Shown: piece by piece, positions 1 through 64,000 of the stretch
Layout of the letters: each line of letters starts with the position of its first letter
Position numbering within the stretch: the first letter of the stretch is position 1
Assembly: GCA_024639455.1 (NCBI GenBank)
Contig: JAHEIH010000001.1
Span: forward strand, 124,001 to 188,000
Source of the DNA: Cellvibrionales bacterium
GTDB taxonomy: Bacteria; Pseudomonadota; Gammaproteobacteria; Pseudomonadales; JAHEIH01
Length of the DNA: 64,000 bases
Reading direction: 5' to 3'
Position numbers and translations under genes: made by a program
Notes under the pieces: model-generated
Told to the model about the DNA's origin: nothing
Databases searched by the model: none
What the model saw: the letters and a program-made list of their open reading frames with translations, nothing else

Positions 1-92
1 CTGGGCCGCATTTAGATTGGCGCATGAATTGGCGCAAAACGCGCATTGACCCCTACTTAATTGTCGGGCCAATGCCTACAAAGCAACCCTAA
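1..92 (+). other. possible 3' end of an upstream gene (unassigned)
   Basis: Two + frames are open from the left edge: one stops with TGA at 47-49, the other with TAA at 90-92. Both tails are too short to recognise. In many gammaproteobacteria the gene before this Trm112/YcaR-type gene is lpxK, so an lpxK tail is possible, but that is expectation from gene order and not seen in the sequence. Confidence 0.2.
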
Positions 93-103
93 TAGGTAGC
101 GAC

Positions 104-298
104 ATGGATAAGAAATTATTACAGATTTTGGTGTGTCCCGTCAGTAAAGCTCCGCTGCAGCTCGACGCCGCCAACAATGAGTTGATCAGCGTAGCCAGCG
201 GTTTGGCCTACCCAATTCGTGACGATATTCCAGTAATGTTGGAAAGCGAAGCGCGCCAACTCAGCAGCGACGAAAAAGAGCAGTGGAGAAAAGCATGA
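104..298 (+). CDS. Trm112 family protein (YcaR-like)
   Basis: A 64-residue protein with the YcaR/Trm112 pattern: an N-terminal LLQILVCP stretch, then [18 protein letters not shown], the family signature near the C-terminus. Family members are small zinc-ribbon-like proteins; eukaryotic Trm112 activates methyltransferases, while the role of the bacterial form is unclear. Only the first Cys of the usual CxxC is present (CPVS), as in pseudomonad homologues, so a classical zinc site is unlikely. An AGGTAG-like ribosome binding site precedes the ATG. The stop overlaps the start of the HIT gene (ATGA), which points to translational coupling. Confidence 0.85.
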
Positions 299-639
299 GC
301 GATACCATTTTTGGAAAGATCATTGCTGGCGAGATACCTGCTCCCAAAGTATATGAAGACGAGCACTGTATCGTTATCAACGATATACAGCCCCAGACCC
401 CTGTCCACATGTTGGTCATTCCACGCAAGCCTATTCCCCGTTTAGTGGATGCCGGCGCCGACGATCAAGCCCTGTTGGGACACTTGATGTTGGTCGCCCG
501 CCAAATGGCGGAAGAGCAGGGCATTGGCGAAGGTTTTCGCCTAGTGATCAACAACGGTCAAGGCGGCGGCCAAACCGTATTCCATTTGCATCTTCACGTC
601 ATGGGTGGCAAATCCATGGCTGAAGGCACCATGATTTAA
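295..639 (+). CDS. HIT family nucleotide hydrolase (HinT-like)
   Basis: A 114-residue histidine-triad protein. The active-site motif HLHLHVMGG lies near residues 96-104, and the body ([24 protein letters not shown]) matches the HinT branch, which hydrolyses purine nucleoside phosphoramidates and adenylylated intermediates in the cytoplasm. The start at 295 is chosen because its ATG overlaps the preceding TGA (ATGA) and the residues from there begin the family's MSDTIFGKI pattern; an in-frame ATG at 283 lies inside the previous gene. It sits 17 bases upstream of alaS, a fitting neighbour because HinT acts on aminoacyl-adenylates. Confidence 0.9.
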
Positions 640-656
640 TCCACAGGAGTTTGCTA

Positions 657-3299
657 ATGAGCAGCGCAGTGATGACCAGCGCAGAAATCCGTGAAGCCTT
701 TTTGAGCTTCTTCGAAAAGAAAGGCCACACTCGTGTGGCGAGTTCACCGCTGGTACCCGGCAACGATCCTACCTTGTTGTTCACCAACGCGGGTATGGTG
801 CAGTTTAAAGATGTGTTCCTCGGCACAGATAAGCGCAATTATAGCCGCGCGGTGTCTTCGCAACGCTGTGTGCGTGCTGGAGGCAAGCACAACGACCTTG
901 AAAACGTGGGTTACACTGCGCGACACCACACCTTCTTTGAGATGCTGGGTAACTTCTCCTTTGGTGACTATTTTAAAGAGGACGCCATCCTGTTTGCTTG
1001 GGAGTTCTTGACGTCATCTGAGTGGCTTAATATTCCCGCCGAAAAACTCACGGCTACCGTCTATATCGACGACGATGAGGCCTTTGCCATTTGGCGTGAC
1101 AAGGTCGGTTTGCCCGAAGAGCGTATCATTCGTATCGGCGACAAAGGCGGCGTGAGATATAACTCGGACAACTTCTGGTCGATGGGCGATACCGGACCAT
1201 GCGGTCCGTGTTCGGAGATTTTCTACGATCACGGTGCGGACATTTGGGGAGGCCCTCCAGGCAGTCCCGAAGAAGATGGTGATCGTTTCATCGAAATCTG
1301 GAACAACGTTTTCATGCAGTTCAATCGCAGTGCAGATGGCGAAATGGCGTCATTGCCTGCGCCTTCGGTTGATACCGGTATGGGGCTGGAACGTATTTCG
1401 GCAGTACTGCAACACGTTCACAGCAACTACGAGATCGATTTGTTCCAACACCTGTTGGCCGCCGCGCAGCGTGCCACCGGTGCCACCGACAGCAACGATA
1501 AATCCCTGCGGGTGATCGCTGACCACATTCGTTCTTGTGCCTTCTTGATTGTCGACGGTGTACTGCCTGGCAACGAAGGTCGCGGTTATGTGTTGCGTCG
1601 CATCATGCGTCGCGCTGTTCGCCATGGCAATAAGTTGGGTGCCAAAGGGCCTTTCTTCCATACGCTAGTAGCTGCCTTGGCCGAAGTCATGGGTGAAGCC
1701 TACCCCGAGCTGAATAGCCAGCGTGCCGCCATAGAAAAGGTCATCTTGGCCGAGGAAGAGCAGTTTGCTAAGACCTTGGACAAGGGCATGGGTATTCTCA
1801 ATGAGGCCCTAGCGGATCTGAAAGGCAATGTGATTCCTGGTGACGTGGTGTTCCGTTTGTACGATACCTACGGTTTTCCCACCGATTTAACCAACGATAT
1901 CGCCCGCGAGCGCGATTTAGACATCGATCTCGATGGCTATGAAGCGTGCATGGCTGAGCAGCGTAAGCGCTCGCAAGAAGTGGGTGCCTTTAGTGTCGAC
2001 TACAACGACAACATCGATATCCCTGGCCAAACCACGTTTACCGGTTATACCGATACACAAGGTGTCGCTAGCGTGACCTTTATTCTCTGCGGCGGTGAGA
2101 GTGCCCAAAGCCTTAGCGAAGGTGAACAGGGTATTATCGTGTTGGATACAACGCCGTTTTACGGTGAGTCTGGCGGCCAGGTAGGCGACACAGGCTACAT
2201 CATCACCGGCAACGGGCGCGTGGAAGTTCGCAATACCACTAAGCATAGCGGTAATCATCTGCACCACGTGCTGGTGACCCAGGGTAGCGTGAATGTTGGC
2301 GACAAGATAGAAACTCATATCGACAACAGCTTGCGCGCGCGCATTCGTTGTAACCACTCGGCGACGCACTTGCTGCACGCCGCGTTGCGTAATGTGCTGG
2401 GTGATCACGTTCACCAAAAAGGCTCATTAGTCGACGCCGACAAACTGCGTTTTGACTTCTCACACTATGAAGGCGTTAGCCAAGAACAGCTCGCTGCCAT
2501 AGAAAGCGAAGTGAACCAACAAATCCTGATCAATAGTGCGGTGGAAACCGTGGTGACCGATATGGATGACGCCATCGAGCGTGGCGCGACTGCCTTGTTC
2601 GGTGAGAAGTACGGCGATGTTGTGCGCGTATTGAGTATGGGGGAAGGCTATTCTGTTGAGCTGTGCGGAGGAACTCACGTGGCGCGTACCGGCGATATCG
2701 GCCAGTTGCGCATTACCTCTGAAGCGGGCATCTCTTCCGGCGTACGCCGCATCGAGGCGGTTACCAACGTAGCTGCACTTGCGCTATTTGATCAGTTGCG
2801 CGAGACCCTTGGCAGTGTTTGTGGCCAAGTTAAAGGCAACACTGAAAACGTGGTCGACAAGGTGTCGGCACTGCGTCAAGAAAACCGTGACTTGGAAAAA
2901 GAAATTGTCCGCCTTAAGGCTAAATTGGCCTCAGGTGCAGGTAGCGACATCACCGCTTCCGCGATTGAAGTGGCTGGCATTAAATTGTTAGCTAAGCACT
3001 TAGACGACGCAGATCCCAAAACGTTGCGCGATACCGCCGATCAAGTAAAAAACAAGATTGGCAGCGGTGTGGTAGTGCTGGCCACAGTCGCCGACGAAAA
3101 AGTGGCGCTAGTAACTGGCGTGACTAAAGATTTGACCGACCGCGTAAAAGCGGGTGAATTGATGGCCCATCTTGCTGCTCAGGTTGGAGGCAAAGGTGGC
3201 GGTCGCCCCGATATGGCGCAGGGCGGCGGTACAAACCCAGCAGCACTGCCAGCAGCACTTGATTCTGTGACCTCTTGGGTGAGTGAAAAACTCAGCTAA
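657..3299 (+). CDS. alaS: alanine--tRNA ligase
   Basis: An 880-residue class II aminoacyl-tRNA synthetase that charges tRNA-Ala; E. coli AlaRS is of similar length. The N-terminal catalytic core ([38 protein letters not shown]) is followed by the tRNA-recognition region, the editing domain with its HxxxH zinc motif ([14 protein letters not shown], near residue 565) and CGGTHV (near 670), and a C-terminal domain with [15 protein letters not shown]. The start at 657 is preferred over the TTG at 651 because AGGAG at 645-649 is 7 bases upstream of this ATG. Housekeeping gene, no defects seen. Confidence 0.98.
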
Positions 3300-3384
3300 G
3301 ATTAGCGGTTAATCCTTTTAATTGGGGCGTGTCAATGGTAAATTGCGCGCCTTTATTTTTTGACGATGGAGCGTAATAAAGCCC

Positions 3385-4614
3385 ATGAGTTTGATCGTAC
3401 AGAAATTCGGCGGCACCTCGGTTGGTAGTGTCGAGCGCATTGAAGCTGTCGCAGATAAAGTGTCAGGCTTCGTTGATGCCGGTCACCAGGTCGTTGTTGT
3501 TGTGTCTGCCATGAGCGGCCAAACCAACAAGTTGATTGCCCTGGCTAATGAGATTATGGATACCCCGACCCCGCGCGAGATGGACGTGTTGGTATCAACC
3601 GGTGAGCAAGTGACAACCGCGCTACTTGCGATGGCGCTGCACAAGCGCGGCCGTAAGGCGAAGTCTTACAACGGCTCACAGGTGCGCATTTTAACCGACG
3701 ATTCGCACATGAAGGCGCGTATTCGCGAAATCGATGACCATAAAATTCGTGCAGACCTCGATTCAGGTCATGTTGTTATTGTGGCTGGCTTCCAAGGTGT
3801 TGACGAAAACGGCAACATTACGACCTTGGGTCGTGGCGGATCCGACACTACCGGTGTAGCGCTGGCGGCGGCCCTGAAGGCTGATGAGTGTCAGATTTAT
3901 ACCGACGTTGATGGTGTTTACACCACCGATCCCCGCGTTGTCGATTCAGCGCGTCGCCTCGAAAAGATTACGTTCGAGGAAATGTTGGAAATGGCCAGCC
4001 TTGGCTCAAAAGTGTTGCAGATTCGCTCTGTTGAATTTGCTGGCAAATACAAAGTCCCCCTGCGTGTTCTGTCTTCATTTAAAGACGGCCCAGGCACCCT
4101 AATTACCGTAGAGGATGAATCCGAGATGGAAGCACCAGCAGTTGCAGGCATTGCATTTAACCGCGACGAAGCAAAAGTTACCGTGTTGGGCGTACCCGAT
4201 GAGCCAGGTGTTGCGTATAACGTGTTAGGCCCCGTTAGTGAAGCCAATATCGAGGTTGATGTTATCGTGCAGAACGTCGCCGAAGACGATACCACCGACA
4301 TCACATTCACGGTTCACCGTAACGACCTGAAGCGCGCGGAAGACATCGTACGTGCCTCAGCTCAGTCGTTGGGTGCTCGCGAAGTAAAAACCGATGGCAA
4401 GATCGCCAAGGTATCAATCGTCGGCGTGGGAATGCGTTCACACGCTGGTATTGCGGCAACTATGTTCCGCGCGCTATCAGAAGTTGGCGTTAACATCCAA
4501 CTGATCACGACCTCAGAAATCAAAATTTCTGTGGTGATCGACGAGAAATTCCTCGAGCTTGCCGTCCGTACCCTGCACAGCGCGTTCGGTTTGGACAGCA
4601 CTGACGAAGAATAA
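3385..4614 (+). CDS. lysC: aspartate kinase
   Basis: A 409-residue aspartokinase, the first step of the aspartate pathway to Lys, Thr, Met and diaminopimelate. The kinase domain carries KFGGTSVG at the start, the GRGGSDT motif near residue 152 and TDVDGVYTTDP near 173. Two C-terminal ACT domains follow (VTVLGVPDEPGVAYN and VSIVGVGMRSHAGIAATMFRAL), where feedback inhibitors bind in this short, single-function class. It lies 85 bases after alaS; that gap is too short for a lysine riboswitch and shows no such fold. The alaS-lysC-csrA-tRNA-Ser order is common in Pseudomonas and relatives. Confidence 0.97.
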   Translation: MSLIVQKFGGTSVGSVERIEAVADKVSGFVDAGHQVVVVVSAMSGQTNKLIALANEIMDTPTPREMDVLVSTGEQVTTALLAMALHKRGRKAKSYNGSQVRILTDDSHMKARIREIDDHKIRADLDSGHVVIVAGFQGVDENGNITTLGRGGSDTTGVALAAALKADECQIYTDVDGVYTTDPRVVDSARRLEKITFEEMLEMASLGSKVLQIRSVEFAGKYKVPLRVLSSFKDGPGTLITVEDESEMEAPAVAGIAFNRDEAKVTVLGVPDEPGVAYNVLGPVSEANIEVDVIVQNVAEDDTTDITFTVHRNDLKRAEDIVRASAQSLGAREVKTDGKIAKVSIVGVGMRSHAGIAATMFRALSEVGVNIQLITTSEIKISVVIDEKFLELAVRTLHSAFGLDSTDEE

Positions 4615-4689
4615 CTCAGCAGTTTTGAACGGGTGTGCTATTCTTCATTTACGTTTTAGGACACCCAAAGCAAAGGAATAGGAAACGAT

Positions 4690-4884
4690 ATGCTGATTTT
4701 GACTCGTCGGATTGGAGAAACTCTCATGGTGGGTGATGAAGTCACCGTGACCGTGTTGGGTGTCAAAGGGAATCAGGTACGTTTAGGCGTTAATGCTCCT
4801 AAAGATGTTGCTGTTCACCGTGAAGAAATTTATCAGCGTATTCAAAGCGAAAAAACTGATGATAATTTCGGTAATAAAGAGTAG
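4690..4884 (+). CDS. csrA: carbon storage regulator CsrA/RsmA
   Basis: A 64-residue RNA-binding regulator that dimerises and binds GGA motifs in hairpin loops near ribosome binding sites, controlling central carbon use, motility and biofilm. The sequence begins [16 protein letters not shown] and carries [18 protein letters not shown], which includes the conserved RNA-binding Arg of the VHREEIY segment. AGGAATAGGAAA lies just upstream of the ATG and could itself be a GGA-containing autoregulatory site (inference). The position after lysC and before tRNA-Ser is conserved in gammaproteobacteria. Confidence 0.97.
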
Positions 4885-4892
4885 TTTTGCTC

Positions 4893-4920
4893 TTTAAAAT
4901 AGGCATTATTTCTGTATAAT
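4893..4920 (+). promoter_or_regulatory. sigma70-like promoter of tRNA-Ser
   Basis: A perfect TATAAT -10 box at 4915-4920 with a TTTAAA -35-like box at 4893-4898 (16-base spacer). It is followed by the GC-rich discriminator GCCGCCC typical of stable-RNA promoters, and it ends 12 bases before the mature tRNA 5' end. Confidence 0.65.
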
Positions 4921-4932
4921 GCCGCCCTGTTC

Positions 4933-5022
4933 GGTGAAGTGGGTGAGTGGCTGAAACCACACCCCTGCTAAGGGTGCATACCTTAACCGGTATCGAGGGT
5001 TCGAATCCCTCCTTCACCGCCA
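4933..5022 (+). tRNA. tRNA-Ser (anticodon GCT)
   Basis: A 90-base tRNA with an acceptor stem GGTGAAG (4933-4939) pairing with CTTCACC (5012-5018), discriminator G and encoded CCA. The anticodon loop CTGCTAA gives GCT, reading AGC/AGU serine codons. The long variable arm typical of tRNA-Ser and a GGTTCGAATCC T-loop are present. It sits directly after csrA with its own promoter and a terminator. Confidence 0.97.
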
Positions 5023-5027
5023 TACAT

Positions 5028-5060
5028 AAAAGACTAGACAGAGATGTCTGGTCTTTTTTT
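5028..5060 (+). terminator. rho-independent terminator after tRNA-Ser
   Basis: A 12-bp stem (5029-5040 with 5045-5056, one G-U pair), a GAGA loop and a T run of eight. The first possible ATG of the next gene (5044-5046) overlaps the loop, so that gene probably starts further downstream. Confidence 0.85.
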
Positions 5061-6051
5061 TCGTCTAAGCATTGTGTTTTTCCCGGGGGCGCATCACAAC
5101 GCTAGGATCGCTTACGGTGGGCACGCAGGATATCGCCCAAGCGATTTTTTAGCTCATTGGATCAGCCAGTCAGGTGCTAATTTTCTTACTATCTCTTATC
5201 CTATCGATACTACTGGCGGCCTTTTTGAGCAAACATTTCCTGATTTCGGCGTGAGAGATTGGTGTGCACAAGCGGCGCAGATTACGCAACAGGTGTTGGT
5301 TGAAGAAAAACTGACGGGGCCTGTTATCGTTCTGGGTTGGGGTATGGCTGGCAAGGTGGCACAGCCATTCTTTGAGGAAGCAACTCGCCTCAACCTGCCT
5401 TTTAAATACTTCATTTCAATGGCCGCTACCCCACCCATACCCGGCATCATTACCAGTAACAAGGAGGTCAATATGGCTTCAACTGGATTGGCGTCTCGGC
5501 CCGAGGATTACCCGTCGTGGTACCGTCAATTGGAGCACATGCCTGCGCCTCATGGTCAGTGGATCATCCCACACGCGGTTTATTTAGACGATTACGTGGG
5601 TGATATCAGTATTAATCAGCAGGCGTATGGACTCAGATTTGATCTCACTTCATGGCGGTTTATCAGGGACTTCGATAGTGATACACAAGATACGAAAGGC
5701 ATGAAGTATGGGCAATTTCCTCTTGTGGCCATGATTGTGCCTTCTCCGCCGCAAGACCTTCGTCATAGTCTTACCGATCAAGCGAGCTGGGGTCTGTACA
5801 ATGCTAACCGTTTTTATAAGGAGTTGGCGCAATGCTTTGGTCCGCGCACTATGTCTTCAGAGGTCATTGAACGGGCGCGTCATGTGATCAATAGCAGTTC
5901 ATCCGTATTGTCCCAGACCGTGTCAGGGAATCATTTTTTCTTTGTGGGTGAGCTTGGCGCTAGTGAGACAGCGAATGCGATCGGCGCTCTGCATGACAAG
6001 GTCACAAGCGTTGAGCAGATGTTTAACCAACGTTGTCAATTGTCTCACTAA
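5044..6051 (+). CDS. alpha/beta-hydrolase-fold protein with Gly at the nucleophile position
   Basis: A protein of up to 335 residues with an alpha/beta-hydrolase layout: a first strand IVFFPGAHH, then VIVLGWGMAGKVA at residues 94-106, where the nucleophile elbow should be. Aligned with the usual G-H-S-M-G-G, the catalytic Ser is Gly (residue 100). A late SGNHFFFVGE stretch could carry the family His. No specific family was recognised; it may be non-catalytic. The ATG at 5044 lies in the loop of the preceding terminator, so a GTG at 5074, just before the first strand, is a credible alternative start. The stop at 6051 is about 100 bases before the response regulator gene. Confidence 0.7.
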   Translation: MSGLFFRLSIVFFPGAHHNARIAYGGHAGYRPSDFLAHWISQSGANFLTISYPIDTTGGLFEQTFPDFGVRDWCAQAAQITQQVLVEEKLTGPVIVLGWGMAGKVAQPFFEEATRLNLPFKYFISMAATPPIPGIITSNKEVNMASTGLASRPEDYPSWYRQLEHMPAPHGQWIIPHAVYLDDYVGDISINQQAYGLRFDLTSWRFIRDFDSDTQDTKGMKYGQFPLVAMIVPSPPQDLRHSLTDQASWGLYNANRFYKELAQCFGPRTMSSEVIERARHVINSSSSVLSQTVSGNHFFFVGELGASETANAIGALHDKVTSVEQMFNQRCQLSH

Positions 6052-6078
6052 ATTTCTTTGTCATTTGCATTCAGTATA

Positions 6079-6106
6079 TTGTCAGTGTATTTAAGCCTTA
6101 TTTAAT
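6079..6106 (+). promoter_or_regulatory. possible promoter of the response regulator operon
   Basis: TTGTCA at 6079-6084 and TTTAAT at 6101-6106 are separated by 16 bases in an AT-rich gap and lie 45 bases before the chosen start codon. The match is partial and rests on pattern and position only. Confidence 0.35.
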
Positions 6107-6150
6107 GTTTGGCTTATAAACTCTCCTTTTATTTGATGCATAATGCCCCT

Positions 6151-6816
6151 ATGAAAATTCTTATTGTTGAAGACGATCTCAGTATTGCTGAACAAATTTC
6201 TCTGGCATTGAGTGCTGAGCACTTTGTCATAGAGGTATCTAATACTGGTATTGATGCCATAAAGCTGGAGCGCTATTTTGAACCAGACTTGGTAATTCTT
6301 GATTTGGGTTTGCCTGATATCGACGGAACCGAAGTGCTCGCTAAGTTGCGTGCTGCTAAGAAAACAGTCCCTGTGTTGGTGTTAACGGCACGTGCCGATA
6401 TTGAAAGCAAAGTAAGTGCGCTTGATTTAGGTGCCGACGATTACCTAGCCAAGCCGTTTGAAATGTTGGAATTAGTGGCACGCATACGGGCCATTACTCG
6501 TCGCATGGGCCAGGCGGTAAGTAGTGTCATGGAATACGGTGATGTCGCCCTAGATACGGCGGCCCATACCTTGAAGGTTGGCGACGTAACCATGGACATC
6601 AGTCCGCGCGAGTTTGCTATCTTGCGTGATTTGTTGCAAAACATTGGTCGTGTTCGCACGCGTGCCTCGCTTGAAGAAGCCATTTACAGTTGGGATAAAG
6701 AAGTCTCGAGTAATGCGATTGAAGTGCACCTAAGCCATTTGCGTAAAAAGCTCCCCAAAGATTTCATCAAAACCATCCGTGGCGTGGGTTATACCGTGAA
6801 TAGCCAGCAAGGATAA
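6151..6816 (+). CDS. OmpR-family response regulator
   Basis: A 221-residue two-component regulator. The receiver has the acidic pair D8/D9, phospho-acceptor D51 (VILDLGLPD), a conserved Thr (VLVLTAR) and Lys (YLAKPF). A winged-helix output domain follows (SPREFAILRDLL, HLSHLRKKLP, IRGVGYTV). The start at 6151 is preferred over an in-frame ATG at 6109 because the receiver begins immediately (MKILIVEDD). Its stop is 3 bases before the kinase GTG, so they form one unit with the downstream cupredoxin and permease genes, which it probably controls (inference). It is closest in style to the QseB/PmrA group. Confidence 0.93.
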   Translation: MKILIVEDDLSIAEQISLALSAEHFVIEVSNTGIDAIKLERYFEPDLVILDLGLPDIDGTEVLAKLRAAKKTVPVLVLTARADIESKVSALDLGADDYLAKPFEMLELVARIRAITRRMGQAVSSVMEYGDVALDTAAHTLKVGDVTMDISPREFAILRDLLQNIGRVRTRASLEEAIYSWDKEVSSNAIEVHLSHLRKKLPKDFIKTIRGVGYTVNSQQG

Positions 6817-6819
6817 GAC

Positions 6820-8133
6820 GTGTATTCATTAAGTCGATTAGTCTTCTCACTGTTAATGGTGGTGTTGGTTATTGGTAACTTTTATGCCGCCTTCAGTGGT
6901 TATAGGCAAGGACTCGACATCGCCGAAGACATGCTCGCCGAAAGACTTCGTCAAAAGCATCAGTTGTTGGTCGGCGAAATGCAAGAACATGGTGTCGAGG
7001 TTGATCATCCATTTGTAGAAGAAACGCTTTACCAGTTCTACAAACATGACGAGGTGCAATTTGCCTCTAAAAATGCCAAAGAATCGATATGGTTAGCGCC
7101 GCAACCCGGTCTCAATTTTGTGGCTTTTGAAGGCTATCGCTGGCGCAGCTATAGCGTCGATGTTGAGGGCGGAACGCTGCTTGTAGCAGAGCGTTACGAT
7201 ACGTATATCAATGTGCTTGAAAAGCTGCTTGTAAGTGCGGTGCTCCCCTTGGTTTGGATGATTCCGCTGATCGCCATAGCAATTCTACTCATTATTCGTA
7301 TTGGCCTTAAACCCTTAACGAATATGGCAAAAGCCTTAAGCACACGCAGTGATACCGATTTTTCACCCATTGTGATCGAGCGTCCCACGCGCGAATTAGC
7401 GGTCGTTATTCAATCGCTTAATCATTTGCTGGCTAAATTGGGAGCCGCCTTTGACCGCGAACAGCGATTTGCCTCTTATGCGGCGCATGAATTGCGTTCG
7501 CCGGTGACCTCGATGAAATTGAGTTTACACAACTTGGCCACGTCACCGTTGTTAAGTGAAAACTCCTCCTACCAAACATTACAGCTCAATGTTGAACGTA
7601 TGCAGAACACTATCGAGCAGTTGTTATTACTCGCTAAAATTGGTGATGAACAAGCGATGGCAAGCCGCGAATCACTATCATTGCAGGATGTGCTAGCGGA
7701 ATTGATCGCGGGGATGTACAGCCGTATTGAAACGCGCCAACAATCCATTGAGCTTTGTTCAGACGAGCACCACTTGACGGCGAATCGCTTTGCGCTGGAA
7801 GGTGCTTTGAGTAATTTGTTAGATAACGCAATAAAATACACCCCGCCAGGCGGTCAAATTTTAGTATCAGTAAAACAGCGCCATCAGGCAATCGATATCG
7901 TTGTGGAGGACAGTGGGCCAGGCATTCCAGGGCAAGACAGGGCGCGCGTTTTTGAACGTTTCTACCGGGTCGGTGCCGATCGTCACAACTCTGGCGTTAA
8001 GGGCACCGGTTTAGGCCTATCCATTGTTGCCCAATGTTTATTCATTCACGGCGGTGATATTCAACTCAGCCGTTCTGACACCCTTGGAGGGTTGTGTGTG
8101 CGTATGACACTACCACAGGAAGTTAAAGTATGA
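6820..8133 (+). CDS. two-component sensor histidine kinase
   Basis: A 437-residue membrane kinase starting with GTG. Layout: TM1 about 6-26, a periplasmic domain of roughly 110 residues, TM2 about 140-160, HAMP linker, DHp with H223 in AAHELRSPVTSMK, and a catalytic ATPase domain with the N box (LLDNAIKYT), DSGPGIP and GTGLGLSIV. All kinase motifs are intact, unlike the kinase-like proteins near 27.5-33 kb. It is the partner of the regulator just upstream. The stop overlaps the cupredoxin start (ATGA), so the metal-handling genes are co-translated with the sensor. Confidence 0.93.
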   Translation: MYSLSRLVFSLLMVVLVIGNFYAAFSGYRQGLDIAEDMLAERLRQKHQLLVGEMQEHGVEVDHPFVEETLYQFYKHDEVQFASKNAKESIWLAPQPGLNFVAFEGYRWRSYSVDVEGGTLLVAERYDTYINVLEKLLVSAVLPLVWMIPLIAIAILLIIRIGLKPLTNMAKALSTRSDTDFSPIVIERPTRELAVVIQSLNHLLAKLGAAFDREQRFASYAAHELRSPVTSMKLSLHNLATSPLLSENSSYQTLQLNVERMQNTIEQLLLLAKIGDEQAMASRESLSLQDVLAELIAGMYSRIETRQQSIELCSDEHHLTANRFALEGALSNLLDNAIKYTPPGGQILVSVKQRHQAIDIVVEDSGPGIPGQDRARVFERFYRVGADRHNSGVKGTGLGLSIVAQCLFIHGGDIQLSRSDTLGGLCVRMTLPQEVKV

Positions 8134-8450
8134 AGTGGCTCACGCCTTTAGTGGCTTTCCTTTTAGCTGCAGATGCCTTAGCTGGTAAGCCACAATTCGA
8201 AATTGAGATAAAAAATCATATGTTTTATCCCGATCGTGTTGTGGTTCCGGTGGGTACCAAAGTGCGCTTAATTATTCACAATCGTGATGATAAGCCGGAA
8301 GAGTTTGAAAGTTTCGAATTAAATCGCGAAAAGGTGATTGCGGGCAACGCAACCACGGCCATATTCATCGGGCCATTGTCTGCTGGCGAATATCCCTTTT
8401 TTGGTGAATTTAATCTTGAAACAGCCCAGGGCATGATCATTGCGGAGTAA
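8130..8450 (+). CDS. periplasmic cupredoxin-domain protein (FtrB/EfeO-N-like)
   Basis: A 106-residue protein with a signal peptide (cleavage likely after ALAG near residue 19) and one cupredoxin-fold domain: FEIEIKNHMFYPDRVVVPVGTKVRL, then FESFELNREKVI and a GEYPFFGEFN strand. This matches small cupredoxins next to FTR1-type iron permeases (FtrB of the Ftr systems, N-domain of EfeO), thought to oxidise or hand over iron using copper. The classical type 1 Cys-His ligand set is not obvious. It overlaps the kinase gene by 4 bases and abuts the permease start, so the pairing with FTR1 is strong. Confidence 0.82.
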   Translation: MKWLTPLVAFLLAADALAGKPQFEIEIKNHMFYPDRVVVPVGTKVRLIIHNRDDKPEEFESFELNREKVIAGNATTAIFIGPLSAGEYPFFGEFNLETAQGMIIAE

Positions 8451-9197
8451 ATGATGTTAGTTAATACCTTTACGGTTGTGCTTGGCGAGACATTGGAAGC
8501 GGGTGTGCTGGGGAGTTTACTTTTTTACAGTTGTCACTCGCTTAACGTGTCGCGCAAGGTTCTAATATTCGGGCTTATTTTTGGAATAATGGGTTCGGCG
8601 CTATACGGTGCTTACCTGAGTGAAATTTCTGATTGGTTCGATTACACCGGGCAAGAGTGGGTCAATGCCCTGATTAGTATCGGCGTTTTTATATGCTTGA
8701 TTGTGCTCGCTTTTCAGCTAGTGAGTCACAAAAAGGGCAGTGTGTCGGCACTCTTTTTTTGTAGTGTGATGATTTTTGTTCACGAGGGGAGTGAGCTCTA
8801 TTTATTTTATGCCAGTGTCCAACAGGCTAACTTTTGGCAAGTGTTGCTAAGCGGTTTGGTCGGATTGGCGGTTGGTGCCTCTCTTGGCGTGCTTCTTTAC
8901 TATGCTATTTTGCTTTCTGGTCGTTATCAAACCCATGTGGCATGGGTTTTGGCTGGTTTGGTGGGGGCTGGTTTGCTCTTACAAGCCTCGCAATATTTAA
9001 TCCAAGCTGATGTGTTACCCGCGATGGAGATGCTTTGGAATACCGAATGGTTGTTGAGCGAACGTTCCAGCACGGGTCAGCTCTTGACGGCTACCATTCG
9101 GTACGAGTCGACCCCCAGTCTGGTTGAGGCGGTGGCCTATGCTGTCGCATGGGGTATTTTTCTTGCCACACTTAAAGGAGCAGCTCTTCATGCGTAA
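8451..9197 (+). CDS. FTR1-family iron permease-like membrane protein
   Basis: A 248-residue protein with about seven hydrophobic segments. Two acidic motifs occur inside membrane segments: GETLEAG (12-18) and HEGSELY (111-117), which take the place of the REXXE motifs of FTR1/EfeU permeases that bind Fe(III). Arg is missing from both, so it is a divergent member and the metal is not certain. The start abuts the cupredoxin stop, and the end overlaps the next gene by 8 bases. With the cupredoxin it resembles the FtrBC part of FtrABCD, but no P19 (FtrA) or ferredoxin (FtrD) gene is present. Confidence 0.78.
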   Translation: MMLVNTFTVVLGETLEAGVLGSLLFYSCHSLNVSRKVLIFGLIFGIMGSALYGAYLSEISDWFDYTGQEWVNALISIGVFICLIVLAFQLVSHKKGSVSALFFCSVMIFVHEGSELYLFYASVQQANFWQVLLSGLVGLAVGASLGVLLYYAILLSGRYQTHVAWVLAGLVGAGLLLQASQYLIQADVLPAMEMLWNTEWLLSERSSTGQLLTATIRYESTPSLVEAVAYAVAWGIFLATLKGAALHA

Positions 9198-9885
9198 GCC
9201 CATGCTAATGGTGATCTGTGCATTGCTGCCACATGTCGCGCAAGCCAGCGTGGGAAAGGTCTATGATCCCTACGTGAACGCCTATGAAAGTGAAATAGAG
9301 TATCGAGCCATATACGATGACGGCGAAAGTGCTGACTCACGTAAAAGTCTTAAACAAGTGCTTGGCTTTGCCACCGGGGTAATGGAAGGTGTCGCTATTG
9401 AAGTATCTACGAGCCACTATGAAATCACCGATGGCGCCAATGAGCTTCGCAGTGCCGAAGTGGAAGTATTTTGGCAGCTGACGGAGCAGGGCGAATACGA
9501 CAGTGACTGGGGAACGTCTTTTTCCCTAGAGCGAAATAAAGTAACTAACTACTGGGAGGCATCCAGTAAAATTCTTATGGCACACGACTTTGAGACCACC
9601 TCGCTCATTTTTAATGCCGGTATCAACTACAGTTGGGGTTCGGGTGTCGACAATGAATTTGAAGGTGAATTTCGAGGTGCTTACCTGTGGCGTTATTCGC
9701 CAGAGTTCGCCCCAAGTATTGAATTTCATACCTCGGAAAGTTTGACGTCTATCGGGCCAGTTATAGGTGGCAAATATCGTGTCGCGGCAGGAAAAGCTCT
9801 CCTATGGCGCACCGGTGTGATGTTTGGTATCGATACCTATACTCCCAACAATATTGTTAAGTTCGAACTCGAATATGAGTTTTAA
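9190..9885 (+). CDS. outer membrane beta-barrel protein of the iron-permease operon
   Basis: A 231-residue protein with a signal peptide ending near AQAS, followed by alternating amphipathic strands (KFELEYEF end, aromatic C-terminal Phe) typical of outer-membrane barrels. No named family was recognised. The start at 9190 is chosen because AAAGGAG lies just upstream; it overlaps the permease stop by 8 bases. As last gene of the unit it could let the substrate metal cross the outer membrane or bind it (inference). A longer in-frame start at 9124 would run inside the permease and lose the signal peptide. Confidence 0.7.
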   Translation: MRKPMLMVICALLPHVAQASVGKVYDPYVNAYESEIEYRAIYDDGESADSRKSLKQVLGFATGVMEGVAIEVSTSHYEITDGANELRSAEVEVFWQLTEQGEYDSDWGTSFSLERNKVTNYWEASSKILMAHDFETTSLIFNAGINYSWGSGVDNEFEGEFRGAYLWRYSPEFAPSIEFHTSESLTSIGPVIGGKYRVAAGKALLWRTGVMFGIDTYTPNNIVKFELEYEF

Positions 9886-9962
9886 GGTTTATTTAAGTTT
9901 CGCTAACGTAACGTTAAGGTTCGCCCGCTAAAGTACCTTCCATAAACATTTTGGAGGTGTCT

Positions 9963-11789
<1,827 letters not shown>

Positions 11790-11804
11790 AAAAGCCTTGA
11801 TAGT

Positions 11805-11839
11805 AAAACCGCAGCAGCGTGAGCTCCTGCGGTTTTTTT
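11805..11839 (+). terminator. rho-independent terminator after the DUF5666 lipoprotein
   Basis: AAAACCGCAG (11805-11814) pairs with CTGCGGTTTT (11827-11836), with a 12-base loop and a T run. It lies 16 bases after the stop. Confidence 0.85.
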
Positions 11840-11856
11840 ATGCCTGAAAGGTTTAA

Positions 11857-12162
11857 CTTGAGGGAGATTGGCATAAGGACAGGGTAGTGCTTCTAGGTGA
11901 CGCTGTACACGCCACAACACCCCATTTAGGCCAATGGGCAGGGCTAGCCATTGAGGATCCGCTGGTGCTCGCTGTCGAATTGTCTAAGGCGAGCACGCCT
12001 GAAGAGGCGTTTGTAAGTTATCGTAATCGTCGTTTCGAACGCTGTAACTATATCGTGAAAAATAGCTTGGCAATTTGTAAAGGCCAACTAGGTAAAGGTC
12101 CGCTGATCGATAACAGCCAAGCTACCGCTGACAGCATTGCCGTAGTGGCCCAGCCAATTTAA
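11857..12162 (+). pseudogene. C-terminal remnant of an FAD-dependent monooxygenase
   Basis: The frame opens after a TAA at 11854-11856 and at once reads GDWHKDRVVLLGDAVHATTP, the second FAD-binding motif found deep inside salicylate hydroxylase-type monooxygenases. About 100 residues of the C-terminal part remain, with no N-terminal NAD(P)H/FAD (GxGxxG) half upstream: the terminator of the previous gene ends only 18 bases before. A GTG at 11887 could start a short product but would lack most of the enzyme. It is not a copy of the intact monooxygenase at 18767, as the residues after the motif differ. Most likely a deletion remnant. Confidence 0.8.
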
Positions 12163-12183
12163 TAGTTAAGTGGCGATGGGGTA

Positions 12184-12509
12184 TTACTCATCGCCACCAT
12201 ACATTTTGACGAGCAGTCGATTAACTACATTTTGCTTGAGGTTGTGATTTATCTCAGGGTTGAATTCGTCGCGCAGAGATTGCATCAGTTGCTGCCTGAA
12301 TTACTCGCTGGCAGGGGTGATATGCCCCTGCGGCGTTTGTCCTCGCCATTGCCACGGCGTTCCACGAGGCTTTTAGATTCAAGGTCGCTCACCCGCGCCG
12401 TCACGAATGAGCGCTCCATACTGTGGACGTGAGTGATATCGGCGGGAAAAATCCCTGGCTCTAATCGGCTGAATGGTTGGGCATACTTCCTTTTTCTGCG
12501 AGAAGGCAC
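12184..12509 (-). pseudogene. decayed MarR-type transcription regulator
   Basis: On the minus strand, MERSFVTARVSDLESKSLVERR reads like the recognition helix and wing of a MarR-family regulator, and the frame then breaks. A neighbouring frame continues with a plausible MarR C-terminal helix (FRQQLMQSLRDEF, then NRLLVKMYGGDE) to a TAA at 12184-12186, but is interrupted by a TAA just before FRQQ. At least one frameshift and one stop are therefore needed, and the N-terminal part is also poor. Lying tail-to-tail with the monooxygenase remnant, it may be the regulator of a lost aromatic-degradation locus (inference). Confidence 0.6.
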
Positions 12510-12520
12510 AAACTGCGGGC

Positions 12521-12548
12521 AAAAAAAACCGCGGCGAGCCGCGGTTTT
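12521..12548 (-). terminator. rho-independent terminator of icd
   Basis: CCGCGG (12529-12534) pairs with CCGCGG (12539-12544), extended by A/T pairs, with a 4-base loop. On the minus strand it ends in eight T, 15 bases after the icd stop. Confidence 0.9.
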
Positions 12549-12563
12549 GAAGATTTAACAGCC

Positions 12564-14786
12564 TTAACCGTCGATCAATGTATTCAAGGTCGCGCTTGGG
12601 CGCATTACCTTAGTAACAACATCAATCGGTGCATTGTAGTAACCTTGTAGGTCGGCGGGGGCGCCTTGTACCGCTGATAGCTCAGCAATAACCTTTTCTT
12701 CGTTGCTAATCAGGGCTTCGGCAAGGGCGGCAAATTCAGCAGCCAGCTCTTTGTCTTCTGTCTGAGCGGCCAGTTCTTGTGCCCAGTACATCGCCAAATA
12801 GAAGTGACTGCCGCGGTTATCCAGCTCACCTGTACGACGTGAGGGCGACCTGCCTTTGTCTAGCAAAGTGCCGGTCGCTTTGTCCAAGGCAGAGGCAAGG
12901 ATTTTTGCGCGGGGGTTGTTTTCTTTGATGCCGGTTTCTTCAAGAGAGACCGCAATAGCCAAGAACTCGCCAAGCGAATCCCAACGCAGGTGGTTTTCTT
13001 CTTGCACTTGCTGTACGTGCTTTGGTGCAGAACCGCCAGCACCGGTCTCGTACATGCCACCACCGGCCAGCATAGGAACGATAGACAGCATTTTCGCTGA
13101 GGTACCCAGTTCCATAATGGGGAACAGGTCGGTCAAGTAGTCGCGTAGTACGTTACCTGTGACAGAGATGGTGTCTAGGCCACGAATCAAGCGCTCACAT
13201 GAGGTACGCATCGCACTCATGTAAGACAGAATGCTGATGTCCAAATCTTCAGTATCGTGCTCTTGCAGGTAGGTCTCGACTTTTTTTCGCAGTTCGTTGT
13301 CGTGCGCACGCTCTTCGTCCAACCAGAACACCGCAGGAGTATCCGATTGGCGAGCGCGGGTCACGGCCAGTTTTACCCAGTCGCGAATCGCTTCGTCTTT
13401 GGTCTGACAGGCGCGCCAAATATCGCCTTTCTCAACCTTGTGGCCCATCAGAACGGTACCGTCTTCGCTAACGATACGAACGATGCCGTCAGCACTCATT
13501 TCGAAGGTCTTGTCGTGCGAACCGTATTCTTCGGCTTTCATGGCCATCAAACCAACATTGGGGACAGTGCCCATGGTGGTGGGGTCAAATGCACCGTTAG
13601 TTTTACAGAAATTGATCATTTCTTGATAGATACGGGCATAGGTTGATTCAGGCATAACGGCCTTGGTGTCTTTGGGTTTGCCATCTGGGCCCCACATCTG
13701 ACCCGAGTTGCGGATCATAGCGGGCATCGACGCATCTACGATGACATCCGACGGGATGTGCAAGTTGGTAATGCCTTTCACTGAGTCAACCATGGCCATT
13801 TCGGGACGGTGGCTGGCCGCTTCATGAATGTCGTGTTCGATTTCTTCGCGTACAGAGTTAGGTAGTTCGGCAATTTTCTCATATACAGAGTTCAAACCGT
13901 TGTTGGGGTTCACGCCCAATTCTTTAAACTTGTCGCCCCACTTAGCCCATACATCTTTGTAGTAAACTGTTACTGCGTGACCGAAAACAATGGGGTGAGA
14001 CACCTTCATCATGGTGGCTTTCACGTGCAGCGACCACATCACACCAGAATCTTTACAGTCTTGCAGGGTCTCTTCGAAGAAGTTGCGCAGTGCTTTTGCG
14101 CTCATGAACATGCCGTCCAATACTTCGCCTTTTTCCAATGCCAGTTCTTTCAAAACGCGAATATTGCCGTCAGCACCAATGAATTCAATGCGCACGTTAG
14201 TGGCTTCTTGCATAGTGACCGACTGTTCACTAGAGAAGAAATCGCCGCCACGCATATAATCGGCGTGGGTGCGTGAGGATTTTTTCCAAGCGCCCATGCT
14301 GTGTGGGTGTTTGCGAGCGAAAGCTTTAACCGCGGCGGGTGCGCGTCGGTCAGAGTTGCCCTGGCGTAATACGGGGTTTACCGCAGAGCCTAAAATTTTT
14401 GAGTAGCGCGCACGTATTTCAGATTCTTTGTCGTTACGGGCTTCATCTGGGAAGTCAGGTACATGGTAGCCCTGGCTTTGCAGTTCTTTGATGGCGACTT
14501 TTAACTGGGGAACAGAGGCTGAAATGTTGGGTAACTTGATGATGTTGGCCTCAGGGTGCAGGGTCAACTCGCCAAGACCGGCCAAGCCATCTTCTACTTT
14601 TTGCTGGTCGTTCAAGTATTCGGGGAAGGCCGCAAGGATGCGTCCAGCCAACGAAATATCGCAGAGATCAACATCGATGTTAGAGCTCTTGGTAAATTTG
14701 CGAACGATAGGAAGGAGTGAAGCGGTGGCGAGAGCAGGTGCCTCGTCAGTCAGGGTATAGACGATAGTACTGGTTTTTTTAGCCAT
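12564..14786 (-). CDS. icd: NADP-dependent isocitrate dehydrogenase, monomeric type
   Basis: A 740-residue monomeric IDH (Icd2/IdhA type), which converts isocitrate to 2-oxoglutarate with NADP in the TCA cycle. The length and the blocks [20 protein letters not shown] (N-terminus), [27 protein letters not shown]-like [11 protein letters not shown] and [23 protein letters not shown] are typical. The start at 14786 ([12 protein letters not shown]) is used because it begins the family's conserved N-terminus; an in-frame ATG at 14882 would add 32 unrelated residues. It is transcribed alone with its own terminator. This form is common in Vibrio, Pseudomonas and marine gammaproteobacteria. Confidence 0.97.
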
Positions 14787-14952
14787 TCTGATTTCCAAGA
14801 TGTGGCAGTAGGGCGGGTCTTCAATCAGTGGTTTTTGGCCTCTGCCATATCCCCGAACTACTGCGTTAAAAATTCGAGACACATTTTACACTATTCAGAG
14901 CAGGTTTTGATGCTAATAGCGGCGTTAATGCGCTTAATACGACAAAATTTTA

Positions 14953-15759
14953 TTAAAAACTCCACGCCAACATGAGTTGCGGTGCAGATTCATTCACTAC
15001 GGGATTGCCGAGTTTATTGTGCCAGAATTGATACTCTACACCGACAAATAGCTTACCGGCTTCTTGGCCAAGGCTGTGCCCAAGGTCGAGCCGAATTTGA
15101 GGCTGTGCCAAAACCCAAGACGTTTTCTTGGTGACGCCAACATTAGAAATTTGGGTATTACCAGCGATATATTCTACAAAGCCGCCCACATTCCATTTGC
15201 TTGAGCCAATTTCAAACGGATAATCCCAGACAAAATTAATCATGTAAGAGGCTGTTTCATCGAGTACCGAAAAGTGGCTCGCCGTTGGGCTGCCGCCCCA
15301 TTGGTGTTTGTAGTAGCCTAGTCTCACATTAGCAAAGCGAAATCCTGGTAGATCAAAATCCAGCCGTATTGACGGCATTATCCACAGGCTGTCAACTTCC
15401 GGGGCGTGCTTGAATCCGGCGGTAAGACCAATATCTTTCAACAGGCCCGCACTGAGGTCCTTGTCTAATAGTGCTGAAAGGCTATAGTTGGCAAAAAATT
15501 TACTCACGAATTCATTGTTGTTACCCGCCTGTGAGTCGTAGTCATAGGTGGCGCGGTCGATAAAGAAAAATGTATCCCACCCTTCTCCGCCTGAAGCATT
15601 GACCAAGGTAAAGGTCGAGGTTTTTGTGGCCGCTTGATTGCTCGGGAATTGGATGTCGCCATAGATCCATTGGATTTCGGTGTTACTCCACGCCTGCACC
15701 TGCGTGGCAAAACAAAAGCTAATTAGCAGTGCTAACGCGCGGCGTATTTGGTGTGTCAT
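14953..15759 (-). CDS. Tsx-like nucleoside-specific outer membrane channel
   Basis: A 268-residue outer-membrane protein with a signal peptide (cleavage after VQAW region, near residue 24) and the Tsx-family opening WSNTEIQWIYGD. Alternating strands rich in Trp and Tyr follow (VRLGYYKHQWGG, GVEYQFWHNKLG), and it ends in Trp-Ser-Phe, the aromatic end used for barrel assembly. The family forms narrow channels for nucleosides; the real substrate here is not shown. It is a single gene, convergent with nothing and divergent from the chemoreceptor at 15906. The next upstream gene, icd, has its start on the same strand 166 bases away. Confidence 0.75.
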   Translation of the reverse strand: MTHQIRRALALLISFCFATQVQAWSNTEIQWIYGDIQFPSNQAATKTSTFTLVNASGGEGWDTFFFIDRATYDYDSQAGNNNEFVSKFFANYSLSALLDKDLSAGLLKDIGLTAGFKHAPEVDSLWIMPSIRLDFDLPGFRFANVRLGYYKHQWGGSPTASHFSVLDETASYMINFVWDYPFEIGSSKWNVGGFVEYIAGNTQISNVGVTKKTSWVLAQPQIRLDLGHSLGQEAGKLFVGVEYQFWHNKLGNPVVNESAPQLMLAWSF

Positions 15760-15905
15760 TGGCGATTTGATTTAAATTTTATAATTCACGGCATTCTAAC
15801 AGGTATGACGGTTTTTTTACATAAATGTTGGGGTGTACCTGCCGATATAGACAAAAATTAATATTCGCAAATATCCATCGCCCACAAGGCGTCTCGGAGG
15901 CCCAA

Positions 15906-17873
15906 ATGTTCAAGCGCACCATCGCTGGCGTAAACTTCTCCAGCACCCTCATGAGTTTTATTGTTATTGCTGTATTGGCCGCACTGGTGATTGTCAGTAG
16001 CTCTATGGATATGAGGCGTGCACAAACAGACAGCCAATTGATGGATGTCATCGCCGCACTTGATAATGTCGCCCACAATTTTGCCGTTGAGCGTGGCCTG
16101 ACGGCGGGCTTCCTTGTTAGCAGGAAGAGCGAAGCTAAAGCCAAGGTTGATGCGCAAAGGGAAGTCGCCGACCGCATGCAACAGTCGTTATTGAGCATCA
16201 TCGCTAGCAGTGATGATAACTTAATACGTGCTTATACTTTGGCGGTGGTCGAACAGTTTAAAAGCCTTGATAGCGTTCGAGGCTTTGTAGACCAGGGTCA
16301 GCGCGGTGGATTTTTTGCCTACTATAGCCAGCTCAATCGTCTTTCTCTGGATAGCATGGCCTCCTTGGCGCGGGCGCTTTCAAATGATGACATTAAAGCG
16401 AAAATTAATACGGTTATTCAATTAGCGTGGTACAAAGAGCGGGCGGGGCAGGTACGCGGCAGGCTCAATGGTGTATTAGCCTCCCGTGCCTTGAGCGACG
16501 ATGCAAAAGCCGATGTGCTGTTTTATCAACGAGAACTCGCCACCTTAAAGCAATACGCTTTACAGCAAGCAGATGCTGAAGACAGAGTGATTGTAAAGGG
16601 GGTTGTCGATAGTGACACCAGTGGCGAGGTAGCGAACATTATTGATCGCGTGTTAAGCGGTAGTGAGTCTTTTGATCGTTTGCCCACTTCGGCCGACTGG
16701 TTCGCACTGGCGAGCAAACATATTGGCGAAGTGAAGGGAGCTATCAACAAAGAGTGGCAGGTGCTGCAGGAAAAAACAGCAGAGATGCAAAGCACGGCAT
16801 TTTTCTACTTAATATTAACTGTAGGCCTTATTGTGGTGGCTATCGTGTTGTTGGCCATGCTGAATTTGTGGCTGCGCAAGTTGCTGCAAAAAGATATGCC
16901 TGTATTTATTACCAAGTTGGAAACCATGGCCAACGACTACAACCTTAGCTTGGATGTTGGCATGGAAGGGGACAATGAGGTGGCGCGTATTTCTCGTGCG
17001 GTGCATCGTGTCGTAGACACCATGCGCGAAGCGCTCAGCAAAATGCAGCGTGTGGTAGACACGACCCAGCAGGTGAATATTCAACTCGAGGACGCAAGCC
17101 AGAAGTTACTGGATAACTCTGACAATACCCAGCGCATGGCGACTAGTATCGCGGCGGCGATTGAGGAAAACTCTTCTACCAGTAGCGAAATTGCTCACTC
17201 TGCCACCAATACTATGGAGAGCACCAAGCATATTGCTGAGCAAACAAGAGAGAGCTTGGCAGCGAGCGAGGGTGCGAGTCAAAAAATGGCCAAACTGCAA
17301 GACAACTCGATACACATCACCGAGCAGAGTAGTCAGTTGACAGCCGCGGTAGATAACATCAACAAAACGGTCGGTCGTATTAATGAGTTATTTGAGCAAA
17401 CCAATCTGTTAGCGTTGAACGCGTCGATCGAAGCGGCAAGAGCAGGTGAGCACGGACGAGGGTTTGCTGTGGTAGCTGATGAGGTACGCAACTTAGCATT
17501 CCGCAGTATCGAAGCGTCGGATCAAATTGCCGAGGTGCTTAAAACGCTAAGTGCCATTACCGATAAGGTGAGCCATAGTGTGCATGAAAATAAACAGCTG
17601 TCGAGTGAAGCCATGGATGCGATGCTACAGAACAGAAGCATCATGCAAGCCATCACGGCAACACTGAATGACCTAGAGTCGATGAGTACCTCGGTGGCGG
17701 CCGCGACAGAGGAACAGTATGCGGTGTCGCAGACCATTGCTCAGGATGCGTCTCAGGTGTTGTCATCAGCAAATGTGAACCACGAAACTTCAAAGATAGT
17801 TCAAGAGTTGGCAGTAAAGCTCGATCATGCCCAACTCGAGCTCAAAAACGCCTACAGCCGCTTTAACTTGTAG
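15906..17873 (+). CDS. methyl-accepting chemotaxis protein with NIT sensor domain
   Basis: A 655-residue chemoreceptor. TM1 (about 14-36) is followed by a NIT-type sensor region with the hallmark [10 protein letters not shown] near residue 62, then a second TM (about 298-322), a HAMP-like linker, and a signalling coiled coil with the hairpin tip [23 protein letters not shown] domains are linked to nitrate or nitrite sensing in other proteins; the ligand here is not known. GGAGG at 15896-15900 places the start at 15906. The 3' end overlaps the convergent rlmA gene by 11 bases. No flagellar or che genes are adjacent. Confidence 0.92.
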
Positions 17874-18687
17874 GGCAAAATACTCGCAGTTCTATGTCGA
17901 ATTGGCATTGCAGTGCGTCTAGGGCAGCGGCGCGCTCACGGCCATCGCGGCTGGCTCGAAACAGGTGTGGCGTCATCAGTAGCAGATCTGCCAAGGCGGT
18001 TTGGTCTAGCGTCATCTCGCCGGCAATGTGTTGCTTTTCTAACAAACGAAAACCTTCCGGGGTAGGGCGCTCGCTAGCTTTGTCGACCACCTCGGGATAG
18101 ATGACTTTGCGCAGTGCGAGAAGGTGGTTGACCCCAGGGTCTACCATGATCAAACGGCCGGAGGGTTTTAACACCCGCTTAAACTGCTCGAAGTCTGCAA
18201 AGCCAAAAACACACCAAACCACATCTATGCTGCTATCCTGCAGAGGAATATTTGTGTTGCTAGCCACTAAGTATTGAAAGCCTTTATCTAACTTAGCAGC
18301 ATAATCAATCGCGGGTTTAGAGATATCTAACCCCGCGGCATACCATGAAATGTTGGCGGCGTTTTGCTCGAGTTGGCGTAAATAATAGCCTTCTCCGCAA
18401 CCCGCATCGAGCAGGCGAACGGAGTCACCGGTGGTGCTAAGCGTGGTTAGGGCAGTTGCTAGCGCGTTGTAGTGACCCTGCGCTAAAAACCGCTGCCTAG
18501 CTTGGATCATGGCGAGGCTATCGCCGGGATCTTTCGAGCGTTTGTGTTGCGCAGGTAAAAGGTGCAAATAACCGCGCTTTGCTAGGTCGAAGCTATGTCC
18601 AGCGCTGCAGGTGTAGCGCTTGTGGTCACGTGCGAGGGGCTGACCATCGAGCGGGCAAGCGAGGGATGTGAGGGCTATTTGAGTCAT
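17863..18687 (-). CDS. rlmA: 23S rRNA (guanine-N1)-methyltransferase RlmA
   Basis: A 274-residue SAM-dependent methyltransferase that modifies G745 (or G748) in 23S rRNA. The N-terminal zinc module has CPLDGQPL and [40 protein letters not shown] is typical of RlmA. The SAM site is [12 protein letters not shown]. Length matches the family (about 270). It converges with the chemoreceptor gene and overlaps it by 11 bases. A housekeeping RNA modification gene with no visible defect. Confidence 0.92.
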
Positions 18688-18766
18688 ATCAGCATTTTAA
18701 CCTGTTGCAGGTGCCGGTGATACGCTTATCGTTTACACTCAAACTATCGATCAATTTGGGGGTGGC

Positions 18767-19960
18767 ATGGATAAGCGAAAAGTGCTCATTGCTGGCGCGG
18801 GTATTGGCGGGCTAGCCACTGCCATTGCACTGGCGCAGCGAGGCTTTAAGCCAGTGGTACTGGAAAAGGCAGATGAACTGCAGGAGGTGGGTGCAGGCAT
18901 ACAACTGAGCGCTAACGCTTGCCATGTGCTCAATCATCTCAATATCATGCCCTTGATTCGTGACCATGCTGTGGCGCCAAAGTGCATTGAGTTTCGACAT
19001 TACCACAGCGGCAGTAAGTTGTTTCGTGCCCCATTGGGGTGGGTACACCGTCTTGCTTTCGGTGCGTCCTATCTACATATTCATCGCGCAGACCTTCAGT
19101 TGGCGTTGGCGTCGGCGCTGCAAAACATCTCCCCAAATGCCCTACAGTTGGGAACTAACATTACCGTTATTGAACCGCGCGATAATGGTGTGACTGTCAG
19201 TTGTGCCGATAAAAGCGAGTACCACGGTGAGCTGTTAATTGGTGCCGACGGTGTACGTTCCACGGTCCGTGAATCCTGCTTCCCTGAAGCCAGCCAGCCG
19301 CAGTGGACCAATAACTATGCCTGGCGGGCCACTATACCAACACCTGCCTTGGGTGATAACTTTATGCCCAAGCAAGCGACCGTGTTTGTCGGCCCCGGCA
19401 AGCACGTGGTGTTGTATTACATTCGCGGTGGGCGCTGGTTGAATATGGTCGGCGTCGTAGAAAGCGACCAGCCCTGCGCAAAAGACTCTTGGAGCGCTAA
19501 AGCGCCCTGGGAGTATCTGCGAGATGATTTTGCCGACTGGCACCCCATGGTACAGCAAGTTATAAAGGCGGTACCTCGCGATACATGCTATCGCTGGGAC
19601 CTTTACCGTCGTCCCGCGTTGGATAATTGGCACCGCGATCGCGTGGTGTTGATGGGGGATGCTGCCCATGCCACGCTGCCTTTCATTGCACAGGGGGCCG
19701 CTCTGGCCTTGGAAGATAGCTTAGTGCTGGCTCGCTGCCTGGACCGCTATAACGATATTCCTCTGGCATTGCAGCATTTTCAAAAGGTGCGTTTTAATCG
19801 TTGTAGCGACATCCAAACCCGCGCCGATGAAAATATGGCGCTATATCACGGTGATGAAGCCCATTTGATGCGCGATTTTACCTCCCATATGCGGGCCCCC
19901 TCGCATTATCATTTCATGTCAAATGTCTATCGCTACAAAGCGGCTCAAGTGCCGCTTTAA
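18767..19960 (+). CDS. FAD-dependent monooxygenase (salicylate/3-hydroxybenzoate hydroxylase-like)
   Basis: A 397-residue class A flavin monooxygenase. The N-terminal FAD motif is GAGIGGLATAIALAQRG, the middle DG motif is IGADGVRSTVR, and the second FAD motif is RVVLMGDAAHATLP. These enzymes use NAD(P)H and oxygen to hydroxylate aromatic rings; the real substrate is unknown. The length equals that of salicylate hydroxylases. The stop is 12 bases before ggt, so the two may be co-transcribed, although no functional link is obvious. GGGGGTGGC precedes the ATG. It may be paralogous to the remnant at 11857, but the two differ strongly. Confidence 0.88.
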   Translation: MDKRKVLIAGAGIGGLATAIALAQRGFKPVVLEKADELQEVGAGIQLSANACHVLNHLNIMPLIRDHAVAPKCIEFRHYHSGSKLFRAPLGWVHRLAFGASYLHIHRADLQLALASALQNISPNALQLGTNITVIEPRDNGVTVSCADKSEYHGELLIGADGVRSTVRESCFPEASQPQWTNNYAWRATIPTPALGDNFMPKQATVFVGPGKHVVLYYIRGGRWLNMVGVVESDQPCAKDSWSAKAPWEYLRDDFADWHPMVQQVIKAVPRDTCYRWDLYRRPALDNWHRDRVVLMGDAAHATLPFIAQGAALALEDSLVLARCLDRYNDIPLALQHFQKVRFNRCSDIQTRADENMALYHGDEAHLMRDFTSHMRAPSHYHFMSNVYRYKAAQVPL

Positions 19961-19972
19961 ATAGGAATCGCC

Positions 19973-21646
19973 ATGTTATCGTTATTTGCTCGATGTTTAC
20001 TGATTGTAAGCCTCATTGTCAGTGTTTCTGTACACGCCAAACCCAATCAATTCGCCCTCGCTGTTCCTGATCACTTCGCCGCTGACGTCGCTGAGCAGGT
20101 GTTTGCCGACGGAGGAAACGCCGTGGACGCCGCCATCGCGGTAGGGTTTAGCTTGGCGGTGACTTATCCCGAGGCCGGCAATTTGGGTGGCGGTGGCTTC
20201 ATGCTGATCTATTTTGAGGGCGAACCCTATTTTATCGATTACCGTGAAATGGCGCCGGGTGCCGCCTTCCCAGAACTGTATCTTAATGAAAATGGCAACG
20301 TGGTAGGTCACCCTTCGCTAGTGGGTCACCGTGCGGCAGGCGTTCCAGGTACGGTCATGGGTATGTGGGAAGCGCATCAACGCTTTGCCACACTGCCTTG
20401 GCAGCGCTTGTTGGCACCGGCTATCAATTTGGCGAAACAGGGCTTTATTGTCCCCGAGCAACTGCAGCAGCACATTGAAGAAAGCCTCGACTTTTTTGCC
20501 CCGACCAACTTTGCCGATTATTACGGTGCGGTTAAAGGTGGCGAACGATTGCAGCAATTGGCGTTAGCGAACACCCTAGAGCGTATTGCTGAGCGTGGAC
20601 CGGATGACTTCTACCACGGCGACACCGCTAAATTATTGGTGGCGAGTATGCAGGCCAACGATGGATTGATCACGATGGATGATTTAGCCAATTATCGCGC
20701 CATTTGGCGAGCGCCAGTGGCGGCCTCGTGGCGCGACAAGACACTGCTAACCGCGCCTCTGCCAAGTTCTGGCGGTATCGCCGTTTCCAGTTTGTTGACT
20801 ATGCGCGACCTGTTGAGCGAGCAATTCAAGGGGCTACCCCACAATAGTGTGTCTTATGTTCATCTACTGGCTGAGATGGAAAAGCGCGTCTATGCCGATC
20901 GCGGCGAATACTTGGGTGATAGCGATTTTGTAGAAGTAGCGGTCAGTGAACTTCTTGACCCAGCCTATATTGCCAAGCGCGCTGCGCAGGTTAACCCAAA
21001 GGCGATAAGTAAAACCGCAAAGGTGCGTCCTGGCTTATACGAAAGCCCGCAGACAACACATTATTCTATTGTCGACGCCGAGGGCAATGCGGTGTCGAAT
21101 ACTTACACGCTCAATTTATCCTTCGGCAGCGGGGCGGTAGTGGAAGGTGCGGGTTTTCTGTTGAATAATGAAATGGACGATTTCAGTATTAAACCAGGCG
21201 TGCCTAACGCCTACGGTGTGATCGGCGGGCGTGCGAATCAAATTCAGCCTGGCAAGCGCATGCTCTCGTCGATGACCCCCACAATCGTGCTGCATGCAAA
21301 TAGTCGTGTAGATATGGTGACCGGTTCTCCCGGTGGTTCTACCATTATCACGACCGTCATGCAGAGTATTCTCAATAACTACGATTTCGCGATGAGTGCT
21401 GAAGACATCGCCGCCGCTGAGCGTGTTCACCACCAGTTGTATCCCGAGAATCTGATTACCTACCATCCCAGTCTTCCGCAGAGCGTCATCGACGGTTTAG
21501 TGGCGATGGGCTATCGCGTCGAGCAGCATCCCTGGACCATGGGGGACTTGCAGGTAGTGTTGCGCAAAGCTGATGGTGATTGGAGCGCCGGGTCCGATCC
21601 ACGCGGGCGCGGTGCAGCTGTGGTTGGGGAAATCACCCTGCAGTGA
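19973..21646 (+). CDS. ggt: gamma-glutamyltranspeptidase
   Basis: A 557-residue periplasmic N-terminal nucleophile hydrolase that cleaves glutathione and other gamma-glutamyl compounds. It has a signal peptide (cleavage after VHAK region, near 23), the substrate region GGNAVDAAIAVGFSLAVTYPEAGNLGGG, the self-cleavage site where the catalytic Thr begins the small subunit (QTTHYSIVDAEGNAVSNT, around residue 362) and the oxyanion motif GSPGGSTIITTV near 445. AGGAATCGCC lies before the ATG. Precursor length fits the family (about 560-580). It follows the flavin monooxygenase closely. Confidence 0.95.
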   Translation: MLSLFARCLLIVSLIVSVSVHAKPNQFALAVPDHFAADVAEQVFADGGNAVDAAIAVGFSLAVTYPEAGNLGGGGFMLIYFEGEPYFIDYREMAPGAAFPELYLNENGNVVGHPSLVGHRAAGVPGTVMGMWEAHQRFATLPWQRLLAPAINLAKQGFIVPEQLQQHIEESLDFFAPTNFADYYGAVKGGERLQQLALANTLERIAERGPDDFYHGDTAKLLVASMQANDGLITMDDLANYRAIWRAPVAASWRDKTLLTAPLPSSGGIAVSSLLTMRDLLSEQFKGLPHNSVSYVHLLAEMEKRVYADRGEYLGDSDFVEVAVSELLDPAYIAKRAAQVNPKAISKTAKVRPGLYESPQTTHYSIVDAEGNAVSNTYTLNLSFGSGAVVEGAGFLLNNEMDDFSIKPGVPNAYGVIGGRANQIQPGKRMLSSMTPTIVLHANSRVDMVTGSPGGSTIITTVMQSILNNYDFAMSAEDIAAAERVHHQLYPENLITYHPSLPQSVIDGLVAMGYRVEQHPWTMGDLQVVLRKADGDWSAGSDPRGRGAAVVGEITLQ

Positions 21647-21707
21647 TTTGTTGTCCTTGAAATACTTTTTATTAGCCCCATCTAATGTAAAGCGATAGGA
21701 GACCCCC

Positions 21708-22148
21708 ATGACCCAAATGATTTCACTGTGCTCACACTGCTTTGCAAAAAACCGCCTCGACAGCGAGCGTATCACCGATAAACCTAAATGCGGCGCCTGC
21801 CACAAGCCATTGCTTGGCAACACGGTGGTTGCCGCTAACGACAAACAGTTCAGTCAATTGATGAGCAATGAAGAATTACCTATGGTGGTAGACTTTTGGG
21901 CGCCGTGGTGTGGACCTTGTCGTTCCTTTGCGCCGACCTTTGAAAGTGTGTCGCGTCAATTCTCTGGCCTCGCCAAATTTGTTAAGGTCAACACCGAGCA
22001 AGCGCAGCAGACGGCGGGGACTATGCGCATACGATCGATACCGACGCTGATGATTATTCACAAGGGTAAGGTGGTCGCCCAACAAGCCGGTGCTATGCCT
22101 GCGACAATGTTTGAGAAATGGTTGCAGCAGTCGTTGCCAAAAGCCTAA
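21708..22148 (+). CDS. trxC: thioredoxin 2 (TrxC)
   Basis: A 146-residue cytoplasmic thioredoxin with the extra N-terminal zinc module that defines TrxC: Cys8, Cys11, Cys28 and Cys31 in two CxxC pairs. The active site WCGPC is at residues 67-71, and the cis-Pro follows in IRSIPTLMI. TrxC reduces disulfides, helps under oxidative stress and can act with Hsp33-like zinc control. AGGAG precedes the ATG. It lies between ggt and yeeN, with 61 and 64 bases of spacing, so it may be a single unit or loosely linked with yeeN. Confidence 0.96.
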   Translation: MTQMISLCSHCFAKNRLDSERITDKPKCGACHKPLLGNTVVAANDKQFSQLMSNEELPMVVDFWAPWCGPCRSFAPTFESVSRQFSGLAKFVKVNTEQAQQTAGTMRIRSIPTLMIIHKGKVVAQQAGAMPATMFEKWLQQSLPKA

Positions 22149-22212
22149 AAACGATGCCCAAAGCGGCAGGTTTGGGGTAGAATCGCCGCCATCAAAAAAC
22201 AGGAGATCGACA

Positions 22213-22938
22213 ATGGGACGCGCTTACCAGAACCGTAAGGATTCCATGGCGAAAACCTCGGATATGAAAGCCAAGGTTTACAGCCGCTACGGCCGCGAAA
22301 TTTACATGTGTGCAAAGACTGGGGGTACTGACCCCTCGGGTAACCTAACACTGCGTGGATTGATGGATCGCGCCAAAAAAGAACAAGTACCCAGCCATGT
22401 TATTGAGAAAGCACTCGACAAAGCTAAAGGTGCTGGCGGTGAAGACTTTAACCCCGCTCGTTATGAGGGTTTTGGCCCCGGCAATTGCATGGTGATCGTG
22501 GAGTGTTTGACCGACAACCCCAACCGTACTTTTGGCGATGTGCGCCAGTGCTTTACCAAGACTAAGAGCAAGATTGGTACGCCCGGTGTTGCCTCTCACA
22601 TGTTCGATCACGCGGCTGTGTTCGCCTTTGCTGGGCAAGACGAGGACGCCGTGTTGGACGTCTTGATGGAAGCTGACGTCGATGTCATGGATATCGAAGC
22701 CGATGAAGACGGTATGTTGTCAGTGATGGTTCCACCTAATGAACAGCATAAAGCGCGTGTCGCATTAAACGACGCCTTCGAAGGCATTGACTTTGAAATG
22801 GATGAAGTACAGTTTTTGCCCAAGGGTGAGACCCCTATCGCGGAGGAAGATGTCGAGATGTTCAACAAGTTCATCGACATGCTGAACTTCCTCGACGATG
22901 TGCAACATGTCTTTACCGACGCAAAACTTCCCGAATAA
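22213..22938 (+). CDS. yeeN: YebC/PmpR-family protein, YeeN type
   Basis: A 241-residue YebC/TACO1-family protein. MGRAYQNRKDSMAKTSDMKAKVYSRYGREIY and RYEGFGPGNCMVIVE match the YeeN branch more than YebC (MAGHSKWANI). Family members help ribosomes pass poly-proline stretches, and some were described as transcription regulators; which applies to YeeN is less clear. AGGAG at 22201-22205 is 7 bases before the ATG at 22213, so the longer open frame from 22090 (inside trxC) is not used. It ends with an acidic stretch, as in relatives, and is followed by a bidirectional terminator. Confidence 0.92.
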   Translation: MGRAYQNRKDSMAKTSDMKAKVYSRYGREIYMCAKTGGTDPSGNLTLRGLMDRAKKEQVPSHVIEKALDKAKGAGGEDFNPARYEGFGPGNCMVIVECLTDNPNRTFGDVRQCFTKTKSKIGTPGVASHMFDHAAVFAFAGQDEDAVLDVLMEADVDVMDIEADEDGMLSVMVPPNEQHKARVALNDAFEGIDFEMDEVQFLPKGETPIAEEDVEMFNKFIDMLNFLDDVQHVFTDAKLPE

Positions 22939-22948
22939 GTCTTTGGTA

Positions 22949-22976
22949 CAAAAAAGGGCGACCAAGGGTCGCCCTT
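22949..22976. terminator. bidirectional terminator between yeeN and prpE
   Basis: AAGGGCGAC (22954-22962) pairs with GTCGCCCTT (22968-22976), with a 5-base loop. The run of A before it serves as the T tract for the minus-strand gene; on the plus side the T run is weak. Confidence 0.85.
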
Positions 22977-22987
22977 GTCGTTTCAGG

Positions 22988-24883
22988 CTATTTGGCTTGA
23001 ATCATGCCGTGTTCTGTCATCAGCGCTTCGATCTCTGTAATCGAGGCCGGGTCGTCAATGGTTGAAGGAATGGAGTAATCCTTACCGTCGGCGATCTGGC
23101 GCAGTAATTTGCGCAGAATTTTTCCTGAACGGGTTTTGGGCAAGCGTTGTGCAATGAGAGCTCGCTTGAAGCAGGCGATGGCACCAATATCGCGGCGAAC
23201 CATAGCCACTAATTCTGCTTGCAACGTCTCTTGATCGATATCGCTGCCATCTTTCAACAACACAAGCCCGATGGGTTCTTGGCCCTTGAGTTCATCGTGG
23301 ATACCAATCACCGCACATTCTGCAACGGCAGGGTGGTCGGCCACAATCTCCTCCATTTCTCCGGTGGATAAACGGTGACCAGCAACATTGATAACGTCAT
23401 CGGTGCGACCCATGATAAATACGTAACCGTCATCGTCTTTATAGCCGCCATCGCCTGAACAGTAATAGCCTGGGAATTCGCTTAGATAGCCTTCTTGAAA
23501 GCGATTAAAATCGCCCCAAACGGTAGGCAGACAACTGGGGGGCATGGGTAATTTAACCGCGATATTACCCTGTTGACCGGGGGGCAGTTCATTGCCGCTG
23601 TCGTCGAGAACGCGCACATCAAAGCCAGGTGAGGGCAGGGTGGCAGAGCCCGGCTTGGGTGGCATGGGCTCAACGCCCATCAGGTTTCCACAAATGGCCC
23701 AGCCTGTTTCGGTTTGCCACCAGTGGTCAACGACGGGCTTCTTGGTTTTCTCAACTGCCCAGTAGTAAGTGGGGGGATCTAAGCGTTCGCCAGCCATGAA
23801 AATGGTGTGCAGTTTGCTCAGGTCGTACTGGCCGATCTCTTGTCCCTCGGGGTCTTCTTTTTTGATGGCGCGGAAGGCCGTCGGGGCGGCAAATAGCACG
23901 CTTACCTGGTGTTCCGCGCACACGCGCCAAAAAGCTCCCGCATCTGGGGTCTTCACTGGCTTCCCTTCATACATCACGGTGGTACAGCCAGCTAATAACG
24001 GTCCGTAGACGATGTAGGAATGCCCAACTACCCATCCCACATCCGATGCCGCCCAGAAAACATCGCCCGCCTCAACGTTGTAGATTGCTTTCATAGAGTA
24101 GTTAAGCGCGGTGGCGTGTCCGCCGTTGTCGCGCACCACCCCCTTGGGTTTACCCGTTGTTCCCGACGTGTACAAAATATAGAGCGGATCGGTGCCTTTG
24201 ACGCTGACTGGATCTGCTGCACTTGCCTTGGTCATCTCTTCCAGCCAATCAAAATCGCGTCCGGCGATCATGCTGGCGTTGGCTTGTGGGCGTTGCAATA
24301 CGATGGTGGCTGAGGGTTTGTGGTTCGCGAATTCGATCGCCTTATCCAGCATCGGTTTGTATTCGATAACCTTAGCGACTTCGATACCACAGCTGGCCGA
24401 GACGATAACCTTGGGGGTAGCGTCATCGATGCGCACTGCCAATTCATTGGGAGCAAAGCCACCAAATACCACCGAGTGTACGGCGCCTAGGCGGGCAACC
24501 GCCAACATGGCGACCGCGGCCTCGGGGATCATCGGCATGTAAATTACCACGCGATCGCCTTTTTCTACCCCGTGATTTTGAAGTACGCCGGCAAATTGGG
24601 CGACCCAGTCTCTCATTTCGGCGTAGCTATATTTTTGTTGTTGGCCGGTGACTGGTGAATCGTAGATCAAGGCCGTGCGACCACCGTTGCCCGCTTCTAC
24701 GTGTGCATCCAGTGCCATGTAACTGGTGTTCATCTCACCATCTGCAAACCAGCGGTCAATGCCGTTTTCATCCTTGCTGAGTACTTGGGTGGCAGGTTTG
24801 TACCAGGGCAAGGCGGCCGCTTTGCTCGCCCAAAAGGCTTCTGGGGTATCAATCGATGCTATGTATTCGCTTTGGTAAGACAT
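22988..24883 (-). CDS. prpE: propionate--CoA ligase (PrpE-like)
   Basis: A 631-residue acyl-adenylate-forming CoA ligase. The ATP motif is ILYTSGTTGKPKGVVRDNGGH; the WWQTETGW block, YCSGDGGYKDDDGYVFIMGRTDDVI and the C-terminal catalytic Lys in LPKTRSGKILRK are intact. RDNGGHATAL and the overall size place it with PrpE rather than Acs, so propionate is the most likely substrate; acrylate or acetate could also be used. The start at 24883 has GAGGAAA just upstream and begins MSYQSEYI as in PrpE. The gene stands alone; the acrylyl-CoA reductase at 40463 may act in the same three-carbon pathway (inference). Confidence 0.9.
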   Translation of the reverse strand: MSYQSEYIASIDTPEAFWASKAAALPWYKPATQVLSKDENGIDRWFADGEMNTSYMALDAHVEAGNGGRTALIYDSPVTGQQQKYSYAEMRDWVAQFAGVLQNHGVEKGDRVVIYMPMIPEAAVAMLAVARLGAVHSVVFGGFAPNELAVRIDDATPKVIVSASCGIEVAKVIEYKPMLDKAIEFANHKPSATIVLQRPQANASMIAGRDFDWLEEMTKASAADPVSVKGTDPLYILYTSGTTGKPKGVVRDNGGHATALNYSMKAIYNVEAGDVFWAASDVGWVVGHSYIVYGPLLAGCTTVMYEGKPVKTPDAGAFWRVCAEHQVSVLFAAPTAFRAIKKEDPEGQEIGQYDLSKLHTIFMAGERLDPPTYYWAVEKTKKPVVDHWWQTETGWAICGNLMGVEPMPPKPGSATLPSPGFDVRVLDDSGNELPPGQQGNIAVKLPMPPSCLPTVWGDFNRFQEGYLSEFPGYYCSGDGGYKDDDGYVFIMGRTDDVINVAGHRLSTGEMEEIVADHPAVAECAVIGIHDELKGQEPIGLVLLKDGSDIDQETLQAELVAMVRRDIGAIACFKRALIAQRLPKTRSGKILRKLLRQIADGKDYSIPSTIDDPASITEIEALMTEHGMIQAK

Positions 24884-25024
24884 GCAGGGTTTCCTCAGGC
24901 GGGTAGTCAACGTATCTCAATACGTTAACCACAAATGCCTCTTTTGAATATTCGACTTATGGCGAATGCCATCCCTAATGCGATTATTGCCTGTTACAAT
25001 AAACCTTTTTTAGAGATCTCTCCG

Positions 25025-26395
25025 GTGAGTAACACAACCTGTCCATGGCGCCTCGAGTTGCGACACTATATTCGCATTGCTTGGCCACTCGTTTTGAACA
25101 ATCTTGCTATGGCTGGTATGCAGTTCGCTGATACTGTCATGGCGGGCCAGTTGGGAGCTGAGGCGCTGGCGACTGTGGCGGTCGGTTCCGCCGTGTGGTT
25201 TTTCTGTTTTTGTTTTTCCATGGGTTTATTAATGGCGTTGTCGGCCAGTATTGCTCATTGTTTTGGTGCAAAGCGGCCATTGGCAATTGGTGAGTATGCT
25301 CGCCAGGGTGCCAGCATAGCCCTTCTAATGGCAGTGGGGGTGCTGGTGTTTGCCCAGTTGGGTGTGGCGAGATTTTTCGACGCGGTTGCTATCGATGCCA
25401 GTTTTAGAGCTAGTGCGGTTAACTACGTTAAGGCGATCAGCTTTGGTGCACCGGCCATGTTTTTATTTTTGGTGATGCGCTACATCACCGAAGGCATTGG
25501 TGAAACCCGCCCCATTATGGTGGCGACCGTGTTCCAGTTGGTTTGCAACGTCGTACTCAATTATTGCTTTATCTTCGGTAATTTGGGGGCACCAGCGATG
25601 GGGGCGGTGGGCGCTGGCGTCGCAAGTGCAATTACCATGAGCCTGACAGCTGTGGGAATGCTGTTGTACTTGTGTTGGCATCCGCGCTACCAACCCTACC
25701 AGCTTTGGCGGGGGCGTTGGCTGCCCGTTTGGAGCTTACAGCGCGAGCTCTGGTGGCTCGGTTTGCCTATGGCGATTGGTATCTCGGCTGAAGTAGGGTT
25801 GTTTAATGCCGTGGCGCTGCTGATGGGTAGCCTAGGAGCTACCGCCGCGGCTGCCAATCAAATTGCCATCAACTTTGCGTCCACCACCTTTATGATCCCC
25901 ATGGCGATTGGCGCGGCAGCCACAGTGCGTGTGGGGCATTTGCTTGGCGCGGACCGACACAAAGACGCACGTTACGCGGCCTGGTTTGCAGTCTGGCTGT
26001 GTACCGGGATTATGGCGGTTGCAGCCGTGCTAATGCTATTTACCCGCGATGCCCTCGTCACGTGGTACACCCCTGTGGCGTCGGTGGGGGCGGTCGCCAT
26101 CGATATGCTGGCCATAGCCGCGATTTTCCAAGTCGTCGATGGTCTGCAGGTGGGCGCGGCTGGCGCACTACGAGCGTATAAAGATACCCGCGTACCGATG
26201 GTTATTAGCTTGTTTGCCTACTGGGCGTGTGCTTTTCCGGCGGCCTATGTGTTTGTCATTGTTTTGCAGCGGCCAGCAGCTAATGTATGGTGGGGATTCG
26301 TCATCGGGCTAGGGTTGGCGGCCCTGTTGTTGAGTCAGCGCTTGCGTATCATCGCTAATCGACGTATTCCTAGCCCAGCGCCTCAATCGGTTTGA
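25025..26395 (+). CDS. MATE family efflux transporter (NorM-like)
   Basis: A 456-residue protein with about 12 membrane segments, which exports cationic drugs or metabolites in exchange for Na+ or H+. The first half opens IAWPLVLNNLAMAGMQFADTVMAGQLG, the second half PMAIGISAEVGLFNAVALLMG, the two-fold MATE pattern. A GTG at 25025 is taken as start because it gives the usual MATE length and because the preceding stretch contains a promoter-like TACAAT at 24995-25000. An ATG at 24935 would add 30 residues. The 3' end overlaps the convergent patatin gene by 26 bases. Confidence 0.88.
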   Translation: MSNTTCPWRLELRHYIRIAWPLVLNNLAMAGMQFADTVMAGQLGAEALATVAVGSAVWFFCFCFSMGLLMALSASIAHCFGAKRPLAIGEYARQGASIALLMAVGVLVFAQLGVARFFDAVAIDASFRASAVNYVKAISFGAPAMFLFLVMRYITEGIGETRPIMVATVFQLVCNVVLNYCFIFGNLGAPAMGAVGAGVASAITMSLTAVGMLLYLCWHPRYQPYQLWRGRWLPVWSLQRELWWLGLPMAIGISAEVGLFNAVALLMGSLGATAAAANQIAINFASTTFMIPMAIGAAATVRVGHLLGADRHKDARYAAWFAVWLCTGIMAVAAVLMLFTRDALVTWYTPVASVGAVAIDMLAIAAIFQVVDGLQVGAAGALRAYKDTRVPMVISLFAYWACAFPAAYVFVIVLQRPAANVWWGFVIGLGLAALLLSQRLRIIANRRIPSPAPQSV

Positions 26396-27428
26396 CGTCT
26401 TGCCAGTCCTGTCTGTGTAGCCGGTCATGAAAGGCGTCGGCGAGACGAGAGCTCTCTGCTTGAACAGTTCGCCAAAAGCGCTCGCGCTCTTTATCTTCGA
26501 GTTCAGCAAAGTCTTGACGATCGGGTATCTTGCCGTAGGGTAGTTGCCCGATAAATGTCTCGCTTGGTGCTAGCACAATAGTGTTCTGGTAGTGCTCGCT
26601 GCGTATTTTGCGTTGACCAAACTTATCAAACCACGCGGGTCGAGGGTTGTTGTTGAAGTGGGGGTATAGGCATAGCCCTTCACCGGGATCGACATCAAAA
26701 TGGTAATCGACAATGCCGCCGTCGCGGTAGCAGCCCGCAGGTGCCCCGGGAATATCATAAATACCCTCCATCACCATGGGGATAGAGCCGGAGGCGAGCG
26801 CGGCTAAATACAAGTTCTTTTCGCTCAAGCTGACATAGCGCGTTCGCAGGGGGTATTTTTCTTCGAAGTGCATCGGTTGACCGGTGAAGAAAATAACGCG
26901 TTCAAAGGGAATATCTAGCCAGCGGCGCGACATGCGATTGAGCGCGAACCCGCCTAGCATTCCCAACCCTTGCAGAGCACTCTGTTCTTTGCCAGCAAGA
27001 CCGTGACATCTGGTCGTGACAATGCTAAGCGCACGGTGAGGATTACGAAGTATTTGCTGCTGCCCGTCTTCGCCGAACAATTGCTGTAGCAGGATATGGG
27101 CAGAGGCAGTAATGTCGGCAGGGCTAGGTTTGTTGTTATAGCGCGTGTTGGTATAGGCATCGGCAAAGCGCTGAATGGCGGCGCTAGGGTTTTGTTGTGC
27201 ATAACAGCAAGCGCGCATCGCGCCGGCGCTAGAACCCATGATGTTCAGCGCTTGCTGATCCTCAAAGAACCCTTGAGTGAGATATTGATCCAAGCCAAAG
27301 AGTACCATCCACTTAGGCCCCCCGCTGGCGGCAAGCATGTGTTTTACGTCACTGGCACACAGCCCATATTGCGCCAAGTGTTGGCGTGCGTTGTGTCCCG
27401 CATAGATATTTAAATCTTTATTTTTCAT
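26370..27428 (-). CDS. patatin-like phospholipase family protein
   Basis: A 352-residue protein of the patatin fold. The nucleophile motif GSSAG occurs in NIMGSSAGAMRACCYA near residue 90, and the catalytic Asp sits in YRDGGIVDYHF near 245, so the Ser-Asp dyad is present. The oxyanion Gly-rich loop is probably AASGGPKWMVLFG near residue 32. It has no signal peptide, so it is likely cytoplasmic or peripheral. The start at 27428 is preferred because the longer frame to 27506 overlaps the divergent sensor gene at 27498. Substrate unknown. Confidence 0.82.
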   Translation of the reverse strand: MKNKDLNIYAGHNARQHLAQYGLCASDVKHMLAASGGPKWMVLFGLDQYLTQGFFEDQQALNIMGSSAGAMRACCYAQQNPSAAIQRFADAYTNTRYNNKPSPADITASAHILLQQLFGEDGQQQILRNPHRALSIVTTRCHGLAGKEQSALQGLGMLGGFALNRMSRRWLDIPFERVIFFTGQPMHFEEKYPLRTRYVSLSEKNLYLAALASGSIPMVMEGIYDIPGAPAGCYRDGGIVDYHFDVDPGEGLCLYPHFNNNPRPAWFDKFGQRKIRSEHYQNTIVLAPSETFIGQLPYGKIPDRQDFAELEDKERERFWRTVQAESSRLADAFHDRLHRQDWQDVKPIEALG

Positions 27429-27497
27429 GCACTTTTTGTCGGCTGTGTTAGTATCAAAATAGTGCCTAACTATATCACCAAGCGTCGCGGAGCATAA

Positions 27498-29330
27498 GTG
27501 AAACACGGCTTAAATCAAGCATTCAGTCTGACCCGATTCTGGTTGAAATTATCTAGCCCAGTGCGGGTGTGTGTGATTGCCAGCTGTATGATGGTGATAT
27601 TCGTGTTGTTGGCGTTTTTTCTGGTTGCGCAACAAAACGTTGCCCGTCAAGCGAGTGTCACTAATGTACAATCGGAGGCGGCGGCGGCAGAGCTTGATAG
27701 CTACTTTAGCCGCCTCAGTTACAGCATCCACATCGCTGCTAAGGACCAAGACCTAGCGCGTATGCCGGTGGATATTATGTATTTTGGTTATGCCAAGCAG
27801 CGATTGAGTGAGCTGGTAGGTAACGACGAGGCTATCGTTGGCGCTTTTGTCGTCGACGGTAGTCAATACGTGTTGGAGGGAAGTCCCATTGAAACGTTGG
27901 GTATCCGCTCCAAGCGTGTCAATAAAATAACCTCAGAAATGTTTCAATATGAATCTCTTCGGCCTACTAAACCCACCTTGTATTTAATACCCCGAGATGA
28001 CGTCGAATTTTTATTGCCTCTGACATCCAATGCCTCCAGTTGGTTGTTGTTTGGGGCGCCTCTAGTGTTAGAGCGTAATGATTTTTTATCGCCATCCGAA
28101 CATACAGGGGTGCTTTGGGTGGCCATTGATATTGTCAGCCTATTGGAGACGCAATTGGCGGGAGCCGATCTTCTGCTTGGGGGCTATAAGGTACACAGTA
28201 TGAATGTCATTGATCCCAAAATCACGCCCGATGTAGTTGTTTCTCCTAATACTCCTATCCTTTATGACGGCAAAGTCGCGCGGTTACATCTTTATTTACA
28301 GAGTCAGGGGGGACTGGCGTGGTGGGCGTTTATGCCCTGGATGTTGCTGTTGTTGCTCGCGCTTAGTATCGTCGGGTTGTACCTTTTTTCCAATCGCGAG
28401 CAGGCGCGCTTGATACACGCGACAACCAATATTGCAGATAACACGTCCCCTATACTTAGCGCAGATCTAAGCGCAATAAAGGCACTTGTCGAAAACAATT
28501 CCATGCAAAGTAGCCTAGTGTCTCAGCAACTCCTATCAGACAAGGCTTCGTCGATTGAAAGCGAGACGCGTGAAAACAGTTTTCGTAGCGTGGCTAAAGT
28601 GCTGCAGCGTAGATTAGATGATCCGTTATTAAAACTCAGTCTGGCCAGTTCAGTTTTGCAGCAGTACAGCAGCGATCGAGCCCTATTGCCCGTGATGGAA
28701 GATCTTCAGCAAGCATTGGAGGATATTCAGAGCAGTAGCCAGCAGTTACAAGTGGCGCTGAGTGGGGAAGTGATGAAGAGCCTGCATAATCCACGCGAAG
28801 TCATGCTAGAAAAACTATTAGCTAATTTTTATAGCGCATGCCGCACACAGGGTAAAGATGTGATCTTTATTGTTGACCCAGTGTTGCATAGCCGAGTCAT
28901 GGTGTCAGCTGAAGCCTTGGAAGAAATATTAATGGCGACAGTGCGTTCAAAAGATATCGCCACCTTTGGCGACAGATTTGTGCTTCAATTGGTGGCGCTA
29001 GAGAGTAATGAGCGGCAACAAGTTGTACGGTTTGTTTTTTTCAATGATCTATACCAGGCAGACGCTTCAAATATTACTCTGCCAGAGTATATTCCAAACA
29101 ATACCAATAGATGGTCTAAAATTAGTTCAATCATGAGTGATTTAGATCTGCGTTTAGCCGCGATCTATCTTCAAGTGCTTAAAGGCAGCTTAGGCAGGAT
29201 TGAGCATGAAACGATAGGCGCACTAGTATATTTCGATATACCTCTGCATGTGCTAGATGCCGACATGGTGATGAGTAACCTCAGCATGAATCTTTCAACG
29301 ACTTTGAGGAACATTAAGCATGACCAATAA
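27498..29330 (+). CDS. membrane sensor with degenerate histidine-kinase core
   Basis: A 610-residue protein starting with GTG (GGAG 5 bases upstream). TM1 is about 22-44, a periplasmic domain spans roughly 45-263, TM2 is about 265-287. The cytoplasmic part has a DHp-like helix VAKVLQRRLDDPLLKLSL (355-372), where the phospho-acceptor His of HELRTPL is Arg or Gln. The ATPase-like region (EALEEILMATVRSKDIATFGD) lacks the N-box Asn and shows no DxGxG or GxGLGL boxes. It is therefore probably a pseudokinase. It is first of four overlapping genes with an Hpt protein, a solute-binding protein and a hybrid receiver protein, suggesting it relays periplasmic ligand binding. Confidence 0.82.
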   Translation: MKHGLNQAFSLTRFWLKLSSPVRVCVIASCMMVIFVLLAFFLVAQQNVARQASVTNVQSEAAAAELDSYFSRLSYSIHIAAKDQDLARMPVDIMYFGYAKQRLSELVGNDEAIVGAFVVDGSQYVLEGSPIETLGIRSKRVNKITSEMFQYESLRPTKPTLYLIPRDDVEFLLPLTSNASSWLLFGAPLVLERNDFLSPSEHTGVLWVAIDIVSLLETQLAGADLLLGGYKVHSMNVIDPKITPDVVVSPNTPILYDGKVARLHLYLQSQGGLAWWAFMPWMLLLLLALSIVGLYLFSNREQARLIHATTNIADNTSPILSADLSAIKALVENNSMQSSLVSQQLLSDKASSIESETRENSFRSVAKVLQRRLDDPLLKLSLASSVLQQYSSDRALLPVMEDLQQALEDIQSSSQQLQVALSGEVMKSLHNPREVMLEKLLANFYSACRTQGKDVIFIVDPVLHSRVMVSAEALEEILMATVRSKDIATFGDRFVLQLVALESNERQQVVRFVFFNDLYQADASNITLPEYIPNNTNRWSKISSIMSDLDLRLAAIYLQVLKGSLGRIEHETIGALVYFDIPLHVLDADMVMSNLSMNLSTTLRNIKHDQ

Positions 29331-29685
29331 GCATCTTGATTTGGCCAAGGTCATGGATTGCTATGGGGGTAGTCCACAGGTACTCATTAAAACCCTGCGC
29401 CGAATTCATAGTACATTGCCGACGGAGTGGCAGCTATTTTTAACGTGTTGTGACACAAGCGATTTCAATCAGGCCTCGGTTGTTTCACACCGAATGGCGG
29501 GGACGCTTTCGATGGTTGGCGCCACTGAATTTGCCGATCTCATGCGAAGAATTTCACACGTTACTAAAGAAAACCGTGCGGTACCTACTGAATTGTTAGC
29601 TAGAGCAATAACGTATTACGACGCAGTGCTGGTGGAAATAGATAGCTTTGTTGCCCGTTTTCCCCTCGAGGCCAGTCCAAAATGA
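29320..29685 (+). CDS. stand-alone Hpt phosphotransfer protein
   Basis: A 121-residue helical protein matching the Hpt fold. The motif VVSHRMAGTLSMVGATEFADLMRRIS places the phospho-His at H57, with the usual nine-residue spacing to the VGA turn and the following helix. It overlaps the sensor gene by 11 bases and the solute-binding-protein gene by 4 bases (ATGA), so all are co-translated. It is the only complete phospho-His site in this cluster and would pass phosphate to or from the receiver of the hybrid protein at 30844 (inference). No membrane segment or signal peptide. Confidence 0.85.
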   Translation: MTNKHLDLAKVMDCYGGSPQVLIKTLRRIHSTLPTEWQLFLTCCDTSDFNQASVVSHRMAGTLSMVGATEFADLMRRISHVTKENRAVPTELLARAITYYDAVLVEIDSFVARFPLEASPK

Positions 29686-30854
29686 GGTGGTCGCTTGGAG
29701 TCATTGTTTGGCTGTCGGCGGTGTTGACTCCGTTGGCCGCAGAAGAGCGTCTTACCCTTGCATATAGTGTTACCAACTTAGTTTTTTCCAGTTTACTTAA
29801 TGAGCTTGTTGAGCAATATGCCTTGCCTATCGACCTTGTTTACGTTGATAACGACGAAATCAAGGTCACACTGCTCAAAGCCCAGCAAAATGAAGCCTCG
29901 CCCGACATACTGATCATGCCCAATGATCATTTAGGATTAAATCTATCTTTCAGAGAATTGCCCGAAAGTTGGCTGCAGCAATCGATTGAACCATACTACC
30001 TGCCATACGATTTGCGTACAGCTCGATTAGGTGTGCCCGTCATAGGCGGTAACCAGTTAGTCCTTTATTTCAATAAGCGTTTCGTGGAAAGCCCAATTAA
30101 CGATTTCAATGAACTCGCTGATGTGGTTGGAAGTTTTCCTGAGGGTGTTTCCTCCATACTGTGGAGTGTGATGGAACCCTTTTGGTTTCAGCCGTTTTAT
30201 TCCATCAATGAAGCAAGTTTTTTTATCGCAGGTCGACCAGATTTAGACCGCCCTGAGATGTGGAGAGGGCTGTCTAATTATCGCCGTTTGATTGAAATGT
30301 CCAGCATAGACCTAACATGCGACTATAGTTGTGCCTTTAACGGTTTTGCGCAAGGTAAGGCGGCATATACCATTAACGGTGAGTGGGCGATGCAAGAATT
30401 TAGCGCTCTGCTGGGTGATGATCTTGGCGTAGTTCGTCTGCCTTCCTTTGAAGGGCATCTGCTGCATCCTTATTATGGTAGCCGTGTATTTGCTATGCCA
30501 GAAAAGCGCCCGCTGTCGGATAAACAAAAAAAGATGGTGCAATCGCTACTTGAAGGTATGCTGTCTGAAGAGTTTCAAATGGCACTGTGGCGCAGAGCCC
30601 AATTGATGCCTGTTCACAACGGTGTGGCAAGTGCGCTTGATGACCCGGTTTATAGCTCGCTTGCAGATCAGGTAAAGCAAGGCAACTATATGCCGCAAAC
30701 CCCTGCTATGACGGTTGTATGGGGAAGTTTAAATATCGGATTGCAGCGCTTTTTATTGGGCGTTCTGGATGAAAAGGAAGCCGCGGACTTTATGCAAATA
30801 ATGACGAATAAAACGCTGAATGAGCAACAAAGAGCTAAACATAATGCTGGATAA
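29682..30854 (+). CDS. periplasmic solute-binding protein, family 1 type
   Basis: A 390-residue exported protein: signal peptide to about residue 19 (cleavage LAA-EE), then a two-lobe binding-protein pattern (LTLAYSVTNLVFSSLLNELVEQY, SPDILIMPNDHLG, FNGFAQGKAAYTINGEWAMQEF, MPVHNG), which is close to MalE-type sugar binders. No ABC permease or ATPase gene lies nearby. Instead it sits inside a sensor/phosphorelay operon, overlapping both neighbours. A role as ligand receptor for the membrane sensor or hybrid protein, as LuxP does for LuxQ or TorT for TorS, is the natural reading but is inference. The ligand is unknown. Confidence 0.85.
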   Translation: MRWSLGVIVWLSAVLTPLAAEERLTLAYSVTNLVFSSLLNELVEQYALPIDLVYVDNDEIKVTLLKAQQNEASPDILIMPNDHLGLNLSFRELPESWLQQSIEPYYLPYDLRTARLGVPVIGGNQLVLYFNKRFVESPINDFNELADVVGSFPEGVSSILWSVMEPFWFQPFYSINEASFFIAGRPDLDRPEMWRGLSNYRRLIEMSSIDLTCDYSCAFNGFAQGKAAYTINGEWAMQEFSALLGDDLGVVRLPSFEGHLLHPYYGSRVFAMPEKRPLSDKQKKMVQSLLEGMLSEEFQMALWRRAQLMPVHNGVASALDDPVYSSLADQVKQGNYMPQTPAMTVVWGSLNIGLQRFLLGVLDEKEAADFMQIMTNKTLNEQQRAKHNAG

Positions 30855-33009
30855 ATTCAACAAGTTATTATCACGGTCAAATATTTTAGCCTTTATCAGC
30901 AGCAGCTATATGCTGATGGTTACGCTGCTTTTTGTCTTTGCTGTCGGCGACGTTCTTTTCGATGATCCAATAGCCAAAGGCATTGTTGTAGCCTACCTAG
31001 TTTTGACACTACTGAGCTTCGCCGTTTGGCAGCGTGTTACCAATCGCTATTTTTTATCTGTTCACAGTGCTATGGCGTTAGGTTTATGTGCTTACACAGC
31101 CTATTTAGAAGAACCACCTGTGTATATTTTGGCGTACATTTTTCCTTTTGCCATTTTGTGGAATGCCAAGTTGCGCTATGACATAGGTTTGGGGCTGTTT
31201 ATCCTGGCTGCTCTTATTCAGGTCGCGCTCGTTGCCGAGGTCGATAGCATTAATTACTGGCAATTTATCTCCATTTCATTTGTGTCAATGATCGGTCTGT
31301 TGGGGATTACCTTTGACCGTCATCTTCGCTTGGCTTGGATAAAACACAAAAATGCCACAGACAATGCGCAATACGAAAAAGAAAAAGCCGAATCCTCGTT
31401 GGCTATAGCTGAGCGTGGATTTGACAGCATGATTGAACGCTTTGTCGATCAATTTAAGGAGCCTTTGACGGTAATCATGGGTATGAATACCGTTTTACAA
31501 AGCCATGAAACCACGCGGCGCGGCATGGATGTTTTGACCCGGCAGTACGTGACCGGCCATTATTTGTTGGACGTGCTTGCTCGGATGTCCGCCAACGCCA
31601 TGCAGAAAAAGGCGCTGATTGACATACAACATTCCTCCTTCATGATCAGCGATGTTGTCACCGTCCTAGAAAATCAGATCTCGGCTTTGTTGATGCCAAC
31701 CCGCAAAGTCGAGTTGGTGTTCGATGACAAAATATTTAATCACTTATTAGGTGATAAATTTAGGTTGCAGCAATTGCTACAAGGGCTTTTGGAAATTGCC
31801 GCTGATCGCCTCATTGATGGAGCAATATCTGTCTCTATTTCTGGCCATCCCAATGAGTTGGAAGATCAAGTAAAAATTAACTTTGCCATCAGTGCTATTG
31901 GGGATTTGTTGGAAGACGATACCGTCCCGCCAGACGTTGAGAATCTGCAAGATCCATTCTATGAAAAAATATTTTTTGCTTTGGGTTTTAACCTACAGTT
32001 TTTTAGTGCCTTGCTTGAGGATATGGGTTCCACGTTACGCGTTGAGGAGGATCAGGGCTCGCTTACTTTCCGTTTTGAATTAATTTTTCAAACTGAGCAT
32101 AATCATGAGTCGATTGGCGATTTCTTTGATAAATCTCAACGAGACACTGAACCCGATTGGTACAACGCCTTGCAGGGTTATCGTGTGTTAGTTGTCGACG
32201 ATAGTGACGATACCTTATTTGTTTTGAGAGAGTTATTAACCCTCGCAGGTGCATCGGTTGATACTGAAATAGACGCTAATCAGGCCATTCTGAGAGTGCT
32301 AGATGGCGCTAAGCCCTTCGACATGATTATCATGGACCTGCAAATGCCCTCCTTGTCGGGAGAGGCAACAACGCAAGCCATTAGACAGCAGTACAGTAAG
32401 GGACAGCTACCTATTATGGGTTTATCAGCGAGTAATCGTCCTGAAGATATAAAATCCAGTTTGGCGGCGGGTATGAATGATTTCATGGTGAAGCCCTTCA
32501 ATATCAATCATTTTATTGATTTTGCAGTTTCACATATGCCGCGTCGTATGACTGAGATTCCTCTTCCTGATTTACTTGAGAATTCGTCCAGCAGTCTCGA
32601 CGAAGACAGTGATGTTAACGTGTCTCAATATCTGAGCCTGCCAGATGGCTATGATGTGAATGCAGCTATTGCCAATTTAGGCGGTGATACACAGCTTTAC
32701 CTTTCGATGCTAGATGCCACCTTGAGAGAATGGGGGGTAAACATGAATCAATTGCAGAGCGCGTTAAAGCGAAATGATATCTATTATGCGCAGCATGTTA
32801 TTTCGCGCTTTGCAAATAATGCGGCGATGTTGGGCGCCATAGAGATGGATAGTTATTTGCGACAACTAAACTTTTCGCTTGGCTTGCGAGCAATGGACAA
32901 GCAGAGCGAAGATGCAGGGTTGCAAGAATTGGGTCGCGAGTTAGAGGAGCGAATTTGGCGAGTCAGTTCGGTACTGAAATCGGTGGCTGACTCGCTAACA
33001 AATCGCTAG
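30844..33009 (+). CDS. membrane hybrid protein: degenerate kinase, intact receiver, Hpt-like tail
   Basis: A 721-residue protein. Residues 12-160 form about five or six membrane segments with little periplasmic part. A DHp-like helix at 192-222 reads VDQFKEPLTVIMGMN, with Asp where the His of HELRTPL should be. The ATPase-like part (LLQGLLEIAADRLIDGAISV, 311-330) has Ile instead of the N-box Asn. A complete receiver follows at 445-560: D452/D453, D498, S528, K550. The last 120 residues resemble Hpt, but the phospho-His position is Ser654 (nearest His is 651). The start at 30844 has AAAGAG upstream; an ATG at 30820 is possible. It overlaps the solute-binding-protein gene by 11 bases. Confidence 0.85.
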   Translation: MLDKFNKLLSRSNILAFISSSYMLMVTLLFVFAVGDVLFDDPIAKGIVVAYLVLTLLSFAVWQRVTNRYFLSVHSAMALGLCAYTAYLEEPPVYILAYIFPFAILWNAKLRYDIGLGLFILAALIQVALVAEVDSINYWQFISISFVSMIGLLGITFDRHLRLAWIKHKNATDNAQYEKEKAESSLAIAERGFDSMIERFVDQFKEPLTVIMGMNTVLQSHETTRRGMDVLTRQYVTGHYLLDVLARMSANAMQKKALIDIQHSSFMISDVVTVLENQISALLMPTRKVELVFDDKIFNHLLGDKFRLQQLLQGLLEIAADRLIDGAISVSISGHPNELEDQVKINFAISAIGDLLEDDTVPPDVENLQDPFYEKIFFALGFNLQFFSALLEDMGSTLRVEEDQGSLTFRFELIFQTEHNHESIGDFFDKSQRDTEPDWYNALQGYRVLVVDDSDDTLFVLRELLTLAGASVDTEIDANQAILRVLDGAKPFDMIIMDLQMPSLSGEATTQAIRQQYSKGQLPIMGLSASNRPEDIKSSLAAGMNDFMVKPFNINHFIDFAVSHMPRRMTEIPLPDLLENSSSSLDEDSDVNVSQYLSLPDGYDVNAAIANLGGDTQLYLSMLDATLREWGVNMNQLQSALKRNDIYYAQHVISRFANNAAMLGAIEMDSYLRQLNFSLGLRAMDKQSEDAGLQELGRELEERIWRVSSVLKSVADSLTNR

Positions 33010-33023
33010 CGAGTCAGCGTGGT

Positions 33024-35549
33024 TTAGGCCTTTTCTTCCGTCAGTAGAATCATGGTACCTGCTGGCTTGGTGCCTTTAGCCGGCGACGGAATAATTTCTA
33101 CCGTAAATACATTGCCGTCATCGGTTTTTAAAACCTCTTTAAAGGGCTCGTTCTGCAAGTGCGAATCTCTCGTTGTTTTCAGCACATCAAACTCACCTAA
33201 ACGATGCGAAAGGTGTCCAATAGGTCTTCCAATGTCGTGATCGATGATGTTGAAAACTTTCGACGCGCCTGCCGAGAAACGGCGGAGATTCATGTCGTTA
33301 TCTAAGAAGACATAAGCTGAGCGAGAGACCGATAAGAAGCTTTCAATGTCTTCGCTTAGCTGACTCATTTGAGAAATCTTGCCCTGGTACTCGGCGTTGA
33401 CAGTAAACAGCTCTTCATTGACCGATTGCAGTTCTTCGTTTGTTGACTGCAGTTCTTCATTACTAGCGAGAAGTTCTTCGTTGGTTGCTTGCAGTTCCTC
33501 GTTAGACGTCTCGAGTTCCTCAATCGTGGCCTGCAAGTTTTCGCGGCTAAATTGCAGTTCTTGTTCAAGGTCATTTAAACGATGCATTAACTCAGTGTCG
33601 GCATCGTAGGCGTCTTTCAGCGCGGTTTCAGAGATGTTTTCTGTATCTCGAATAATGATTACCGCCAAGCGTGGCGAACTGCGCGTAAACCGCATGGGGC
33701 GAATCGTCACGTTAACGAGTTTTATTTCGTCGGCGTTCTTGATGCGGACTCGGCTGAAAGTGACCTCTGAGTTGGTGCGATGCAAGCGCGCCAGACCTGT
33801 TGTAATTGGAATCTGCAAGTCCTTGATGATCAATTGATTCAAGTTACTCGACATGCGGCCGCTCAAGGGCAGCATGTAAGGGCGAGAGTTACCGATAATA
33901 CGAACGATCTCGTTTTCATCATTCACCAACATCGAGAATGGAATGAACTTGTCTGACAAGACGTCTAGATAGCTTTCAAGTACTTTGACCTCCTCGCTAG
34001 CTTTGCGCTCGTAGGGCGTACCATCGCTGACGAGTCCAGGTGTCCAGGAGTTATCTCGCTGACTATCGGCGGTGGCGCTCATGGTGAAATTGGCGGAGCG
34101 TGCTCGTCGCGTACCTAACGTGCGGAACATTTTGTCCTTAGCGTCTAGCGTTTCAAACAAAGTGTCGGCATCGCCAAGCGACTCAGAGTTGCCCAACATC
34201 AATAAGCCACCGGGATTCAATGAGAAATTGAAAGACTGGAGTACTCGGCGCTGAACTTCGGGTTGCAAATAGATGAAGAGGTTACGGCAACTGATGAAGT
34301 CGATTTTGGTGAATGGCGGGTCGGACAGAATATTATGGCGAGCAAATACCACCATCTCGCGGATTTTACGCGAAATAATAAAGTGATCACCGTTGCGTAT
34401 GAAATACTTGCCGAGCATATTGCTCGACAAGTCAGCCACGATGGATTCTGGATAAATACCCGTGCTGGCTCGCGCTAGTGCCTGTTGATCGATATCGGTA
34501 GCAAACACCTTTAGTTCAAGATCGAGTTTGAGCTCTTCAACGATTTCTAAGAAAATCATACACAGCGTGTAAGCTTCCTCACCTGTCGAACAAGCGGCTA
34601 CCCAGAAACGCACTTCGCCGGTCGTGACTTTACTCAGATATTTCGCCAAGTGAGTATGTTCGAGGTTTTCAAACACACTTTTGTCGCGGTAGAAGTTAGT
34701 TACACCGATCAGCAGTTCTTTAAATAGCGCATGGGGCTCGTCGCCATCGGAGCGAACAAAGTCGGAGTATTGCTGCAGACTCTTGTGCTGTGTAATCGAC
34801 ATACGGCGTTGGATGCGACGGCCGATGGTGGACGATTTGTAGGAGGAAAAGTCCACTTTGAAACGCATATTTAAAACGTTAAAAATTTTACCTAGAGATG
34901 TTTTGCTGTCAGTAAAATCTTCATCAATTTCCTGAGGCGCTGTTGTCAGCGGGTGGCGAATGTATCGGATCAGGTAAGAGGGCATTTCATTGATAGTAAG
35001 AATGTAGTCTGCCAGGCCGTTGCTAATAATGCTGTTCGGCATACCATCGAACTTAGCTTCTTTTTCCGATTGGGCGATGACCAGACCACCCACTTCTTTA
35101 ATGGCTCGACAGCCACGAGTGCCGTCGCTGCCTGTGCCCGACAAAATAATGCCCACTGACGATGGCCCCATGTAGGTGGCCAGTGAGTCTAGAAATACGT
35201 CGATAGGCAACTGGGGAGCACGGGTTGAACGGTCTTGCGGTTCGGGAACCAGTTGACCCTGAATTAATCGCATGTTGCTACCTGGAGTAATCAGATAGAT
35301 AGTGTTGGGTTCCGGGCGGACGCGATCCGACACTTCTTTGACCGGCATCTTGGTCACACGACGCAACAAGTCACTCATCATGCTTTTTGTATCAGGCGAC
35401 AAATGTTGGATGACAACAAAGGTGAGGTTGGAGTCGGCGGGCATCTGTTTAAAAAATTCAGAGATGGCTTCCAGGCCACCCGCGGAAGCGCCAATACCAA
35501 TGATATGTTGTTGTTTAATTTCGGTAATTTCTTCGAGTTCGCCGACCAT
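33024..35549 (-). CDS. CheB-CheR-PAS fusion protein
   Basis: An 841-residue fusion. Residues 15-200 are a CheB methylesterase domain with S22 (GASAGG), H49 (VIQHLSP) and the Asp in GTGSDGT. A CheR methyltransferase follows ([52 protein letters not shown], about 215-480). Next come a PAS-like part, a coiled coil of repeated NEELQ units (about 655-710) and a C-terminal PAS ([18 protein letters not shown]). Other members often end in a kinase; this one ends after PAS. Its stop is 15 bases from the convergent hybrid gene. It probably modifies receptors or senses a signal in the neighbouring relay (inference). Confidence 0.92.
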
Positions 35550-35679
35550 GCATCTGATTCCGTTGCTTTTTTCTTAAAAGATTTGAGTATTATGCTATCT
35601 CAAATGATTTATTAATTCATCATTCTTCAATAATAAGCTAAAGTGCAGTCAAATGCTGAATTTTTTAGCAAGGTTTTGG

Positions 35680-36621
35680 ATGGATGTTTTGATTCTGCAG
35701 CAAGATAATGTTGTGTCAACGATTTTGATAGGTATTTTGTCGCGTGCAGGTCATAGACCGCTGTTGGTAGAAGACCCTTTTGCCTGCTATGAAGCCATTC
35801 AGCAAAAGGATGGCGCTGCCATCGTGCTGCTTGATAAGCGCGACGATAATCTGGATGTTCGAAGTCTTTGCCAGTTGGTGCGAAACACTAAAATTGGTTA
35901 CCAGCCTTATATTATTTCACTTTTCGAGATGCTGAGTTTTAGCGACATTGAAGGCATCTTGCGCGAGGGTGTAGACGATGTTTTGCCGTTGCCACTCAAC
36001 AATGGTCTGTTACTCGAAAAAATCAAAGTTGCAGAAAGGTGGTTGCAAGTTCAATTGGATCAGCGTGAGTTATTGAACAATGTACAATCCAACGCTATGT
36101 ATAACGAAGATCTTGGCTTGTTTAATGCCAAGGCCGGAAAAAACTTGATTACCAAAGAGCTATCGCGTTTACGATTGTTGGCCAACAGCCACTCGGGGAT
36201 TGAAGTATATCCAGAGTTTTTCGCCATTAAACTCACAAATATGACACAGTTGATGGATGATTTTGGGCAGTCCTGCCTGCAAGACGTGCTCGAGCAATTA
36301 TCGGTGCGCATACAACGTCATTTACGCGGATCTGATATCTCATTTCTAATGGAAAATGACATTGTTGCTTGCTTTATTACGAGTTATCAGCAGCGTAACC
36401 AACTTGGCCAGGAGTTACACCAAGCGTGCACGGCAGAGCCCTATGTGATTGGGAATATCCATTTTACGATGGTATGTAGTGTGGCTGTGATTGGTTTGGA
36501 TAATCCTCCTATGCAGTTGGTGACTGAAATTTTTAGCAAAGCGCGCGAGCTGCATACACATTTGTCGACTAAAGATGCCATGCCAGTTTTCCGCTTTAAT
36601 TTTAAAAATGATAAAAATTAG
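35680..36621 (+). CDS. degenerate receiver plus degenerate GGDEF-like protein
   Basis: A 313-residue protein. The N-terminal receiver-like domain (MDVLILQQDNVVSTILIGIL) keeps the phospho-acceptor Asp (IVLLDKRDDN) but has QQD for the acidic pair and Leu for the conserved Lys (VLPLPL). The C-terminal half looks like a GGDEF fold (FFAIKLTNMTQLMDDFGQSC, RGSDISFLMENDIVACF), where the GGDEF signature is replaced by MENDI, so diguanylate cyclase activity is unlikely. The start at 35680 is chosen because AAGG precedes it and the receiver begins there; an ATG at 35653 is possible. It is divergent from the CheB-CheR fusion, 130 bases away. Confidence 0.75.
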   Translation: MDVLILQQDNVVSTILIGILSRAGHRPLLVEDPFACYEAIQQKDGAAIVLLDKRDDNLDVRSLCQLVRNTKIGYQPYIISLFEMLSFSDIEGILREGVDDVLPLPLNNGLLLEKIKVAERWLQVQLDQRELLNNVQSNAMYNEDLGLFNAKAGKNLITKELSRLRLLANSHSGIEVYPEFFAIKLTNMTQLMDDFGQSCLQDVLEQLSVRIQRHLRGSDISFLMENDIVACFITSYQQRNQLGQELHQACTAEPYVIGNIHFTMVCSVAVIGLDNPPMQLVTEIFSKARELHTHLSTKDAMPVFRFNFKNDKN

Positions 36622-36753
36622 CGGTACGCTTCCAGATTAATAGGCCTGTTGGCAGAAGATGACCGAATTAGTACTATTCAAAATGTTGCATCCAGACGTT
36701 TGAAAAGTATATTGTTCTGATGTTCCATAATTAAAAATACAGGGGATCTGTGA

Positions 36754-39315
36754 ATGTCTTTATTGAAGAGCAAAGCAAAATTAACTCTCGCCGTGGCCGC
36801 TGCCGTAAGTGCAATGTCGGCTGGCGTATCTGCGCAACAGCTCGAAGAGGTTGTAGTTACCGCGACCAAACGTGCCGAGTCGTTGCAGGATGTACCTATT
36901 TCTATGTTGGCTGTCGACGGTGAAAGCATACGTGAAGCAGCGATTACTAAAATGGAAGACCTCACCAACAGTCTTCCCGCTGTGACAGTGGTACCTAACC
37001 CCATTGGTAACTTCATCTTTATCCGTGGTATTGGTTCTTCTACTAACCAAGGTATTGAACAGTCAGTATCGATGTTCCACGACGGTATTTACATGGGTCG
37101 CCACCAGTTGTCTCGTGCGCCCTTTATGGACTTGGCGCGTGTGGAAGTTTTGCGTGGCCCTCAGTCGATTTTATTCGGTAAGAACACCATCGGTGGCGCC
37201 ATGAGCGTCATTTCAGCTAAGCCTACCGAGGAATTTGAAGGTTTGGTGAGCGTGTTAGGTGGCGATTATGGCGAGCAAGAGTACAACGTTGTGTTGTCTG
37301 GCCCTATATCTGACACCTTCCGCGCGCGTTTAGCGGCTCGCGGGTACCAAACTGACGGTTATATTTTCAACGAATTGGGCCGTAACGACGACGGTACTTT
37401 AGGTCGTGATGAAACCCAACGCGATGACCAGTCTATTCGTTTGACCTTGGAGTGGGATGTCTCTGACGACACGACATTGACGTTGAAGCATGAAGACAGT
37501 TCATTTGAAGATCTGGGTCGTACTCAGCAAATGGCTATTATTAATCCATTAACGCCAACGGCTGTGGGTCTTACTGGTTTAGCTAAGGGCATTATTACGG
37601 TGGCTGGCGGTAATCCTGACGAAGTGGTTGATGACCGTCGTGCGGTAACCAACGATGGTGGTGTACTTCTCCAGCGTGTTGCTCCTGTGCTTGCAACTGA
37701 TCGAGATGGTAGCCTATTACCCGGCTTCCCTGATTTGGATGAGCTAAGCAATAACAACATGGCCATCACCACATTTACTGTGGATACCAGTATCGGTGAC
37801 AACACCCTTACGGCGATTTATGGCCATGCTGAATACGATTACCTCGATATCTGTGACTGTGACTTTGCTGCCATCCCTTTGGTTCAGGTAGAAGCGGCTG
37901 AGGAATATCAGCAAGATAGCTTGGAATTGCGTTTAACCTCTCCTGGTGGTGAAAAGGTTGACTGGTTAGTAGGTGCTTATTTCCACGACAGCGATCTTTA
38001 CTATACCTCTGGCGAAAGCTTTGGTGCAGCCATTGCCACTCCGCCAACGTTGATTGGGGCAACAGGTGGACAGTTGCTGCCCAACATCACGCGTAACTAC
38101 TTCCTTGATCAACAGCAAGAGCAAGCTTCAGTGTTTGGTTCAGCCACGTGGAACGTCGATGAAACTAATCGCGTGACATTGGGTTTACGCTACACACAAG
38201 AAGATAAAACGGCGGCTCGCAAACTCGACAAACGTTTCACTGATGGCTGGGATGCTACCCGTCTAAATGTGAACCCTCAGACGGGTGCACCAGCGGGAGA
38301 GTTGGTTTTTGGTAGCACGGCGGCGGAATACGACCGTGTTGCTCAGTACTTTGTGCCAGCCATTTTGGCGGGTGTTACTGCGGTTCCTGCCATTCCAATG
38401 GAAGCTTTCCTGAATGGCGGTTTATGGGAAGGTTTGTTGAATACCTACGAACATGATTTCACAGGTGCCAATGCATACAACCGCAGTGAAAGCTTCCTCG
38501 ATTGGTCGTTGAACTACGAACATGACTTGAGCGAAGACACCATGGTGTTCTTAACCGCCTCTACCGGGGTTAAAGGTGGTGGTTTCGACGCGCGTTACTT
38601 GAATGCACCTGGTGCGAACTTCGAGTACGAAGAGGAAAAAGCGAAAAACTTTGAGTTAGGTATTAAGTCGACCCTGCTCGACGGTGGTATGACATTGAAC
38701 GCTACCCTGTTCCGCACCGAAGTCGATGACCTTCAGGTCTCTATTTTCGACGGTAAGACCGCTTTCTTAGTGGACAACGCCGGTGCTATGGCAGCACAAG
38801 GTTTAGAGTTTGATATGAAGTGGGCAGCCACTGAGAACCTGACTATTACCGCGGCGGGTGCTTACTTAGATAACAAGTACACCAAGTTTGATAACTCACC
38901 TTGCTGGGTATCGCAAACCGTTGATGGGTCTTGTAATGCGGCGCTAGGTCAAAGTGCGGCGGGTAAGGCAAACATTTTCTCTCCTAAGCAATCTGCTAAC
39001 TTGAGATTTGACCACGTGATGCCTATGGATAACTTGGAGTTGCGTTCAACACTGGATGCGTTCTTCTCAGGTGGCCATTTCACAGCAGCTGACTTAGACC
39101 CTGTTTACGCTTACCAGCAGTCTTATCAGCGTGTCAATGCGCGTATTGCCTTGACTGATCCTGAAGCAGGTTGGGAATTGGCGGTTATTGGTAAGAACTT
39201 GACTGACGAGAAGGTCAGTACCAACAACAACGACCAACCTCTGGTACCTGGCAACGGCTTTACGTCCTTGCAGCCACTCAAGTCAGTCGCTGTTCAGGCG
39301 ACCTACAAGTTTTAA
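36754..39315 (+). CDS. TonB-dependent outer membrane receptor
   Basis: An 853-residue receptor with signal peptide (ending near GVSAQQ), TonB box-like EEVVVTATKR, plug domain (DVPISMLAVDGESI, FIRGIGSSTNQGIEQSVSMFHDGIYMG, VEVLRGPQSILFGKNTIGGAMSVIS) and a 22-strand barrel ending in ATYKF. It imports a substrate using TonB energy; the class (DVPISM, FIRG, GRHQ) resembles receptors of marine and sphingomonad-like bacteria for varied organic ligands rather than classic siderophore receptors. No Fur or Zur box is seen upstream. It stands alone with a strong terminator. Confidence 0.93.
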   Translation: MSLLKSKAKLTLAVAAAVSAMSAGVSAQQLEEVVVTATKRAESLQDVPISMLAVDGESIREAAITKMEDLTNSLPAVTVVPNPIGNFIFIRGIGSSTNQGIEQSVSMFHDGIYMGRHQLSRAPFMDLARVEVLRGPQSILFGKNTIGGAMSVISAKPTEEFEGLVSVLGGDYGEQEYNVVLSGPISDTFRARLAARGYQTDGYIFNELGRNDDGTLGRDETQRDDQSIRLTLEWDVSDDTTLTLKHEDSSFEDLGRTQQMAIINPLTPTAVGLTGLAKGIITVAGGNPDEVVDDRRAVTNDGGVLLQRVAPVLATDRDGSLLPGFPDLDELSNNNMAITTFTVDTSIGDNTLTAIYGHAEYDYLDICDCDFAAIPLVQVEAAEEYQQDSLELRLTSPGGEKVDWLVGAYFHDSDLYYTSGESFGAAIATPPTLIGATGGQLLPNITRNYFLDQQQEQASVFGSATWNVDETNRVTLGLRYTQEDKTAARKLDKRFTDGWDATRLNVNPQTGAPAGELVFGSTAAEYDRVAQYFVPAILAGVTAVPAIPMEAFLNGGLWEGLLNTYEHDFTGANAYNRSESFLDWSLNYEHDLSEDTMVFLTASTGVKGGGFDARYLNAPGANFEYEEEKAKNFELGIKSTLLDGGMTLNATLFRTEVDDLQVSIFDGKTAFLVDNAGAMAAQGLEFDMKWAATENLTITAAGAYLDNKYTKFDNSPCWVSQTVDGSCNAALGQSAAGKANIFSPKQSANLRFDHVMPMDNLELRSTLDAFFSGGHFTAADLDPVYAYQQSYQRVNARIALTDPEAGWELAVIGKNLTDEKVSTNNNDQPLVPGNGFTSLQPLKSVAVQATYKF

Positions 39316-39333
39316 GGTTTAGCTAGAAATGAC

Positions 39334-39361
39334 AACGGCACCTTCGGGTGCCGTTTTTTTT
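39334..39361 (+). terminator. rho-independent terminator of the TonB receptor gene
   Basis: AACGGCACC (39334-39342) pairs with GGTGCCGTT (39347-39355) around a stable TTCG loop and runs into a T tract, 18 bases after the stop. Confidence 0.95.
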
Positions 39362-39365
39362 ACCG

Positions 39366-40355
39366 TTAAAAAACCTCGTTTACCAATGGCTTATTGGCCA
39401 CGTATGTATCGATGTTACTGCGGGTAGTTTGCGCAATATTGTGCAGGGCTTCATGGGTTAAAAAGGCTTGGTGCCCAGTGATGAGCACATTGGGAAAGGT
39501 GGTCAGTCGCATCAGTATGTCATCGGTAACCACTGTATTAGATTGATCCTCAAAAAATACCGTGGCTTCTTCTTCGTAAACATCAATACCTAGCGCAGCA
39601 AGTTGTCCTCGTTTTAAGGCACTGATGACGGCTTGCGTGTCGATCAGTCCACCACGACTTGTGTTAATTAACACCGCACTAGCTTTACAAAGTGCGAGAG
39701 TGTCGGCATTGATGAGATGCTTGGTGGCGGGCGTTAATGGGCAATGTAGGCTAATAATATCCGCATGAGTTAGCAAGTGCTCTAGTGACACATAGTCAAC
39801 CCCAAGCTCACGGCAATGGGGGTTTGGGTGTGGATCAAAGGCCAGGACATGGCAGCCAAAGCCAGCCATGATTTGGCAAAATACGCTGCCAATTTCGCCG
39901 GTCCCAATCACACCCACGATCTTGTTGTGTAGATCAAAGCCTACTAACCCCTCTATAGAAAAGTTGCTGTCGCGCACACGATTGTAAGCTTTGTGGATAT
40001 GACGATTAAGTGAGAGTAACAGGGCGCATGCATGCTCAGCCACTGCGTAGGGTGAATAGGCGGGCACGCGTACCACTTTAATGCCGAGTTGATGTGCCGT
40101 GGGTAAATCAACGTTGTTATACCCCGCGCAGCGAAGGGCTATTAAGCGTGTGCCTCCTGCTGCTAATAGAGATAAGGTATGGGCATCTAGAATGTCGTTT
40201 ACAAAGGCGCAGACAATGTCGCACCCCTTGGCCAAAGCGGCGTGGCTCGTGTTTAAGTGCACATCGAAAAAGTGCAGTTGGTAGGGGCTGTTGGTAAAAG
40301 CTTGCTGAAGACTTTCTTGTTCATAATGGCGACGACTAAAAATCGCAATATTCAA
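39366..40355 (-). CDS. ldhA: D-lactate dehydrogenase (2-hydroxyacid dehydrogenase)
   Basis: A 329-residue NAD-dependent D-2-hydroxyacid dehydrogenase, same length as E. coli LdhA. NAD motif VGVIGTGEIGSVFCQI, substrate Arg in LINTSRGGLID, Glu in VYEEEATVFFEDQS and catalytic His in VLITGHQAFLTHEAL are present. The LALRCAGYNNVDL and YSPYAVAEHACALLL blocks match LdhA. It reduces pyruvate to D-lactate during fermentation. Convergent with the TonB receptor gene; alone in its unit. An ATG start with GAGTAG upstream fits. Confidence 0.93.
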   Translation of the reverse strand: MNIAIFSRRHYEQESLQQAFTNSPYQLHFFDVHLNTSHAALAKGCDIVCAFVNDILDAHTLSLLAAGGTRLIALRCAGYNNVDLPTAHQLGIKVVRVPAYSPYAVAEHACALLLSLNRHIHKAYNRVRDSNFSIEGLVGFDLHNKIVGVIGTGEIGSVFCQIMAGFGCHVLAFDPHPNPHCRELGVDYVSLEHLLTHADIISLHCPLTPATKHLINADTLALCKASAVLINTSRGGLIDTQAVISALKRGQLAALGIDVYEEEATVFFEDQSNTVVTDDILMRLTTFPNVLITGHQAFLTHEALHNIAQTTRSNIDTYVANKPLVNEVF

Positions 40356-40462
40356 ATTCTACTCCTTATTGCTGGGCATGAGCGGGTTGTCTATTTAATA
40401 TAGGGGTAACTGATTTAAATAGTGTTATACATACGTAGTCAGAATTTTCCTAGGAGTGTTAT

Positions 40463-41461
40463 ATGTCAGATTCGTTTAATGCCATGGTGGTTGACGACGT
40501 CGATGGTAAAGCCCGCGCCAGTATCAAAAGCCTTACGTTAGCTGATTTACCCGACCATGACGTGTTAGTTGAGGTGGCCTTCTCCAGTCTCAACTACAAA
40601 GATGGGCTCGTGGTGAAAGGCAATCGCAACAAAGTGGCGCGTAAGTTGCCGATGGTAGGGGGGATCGATCTGGCGGGTACAGTAGTGGAATCATCAGATC
40701 CTAACTGGACACCTGGCGACAAAGTCATCTGCAATGGCTTTGGTATGTCTGAGGGCCATTGGGGTGGTTACTCACAGTTCCAGCGCGTGCGCGGTAATAC
40801 ATTGTTAGCGCTACCCGAAGCCTTCACTATGGAGCAAGCCATGGCGATTGGCACCGCTGGTTACACGGCAGCATTGTGTGTTGAGGCGCTAGAAAATTGG
40901 GGGGCTATCCAACACAGTGATTTGCCGGTACTTGTCACCGGTGCCGCAGGTGGTGTTGGCTCGGTGGCTATTTCGTTGCTATCGGCGCGCGGGTACAAAG
41001 TGGCCGCGGCCACCGGCCGGCCTGAGCAAGCAGAATACTTACATGCGCTAGGCGCCACTGAGATTGTGTCTCGTCAAGAATTGGCAGAGGCGGGTGGTCC
41101 GTTGCAGAAAGAGCGCTGGAGCGGTGTGGTTGACTCTGTAGGCAGCACAACGCTGGTAAATGCCATGGCTCAAACTGTCTATGGCGGTGCGGTGGCTGCG
41201 TGTGGCTTGGCGGGCGGTATGGACATGAATGCCACAGTATTGCCCCATATCCTGCGTGGTGTGGCGTTGCTTGGTATCGACTCTGTCATGGCGCCGATGA
41301 GTAAGCGCATTCCCGCCTGGGAGCGTCTGGCGCGCGATTTGGATCAGGCTAAGTTGGCTGAGGTTACTTCGTTGTATGGTATGAGCGATTTGTTTGACTT
41401 GGCTGAGCAGATTTTGGTGGGCCAGGTTCGTGGCCGTGTGGTTATCGACGTCAATAAATAG
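40463..41461 (+). CDS. acuI: acrylyl-CoA reductase (AcuI/YhdH family)
   Basis: A 332-residue zinc-free medium-chain reductase. DVLVEVAFSSLNYKDGLVVKGN, GGIDLAGTVVES, GHWGGYSQF and the NADPH loop VTGAAGGVGSVAISLL are typical of YhdH/AcuI, which reduces toxic acrylyl-CoA to propionyl-CoA. In marine bacteria acuI protects against acrylate from DMSP breakdown, but no DMSP lyase gene is seen in this window. TAGGAG precedes the ATG. It probably connects with the propionate ligase at 22988 by pathway, not by operon. An 8-bp hairpin (41514-41532) lies downstream without a T tract. Confidence 0.92.
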   Translation: MSDSFNAMVVDDVDGKARASIKSLTLADLPDHDVLVEVAFSSLNYKDGLVVKGNRNKVARKLPMVGGIDLAGTVVESSDPNWTPGDKVICNGFGMSEGHWGGYSQFQRVRGNTLLALPEAFTMEQAMAIGTAGYTAALCVEALENWGAIQHSDLPVLVTGAAGGVGSVAISLLSARGYKVAAATGRPEQAEYLHALGATEIVSRQELAEAGGPLQKERWSGVVDSVGSTTLVNAMAQTVYGGAVAACGLAGGMDMNATVLPHILRGVALLGIDSVMAPMSKRIPAWERLARDLDQAKLAEVTSLYGMSDLFDLAEQILVGQVRGRVVIDVNK

Positions 41462-41550
41462 CCCATTAGTACCTTGCTCGTTCCTCAGTGGGACTTCTAT
41501 AGCCTTTGTGGGACCTTGATCGAAGATCAAGGGAAGGATGATTGCCCTTC

Positions 41551-42104
41551 GGCAACACTACGACGGGCCGCCGTGAATACTTCCATGTAGGCTAAACGGC
41601 AGCATTCATGCTGCCGATTTCCGTATTAAGTGTTTGCCTATGGGGCTTGATACATAGTGCCAGCGTGGAGATTTCCTAGTGCTGCGCACAATCTTCCAAA
41701 GATACATTTAGCTTTTCATCTCGCTAACGATTAGCGTGGTAAAGTGATATCCCCACGGCAACACGTCGACGGAATGCCGTGGATACTTCCATGTAGGCTA
41801 AACGGCAGCATCCATGCTGCCGATTTCCGTCTTAAGTGTTTGCCTTTGGGTATGATAGATAGTGCTAACTTGAAGATACCCTAGTGCTGCGCACAATCTC
41901 CACAGATTCATTTAGCGTTTCATATCGCTAATGATTAGCGTGGTAAAGTGATATCCCCACGGCAACACGTCGACGGAACGCCGTGAATACTTCCATGTAG
42001 GCTAAACGGCAGCATCCATGCTGCCGATTTCCGTCTTATGTGTTTGCCTTTGGGGCTTGATAAATAGTGCCAGCTAAAAGATTTCCTTGTGCTGCGGACA
42101 CGTT
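41551..42104. repeat. tandem repeat, two full copies of about 205 bp plus a partial third
   Basis: Copies begin at 41551, 41757 and 41961 with GGCAACAC; spacing is 206 and 204 bases, and the third copy fades after about 145 bases. Copies are close to 90 percent alike by eye. Each unit holds hairpins: CCACGGCA with TGCCGTGG, a perfect CGGCAGCA with TGCTGCCG (41597-41616 in copy 1), and CGCTAA with TTAGCG. No protein is readable through the units. The repeat fills the 660-base gap between the convergent acuI and protease genes; apart from it the gap has a hairpin at 41514-41532. Confidence 0.92.
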
Positions 42105-42124
42105 TCCTCATTTGCCGGTAACTT

Positions 42125-43129
42125 CTAGTTACAGGTGGTCACAATGCCTTCGGTTTGACTGCTTGGCGCTGCTTTAATCTGTTCGAAAAGACAAGACGCG
42201 TCGTTGTTATCTAAACGAGGTCCTCCCATATATGAAAATCTTCCTCTAGCGGGGCCATAACTATTCACTGAGATGATTGGGCCAGTTCCTAAGTTATGTT
42301 CTTGTGATTGACTCCACGGGCCACCGGACGCTCCGCCTGAGAGACCACAGTTTGATAAAAGATATCCATCATAGTTACTTCCAGCAACGGGTTCTCCGCA
42401 ATACATGAAATGTGGGTCGTCACTATATGAGTATCCCAGTGCGCGTGTGTAATCCTCTAAAACGGCAAAATCGAAAGACACTTTCATTGGTGCGATGATG
42501 GAGTCCATGGAGACATTTCGACCTTCATTTTTAAATGAACTGTATTGTGTGATTTCTGTATTAGTACCCAATGCATAAAAGCCATAGTCAGAACTGATAT
42601 TGTTGGGAAAAACATCGGCATCCCATCCGGTGCTCACCACACCAAAGTCTGCTATCCAGCAGCCTTTTGGATCATTTGCGCAATCAACGTCTGTTCCACT
42701 GCCAGTGGTTGCTGTTTGGTTGGGTATAAAAATAGCAACTTCGGCAAAGGCATCGTTGGCATCATCGTAAACACAATGAGCAGCAGTTAAAATAATACTC
42801 CTATCGCTAACTGTTTCTCCGTCATCAATAAGTGTTCCAGAGCAAACATAACCTTGACCATCCATGACAAAGAATATTCTTCCAGCAGCTTCTTGAACAA
42901 TACCTCCAGAGCCCCATTCCGAATTTACAATATTTGTGAACCCAGAGCCTCCAGTATTTCCACCGCCATTCCCGTCGCTGGGCTTCCCGCCGCCTTTACC
43001 ACCTTTTGCCCTAGGTTCCGGTGTTGCCGGGACATTATGGCCATAGGGTTTCAAAACGCCTCCTTTACCTTTTAAGTATGCAAGTCCTCGGTGATCTAGA
43101 ACGAAATCCCGTGGCTGTGCCGCTGCCAT
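42125..43129 (-). CDS. secreted trypsin-like serine protease (frame broken at its signal peptide)
   Basis: The open frame encodes 334 residues of a chymotrypsin-fold protease: H118 in ILTAAHC, D181 in SSDYGFYAL, S268 in CGLSGGASGGPW, so the triad is complete. A Gly/Lys/Pro-rich linker (about 38-62) precedes the catalytic domain. From ATG 43129 it would lack a signal peptide, although such proteases with many Cys are normally exported. An ideal signal peptide is encoded just upstream (43158-43256) in another frame; removing one copy of a 13-bp duplication (43162-43187) joins both frames into one protein from 43256. As read here, the gene is probably off. Confidence 0.85.
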   Translation of the reverse strand: MAAAQPRDFVLDHRGLAYLKGKGGVLKPYGHNVPATPEPRAKGGKGGGKPSDGNGGGNTGGSGFTNIVNSEWGSGGIVQEAAGRIFFVMDGQGYVCSGTLIDDGETVSDRSIILTAAHCVYDDANDAFAEVAIFIPNQTATTGSGTDVDCANDPKGCWIADFGVVSTGWDADVFPNNISSDYGFYALGTNTEITQYSSFKNEGRNVSMDSIIAPMKVSFDFAVLEDYTRALGYSYSDDPHFMYCGEPVAGSNYDGYLLSNCGLSGGASGGPWSQSQEHNLGTGPIISVNSYGPARGRFSYMGGPRLDNNDASCLFEQIKAAPSSQTEGIVTTCN

Positions 43130-43157
43130 GCGTTCGGCGGTCCAATATTTAGAGACT

Positions 43158-43256
43158 TCAAGGGCGCGTTCGTTGGGCGCGTTCGTTGGGGGCGGCGTGA
43201 AGTGTAAGTGAAGTGCTTAGTGAGGCGAGCAATAACAGAGTATGGGACGTTTTCAT
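43158..43256 (-). pseudogene. detached signal-peptide segment of the serine protease
   Basis: A 32-codon frame from ATG 43256 begins MKTSHTLLLLASLSTSLTLHAAPNERA, a classic Sec signal peptide with an AXA-type site (LHAA), then ends at TGA 43158-43160 after crossing the 13-bp duplication. With one copy of the duplication removed it continues as NERALEVSKYWTAERMAAAQ into the protease frame. Confidence 0.8.
43162..43187. repeat. 13-bp tandem duplication
   Basis: GGGCGCGTTCGTT occurs twice without a gap (43162-43174 and 43175-43187). As 13 is not a multiple of 3, it moves the frame of the protease gene by one base. Confidence 0.97.
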
Positions 43257-43264
43257 GACATCAG

Positions 43265-43303
43265 CCTGTATCTACATATAGTTTATTTAAGTGTAGATAC
43301 AGG
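43265..43303 (-). promoter_or_regulatory. 12-bp perfect inverted repeat in the protease leader
   Basis: CCTGTATCTACA (43265-43276) is perfectly inverted at 43292-43303, with a 15-base AT-rich loop. On the minus strand the 3' arm ends in ACAGG, 8 bases before the intact ATG at 43256, so in RNA the hairpin would hide the ribosome binding site; as DNA it could be an operator. Confidence 0.65.
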
Positions 43304-43374
43304 GACGGCCTTTGGTCGGCTAAGTACAGTTTATTTTATTCTGAAAACGAGAGTTCTTAGATTTAATTCGACTT

Positions 43375-44307
43375 TTAATCGAACTGTAGGTCATCTTTCC
43401 AGGGGGATTCGGCACCTGCATGTTGCACTGTCACCGCCGCCGTTGCGGCACCATAGCGAAGGGCTTGGCTGGTATCTTCTTTACACAATTTGCCAATGCT
43501 ACCTTTGGTGAGTAACCCTTGTTCTTGTAAATACGCCATAACGCCAGCATTGAAGGTGTCGCCTGCACCGACGGTGTCTACCACTTCAACGCGTTTGGCG
43601 CTCACACTACAGACGTCGCCATTAGACAAAATACCCATGGCTCCGTCACCGCCTTTAGTGAGTATTCTCAAGGCAGTATCGGCGCGCCCTACGCGCTGGA
43701 ACTTGGCCGTGAGATTGCCTGGGGAGGGGTCGAACCATTCAAGATCTTCATCTGACATCTTGATGATATCGGCGATCTCTAAAAAGGCGTCCATTCGTTG
43801 CCGGTAGTCTTTTGGGTCAGTAATGAAATCTGGGCGGATATTAGGGTCAAACACAATGACTCTTTTGTCCGCTTCACGTTGTGCAAGACTGAGGTAGGTG
43901 TCAGCGGCGGGGTTATTGATGAGGCTAATACCACCAAAGTAAAGCGCGCATATGTTGTCGTCAAAGTCAGGCAGGTCGCTGGAAGAGAGCATACGTCCAG
44001 CGCTATTGTCATCATAAAAGGTGTAGTTGGCGTGGCCATTGACCAAGTTGACGAAAGCGAGGGTGGTCAGCCGGTCACTGCGAGCAATATACGACGTATC
44101 CACGCGGCTTTCGTGCAGCTTGTGGATCAAATGCTGGCCAAACGCGTCGTTGGATATGCCAGAGAATAGTGCGCTAGTACAGCCAAGACGGCCAAGGGCA
44201 AGAGCTGTGTTATAGATAGCGCCGCCCTCGACCGGTCGCAGCATGTCTTTGCCTTTGTAGCGCTGGGGGATCATATCGATCAGTGCTTCGCCACAACAAA
44301 CAATCAT
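43375..44307 (-). CDS. PfkB-family carbohydrate kinase (fructokinase-like)
   Basis: A 310-residue ribokinase/PfkB-fold sugar kinase. MIVCCGEALIDMIPQ, the substrate motif GGAIYNTALALGRLG and the anion-hole signature VDTVGAGDTFNAGVMAYL are intact. This matches fructokinases (ATP to fructose 6-phosphate), though the sugar is not certain. The start at 44307 is preferred to GTG 44313 because AGGA (44316-44319) is 8 bases before that ATG. It is last in an operon with the nitrilase-family gene (9 bases upstream), a response regulator and a VanZ-like gene. Confidence 0.88.
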   Translation of the reverse strand: MIVCCGEALIDMIPQRYKGKDMLRPVEGGAIYNTALALGRLGCTSALFSGISNDAFGQHLIHKLHESRVDTSYIARSDRLTTLAFVNLVNGHANYTFYDDNSAGRMLSSSDLPDFDDNICALYFGGISLINNPAADTYLSLAQREADKRVIVFDPNIRPDFITDPKDYRQRMDAFLEIADIIKMSDEDLEWFDPSPGNLTAKFQRVGRADTALRILTKGGDGAMGILSNGDVCSVSAKRVEVVDTVGAGDTFNAGVMAYLQEQGLLTKGSIGKLCKEDTSQALRYGAATAAVTVQHAGAESPWKDDLQFD

Positions 44308-44316
44308 AGTCACGTC

Positions 44317-45093
44317 CTAGTCGAATGTAATTTCAAACGTATCGGCATCAAGGTGGACCGGAAAGCGTTCCCGACAGTCTTGCAAAGCCGTTAGATCCAA
44401 CGTCGCACTATAGGTTCCCGCGACATCGCCGGCATCCATCAGAATGTCTCCTTCAGGCGACACTACCAGCGAGTCACCAGTGTACACTTGCCCCTTGGGA
44501 TCTGGCCCGGTTCTATTGACGCCAATCACGTAGGCCTGATTTTCTATCGCGCGCGCTTGCAGTAGGGTGCGCCAAGCATGGCGGCGGGTGCCTGGCCAGT
44601 TCGCCACAAAAATTTGTAGGTCATAGTCGCCGCGATTACGACACCACACAGGAAACCGCAGGTCGTAACACACTTGGGGATTGATACGCCAACCGCGGTA
44701 GTTAACAAGCAGCCTGTCACGGCCACTGATATAACGCCGGTGTTCGCCAGCCATCCTAAACAAGTGGCGTTTATCGTAGTAGGTGTGGCTGCCATCTGGC
44801 TCGCACCACACCAAACGGTTGCCCACGCTATCGCCAATATCCACGCCATAGCTGCCACATATAGCACTTTGGCGTTGGGCAGCTATATCCATCATCCAGC
44901 GGAACGTCTCCCCGTCAGGGGCTTCAGAGTAGTGCTTTGGGTCGCTGCCAAAGCCGGCGGTGAACATTTCGGGGAGTACAATTAAATCGCAGTCGGGGAC
45001 GTCGGCCAATTGTTTGGCCAGTCGTTGGCGATTTTCTTCAGGTGCCTGCCACACTGGGTCCGTTTGCAGCAGGGTCACACGGAGCTGGCTCAT
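44317..45093 (-). CDS. nitrilase-superfamily omega-amidase (YafV-like)
   Basis: A 258-residue carbon-nitrogen hydrolase with the full Glu-Lys-Cys triad: E42 (IVLPEMFTAGF), K108 (YYDKRHLF) and C142 (NPQVCYDLRFPVW). The sequence LFRMAGEHRRYISG is typical of YafV/Nit2, which removes ammonia from 2-oxoglutaramate or 2-oxosuccinamate, a salvage step after glutamine transamination. Length equals that of YafV. The start is 2 bases after the response regulator stop, so they are translated together. No signal peptide; cytoplasmic. Confidence 0.9.
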   Translation of the reverse strand: MSQLRVTLLQTDPVWQAPEENRQRLAKQLADVPDCDLIVLPEMFTAGFGSDPKHYSEAPDGETFRWMMDIAAQRQSAICGSYGVDIGDSVGNRLVWCEPDGSHTYYDKRHLFRMAGEHRRYISGRDRLLVNYRGWRINPQVCYDLRFPVWCRNRGDYDLQIFVANWPGTRRHAWRTLLQARAIENQAYVIGVNRTGPDPKGQVYTGDSLVVSPEGDILMDAGDVAGTYSATLDLTALQDCRERFPVHLDADTFEITFD

Positions 45094-45095
45094 GG

Positions 45096-45719
45096 TTACT
45101 CTGGAAATACCGTCTTGCGAATATTGTCTGCGCTAATTTCTTGAATGTTGGTCAATTCTTCAACTTTACTGGCGCTGTTTTGAATGACGTCTTTGATCAA
45201 CACTTTTACATCATTAGGAAATTGATCAATCTGGTTGGCGGTTAATTCGAACAGCATCATCTGATTCAAAAAGTTGTTCAGGATGTGCTGCGTAGACTGC
45301 GCCATAGCACGATAAATTTCATATTTTTCATGATCCAGCAAGGACTTTTGCGCGGCGAATACGGTCAACTGATTGAGCACCCGTGCTTTGAGTTGTATCG
45401 GCATTAATGGTTTGCGTATGAAGTCTGACGCCTCGTGTTTGAAGGCATCCCTTTCACGTTCTTCGTCCATGTTGGATGTGATGAATATCACAGGTATTTG
45501 AGGCGATGGGTAAAGTTGGCGGATGTTGTCTAAAACCTCAAAGCCATCCATGTCCTCTAAGCCAATGTCCAACAGCATTAAATCAGGGGGATCGCGTTCC
45601 GCAATCACGAGTGCTTCGCCGCCCGTACGGGTGAGAATCACACGGTGGTCACTCGAGAGTATCTCTTGTAGCGCGGCAAGAATGATCGTGTCGTCGTCAA
45701 CGCAAAGTATGGTGGCCAT
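45096..45719 (-). CDS. response regulator with unusual C-terminal helical domain
   Basis: A 207-residue protein. The receiver is complete: D8/D9, D51 (LMLLDIGL), T81 (VIFITS), K103 (IRKPLMP). The remaining 85 residues carry no DNA-binding or GGDEF domain but are helical and contain STQHILNNFLNQM (142-154), like the HxxxNN pattern of the HisKA_2/LytS-type phospho-acceptor helix, with H145 as possible acceptor. No ATPase domain follows. It may pass phosphate within one protein or serve as a dimer adaptor (inference). It lies in an operon between VanZ-like and nitrilase-family genes; no partner kinase is adjacent. Confidence 0.83.
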   Translation of the reverse strand: MATILCVDDDTIILAALQEILSSDHRVILTRTGGEALVIAERDPPDLMLLDIGLEDMDGFEVLDNIRQLYPSPQIPVIFITSNMDEERERDAFKHEASDFIRKPLMPIQLKARVLNQLTVFAAQKSLLDHEKYEIYRAMAQSTQHILNNFLNQMMLFELTANQIDQFPNDVKVLIKDVIQNSASKVEELTNIQEISADNIRKTVFPE

Positions 45720-45746
45720 AGTATTTGTTTCTCATAGCGCCATTGT

Positions 45747-46145
45747 TTAACGCCAGCTTTTTGGCAAGCGTTGCATAATAAAAGGTCCAATTGCTATACC
45801 AACCAGCATCCCCACCAAAACACCAAGAGTATTGGCGCCAACGTCGGCCCATTCGGCGTAGCGGTTGCTAAAGGGCTGGAGTAATTCAATCAAACCACTG
45901 TATAGAACTATAGCAGGCGCAAGCCATATAGCAAGGTGTCTGCGAGACACGGCGACGGGGAAAATCGCCGCACAATAAGCTATGAAATGGTGCAATTTGT
46001 CGCTGCCATGAATATTAGGCAATTCTTCCACAGGAGATAGCGAGAGCACAGTAATAACAGCGATTAACATGGCGCTGAGTACAATGGCGCCGCGATCGAC
46101 TGGGCGCTGCCATGCGCCGAGCAGGCTATTGAGTATCCTTTTCAA
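45747..46145 (-). CDS. VanZ-like membrane protein
   Basis: A 132-residue protein with four predicted membrane segments. LSPVEELPNIHGSDKLHHFIAYCAAIFPVA and SNRYAEWADVGANTLGVLVGMLVG match the VanZ-like family, named after a teicoplanin resistance protein but of unknown role in most bacteria. The conserved D-K-xxH motif (GSDKLHHF) and the E-W/ADV-G-N motif are present. It follows the Zur gene by 34 bases on the same strand and leads into the response regulator after 27 bases. Confidence 0.85.
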   Translation of the reverse strand: MKRILNSLLGAWQRPVDRGAIVLSAMLIAVITVLSLSPVEELPNIHGSDKLHHFIAYCAAIFPVAVSRRHLAIWLAPAIVLYSGLIELLQPFSNRYAEWADVGANTLGVLVGMLVGIAIGPFIMQRLPKSWR

Positions 46146-46179
46146 AAATCATCCTAAATATTTAATAAAGTACGCAAGG

Positions 46180-46656
46180 TTAAGAGGCCGCTGATTGGCA
46201 ATCTTGGCAACGACAATGTAGTTCAATTTGCGGGCTAGTCAATACAAAATGGTTAGCGTTTGCCTGACGACTGAAGTCGGCAATCATATCAGGGTCCACG
46301 CTGATCTCTACCACTTTATGGCAGCTGTCACACACCAGAAATTGAGGCACATCGTGGCCGTGATCGCAGCAAATGTGTGAGCAGGCGATATAGCGATTTG
46401 ATAAATGTAGTTTGTGAACCAGATTTTCGCCGCTCAAAATATCAAGTATGCGATACACGGTAGTGGGTTGCAGAGTTTCTCCATACTCCAACTTCATTAC
46501 CTCAATTAGGTCGTAGGCCGATTGCGCATGGTCAGTTTTCAGCAGCCCCGTCAGTAATTTACTTCGTTTCGGGGTTAGCTTGATGCCGTTCTTTTGGCAC
46601 ATGTCAGCCGCTTGTGCCAGGGTTTTGTCTAACCTGTGGTATTCGAGTTGCCCCAT
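46180..46656 (-). CDS. zur: Fur-family zinc uptake regulator (Zur-like)
   Basis: A 158-residue Fur-family repressor: winged helix (LTPKRSKLLTGLLK, TTVYRILDILSGENLVHKLH) and metal region with CDSC plus a C-terminal CRCQDC, the four structural-zinc cysteines. The order of genes and the His/Glu-rich receptor just upstream point to Zur rather than Fur. The start at 46656 has AAGGGGC in front and gives the typical length; a longer frame to 46719 would overlap the receptor stop. It follows the receptor by 10 bases, so receptor and regulator form one self-regulated unit, with a likely operator at 49065-49081. Confidence 0.85.
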   Translation of the reverse strand: MGQLEYHRLDKTLAQAADMCQKNGIKLTPKRSKLLTGLLKTDHAQSAYDLIEVMKLEYGETLQPTTVYRILDILSGENLVHKLHLSNRYIACSHICCDHGHDVPQFLVCDSCHKVVEISVDPDMIADFSRQANANHFVLTSPQIELHCRCQDCQSAAS

Positions 46657-46666
46657 GCTTTGCCCC

Positions 46667-49033
46667 TTAAAACGTTCCGCGAATGCCCAAGCTGAACCCG
46701 CGTGCGGGTAGTGGTGCACGGTCTTTCATAAATGATGAATGCACGCGCGCGTCGCTGTCGGTAAGATTGTTAACCTTGAGAAAAATACGGTAATCGCCGT
46801 CGTTAAAGGGCAGGGTATAGGCTACTTGAGCATCCACCATGGTGTAACCCTTGGTGGGTGTTTCCAGCGTGGCGACCGTATTTTGATCAAAATAGTGATT
46901 CAGCGTCAGGTCAGCATTCCAGCCGTGGTTGTCATAGGTGAATTGTGCGCCTAGGCGTTTAGGTGGAATACGCGGTAGGTTGCCGCCGGTATCTAGTTTG
47001 CCGCGGACCGTGTCGCCGTAGAGGTCTACTTTCAAGCGGGGGTTAGCCTGCCATGACCAACGCGCTTCTAAGCCATAAAAGGTAGCCTGTGCTTGAGTGA
47101 ACACATAGATTGGTAGATCCATATGAGCGTGTGCATCCTCGGCCAGAGTGGCTTCCTCTTCGTGTAAGGACTCGCTAGAAAAGCCTGTGTAACGCTCGTA
47201 GTAAAAATTATCAATCTGGTTGTAGAAGGCGTTGAGGATCCAGCCGGTGTCTCCTGAGTGTTTACGTAAACTGATGTCGATGTTGTTCGACGTTTCCATT
47301 TTAACAGGGTGGCCGGCGTCAAAGTGCAGCTCATCTTCAGCATGCATATCGAAAATCGCGCCCACTTCAAAGCTACCTGTGCCCAAGTGGGGGCCAAAGG
47401 AATACAGCTCTGCCGCACTAGGTGCGCGTTGCGCGTGGGTGAAGGACAGGGCGGCGTTGTAGTTTTCCGTAAAATCCCATACCACACCTGCAGAGGCGCT
47501 GAAGGGCTTAAACGAGGTGTCGGCTAGCACTAAGGTTGTTTCCAGCACAGTGCCGGTCGCTTCGTCGTGTTCCTCCCATGGAATGGCGGCGGCCGAGATA
47601 TCTACTGCCTCAAGGCGGGCGCCCAGCTGCCATAACAGGTTGCCGACATGCTTTTCAGACATCACCGCCATGGCGTTTTGGGTCGTGAGGCTAGGTGGAG
47701 TAAAGGCCTCATCTCCAATGGCTTCGAAATCCGAGCGTTTGTATTCCAATGATACCGCGCTTGCCCAGCCAGCCATTTCTTGCAAAACCACGTCGAGTCG
47801 CGCTTGTAGGGTTTGGTTGTTGAAAATGGTGCCGACGGTGTCACCTTCGATTTCCTTGTGTTGGTAATCGGTATAGCTGACACCGGTGGTAATGGTGTTG
47901 ATTAAATCGCTTTGGCTGTATATCTCACTCATCAACTGCCAGCGGTCTTGCACTAAGTCCGATTTGACTAGCGCGTCTTCTTCTGCGCCATCAGCTTCGT
48001 GGGCATGCTCATCGCTCTGACCCGGTATGCCATTGAGTCGTTCTAAGCGGCCGTAGGAAATGCCAACAAAGCCGTTGTCGAGCAGCCAACTGCCACCAAG
48101 GTTGACGCCCTGACTTTGTGATTCGCTGTTTTCCAATGTCCCGTCGGTGTGCTCCTCATGGCCTTCCTCCTCGTGCTCCTCGTCAGTCTCCAACAGCGCT
48201 TGGCCAGGAATCTTAAAATCGCCACCGTCTCGATAAAATCCGTCGATGTGAAAGGCGATCAACTCGCCGCCACCGGTGTAGGCAAAAGAGGCTTCATCTT
48301 CAGCATTGACGGAGTTGTGGCCAATAATAAACGCGCCCTTGGGGTCAGAAAATTTGGGGATGCGGTCATCGACAATATTGACGACACCGCCTATCGCGCC
48401 TGAGCCAAAGAACAAGGTCGATGGGCCGCGCAATACTTCGATCTGCTCGGCTGTACTCGCCTCGGTGGCTACCACGTGATCTGGTCCAATACGCGAGGCG
48501 TCGCCCACGTCTAGGCTATTTTGGGTGATAAGTACGCGCGGACCGCTCAAGCCGCGAATGATGGGCGTGCTCGCGACTGGGCCAAAGTAACTGGAGTGCA
48601 CACCCACTTCATTCTTAAGGGTTTCACCCAAGGTGGACTGCTGCACTTTGCGCAGTGTCTCAGCCGAGATCACGCTAATGGGTTGTGCCGACTCTAAGGC
48701 TGAAGCGTGCAATGGCGTGGCAGTGACATCGATATGTTCCATGGCCGAGGTGGTCATCACAATGCTGAGCTGCCCATTGGGTTGTTCGGAGAGTCGTATC
48801 GTTTTATAGCTGTAGCCCGCCGCGATGACATGCAATTCGGCCGGGTAACTGCTGTCGGGTAGTTGAAACTCACCTGCGCTGTTGGTTAAGACTTGATCGC
48901 TCAGTCCAGTAACATCTACCACGGCGCCAGCAATAGGCTGCAGGTTTTTATCGACGATAATACCCTGCATGGCATGGGCAGGGATCGAAGCGCTGCAAGC
49001 GGCAATGGAAAATACCAAGAACGATTTTTGCAA
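46667..49033 (-). CDS. znuD: TonB-dependent zinc receptor (ZnuD-like)
   Basis: A 788-residue receptor with signal peptide (PAHA), an N-terminal carboxypeptidase-regulatory-like domain (about 23-95), plug (MEHIDVTATPLHASALESAQ, STPIIRGLSGPRVLITQNSLDVGDAS, IEVLRGPSTLFFGSGAIGGVVNIVD) and barrel. Loops very rich in His and Glu occur at about 281-300 and 338-350 and again near 670, as in Neisseria ZnuD, where such loops bind zinc. The C-terminal end GFSLGIRGTF is normal. Zinc import is supported by the linked Zur gene and by the palindromic operator before it; copper or nickel remain possible. Confidence 0.88.
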   Translation of the reverse strand: MQKSFLVFSIAACSASIPAHAMQGIIVDKNLQPIAGAVVDVTGLSDQVLTNSAGEFQLPDSSYPAELHVIAAGYSYKTIRLSEQPNGQLSIVMTTSAMEHIDVTATPLHASALESAQPISVISAETLRKVQQSTLGETLKNEVGVHSSYFGPVASTPIIRGLSGPRVLITQNSLDVGDASRIGPDHVVATEASTAEQIEVLRGPSTLFFGSGAIGGVVNIVDDRIPKFSDPKGAFIIGHNSVNAEDEASFAYTGGGELIAFHIDGFYRDGGDFKIPGQALLETDEEHEEEGHEEHTDGTLENSESQSQGVNLGGSWLLDNGFVGISYGRLERLNGIPGQSDEHAHEADGAEEDALVKSDLVQDRWQLMSEIYSQSDLINTITTGVSYTDYQHKEIEGDTVGTIFNNQTLQARLDVVLQEMAGWASAVSLEYKRSDFEAIGDEAFTPPSLTTQNAMAVMSEKHVGNLLWQLGARLEAVDISAAAIPWEEHDEATGTVLETTLVLADTSFKPFSASAGVVWDFTENYNAALSFTHAQRAPSAAELYSFGPHLGTGSFEVGAIFDMHAEDELHFDAGHPVKMETSNNIDISLRKHSGDTGWILNAFYNQIDNFYYERYTGFSSESLHEEEATLAEDAHAHMDLPIYVFTQAQATFYGLEARWSWQANPRLKVDLYGDTVRGKLDTGGNLPRIPPKRLGAQFTYDNHGWNADLTLNHYFDQNTVATLETPTKGYTMVDAQVAYTLPFNDGDYRIFLKVNNLTDSDARVHSSFMKDRAPLPARGFSLGIRGTF

Positions 49034-49064
49034 AATAGTGATCTTTCATATCAAAGTGTTAAAA

Positions 49065-49081
49065 ATGATACTTTGTATCAT
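49065..49081 (-). promoter_or_regulatory. likely Zur operator
   Basis: ATGATAC (49065-49071) and GTATCAT (49075-49081) form a perfect 7-bp palindrome around TTT, in an AT-rich stretch 32-48 bases before the receptor start. Position and form resemble Zur/Fur boxes, and the regulated genes include zur. Confidence 0.75.
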
Positions 49082-49112
49082 ATCGCAAAATGATGGCGAA
49101 TGCATGACGAAT

Positions 49113-50759
49113 TTAGAATTCGTGGCGCACATTGACTAGCCACTGCATGCTGTCGATACCAGGGTGGCCATCTAGCGGCGTGGCAAGGTCGATATGCATG
49201 ACGTAGCTTCTACCTACATCGCTTTTCATGGCGCGGGTCGGGGAGATTCGCAAACCAATACCGACGTTGCGCAAAGTGCCTGTTTCGCTCTGTGGCATTA
49301 AACTGTTTCCCCAGGCACGGCCTTGGTCGTAAAAAACGGCAGCACCTAAGTGAAAGAGTGAGAACCATTCGGTTTCGCTGTAGTAGCGCTGCTCGATATT
49401 AACCAAATAACGCTGTTCGCCCATTTGGTAGTAAGCCGGGTAGCCGCGTAGGCCACTTTTACCGCCAAGCAGCATTTGCTCTTCGGCAAAGCCGCGAATC
49501 TGCTTGTCACCAGCCAACGACACATACAGCTGCCCCTGGCTGAAATTATTCCAGTGGTAGCGCATGGCGCCACCTAAGAAGCCGCCCTGCGTGCCTCGAT
49601 CGGTTTCATAACCGCTGAAGTAGGCGTGGGTAAAGAACACATTACGATCGTTAAAGGCATGCGCTTTTTCAAGTTCAAGCTCGGTATACATAGTGTGGTT
49701 TAGCGATACGTCACTTGAATGGGTGTAGCCGATGCGTGCTCGCGCTTGCAGACCTAAGTTAATATCTTCGATTTCGCCCATTTGCCTGACGAGCACCGCT
49801 TCGATGTAGCGGTCTTGTACCATTTGGTATTCACCCCACACCACGTTGGCATCCCAATCTTTAGGCGTAGCGCCAAATTCATAGCCAGGTGTTTCATAGA
49901 AGGTGTTTTTGTGGGTCGTTATGCCAGCATTGAAACGGTGAATAAAATCTCCGCTCACATCCAGTTTAGTGCCCCAGAAAAACGCGAAGTTTTCACTGAT
50001 CTGGCGATAGCGACCTCGGGTTTCACCGAGGTCGTACACGGTGTTGTCCTGCTCAAAGTTTTGTATGTCTACCCCTCCAGAATTTGGGGTTGTGAGTTCA
50101 AAATAGGGGCGAGTAAAGTTTATGTGATTGACGCTGCCATCGGAGTTGTTTTCGTATCGCACAAACAGCGTTGTCTGATGCCACCCTGTATTTGGATCGT
50201 GATAGCGTAAAACATCGCCGGTGCGTTCGGCTTCTTTCTGGTGGATCAAGTCAATGCGCTTGCCGCTGCCGAGAATGTTGGAATCGTGTATGCCAAAGCT
50301 CCAATCGCTACTGCCGCCACCGCGTGCGTATTTTAAATAGGGTAGGGTGGTCCACACGTCACGGGTAGTGACGTTTACGTCCGACGTGCCGTCGCCATTG
50401 TCGCTGCTGTCTATGGAGGTAGCGTTGAGGTAGCGGCGCGAACGCAAAATACGCGCGCTCTCTTTAAGCTTGCTGGGTTCAAGGGCGTCGCCCTCAGTAA
50501 ACAGCAGGTCACGTTCTATGACGTTTTGCTTAGTGCTGAATTTGAGTTTGTTGGCGAGCTCGTATAGCCAAATATTTTGACCTTCAGCCGTGGTATCAAA
50601 GATGGGTTGAATGTCGATATTGATAAGACGAATCAGGTGGCCTTTTTGCGCTTGGCAATCTGTATCGCAAGCGTCTTCGACGATGAGATCGGAGGCGCTT
50701 GCGGCGCTGGCAACAGCCAGAAGGCCTAGGCTAATGAGTGTTGGGCGAAAAGAATACAC
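49113..50759 (-). CDS. Omp85/BamA-superfamily outer membrane protein
   Basis: A 548-residue protein with signal peptide (ASASD), one POTRA-like domain (LIRLINIDIQPIFDTT to RRYLNATSI, about 40-120) and an Omp85 beta-barrel. GGKSGLRGYPAYYQMGEQRYLVNIEQRYY matches the lid-loop RGF/RGY motif and following strand of the superfamily. It is shorter than BamA (five POTRAs) and closer to TamA- or PlpD-like barrels, but carries no patatin domain. A GTG start is used: AAGGA lies 7 bases upstream. The RND permease stop is 63 bases before it on the same strand, yet a promoter-like stretch and a hairpin separate them. Confidence 0.82.
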   Translation of the reverse strand: MYSFRPTLISLGLLAVASAASASDLIVEDACDTDCQAQKGHLIRLINIDIQPIFDTTAEGQNIWLYELANKLKFSTKQNVIERDLLFTEGDALEPSKLKESARILRSRRYLNATSIDSSDNGDGTSDVNVTTRDVWTTLPYLKYARGGGSSDWSFGIHDSNILGSGKRIDLIHQKEAERTGDVLRYHDPNTGWHQTTLFVRYENNSDGSVNHINFTRPYFELTTPNSGGVDIQNFEQDNTVYDLGETRGRYRQISENFAFFWGTKLDVSGDFIHRFNAGITTHKNTFYETPGYEFGATPKDWDANVVWGEYQMVQDRYIEAVLVRQMGEIEDINLGLQARARIGYTHSSDVSLNHTMYTELELEKAHAFNDRNVFFTHAYFSGYETDRGTQGGFLGGAMRYHWNNFSQGQLYVSLAGDKQIRGFAEEQMLLGGKSGLRGYPAYYQMGEQRYLVNIEQRYYSETEWFSLFHLGAAVFYDQGRAWGNSLMPQSETGTLRNVGIGLRISPTRAMKSDVGRSYVMHIDLATPLDGHPGIDSMQWLVNVRHEF

Positions 50760-50760
50760 C

Positions 50761-50790
50761 GATACATCCTTGTTACGGAAGAGATGTATC
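50761..50790 (-). promoter_or_regulatory. inverted repeat at the ribosome binding site of the Omp85 gene
   Basis: GATACATC (50761-50768) pairs with GATGTATC (50783-50790), loop 14 bases. On the minus strand the 3' arm overlaps the AAGGA ribosome binding site before GTG 50759, so the RNA hairpin could lower translation. Just upstream lies TTACATTACACT, promoter-like. Confidence 0.5.
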
Positions 50791-50822
50791 AGTGTAATGT
50801 AATTTTCTTAAGATTTCGTTAA

Positions 50823-53800
50823 TTACTTAGCATTAGTGGCGGGTTGCGAGGGTTCGCTGCCAACTCGCCAACGTTGTAGTAAGCGTTTGAAATCGTTAAC
50901 GATCATCACGTTGGTGGGCACCATAAATAGTGTGATTACCGTGGCGAACAAAATACCGAAACCGAGCGACAATGCCATTGGAATCAGGAATTGCGCGGAA
51001 ATGGATTTCTCCAAAATCAGTGGTAGCACGCCAAAGAAGGTGGTCAAACTGGTCAAGGCCACTGCTCGGAAACGTGAAACACCAGCAGCCCTCACGGCGT
51101 CTTCAAGCGGCATTCCCTTTTGCTGACACTGATTGATGTAGTTCACCAATACCAAGCTGTCGTTCACCAATACCCCCAGCAGTGCCAACATACCCAGAAC
51201 ACTGGTAAAGGCAAGGGTGTAGCCGGTAATCCAGTGGCCGAGTACCGCGCCGATTAAGCCAAATGGGATCACCGACATGATGATCAGCGGTTGGCTATAT
51301 GAACGCAGTGGCAGTGCCAACAAGACATAGATGGCGAACAGTACCATAATCAAGGCTGACTGCATGCTGCCGAAAGATTCGCGGCGTACTTTGTCTTCAC
51401 CCTCAAGGGTGTACTTCACATTGGGATACTGCAGCAGCAACTGATCAATGTAGTTTGTAAGATCGGCTTTTAGAACTGTCATATTGACTGCCGATTTGTC
51501 GACTTCAGCGCGCACGTTGAGCACGCGCATGCCGTCGATACGAGTAATAACCGACGGCCCTTTGCCGGGCGTTAAATTAGCTGCCACGGAAAGCGGAACA
51601 CTTCTGCCATCAGGGGCTTTCACCAGCATGTTTTGCAGTGTATCAATGCGCCCACGCTCATCTTGGGAAAGGCGAACGATCACTCGAACATCGTTACGTC
51701 CCCGTTGAATGCGCTGAGCTTCAGCGCCTTTGAAAGCGTTGCCGATTTGGCGAACGAGGTCTGTGCGGTTAAAACCGAGGACTTCCCCTTGTTGCGTCAG
51801 GGTAAGTTCCAGCTCCTGTTTGCCATCCGACAAGCTGTCGGTGATTTCAAACACTTGCGGGTTACGGCTCAAGTGTGCCTTGACTTGATCGCCAACGTTG
51901 GTCAGCGTTTGCAATGAGTTGGCGCTAAATTGTACGTCGATGGGAGACCCCGTGCGCCAAAGTGTTGAGCGATAACTTAGTGACTCGGCACCGGCGATTT
52001 CACCCACGGCGCGGCGCAGTTCACTCACCAGATCGCGCGTTGAGACACTGCCTTGTGCGCGCTCTTCAACTGGCGTCACTTCAAAACTTACTCGGCCCAC
52101 GTTAGGCGCGGAACCTCGCCCGCCGGAAGAACCTGCGATTGAGCGAATACTGATGATAGGACTCACACCGGTTTGAGAGTCTCGATACTTGTCTTGCAGT
52201 TCGACAACCTTACCGGTAATGGTCTCTACGTGCCGATCGGTGACAACAAAAGGTGTCCCCACTGGCATTGTCAACGTCACATTGCCTCGATTGCCTTCAA
52301 CCGGTGGCCAAAACGTAAAGCGCATCCAGCCGCTCTGTAACATGGCAATGATTAATACCAGCAGGCCGATAAACGACACCAGCGTGGTATAGCGATGTTT
52401 CAAGCTGATATCTAGAGCAGGCTTGTAATACTTAATAATGCCGTCCTCGAAGCTTTGTGCGAAACGACTTTGCCACTGCGACAGCTTATTTTGTTTGCGG
52501 GCTTTATTAACGTTAATGTTTTTCAGGTGGGCGGGTAAAACAAATTTTGACTCCACCAAAGAAAATAGCATGACCGGCACAACAACCGCGGCGATCGGCA
52601 TAAAGATGTTGCCGAGGCGGCCTTCGATAAACGCGATGGGCATGAAGGCTACGATGGTGGTTAGCACACCGAATGTCACCGGTATGGCGACTTCCTCTGT
52701 GCCCTTGATCGCCGCGTCGAGCCCGGTGTCGCTAGTTCCCAAATGTCGGTAGACGTTTTCGCCTGTCACAATAGCGTCGTCAACAACGATACCCAGTACC
52801 ACAATAAAGCCAAAGGCACTCATCACATTGAGCGTGATATCCATGACGCCCATGACCGCGACCGCGCCAAGAAAGGTCACAGGAATGCCAATGAACACCC
52901 AAAGTGCTACCGAGGGGCGCAAGAATAGTGACAGCAGAATCAACACTAGTACTGTGCCCTGAATAGCGTTGCGCTGCAAAATACTAAGACGATCCTTCAA
53001 GATTGTAGAGTCGTCATCCCAGAACGATAAGGTCATACCTTCGGGGACTTTATACTGGTTGTCACCGATGTACTGCTTGACCTTTTCAGCGACCTCAAGG
53101 GCGCTTTGGTTGCCAACGCGGCCCACATCGATAAAGGCGGCGCGCTTGCCGTTGAAGCGTGCGCTCAGGCCTTCCTCTTCAAAACCGTCGAAAACGGTAG
53201 CGACATCGCGGATGCGAATGACAGAACCATTGTCATCGGTTTTGACGATAATGTTTTCAAATTCACCTTGCCGGTAAGCCTGGCCTTTACTCCGTAGCAG
53301 AATATCTCCCCCGGTGCTGCGGAGGTTGCCGGCGGACATGTCGAGTGAATTGTTGCGAATAGCGCGGCTAATATCGTCTAGGGTGAGATTCCACTGGTTG
53401 AGCTTGTCTTGCGATGTTTCAATCGCGATCTCATAGTTGGCCACAGCGTCAAGATCGACCTGGGTGATACCATCAATAGCCAGAAGGTCTTCGCGAATGC
53501 TTTCGGCGAATTGGGCAATCTCGTCTTCGCTTTGGCTACCGGCCAGTGCCACGGTAATCACCGAAAAGCGTCGCATCGCCAGACTGATAATGGGTTTTTC
53601 CATGTCTACCGGGAAGCCATTGATTGAATCAACCCGGCCTTTAATGTCGTCTAGCATGTCGCGAGGATCGTAGCCTTCCTCGAGCTCAATCGATACCCGG
53701 GTGCTCCCTTCACGGGATTGGCTGGTCATGGTATCAATGCCCTCAAGGTCGCTGACGGCTTCCTCGATACGCGTCGCAATTCCGAGTTCGACATCTTCTG

Positions 53801-53963
53801 GTGTGGCTCCGCGCAAGGCAACACTAACATTAATTCTATCTGGTTCAGCGCTAGGGAAAACCTCAAGTTTTAGCTCTGTTTGAATCGTCAGTATGCCCGC
53901 AATGACGATGCACGCCATCAGCAGGTTAGCGGCCACCGAATTTTTAGCAAACCAAGCGATCAT
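50823..53963 (-). CDS. RND-family efflux permease
   Basis: A 1046-residue inner-membrane exporter with 12 membrane segments and two large periplasmic loops. The opening FAKNSVAANLLMACIVIAGIL, GIVVDDAIVTGENVYRHL (membrane segment 4, the proton-relay Asp pair VDDA) and GVLVNDSLVLVNYINQ (segment 10) are typical of the HAE-type AcrB/MexF relatives of marine bacteria. Its start overlaps the adaptor stop (ATGA). No outer-membrane TolC-type gene is in the operon, so the pump probably shares TolC from elsewhere. Substrate unknown. Confidence 0.93.
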   Translation of the reverse strand: MIAWFAKNSVAANLLMACIVIAGILTIQTELKLEVFPSAEPDRINVSVALRGATPEDVELGIATRIEEAVSDLEGIDTMTSQSREGSTRVSIELEEGYDPRDMLDDIKGRVDSINGFPVDMEKPIISLAMRRFSVITVALAGSQSEDEIAQFAESIREDLLAIDGITQVDLDAVANYEIAIETSQDKLNQWNLTLDDISRAIRNNSLDMSAGNLRSTGGDILLRSKGQAYRQGEFENIIVKTDDNGSVIRIRDVATVFDGFEEEGLSARFNGKRAAFIDVGRVGNQSALEVAEKVKQYIGDNQYKVPEGMTLSFWDDDSTILKDRLSILQRNAIQGTVLVLILLSLFLRPSVALWVFIGIPVTFLGAVAVMGVMDITLNVMSAFGFIVVLGIVVDDAIVTGENVYRHLGTSDTGLDAAIKGTEEVAIPVTFGVLTTIVAFMPIAFIEGRLGNIFMPIAAVVVPVMLFSLVESKFVLPAHLKNINVNKARKQNKLSQWQSRFAQSFEDGIIKYYKPALDISLKHRYTTLVSFIGLLVLIIAMLQSGWMRFTFWPPVEGNRGNVTLTMPVGTPFVVTDRHVETITGKVVELQDKYRDSQTGVSPIISIRSIAGSSGGRGSAPNVGRVSFEVTPVEERAQGSVSTRDLVSELRRAVGEIAGAESLSYRSTLWRTGSPIDVQFSANSLQTLTNVGDQVKAHLSRNPQVFEITDSLSDGKQELELTLTQQGEVLGFNRTDLVRQIGNAFKGAEAQRIQRGRNDVRVIVRLSQDERGRIDTLQNMLVKAPDGRSVPLSVAANLTPGKGPSVITRIDGMRVLNVRAEVDKSAVNMTVLKADLTNYIDQLLLQYPNVKYTLEGEDKVRRESFGSMQSALIMVLFAIYVLLALPLRSYSQPLIIMSVIPFGLIGAVLGHWITGYTLAFTSVLGMLALLGVLVNDSLVLVNYINQCQQKGMPLEDAVRAAGVSRFRAVALTSLTTFFGVLPLILEKSISAQFLIPMALSLGFGILFATVITLFMVPTNVMIVNDFKRLLQRWRVGSEPSQPATNAK

Positions 53964-55162
53964 TCGTTAGCTCCTTGGCCTGCGCTTGCGGGTGCTCCGC
54001 CGGCAACAGAAATACCGCCGGTCGCTTTTTCAGCGACGTTGACACGCGTGCCCGAGGTGACTTGGCCAAGCGGTGTAGTAACTAATACATCGCCCTCTGC
54101 AAGTCCATTAGCAATTAATGAATGCTCGCTGTCCTGCCAGGCAATATCAATCACGCGACGCTGTAGCGTTTCGTTTTCTACGATATAGACAAAACGGCCT
54201 TGATAGATCGATTTGCTGGGAATCACGATGGCATCGGACACCACTGAGCCTTCGATATTGGCGGTCAGGTATTCGCCAATTTTAATGCCACTGGCGCTTT
54301 CATCACCCAGATTACCATCGATGCGTGCTATTACGTGCAACTGGCGCGAAGTACTATCGATGGCGCTCTCAACGCGGGTCAGTCGTCCCTGCCATTGTCG
54401 GCCAACGTTTAAGCTAGATAAAAGCGTGACATCCGGCGAGTCGGCACCTCCCACTTTGTCTAATTCGATAAAGTCTAGGTCGCAGTTACAGATGGGTAGG
54501 CGAACTTCGACGTATTGGTTGGCATAGATTTCTGCCACCGCCGTGCCGGTGTTAATGAACTGACCTACATCGACTTTATGCTCCAAAATTCGGCCATCAA
54601 AGGGCGAGCGAATCTTGGTGCGTTCCAACGCCAGGTTGGCTTTGCTGTAGTTTGCTTCGGCAGCCTTGTATTTGGCTTCTGCCGCCAGTAATTGCGGTTT
54701 GCGCAGTACTAAGTCGTTGGGCTGGTCGCTGCGGCCAAGGGTTTTCCAGTCCTTAGCGGCTTGTTCAGAGCGGGCGCGCTCTTCCACCAATACGCGTTCG
54801 GCTTCAATGAGATTAGCTTCGGCGGCTTTCAACTCCGCCGCGTAGTCGCGATCATCAACCGACACCAATACGTCACCTTTTTTTACCACGCCACCACTTC
54901 TAAATCCTTCAGAAACCGCGACAATTTGCCCAGCAACCTGTGACACCAGCATGCTCTGTGTCGCTGCGCGGGCTTCGCCATAGCTGTCGAGCTGCACTTG
55001 GAAGAGTGCTGCACGTAAGTTTTCAACCTCGACGGTCACGCGAGGCACCGGTGGTGCCTGGCGGGGACCACTGGCAGGGGGATTTTGAAGCAGGGCATAG
55101 GCGCTACCGAAAAGCGTCGCGCCTGCCACAATAGGTAATAACATCCTTTTGGAGATTTTCAT
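53960..55162 (-). CDS. RND efflux periplasmic adaptor (membrane fusion protein)
   Basis: A 400-residue adaptor with an N-terminal membrane anchor or signal segment (LLPIVAGATLFGSAYALLQ), a lipoyl-like half (QIVAVSEGFRSGGVVKKGDVLVSVDDRDY), a helical hairpin (about 100-170), and the second half RSPFDGRILEHKVDVGQFINTGTAVAEIY. It bridges the RND permease to an outer-membrane channel. The start at 55162 is used because it gives MKISKRMLLPIV with a short GAG site, whereas 55228 adds an unrelated stretch. The 224-base gap upstream, to the shikimate-kinase-like gene, contains the operon promoter but no clear operator. Confidence 0.9.
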   Translation of the reverse strand: MKISKRMLLPIVAGATLFGSAYALLQNPPASGPRQAPPVPRVTVEVENLRAALFQVQLDSYGEARAATQSMLVSQVAGQIVAVSEGFRSGGVVKKGDVLVSVDDRDYAAELKAAEANLIEAERVLVEERARSEQAAKDWKTLGRSDQPNDLVLRKPQLLAAEAKYKAAEANYSKANLALERTKIRSPFDGRILEHKVDVGQFINTGTAVAEIYANQYVEVRLPICNCDLDFIELDKVGGADSPDVTLLSSLNVGRQWQGRLTRVESAIDSTSRQLHVIARIDGNLGDESASGIKIGEYLTANIEGSVVSDAIVIPSKSIYQGRFVYIVENETLQRRVIDIAWQDSEHSLIANGLAEGDVLVTTPLGQVTSGTRVNVAEKATGGISVAGGAPASAGQGANE

Positions 55163-55386
55163 TCTCAAGGTTCCATCAAAAATATAAATAAATACGCCGC
55201 TATTAAACAAACGGAGCCTGAACGGCAAATGAATAGCACAGTAGGATAAAGGCTATTATATTCGCTGAACAGCGTATTTAATGCCCATATCAAGACGTTT
55301 TTGTCATGTTGAGAACGTTTTGGAATATGAGTAAACGTATCATTCATTAAAAAGAGCTTATGCTCAGCTGAGTAGTCGACTCGATA

Positions 55387-55902
55387 TCAACGACGCAGCG
55401 AAGCAATAATGGAATCTACGCACTCTTCAGGGGTGCTGTTGTTGCAGTCGATGGTGATATCAGCATAACGGCGGTACAGCGCTTGTCGTTCCTCGTAAAG
55501 GCTTTCTAAACTTTGCCCGGGGCGGCGAGCGATACCGCGTGACTCGTAGTTGTGAATACGTTTGAGCAGTCCTGCTAGGCTGACATCAAGGTGCACAATA
55601 GGCCCTAGTGAGGCTAGCCGCTTCATGCCCGCGTCGCTATAAACCACACTGCCGCCCGTGGCGATGACCCGATTTTCAAAGTCGGCGTCGACTAAGACGT
55701 CTTCTTCGATTTGACGCAACACTTGATAGCCTTCTTGGTCGACAATATCTTGTAAGGAGCGATTGTGGCGCGCTTGAATCAGCAGGTCGGTGTCGATAAA
55801 GTCACGCAGCGAGGTTTTGGCCAGCAGTGGGCCGATGGTGCTTTTGCCCGAGCCTGGCATGCCGATAAGTACAATGACTTGGTGATCTTTTAATTGCGAC
55901 AT
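55387..55902 (-). CDS. aroK: shikimate kinase-like P-loop kinase
   Basis: A 171-residue kinase with the P-loop GMPGSGKST (14-22), FIDTD (shikimate/Mg site), RQIEE where shikimate kinases have FRxxE, and ATGGSVVYS. The lid region with Arg is RGIARRPGQSLESLYEERQALY. This fits shikimate kinase (ATP plus shikimate to shikimate 3-phosphate), but it is not next to aroB as aroK usually is, so it could be an extra or related kinase. The start at 55902 has TGGAAAA just upstream; another ATG at 55926 is possible. Its start codon lies opposite that of the divergent PLP enzyme. Confidence 0.75.
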   Translation of the reverse strand: MSQLKDHQVIVLIGMPGSGKSTIGPLLAKTSLRDFIDTDLLIQARHNRSLQDIVDQEGYQVLRQIEEDVLVDADFENRVIATGGSVVYSDAGMKRLASLGPIVHLDVSLAGLLKRIHNYESRGIARRPGQSLESLYEERQALYRRYADITIDCNNSTPEECVDSIIASLRR

Positions 55903-56820
55903 AACACGTTTTCCATTTGGCAGCATATTTCCAAGCCGCGCGTTGAGCTGATTCAGTTGCCATTGCCAGATAGTGCTGTCGTGGCATGTGCGATGTTGCG
56001 CCTGGACGATCTGCATCCGCTGATGTCGGGCAACAAGGTCTTCAAGTTGCTGCCCAATCTGGTTGCGGCTAATGCGTCTGGTGCGCGTGGGATTCTAACC
56101 TTCGGTGGCGCCTTTTCCAACCATATCCATGCGACCGCAGCGGCGGGCGAGTATTTTGCTATGCCCACGGTAGGGGTGATTCGCGCTAGCCCAGAGGCGA
56201 GCGTAAATCCCACCTTGTCAGATGCTAAAGGGTGGGGAATGCAGTTGCACTTTGTTGATCGGGCTGAATATCGCCGCCGCCACGACCTCGACTACTGGCA
56301 GGAATTAAATGGTCTATACCCGGAGTACGTCATTATTCCAGAGGGTGGCGGCAACGCTTTGGCACGGCAAGGCTGCGTCGAGCTAGGCCAATATATTGGC
56401 GAACAAATGTGGCGACATATTGTTGTTGCCTGCGGTACAGGTACCACCGCTGAAGGTGTGGCGCTAGGCGTGTCGCCGCAGCAGAAAGTGCACGCTGTTG
56501 GAGTTTTGCCCGGTTTAAAGCAAGAGCAACAGCGTTTAGAAGCCGCAGGTGCAGCGTTTTGGGGCGACGACGTTGGCGCTGGGTACGCCTTGTTGACGCC
56601 GGCGTTGGTGGACTTTATTCGCCGCTTCGAGTCGCTCAATCGCGTGCAGTTAGACCCGGTGTATACTGCTAAAATGGCCCTCGCGGCCAGTCGTGCCATC
56701 GCTTCTGGCAGGCTTGATCCAGCACAGACACTCCTGGTCCATAGCGGGGGGTTACAGGGGCGTCGTGGTTTGCAGGCGCAATTAGATGCTCACTGGCGCG
56801 ATAATCCCGCTTGCACATGA
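55894..56820 (+). CDS. PLP-dependent D-cysteine desulfhydrase/ACC deaminase-like enzyme
   Basis: A 308-residue type II PLP enzyme. The PLP Lys is in SGNKVFKLLPNL, substrate contacts in FGGAFSNHIHATAAAG, and the phosphate-binding part in VACGTGTTAEGVALG. This matches the DcyD/1-aminocyclopropane-1-carboxylate deaminase family; D-cysteine desulfhydrase is the common activity. No ATG fits: the first start is TTG 55894, which overlaps the start codon region of the divergent kinase gene (55902). The residues right after it (HNTFSIWQHISKPRVELIQL) do look like the family's N-terminus. Confidence 0.82.
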   Translation: MRHNTFSIWQHISKPRVELIQLPLPDSAVVACAMLRLDDLHPLMSGNKVFKLLPNLVAANASGARGILTFGGAFSNHIHATAAAGEYFAMPTVGVIRASPEASVNPTLSDAKGWGMQLHFVDRAEYRRRHDLDYWQELNGLYPEYVIIPEGGGNALARQGCVELGQYIGEQMWRHIVVACGTGTTAEGVALGVSPQQKVHAVGVLPGLKQEQQRLEAAGAAFWGDDVGAGYALLTPALVDFIRRFESLNRVQLDPVYTAKMALAASRAIASGRLDPAQTLLVHSGGLQGRRGLQAQLDAHWRDNPACT

Positions 56821-56865
56821 CGTCACGGCTTGTACAATCGACGCATAACATTACGAGAGCCAACT

Positions 56866-57747
56866 ATGCCCTCTGAAAGATTTAGAACCATTGGTGTCCT
56901 CGGGCGGGTCGAGAAACAGGCCGTCATCGAGTCCGTGTACGTGTTAATTACGTTCCTGCGAGAACGCAAGGCACGCATCATTCTCGAAAGTGATGTGGCC
57001 GCCGTGTTGAAATGCACCGAATGCGAAGTGCGACCGATGGCAGACATTGGCGGGCACTGTGATTTAGTGATTGTGGTGGGTGGTGACGGCAGCTTGTTGG
57101 CGGCGGCGCGTACGCTATCTAAATTCGACGTGCCGGTGCTGGGTATCAACCGCGGCCGATTGGGCTTTTTGACCGATGTCCGACCAGAAGACATCGAGCA
57201 GCAGGTCGGCGAAGTACTCAATGGCAAGTACCTCAGCGACTCGCGTTTTTTGTTAGAGGCCGAGGTAGAGCGCGATGGCAAAGTGGTGGCCAGCGCCGAC
57301 GCCCTCAATGATGTGGTATTCAAGTCGGGCCGTTCGGCGCGCATGATCGAATTCGAACTTTGGGTCGACGGTAAGTTTGCCTACAGCCAGCACTCCGATG
57401 GACTGATTGTGTCTACGCCCACAGGTTCAACGGCTTACGCCATGTCGGGTGGTGGTCCCATTATGTACCCTAATCTCGACGCCATGGTGTTGGTGCCGAT
57501 GTTTCCGCACACCTTGAGCAGTCGTCCGTTGGTGTTGGATAGCCGCAGTGAATTGCGATTAGTCGTATTGGACTGTCATCCCCAGATCAGTTGTGACGGT
57601 CAGGTGCACATGAATCTGCACCCCGGCGATGAGATCTATATCAACAAAAAGCCCCACCGTTTGAAATTGATCCATCCCATGGATCACGATTTTTACGCCA
57701 CCTGCCGCGATAAGCTAGGTTGGGGCGGTCGACTCGCCGAGGAGTAG
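56866..57747 (+). CDS. nadK: NAD kinase
   Basis: A 293-residue ATP-NAD kinase, making NADP. The GGDG motif (VIVVGGDGSLLAAAR), GINRGRLGFLTDVRPED, the active-site NDVV block (ALNDVVFKSGRSARMIEFE) and STPTGSTAYAMSGGGPI are all present. The start at 56866 is set by GAGAG upstream and by the family N-terminus (FRTIGVLGR); an ATG at 56830 adds 12 unrelated residues. The stop is 1 base before the rhomboid GTG, so this gene leads an operon running through to DUF2797. Confidence 0.96.
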   Translation: MPSERFRTIGVLGRVEKQAVIESVYVLITFLRERKARIILESDVAAVLKCTECEVRPMADIGGHCDLVIVVGGDGSLLAAARTLSKFDVPVLGINRGRLGFLTDVRPEDIEQQVGEVLNGKYLSDSRFLLEAEVERDGKVVASADALNDVVFKSGRSARMIEFELWVDGKFAYSQHSDGLIVSTPTGSTAYAMSGGGPIMYPNLDAMVLVPMFPHTLSSRPLVLDSRSELRLVVLDCHPQISCDGQVHMNLHPGDEIYINKKPHRLKLIHPMDHDFYATCRDKLGWGGRLAEE

Positions 57748-57748
57748 C

Positions 57749-58609
57749 GTGGCGCAAGAACTGTTTCGCTGTGCGACCTCTGTCGACGTATCTGAACTCA
57801 GCCGCCAACTTTGGCAGCAGGGAATTCCCCATCGCATAGAAGAGATTGGTAGTTGGCAGTTTGTCACCGTCGGCGATGACGTCGATATCTTGTCGGCCCG
57901 GGCGTTGCTCGAGGCTTGGATGGCCGGTGAAGAACTCCAGGTTCAAGTCGTGCACAGTAGCGAGCGGGAATCGCTTGGCGCACTGGTCAATCGATTCTCG
58001 GATGTGCCCGTCACCACCGTGTTGTGCGTACTGTCGTTTATTGGCTTTGCCGCCACTCAATGGCTGAGCATTGACGGCTTACTGTCTTGGTTAACCTTTC
58101 AGAACTTTGAGGTGCGCGGTGCGAATATGAGAGTGGCACCTACCTTTGATGCTATCAGCGAAGGTCAACTTTGGCGATTGATCACGCCGGCGTTTATTCA
58201 TTTTGGTTGGCTACACATCGCCTTCAATACGCTTTGGATCATTGAGTTCGGGCGCTGCATCGAACGTCGCCAAGGCAGTCTTACTTTGCTGGGGGTGTTT
58301 GTGTTCCTCGCCTTGGTGAGCAACATTGCCCAGGCGGTGGTGGCCGACAATTTGTTTGGTGGGATGTCGGGCGCTATCTATGGGTTTTTGGGTTACTGCT
58401 GGCTGGGGAATCGCCTACGCCCAGGTAGTTTGCCCTGCGTACCGCCAGCGCTTTTTGCGTTTATGATGGGTTGGTTAGTGCTTTGTATGAGCGGCATTGT
58501 TACTATGCTTGGCTTTGGTCAAATTGCCAACACTGCTCACGTGGCGGGTCTGTTGGCGGGATTATTGGCGGCGCTAGGATGGCCACGCCGCGATGGAGTT
58601 TCGACATGA
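57749..58609 (+). CDS. glpG: rhomboid intramembrane serine protease (GlpG-like)
   Basis: A 286-residue protein: a cytoplasmic N-domain (about 1-85) as in GlpG, then six membrane segments. The catalytic Ser is in FGGMSGAIYGFLGY and the His in IANTAHVAGLLAGLL; HIAFNTLWI carries the HxxxN oxyanion residues. It cuts membrane proteins in the inner membrane. Starting with GTG right after nadK, it overlaps the next gene (ATGA). Only loop L1 differs from E. coli GlpG in detail. Confidence 0.92.
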   Translation: MAQELFRCATSVDVSELSRQLWQQGIPHRIEEIGSWQFVTVGDDVDILSARALLEAWMAGEELQVQVVHSSERESLGALVNRFSDVPVTTVLCVLSFIGFAATQWLSIDGLLSWLTFQNFEVRGANMRVAPTFDAISEGQLWRLITPAFIHFGWLHIAFNTLWIIEFGRCIERRQGSLTLLGVFVFLALVSNIAQAVVADNLFGGMSGAIYGFLGYCWLGNRLRPGSLPCVPPALFAFMMGWLVLCMSGIVTMLGFGQIANTAHVAGLLAGLLAALGWPRRDGVST

Positions 58610-58866
58610 CACTGGAAGAATTGATTGCCAAAATGACCCCCGAAATGCACGGTGTGGTGAGGCAAGCCGTAGAGTTGGGGCGCTGGCCCAATGGCATGGC
58701 GCTAGACGCTGAACAGCGCGAGATGTGTATGCAAGCGCTGATCGTATACGAAGGCAAACACATACCTGAAGAACAGCGCACGGGCTACATCAATACCGAA
58801 AAACTGGAAAAGACCGTCTGCGACGACGATGTGCCGCAGAACCTCACTTGGGTCGACAAACACTAA
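58606..58866 (+). CDS. DUF1315 family protein (YeaC-like)
   Basis: An 86-residue protein, MTLEELIAKMTPEMHGVVRQ at the N-terminus, with GRWPNGMALDAEQREMCMQALI and YEGKHIPEEQRTGYI, which is the DUF1315 pattern of E. coli YeaC. Function unknown. The ATG overlaps the rhomboid stop by 4 bases, and the long open frame that starts at 58471 inside glpG is not used. It is followed by the DUF2797 gene after 9 bases; pairing of these two genes is common in gammaproteobacteria. Confidence 0.88.
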   Translation: MTLEELIAKMTPEMHGVVRQAVELGRWPNGMALDAEQREMCMQALIVYEGKHIPEEQRTGYINTEKLEKTVCDDDVPQNLTWVDKH

Positions 58867-58875
58867 GGAGTTCCC

Positions 58876-59712
58876 TTGAGCGAGATTATCGCCTGTGGTG
58901 CCATCGCGAAAATGCGCACCGAACTAGTTAGCCCCGTACAATATCGCCTGCCTATTGGCGACACCGAGGTGGCTATGAACCCGCTCATCGGCAAACGCCT
59001 CAAGTTGGAATTTCTCAACGAAATCAGTTGTTGCCACTGCGGCCGCAAAACCAAGAAATCGTTTAGCCAAGGCTATTGCTACCCCTGCTTCACCAAGTTG
59101 GCGCAGTGCGACAACTGCATCGTAAGCCCAGAAAAGTGCCACTACGACGCTGGTACCTGCCGCGAACCGGAGTGGGGTGAAGCGAACTGTATGATCGACC
59201 ACTACGTCTACTTGGCCAATTCGTCAGGTTTAAAAGTGGGTATTACCCGCGGTACGCAAATTCCTACGCGTTGGATGGACCAGGGCGCCACCCAAGCCAT
59301 TCCATTGTTGCGCGTGTCAACGCGTCGCCAGTCAGGTTTAGTGGAGGTGGCCTGCAAAGCCTTTGTCGCGGACAAGACCAATTGGCGCACCATGTTGAAA
59401 GGTGAGGCGGACAACATCGATATGGCCAGCGCGGCCGCCGACATTTTAAGCAAGGCGAGCAGCGATATTGCCGCTCTGCAAGGCGAACATGGTTTGAATA
59501 ACATCCAAGTCCTCGAGCAGGCAGAGCCCGTGGCTATCGACTATCCTGTGGAAGAATATCCCACCAAGGTGTCATCGTTTAACCTCGATAAAGACCCCGT
59601 GGTCGAAGCAACGCTGCGTGGGATTAAGGGCCAGTATCTGATTTTTGATACCGGCGTTATCAATATGCGCAAATATACTTCCTACCATTTGCAACTGTCT
59701 GTGCTGTCGTAA
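58876..59712 (+). CDS. DUF2797 family protein
   Basis: A 278-residue protein with a zinc-ribbon-like set of Cys (CCHCGRKTKKSFSQGYCYPCF, then CDNC, CHYDAGTC) at about 51-95, then HYVYLANSSGLKVGITRGTQIPTRW, which resembles the GIY-YIG strand-strand pattern with conserved YVYLA and VGIT. Such proteins are annotated DUF2797; nuclease activity has not been shown to my knowledge. The TTG start has AAGGAG 5 bases upstream. It ends 9 bases before pepN. Confidence 0.9.
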   Translation: MSEIIACGAIAKMRTELVSPVQYRLPIGDTEVAMNPLIGKRLKLEFLNEISCCHCGRKTKKSFSQGYCYPCFTKLAQCDNCIVSPEKCHYDAGTCREPEWGEANCMIDHYVYLANSSGLKVGITRGTQIPTRWMDQGATQAIPLLRVSTRRQSGLVEVACKAFVADKTNWRTMLKGEADNIDMASAAADILSKASSDIAALQGEHGLNNIQVLEQAEPVAIDYPVEEYPTKVSSFNLDKDPVVEATLRGIKGQYLIFDTGVINMRKYTSYHLQLSVLS

Positions 59713-59721
59713 AGGATGACC

Positions 59722-62364
59722 ATGTCTACACCGCAAACCATCTACCTAAGTGATTACCGTGTTCCCGAGTTTTGCATCGACAAAACCCATTTGTTAGTGC
59801 ATATCGACGACGAGGTCACCACGGTGACGACGACCCTGCACATGCGTCGCAACCCAGACAGCGAGGTACAAAGCGCGCCGCTGGTATTGCATGGGGTAGA
59901 GCTCGACTTGGTGCACATCTTCCTCGACGAGCATGAGCTTCATCAGCCTGCCTTCAGTCTCACTAAAGAAACCCTCACCGTGCACGAGGTGCCCGATAGT
60001 TTTGTGCTGCGCAGCGTGGTGCATATCAAGCCGCAGAACAATACCTCACTAGAGGGGCTTTACAAGTCTGCCACTATGTATTGCACCCAGTGTGAAGCCG
60101 AGGGTTTCCGCAAGATTACCTACTATTTGGACCGACCCGATGTGATGTCGGTGTTCACCACGCGTATTGAAGCCTGCGCCGAGCGCTACCCCGTGTTGTT
60201 GTCGAACGGCAACCCCGTGGCAAGCGGCACCAATGACACTGGCTGGCATTGGATGGAATGGCACGACCCCTTCCCCAAACCCGCCTATTTGTTCGCCATG
60301 GTGGCGGGGGACCTGTCCGTACGTGAAGACAGTTTCACCACCTGTAGTGGCCGAGAAGTAGCGATCAAACTGTACGTAGAGCCTAAAGATTTGGATAAGT
60401 GCGACCACGCCATCGATTCGCTCAAGCGCAGCATGCGATGGGACGAGGAAGTCTACGGCCGCGAATACGACCTAGATATCTTCATGATTGTGGCGGTGGA
60501 CGACTTCAACATGGGCGCCATGGAGAACAAAGGTCTCAACATTTTTAATACCTCTTGCGTACTGGCTAACCCCCAGACAACCACCGATTTTTCGTTCCAG
60601 CGCGTCGAAGCGGTGGTCGCCCACGAATACTTCCACAATTGGTCGGGTAACCGCGTAACCTGCCGCGATTGGTTCCAGTTGAGCCTGAAAGAGGGCTTTA
60701 CGGTTTACCGCGATAGCGAATTCTCAGCTGATATGGGCTCGTGCGCGGTGAAGCGTATCGACGATGTGTCTTTCCTGCGCACCATGCAATTCGCTGAAGA
60801 TGCTGGCCCGCTGGCACACCCTGTGCGTCCGGCGTCCTTCATCGAAATTTCAAACTTTTATACCCTGACCGTTTATGAAAAGGGCGCCGAAGTGGTGCGC
60901 ATGATCAATACCCTCATCGGTCCTGAAATGTTCCGCCGAGGCAGCGATCTGTATTTTGAGCGCCACGACGGTTGTGCGGTAACCTGCGATGATTTTGTCG
61001 CCGCCATGGAAGACGTTAGTGGCAGAGATTTGAGCCAGTTCAAACGCTGGTATTCACAAGCTGGGACGCCACGAGTGGAGGCGCGTGGTGAATACGATAG
61101 TGTGGCAAAAACCTACACCCTGACCCTTACGCAAAGCAGTTTGCCTTCGCCAGGCCAAGACGTTAAAGAACCTTTTCACATTCCCGTGCGCACTGCCTTG
61201 ATCGGTGAGGCGGGGGAGTTGTCTTGCCGCCTGGATGGCGACAACGTAGCAGGTACTGATTGGGTCTTGGAACTGACCGAGCCAGAACAAGCCTTTGTGT
61301 TCCACGGCGTGGAAGAGGCGCCCGTGCCCTCAATATTGCGCGCCTTCTCGGCACCGGTGAAGGTGAACTTCCCCTATACCCAGCCGGATTTACGCTTCTT
61401 GATGACGCGCGACGGCGACCCCTTTAATCGCTGGGAGGCGGGCCAAAACTATGCCCTGCAAATCATTCACAGCTTACTAGATGACTACGCTGCCGGTCGT
61501 GAGTTGATATTGGATTCGGCCTTCGTGGCGGCCTTTGCTGATTTGCTTGACGACAAAACGCTCGAAGACGCCTTCCTAGCCCGTATGATCTTGTTGCCTA
61601 GCGAAGCCTACATCGCAGAGACCTGCGACGTGGTTGACGTGCACGCTATTCACGCAGTGCGTCAGTTTATTCGCCGTACCTTGGCCAACGCTCTGCGTGC
61701 CAAATGGTTGGCTATCTACCATGGTCGCCGCGTGCAACAAGCCTACGAGCCAACCGCTTCAGCGATCGGTCAGCGCAGCTTAGTCAACACGGCGTTGGCC
61801 TACCTGATGGCCGACGATCAGTACGCCGAAGTTGATTTGTGCTACCAACAATTCAATGCCGCCAACAACATGACCGATCAGTATGCCGCCCTGAGCGCCT
61901 TGGTAAATAGTGGTGCTGCCCATGAAGACGGCGCCGCCGCAGAAGCGCTGGAGCAGTTTTATCGGCAGTGGTCGCACGAGCCGTTGGTGGTCAATATGTG
62001 GTTGTCGGTGCAAGCAGGAGAAGCCACACCTGGGGCATTGCAACGCGTTAAAAAATTGCTCGATCACCCCGCGTTTGATCCCAAAAATCCGAACAAACTT
62101 CGCTCAGTTATTGGGGTATTTGCGGGCAATCCGACCAATTTTCACGCCCTGGATGGCGCCGGTTACGCCTTTTTAGCGGATCGCGTGATCGCCCTGAATA
62201 TGGTGAATCCCCAGATAGCAGCGCGCTTGGTGGTGCCTCTGACCAAATGGCGTCGCTATCCCGAAGTTGCCCAAGTCATGATGAAGGCCGAGCTGCAACG
62301 TATTCTTGCGGTCGATGAATTATCGAAAGACATTTACGAGATTGTCATTAAAGGCCTTGCTTAG
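59722..62364 (+). CDS. pepN: aminopeptidase N
   Basis: An 880-residue M1 metallopeptidase of the bacterial PepN class. MGAMENKGLNIFN (substrate exopeptidase motif) and the zinc site VVAHEYFHNWSGNRVTCRDWFQLSLKEGFTVYRD (HEXXH-18-E) are intact. It removes N-terminal residues in the cytoplasm; length agrees with E. coli PepN (870). The start at 59722 is preferred because AAAGG lies 6 bases upstream; the ATG at 59716 has no spacing for a ribosome binding site. Last gene of the nadK-glpG-DUF1315-DUF2797-pepN run; a terminator follows. Confidence 0.96.
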   Translation: MSTPQTIYLSDYRVPEFCIDKTHLLVHIDDEVTTVTTTLHMRRNPDSEVQSAPLVLHGVELDLVHIFLDEHELHQPAFSLTKETLTVHEVPDSFVLRSVVHIKPQNNTSLEGLYKSATMYCTQCEAEGFRKITYYLDRPDVMSVFTTRIEACAERYPVLLSNGNPVASGTNDTGWHWMEWHDPFPKPAYLFAMVAGDLSVREDSFTTCSGREVAIKLYVEPKDLDKCDHAIDSLKRSMRWDEEVYGREYDLDIFMIVAVDDFNMGAMENKGLNIFNTSCVLANPQTTTDFSFQRVEAVVAHEYFHNWSGNRVTCRDWFQLSLKEGFTVYRDSEFSADMGSCAVKRIDDVSFLRTMQFAEDAGPLAHPVRPASFIEISNFYTLTVYEKGAEVVRMINTLIGPEMFRRGSDLYFERHDGCAVTCDDFVAAMEDVSGRDLSQFKRWYSQAGTPRVEARGEYDSVAKTYTLTLTQSSLPSPGQDVKEPFHIPVRTALIGEAGELSCRLDGDNVAGTDWVLELTEPEQAFVFHGVEEAPVPSILRAFSAPVKVNFPYTQPDLRFLMTRDGDPFNRWEAGQNYALQIIHSLLDDYAAGRELILDSAFVAAFADLLDDKTLEDAFLARMILLPSEAYIAETCDVVDVHAIHAVRQFIRRTLANALRAKWLAIYHGRRVQQAYEPTASAIGQRSLVNTALAYLMADDQYAEVDLCYQQFNAANNMTDQYAALSALVNSGAAHEDGAAAEALEQFYRQWSHEPLVVNMWLSVQAGEATPGALQRVKKLLDHPAFDPKNPNKLRSVIGVFAGNPTNFHALDGAGYAFLADRVIALNMVNPQIAARLVVPLTKWRRYPEVAQVMMKAELQRILAVDELSKDIYEIVIKGLA

Positions 62365-62386
62365 CCCCCTAGTGCTGGCAGAGATT

Positions 62387-62411
62387 AACCCCTCATGTGA
62401 GGGGTTTTTTC
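62387..62411 (+). terminator. rho-independent terminator of pepN
   Basis: AACCCCTC (62387-62394) pairs with GAGGGGTT around ATGT and runs into a T tract, 23 bases after the stop. Confidence 0.93.
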
Positions 62412-62444
62412 TATATAAATACGACGTCTAACGAGAGGTCAGTT

Positions 62445-64000
62445 ATGAAAAAAATAATGAACTTGTTGGCGATCGGTGCAGTGTCCTCTGCGTTGATAGC
62501 CTGTAGTCAATCTGAGCAAACAAATACAAGTGCTGCTGCGGCTGCCCCGGCGGGGGTGACAGAGCAAACTATATTGCAGCCCGGCGGTGAATGGCCGAGT
62601 ATCGGTCGCACCTACGACGAACAGCGTCATAGCCCATTGAATGCAATTAACACCGACAACGTGGGCAACATGGGGTTAGCGTGGTACGCCGACCTTCCCA
62701 CCAAACGTGGGGTAGAAGCGACGCCCTTGATGTATGACGGTAAGTTATTCCTGTCATTGCCTTGGGGCCAAGCGATGGCCTTCGATGCGAAGACTGGGCA
62801 AACATTGTGGCACTTCGATCCGCAAGTAGATAAGGCTTACAGCCGCTATGCTTGCTGTGATGTAGTAAACCGCGGCATGGCGCTGTGGGGCAGTAATGCC
62901 TATGTCGCCTCCATCGATGGGCGCTTGCATGCCCTCGATCAGGCCACCGGTAAAACTATGTGGGAAGTCGACACCAAAATTGCTAATCACACCTACACCA
63001 TTACTGGCGCACCGCGCGTTGTGAATGGCCTAGTCATTATCGGTAACGGTGGCGCGGAGATGGGCGCGCGCGGTTATGTTACCGCCTATGATTCAGCTAC
63101 TGGCGAGCAGAAGTGGCGCTTCTTCACGGTGCCTGGTAATCCAGCCGATGGCTTTGAGAGCCCTGAGCTCGAAATGGCGGCTAAAACTTGGAACGGTGAA
63201 TGGTGGAAACACGGTGGTGGTGGTACCGCGTGGGACGCTTTCGCCTTCGATCCAGAAACTGACATGCTGTATATCGGCGTCGGTAACGGTTCAACCTGGA
63301 ACCGAAAAGTGCGCAGCCCCGACGGCGGTGACAACTTATTTGTGTCTTCCATTGTGGCGGTGAAAGCTGATACCGGCGAGTACGTTTGGCACTACCAAAC
63401 GACCCCGGGTGATCACTGGGACTACACGGCAACCCAACACTTGATTCTGGCAGATATGGACGTTGAGGGTGAACAGCGCAAAATCATCATGCAGGCGCCC
63501 AAAAACGGCTTCTTCTATGTGCTTGATCGCGTCACGGGTGAGTTGTTGTCGGCGGACAACTACATGCCTATCACTTGGGCTACACACGTGGATATGGAAA
63601 CTGGCCGCCCGGTGGAGAACCCCATGGCACGCGCTAGCAGCATGGAATTTCAAGTGGTTCCTGGTCCATCGGGGGCGCACAACTGGCACCCCATGACCTA
63701 TAACCCAGACACCGGTCTGACCTACATTCCCGCTATGGCAAACTCGGCCCTTTATATCGACGATCACCGCATCGCCGATCGCAAAGTGGTGTGGAATATT
63801 CACTACAACGCCGAAGCGGTGGTTTTCCTGCCCGACGAAATTCCGTTCGAGCAGCGCGCACCGATCGCCGACATGGTGGCTAGTGCGGTGCTGATTGCGC
63901 GCGACCCCAAGACCAACCAAGAAGTGTGGCGCATTCCTCAGGGTTACTATTCTAGCGGTGGTTTGCTGTCTACTTCAGGTAACCTGCTGTTCCAAGGTGA
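62445..64000 (+). CDS. PQQ-dependent alcohol dehydrogenase-like lipoprotein (cut by window end)
   Basis: An open frame of at least 518 residues running off the right edge. Start ATG 62445 has GAGAGG upstream. A lipoprotein signal with lipobox LIAC (Cys at residue 20) is followed by GEWPSIGRTYDEQRHSPLN, the N-terminal signature of quinoprotein alcohol dehydrogenases, then propeller repeats (AFDAKTGQTLWHF, ALDQATGKTMWEVDT). The adjacent Cys pair in YACCDVVNRG is the disulfide of PQQ enzymes; GGGGTAWDAFAFDPE and TPGDHWDY are PQQ-site blocks. It oxidises an alcohol or aldehyde in the periplasm; whether a cytochrome c domain follows cannot be seen. Confidence 0.9.
   Translation, partial: MKKIMNLLAIGAVSSALIACSQSEQTNTSAAAAAPAGVTEQTILQPGGEWPSIGRTYDEQRHSPLNAINTDNVGNMGLAWYADLPTKRGVEATPLMYDGKLFLSLPWGQAMAFDAKTGQTLWHFDPQVDKAYSRYACCDVVNRGMALWGSNAYVASIDGRLHALDQATGKTMWEVDTKIANHTYTITGAPRVVNGLVIIGNGGAEMGARGYVTAYDSATGEQKWRFFTVPGNPADGFESPELEMAAKTWNGEWWKHGGGGTAWDAFAFDPETDMLYIGVGNGSTWNRKVRSPDGGDNLFVSSIVAVKADTGEYVWHYQTTPGDHWDYTATQHLILADMDVEGEQRKIIMQAPKNGFFYVLDRVTGELLSADNYMPITWATHVDMETGRPVENPMARASSMEFQVVPGPSGAHNWHPMTYNPDTGLTYIPAMANSALYIDDHRIADRKVVWNIHYNAEAVVFLPDEIPFEQRAPIADMVASAVLIARDPKTNQEVWRIPQGYYSSGGLLSTSGNLLFQG

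Follow-up and report, generated by a model that had tools for sequence, protein, structure and literature searches.

In LuxP-LuxQ, TorT-TorS, AioX-AioS and CuaD-CuaS, a solute-binding protein (SBP) is the ligand sensor for a membrane histidine kinase, as accounts of AioX and CuaD describe. Available text on RcsD presents a membrane kinase-like protein that has no phospho-His and works with an Hpt, that on DivL a pseudo-histidine kinase in which a different residue takes the place of the His, and that on RetS a sensor altering the phosphorylation of another hybrid kinase, GacS. The proposal published for Hmr comprises a hybrid kinase (HmrA), two Hpts and a membrane sensor (PMC11481889). The operon described here is a new variant that joins SBP-coupled kinases with RcsD/DivL/RetS-like sensors.

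The operon occupies positions 27498-33009 of the window, by which we mean the whole 64,000-nucleotide stretch of DNA analysed. The ORF listing for the entire window bears out the original prediction of four overlapping genes: a sensor (protein 1), an Hpt (protein 2), an SBP (protein 3) and a hybrid (protein 4) follow one another on the same strand, with the Hpt gene between those of sensor and SBP, and overlap successively by 11, 4 and 11 bases (Table 1). The last overlap presumes a start at ATG 30844, and would be 35 bases from the in-frame ATG at 30820. A neighbouring gene (35653-36621) is also degenerate-looking.

Table 1. Positions in the window of the four genes and their principal sites and domains.
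Feature	Position	Strand	Basis
Protein 1, membrane sensor with kinase-dead core, 610 aa, GTG start	27498..29330	+	ORF; profile alignment; model
Arg371 codon, phospho-His position of protein 1	28608..28610	+	alignment
Protein 2, free-standing Hpt, 121 aa	29320..29685	+	Pfam Hpt E 8e-5
His57 codon, intact Hpt phospho-acceptor	29488..29490	+	residue position
Protein 3, MalE-like periplasmic SBP with CxYxC motif, 390 aa	29682..30854	+	profiles, alignment
Protein 4, membrane hybrid with dead kinase core and intact receiver, 721 aa	30844..33009	+	ORF, Pfam, alignment
Asp202 codon, phospho-His position of protein 4	31447..31449	+	alignment
ATPase-like region of protein 4, lacking the N, G1 and G2 motifs	31633..32094 (limits approximate)	+	
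Receiver domain of protein 4	32185..32517	+	Pfam Response_reg E 2.4e-20; fold match Z 20.1
Asp498 codon, intact receiver phospho-acceptor	32335..32337	+	residue position
Degenerate C-terminal Hpt-like domain of protein 4, Ser654 for His	32707..32949	+	Pfam E 0.07, residue position

Protein 3 matches SBP_bac_8 in Pfam (E 1.7e-8) and a MalE model (E 5.7e-15, far short of that model's curated cut-off), so that the sugar-type binding protein foreseen in mid-operon can now be placed in a MalE-like family. No transporter domain was found by Pfam in the seven proteins scanned (operon and immediate flanks), and the permease and ATPase genes that would stand alongside the SBP gene of an ABC importer are missing from this set, as had also been anticipated. 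Instead, members of the family are encoded beside dCache-type sensors, mostly in the family around Psychrosphaera. Among loci with a partner, for which 45 neighbour proteins were examined, the SBP gene adjoins a kinase gene in 40/45, and the phospho-His is kept in 38 of these 40 neighbouring histidine kinases. Across loci the SBP module occurs with GGDEF enzymes and a LytS-type kinase as well as with hybrid kinases and other HisKA kinases as outputs; in the SBP tree, protein 3 falls on the hybrid-kinase side, within a set of 25 rows that includes 22 hybrid-kinase rows (96/91). Two SBP loci (L135, L155) have no sensor partner, L156 proved to be a transport permease rather than a member, and L207, by eye an SBP-permease fusion with ABC genes, was left uncounted. 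A literature search, whose coverage excluded most subscription journals, returned no paper linking the SBP family to hybrid kinases in Alteromonas.

Residues 58-589 of protein 1 are homologous to 22 of the partner hybrid kinases (hhalign probability 99.1), a relationship that is clear for the sensor part and weak for the core. Its dCache-like periplasmic domain (residues about 46-274) has a fold match with Z 14.4 in the AlphaFold model, and residues 424-586 an ATPase-like match with Z 13.8; kinase homologues were included in the alignment behind this model. Confidence is low to moderate (mean pLDDT 56.7 for protein 1, 49.6 for the second model), and little can therefore be read from matches in regions other than the dCache, ATPase-like and receiver ones. 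By sequence alone, the core of protein 1 does not rise above shuffles when scored with the family profiles (2000 shuffles each), 221/1543 of the reported shuffles scoring as high for the ATPase part and 734/1990 for the DHp part, and its kinase-like part thus rests on the full-length profile alignment and the moderate-confidence model. Under the same test the core of protein 4 beats every reported shuffle (0/1534 and 0/1924 for the ATPase and DHp profiles). These alignments show protein 1 to share ancestry with the SBP-partner histidine kinases. It ends past the ATPase-like region, and the receiver is carried by protein 4 rather than fused to it.

The ancestry of protein 4 is less readily traced. 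Placement of its core in a kinase tree failed, with an end branch of about 10 changes per column. By BLAST, kinases of the order score above SBP-partner kinases, but these order kinases had been preselected as its best matches. The LuxQ and TorS models are among its weak NCBIfam matches, and its N-terminal membrane part (185 residues) matches nothing in the other fetched loci better than E 0.49.

Both sensors appear to be kinase-dead, as first proposed. The phospho-His position is taken by Arg371 in protein 1, directly followed by Arg372, and by Asp202 in protein 4; the N, G1 and G2 boxes are gone from both, in protein 1 by alignment with the family kinases. Neither protein has a HisKA or HATPase match in Pfam at E<=1, and a whole-genome HATPase_c search gave 45 matches, none of them inside the operon. 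The Hpt-like C-terminus of protein 4, absent from the original prediction, is by its residues a third dead phospho-site. While Arg371, Asp202 and Ser654 mark three losses, the two phosphotransfer residues singled out at the start, His57 of the Hpt and Asp498 of the receiver, are intact, and the receiver also keeps Ser528 and Lys550. Protein 2 scores 23.3 bits against the Pfam Hpt model, just short of the cut-off of 24.6. It was recognized from the outset that homologues with full kinase motifs in the same gene order would make this a normal hybrid system; such motifs are kept in homologous SBP/sensor pairs in tight tandem, but none of these pairs has the four-gene order, and the operon's own proteins lack the motifs.

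The four-gene order was absent from all loci examined, and the four-gene set was not found a second time. Relatives of protein 1 were found neither among the other 94 genomes in the first sample from the order nor in viral_contigs, where the SBP family was not found either. Among 369 genomes of the class, the sensor profile matched the genome itself and, weakly, G343 (E 7.6e-4). The short G343 locus encodes a periplasmic protein that is PhnD-like by eye, and the SBP profile finds nothing in that genome; it was dropped as a relative and may hold a different SBP/sensor pair. Two species (L148, L149) in a separate clade have Arg for the phospho-His and keep the ATPase; their loss looks independent of that in the operon. 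A further locus, L146, has a truncated sensor but was not counted among the natural losses: three bases after the sensor's stop codon there starts what by eye looks like a transposase gene, and no remnant of a kinase could be detected.

Since protein 1 is homologous to SBP-partner kinases that keep the His in nearly all cases, we read the operon as derived from a normal SBP/hybrid-kinase pair by enlargement and loss of kinase function, and as now a ligand-gated phosphotransfer node without any kinase, a reading to which we give roughly even chances. The existence of SBP/sensor pairs with full kinase motifs makes an ordinary hybrid system the probable ancestor; it would have comprised two genes, one for a periplasmic sugar-type SBP and one for a dCache hybrid histidine kinase. 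With both of its own kinases disabled, the operon probably directs phosphate that another kinase of the cell supplies. By analogy with coupled systems, the liganded SBP would dock on the dCache domain of protein 1, and protein 1, probably with protein 4, would relay the change through dead DHp/ATPase cores serving as dimer and docking scaffolds. The step under control would be phosphate exchange among His57, Asp498 and the receivers of active hybrid kinases elsewhere; we infer the supply of phosphate in trans, the gating and the final output. The genome has 19 other places matching a kinase core and a receiver in one alignment, only 3 of them with an Hpt match in the same frame, so that an outside Hpt has candidate customers; of the genome's 11 Hpt matches, all but that of the operon lie in frames of at least 299 aa. 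It is tentatively suggested that the operon works as a phosphorelay station without a kinase, the ligand acting through the SBP and the two dead cores on the Hpt and the receiver.

The same anatomy would equally fit a brake or phosphate sink, in which an active hybrid kinase loses phosphate to the receiver and Hpt, or is bound by the dead cores in mixed dimers, and the ligand switches the brake. RetS, in the available text, takes phosphate from GacS-P, acts as a phosphatase and inhibits autophosphorylation, and structures of RetS (Z 13.2) and GacS (Z 13.7) are among the matches of the protein 1 model. Such fold matches are, however, common to histidine kinases in general and many other kinases are matched too; the data here fit either direction of control, and we regard a brake as rather unlikely.

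Less probable still is decay, in which the operon would be a remnant losing its function and its catalytic residues together. Residues are indeed gone from three domains, the adjacent gene looks degenerate as well, and there is no close relative in which to measure selection: neither the operon nor the patatin neighbour gene is matched in the congener G001 (75% complete). Against this, none of the four frames is interrupted in 1842 codons, although about 10.6 stops would be expected from 5% neutral substitution, the tight overlaps and the four conserved residues of the Hpt and receiver are retained, and codon scores are higher in frame than in shifted frames, although that of the Hpt gene itself is slightly negative.

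Signalling by contact, without phosphotransfer in the operon and with the receiver read by its conformation or charged by, for example, acetyl phosphate, would be the DivL way, since DivL functions without kinase activity in the accessible account; yet that account has DivL with the N, G1, F and G2 boxes, and the kept receiver and separate Hpt His suggest phosphotransfer, so we consider it improbable. It is very improbable that a non-canonical His or an unusual ATP site confers a cryptic kinase activity: RcsD is reported, in the text available, to autophosphorylate despite missing the conserved His, and His residues occur within the DHp-like region of protein 4, but the ATP boxes are gone besides the His and Pfam detects no HATPase.

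The disabled-descendant reading makes the operon a traceable case of the passage from an SBP-coupled kinase to a kinase-dead sensor with SBP, Hpt and receiver retained. It makes testable, with a defined external input, the remaining role of a histidine kinase unable to phosphorylate. Should the operon be a phosphorelay station, its input would join the relay after the kinase step, and one ligand could redirect phosphate from several other hybrid kinases of the cell.

The SBP and dCache hybrid kinase pairs L078 (Paraglaciecola MAG), L079 (Planctobacterium marinum) and L080 (Psychrosphaera) resemble the operon in that a homologous SBP adjoins a homologous sensor, with gene ends that overlap or nearly so. 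Their kinases differ in keeping the His, N, G1 and G2 boxes and a fused receiver, and they have neither a separate Hpt nor a second hybrid alongside; the operon shares the CxYxC MalE-like SBP and the homologous dCache sensor, without the His, the ATP boxes or the fused receiver. The LuxP-LuxQ, TorT-TorS, AioX-AioS and CuaD-CuaS systems are described in the available accounts as acting through working kinases, with no dead kinase reported, and SBP-coupled kinases such as AioX-AioS use other binding-protein families, according to the accessible part of the AioX paper. RetS was compared with the operon at the level of the kinase fold, and the text available for it mentions no separate Hpt or SBP. 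DivL replaces the His while keeping the boxes that proteins 1 and 4 have also lost, and L148 and L149, with Arg and an intact ATPase, are nearer to it than the operon proteins are. RcsD, of the system that includes RcsB, carries its own Hpt in-chain and partners a working hybrid, RcsC, whereas in the operon the intact Hpt is encoded separately, Ser replaces the His in the corresponding domain of protein 4, and the system has a dead second hybrid as well as an SBP. The core without phospho-His is common to both, that of protein 1 being drawn from model and profile alignment, and proteins 1 and 2 together resemble a split RcsD.

All four genes of the operon lie on the + strand and overlap by 11, 4 and 11 bases, taking the ATG at 30844 as the last start. 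Protein 1, a sensor of 610 aa, has hydrophobic segments beginning near residues 24, 205 and 278, the first and last of which bound its periplasmic domain. It is followed by an Hpt protein (protein 2, 121 aa), a binding protein that by eye carries a signal peptide (protein 3, the SBP, 390 aa) and a hybrid (protein 4, 721 aa). In the hybrid, four predicted hydrophobic segments within residues 1-160 precede a core resembling that of a kinase, then a receiver and, at the C-terminus, an Hpt-like domain. Neither HisKA nor HATPase was found in proteins 1 and 4 (Pfam, E<=1), and none of the 45 HATPase_c matches in the genome falls inside the operon. The phospho-His position of the family is occupied by Arg371 in protein 1 and Asp202 in protein 4, the N and G1 boxes are absent from both, and the G2 box, GTGLGL, has become SDLDLRL in the former and FALGFNL in the latter. 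His57 of the Hpt is retained, as are Asp498, Ser528 and Lys550 of the protein 4 receiver. As judged from sequence, then, one His and one Asp of the operon are usable, and no kinase is visible in it. The original prediction was correct as an observation: the overlapping genes, the replaced His and missing ATP-binding motifs of both membrane proteins, the phospho sites H57 and D498 and the sugar-type binding protein (protein 3 is MalE-like) were all borne out. It did not include Ser654, which replaces His in the Hpt-like end of protein 4.

The dead-core assignment was examined with ATPase and DHp profiles built from 24 partner kinases, that is, kinases encoded adjacent to SBP-family genes. No reported shuffle of protein 4 scored as high as the real sequence (ATPase 0/1534, DHp 0/1924), and residues 175-568 aligned to partner hybrids in profile comparison (prob 99.7). 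Protein 1 was not distinct from its shuffles (ATPase 221/1543, DHp 734/1990 as high). In full-length profile comparison its residues 58-589 aligned to 22 partner hybrids (prob 99.1, E 1.4e-18), although much of this score is due to the sensor, the cytoplasmic part alone giving prob 8.8 and P 0.0038 in an unchanged register. The protein 1 model (mean pLDDT 56.7) is not independent, as its alignment included three kinase homologues; it has a dCache fold at 46-274 (Z 14.4, rmsd 3.4, 204 aligned), followed by an ATPase-like fold at 424-586 (Z 13.8, rmsd 2.9, 135 aligned, ETR1). The protein 4 model is weak (pLDDT 49.6), apart from some regions, among them the receiver (Z 20.1).

Features discussed in the text (G000, genome carrying the window; C, its contigs; L, fetched loci; G990, genome from another family of the same order)
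Feature	Location	Strand	Description
Operon	window 27498-33009	+	sensor, Hpt, SBP, hybrid
CheB-CheR-PAS fusion	window 33024-35549	-	841 aa, convergent with operon, without HATPase
PleD-like protein	window 35653-36621	+	322 aa; weak similarity (NCBIfam E 1.4e-6; Pfam GGDEF E 0.012)
CheB-CheR relative	G000:C25:133155-135427		apparently broken across several frames, in-frame stops
SBP paralogue locus	L070:9103-14518 (G000:C13)		SBP, then Peripla_BP_5-type binding protein and PAS-GGDEF-EAL membrane protein
Active-looking hybrid	L180:6038-8707 (G000:C25)		PAS, HisKA, HATPase, receiver; without Hpt
Arg-bearing partners	L148:4106-6025; L149:7189-9147		AREITAP, Arg for phospho-His; ATPase intact
Tandem SBP genes	L140:5984-8382; L144:6034-8435		pair of binding-protein genes ahead of one sensor kinase
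G990 locus	L205:6043-9308		SBP precedes GGDEF partner; LuxR-type response regulator gene upstream

Protein 3 has a paralogue in its own genome (31%), and the layout of that paralogue's locus suggests c-di-GMP as an output of this sensory family. A two-peptide-pattern scan of genome contigs yielded four relatives, from Paraglaciecola, Planctobacterium, Psychrosphaera and a Silvanigrellales MAG. Across the family to which the Psychrosphaera genome belongs, 47/295 genomes have SBP matches (E<=1e-3), 38 of them above 230 bits. In the window's order matches occur in 56/390 genomes and exceed 300 bits only in the window's own genome (two places) and G990; the remainder, at or below ~115 bits, are probably general sugar-binding proteins. 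A congener (75% complete) has no match to protein 1, protein 3 or the protein 4 core. The motif C-x-[YF]-x-C is present in 44/51 sequences, a non-member, L156, being among the seven without it.

An adjacent partner gene is present in 45 of 47 loci (44 fetched, L115-L158, plus L078-L080), all but L135 and L155. These partners comprise 40 with HATPase_c matches, three GGDEF proteins, one cut short (L146) and one transport permease (L156). A HisKA-type H box is found in 37 of the 40 kinases; L158 is LytS-type with its His kept, and L148 and L149, two species of one clade, carry Arg. Conservation of the four-gene order among relatives was not borne out, the set being seen in none of the 47 loci or G990. 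A 50-row tree of the SBPs places the window protein within a 25-row set holding 22 hybrid-kinase rows (support 96/91), its exact place being unsure because of its long branch. On the opposite side of the tree, L146, L148 and L149 group as a clade with 100/100 support, so on these sequences there appear to have been at least two losses of the phospho-His. As to the ligand, the SBP/sensor pair has GH97 glycosidase and MFS genes nearby in L079 (Planctobacterium marinum) and L115, and the first upstream genes checked in six other loci are related neither to one another nor to sugars; a ligand resembling maltodextrin is a guess.

The operon keeps 1842 open codons, where ~10.6 stops are predicted under 5% neutral substitution, and codon scores in all four genes are higher in frame than in both shifted frames, that of the Hpt being slightly negative. 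GC is 0.445-0.469 at 28-38 kb (28001-38000) vs 0.52-0.54 at 18-28 kb, but since 6-12 kb is low too, acquisition of the region is only hinted at. Near the operon, the PleD-like protein has a receiver pocket and GGDEF motif that are degenerate by eye, and looks to be a further disabled signalling protein.

With no kinase in the operon, any phosphate that flows would have to be supplied by a kinase encoded elsewhere or by a small donor. A kinase core and receiver share one alignment in 19 other places of the genome; in three of these the match is interrupted by a stop, and in three an Hpt match shares the frame. Of the 11 Hpt matches in the genome, only that of the operon sits in a frame shorter than 299 aa. 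The core of the L180 hybrid groups with SBP-partner kinases (with L153, 100/96); two small genes adjoining it resemble receivers. We favour a ligand-gated Hpt/receiver node that would be fed by another kinase. The main rival is a brake of the RetS type, for which RetS itself (PMC5992135) offers a precedent. DivL (PMC4211667), RcsD (PMC3762810), AioX (PMC5908839) and CuaD (PMC10384115) provide further precedents. RcsD is reported to autophosphorylate although it lacks this His (PMC3762810), which calls for caution in declaring kinases dead from sequence. Set beside these known systems, the operon is a cross between SBP-coupled kinases and kinase-dead phosphorelay proteins, and its working is inferred.
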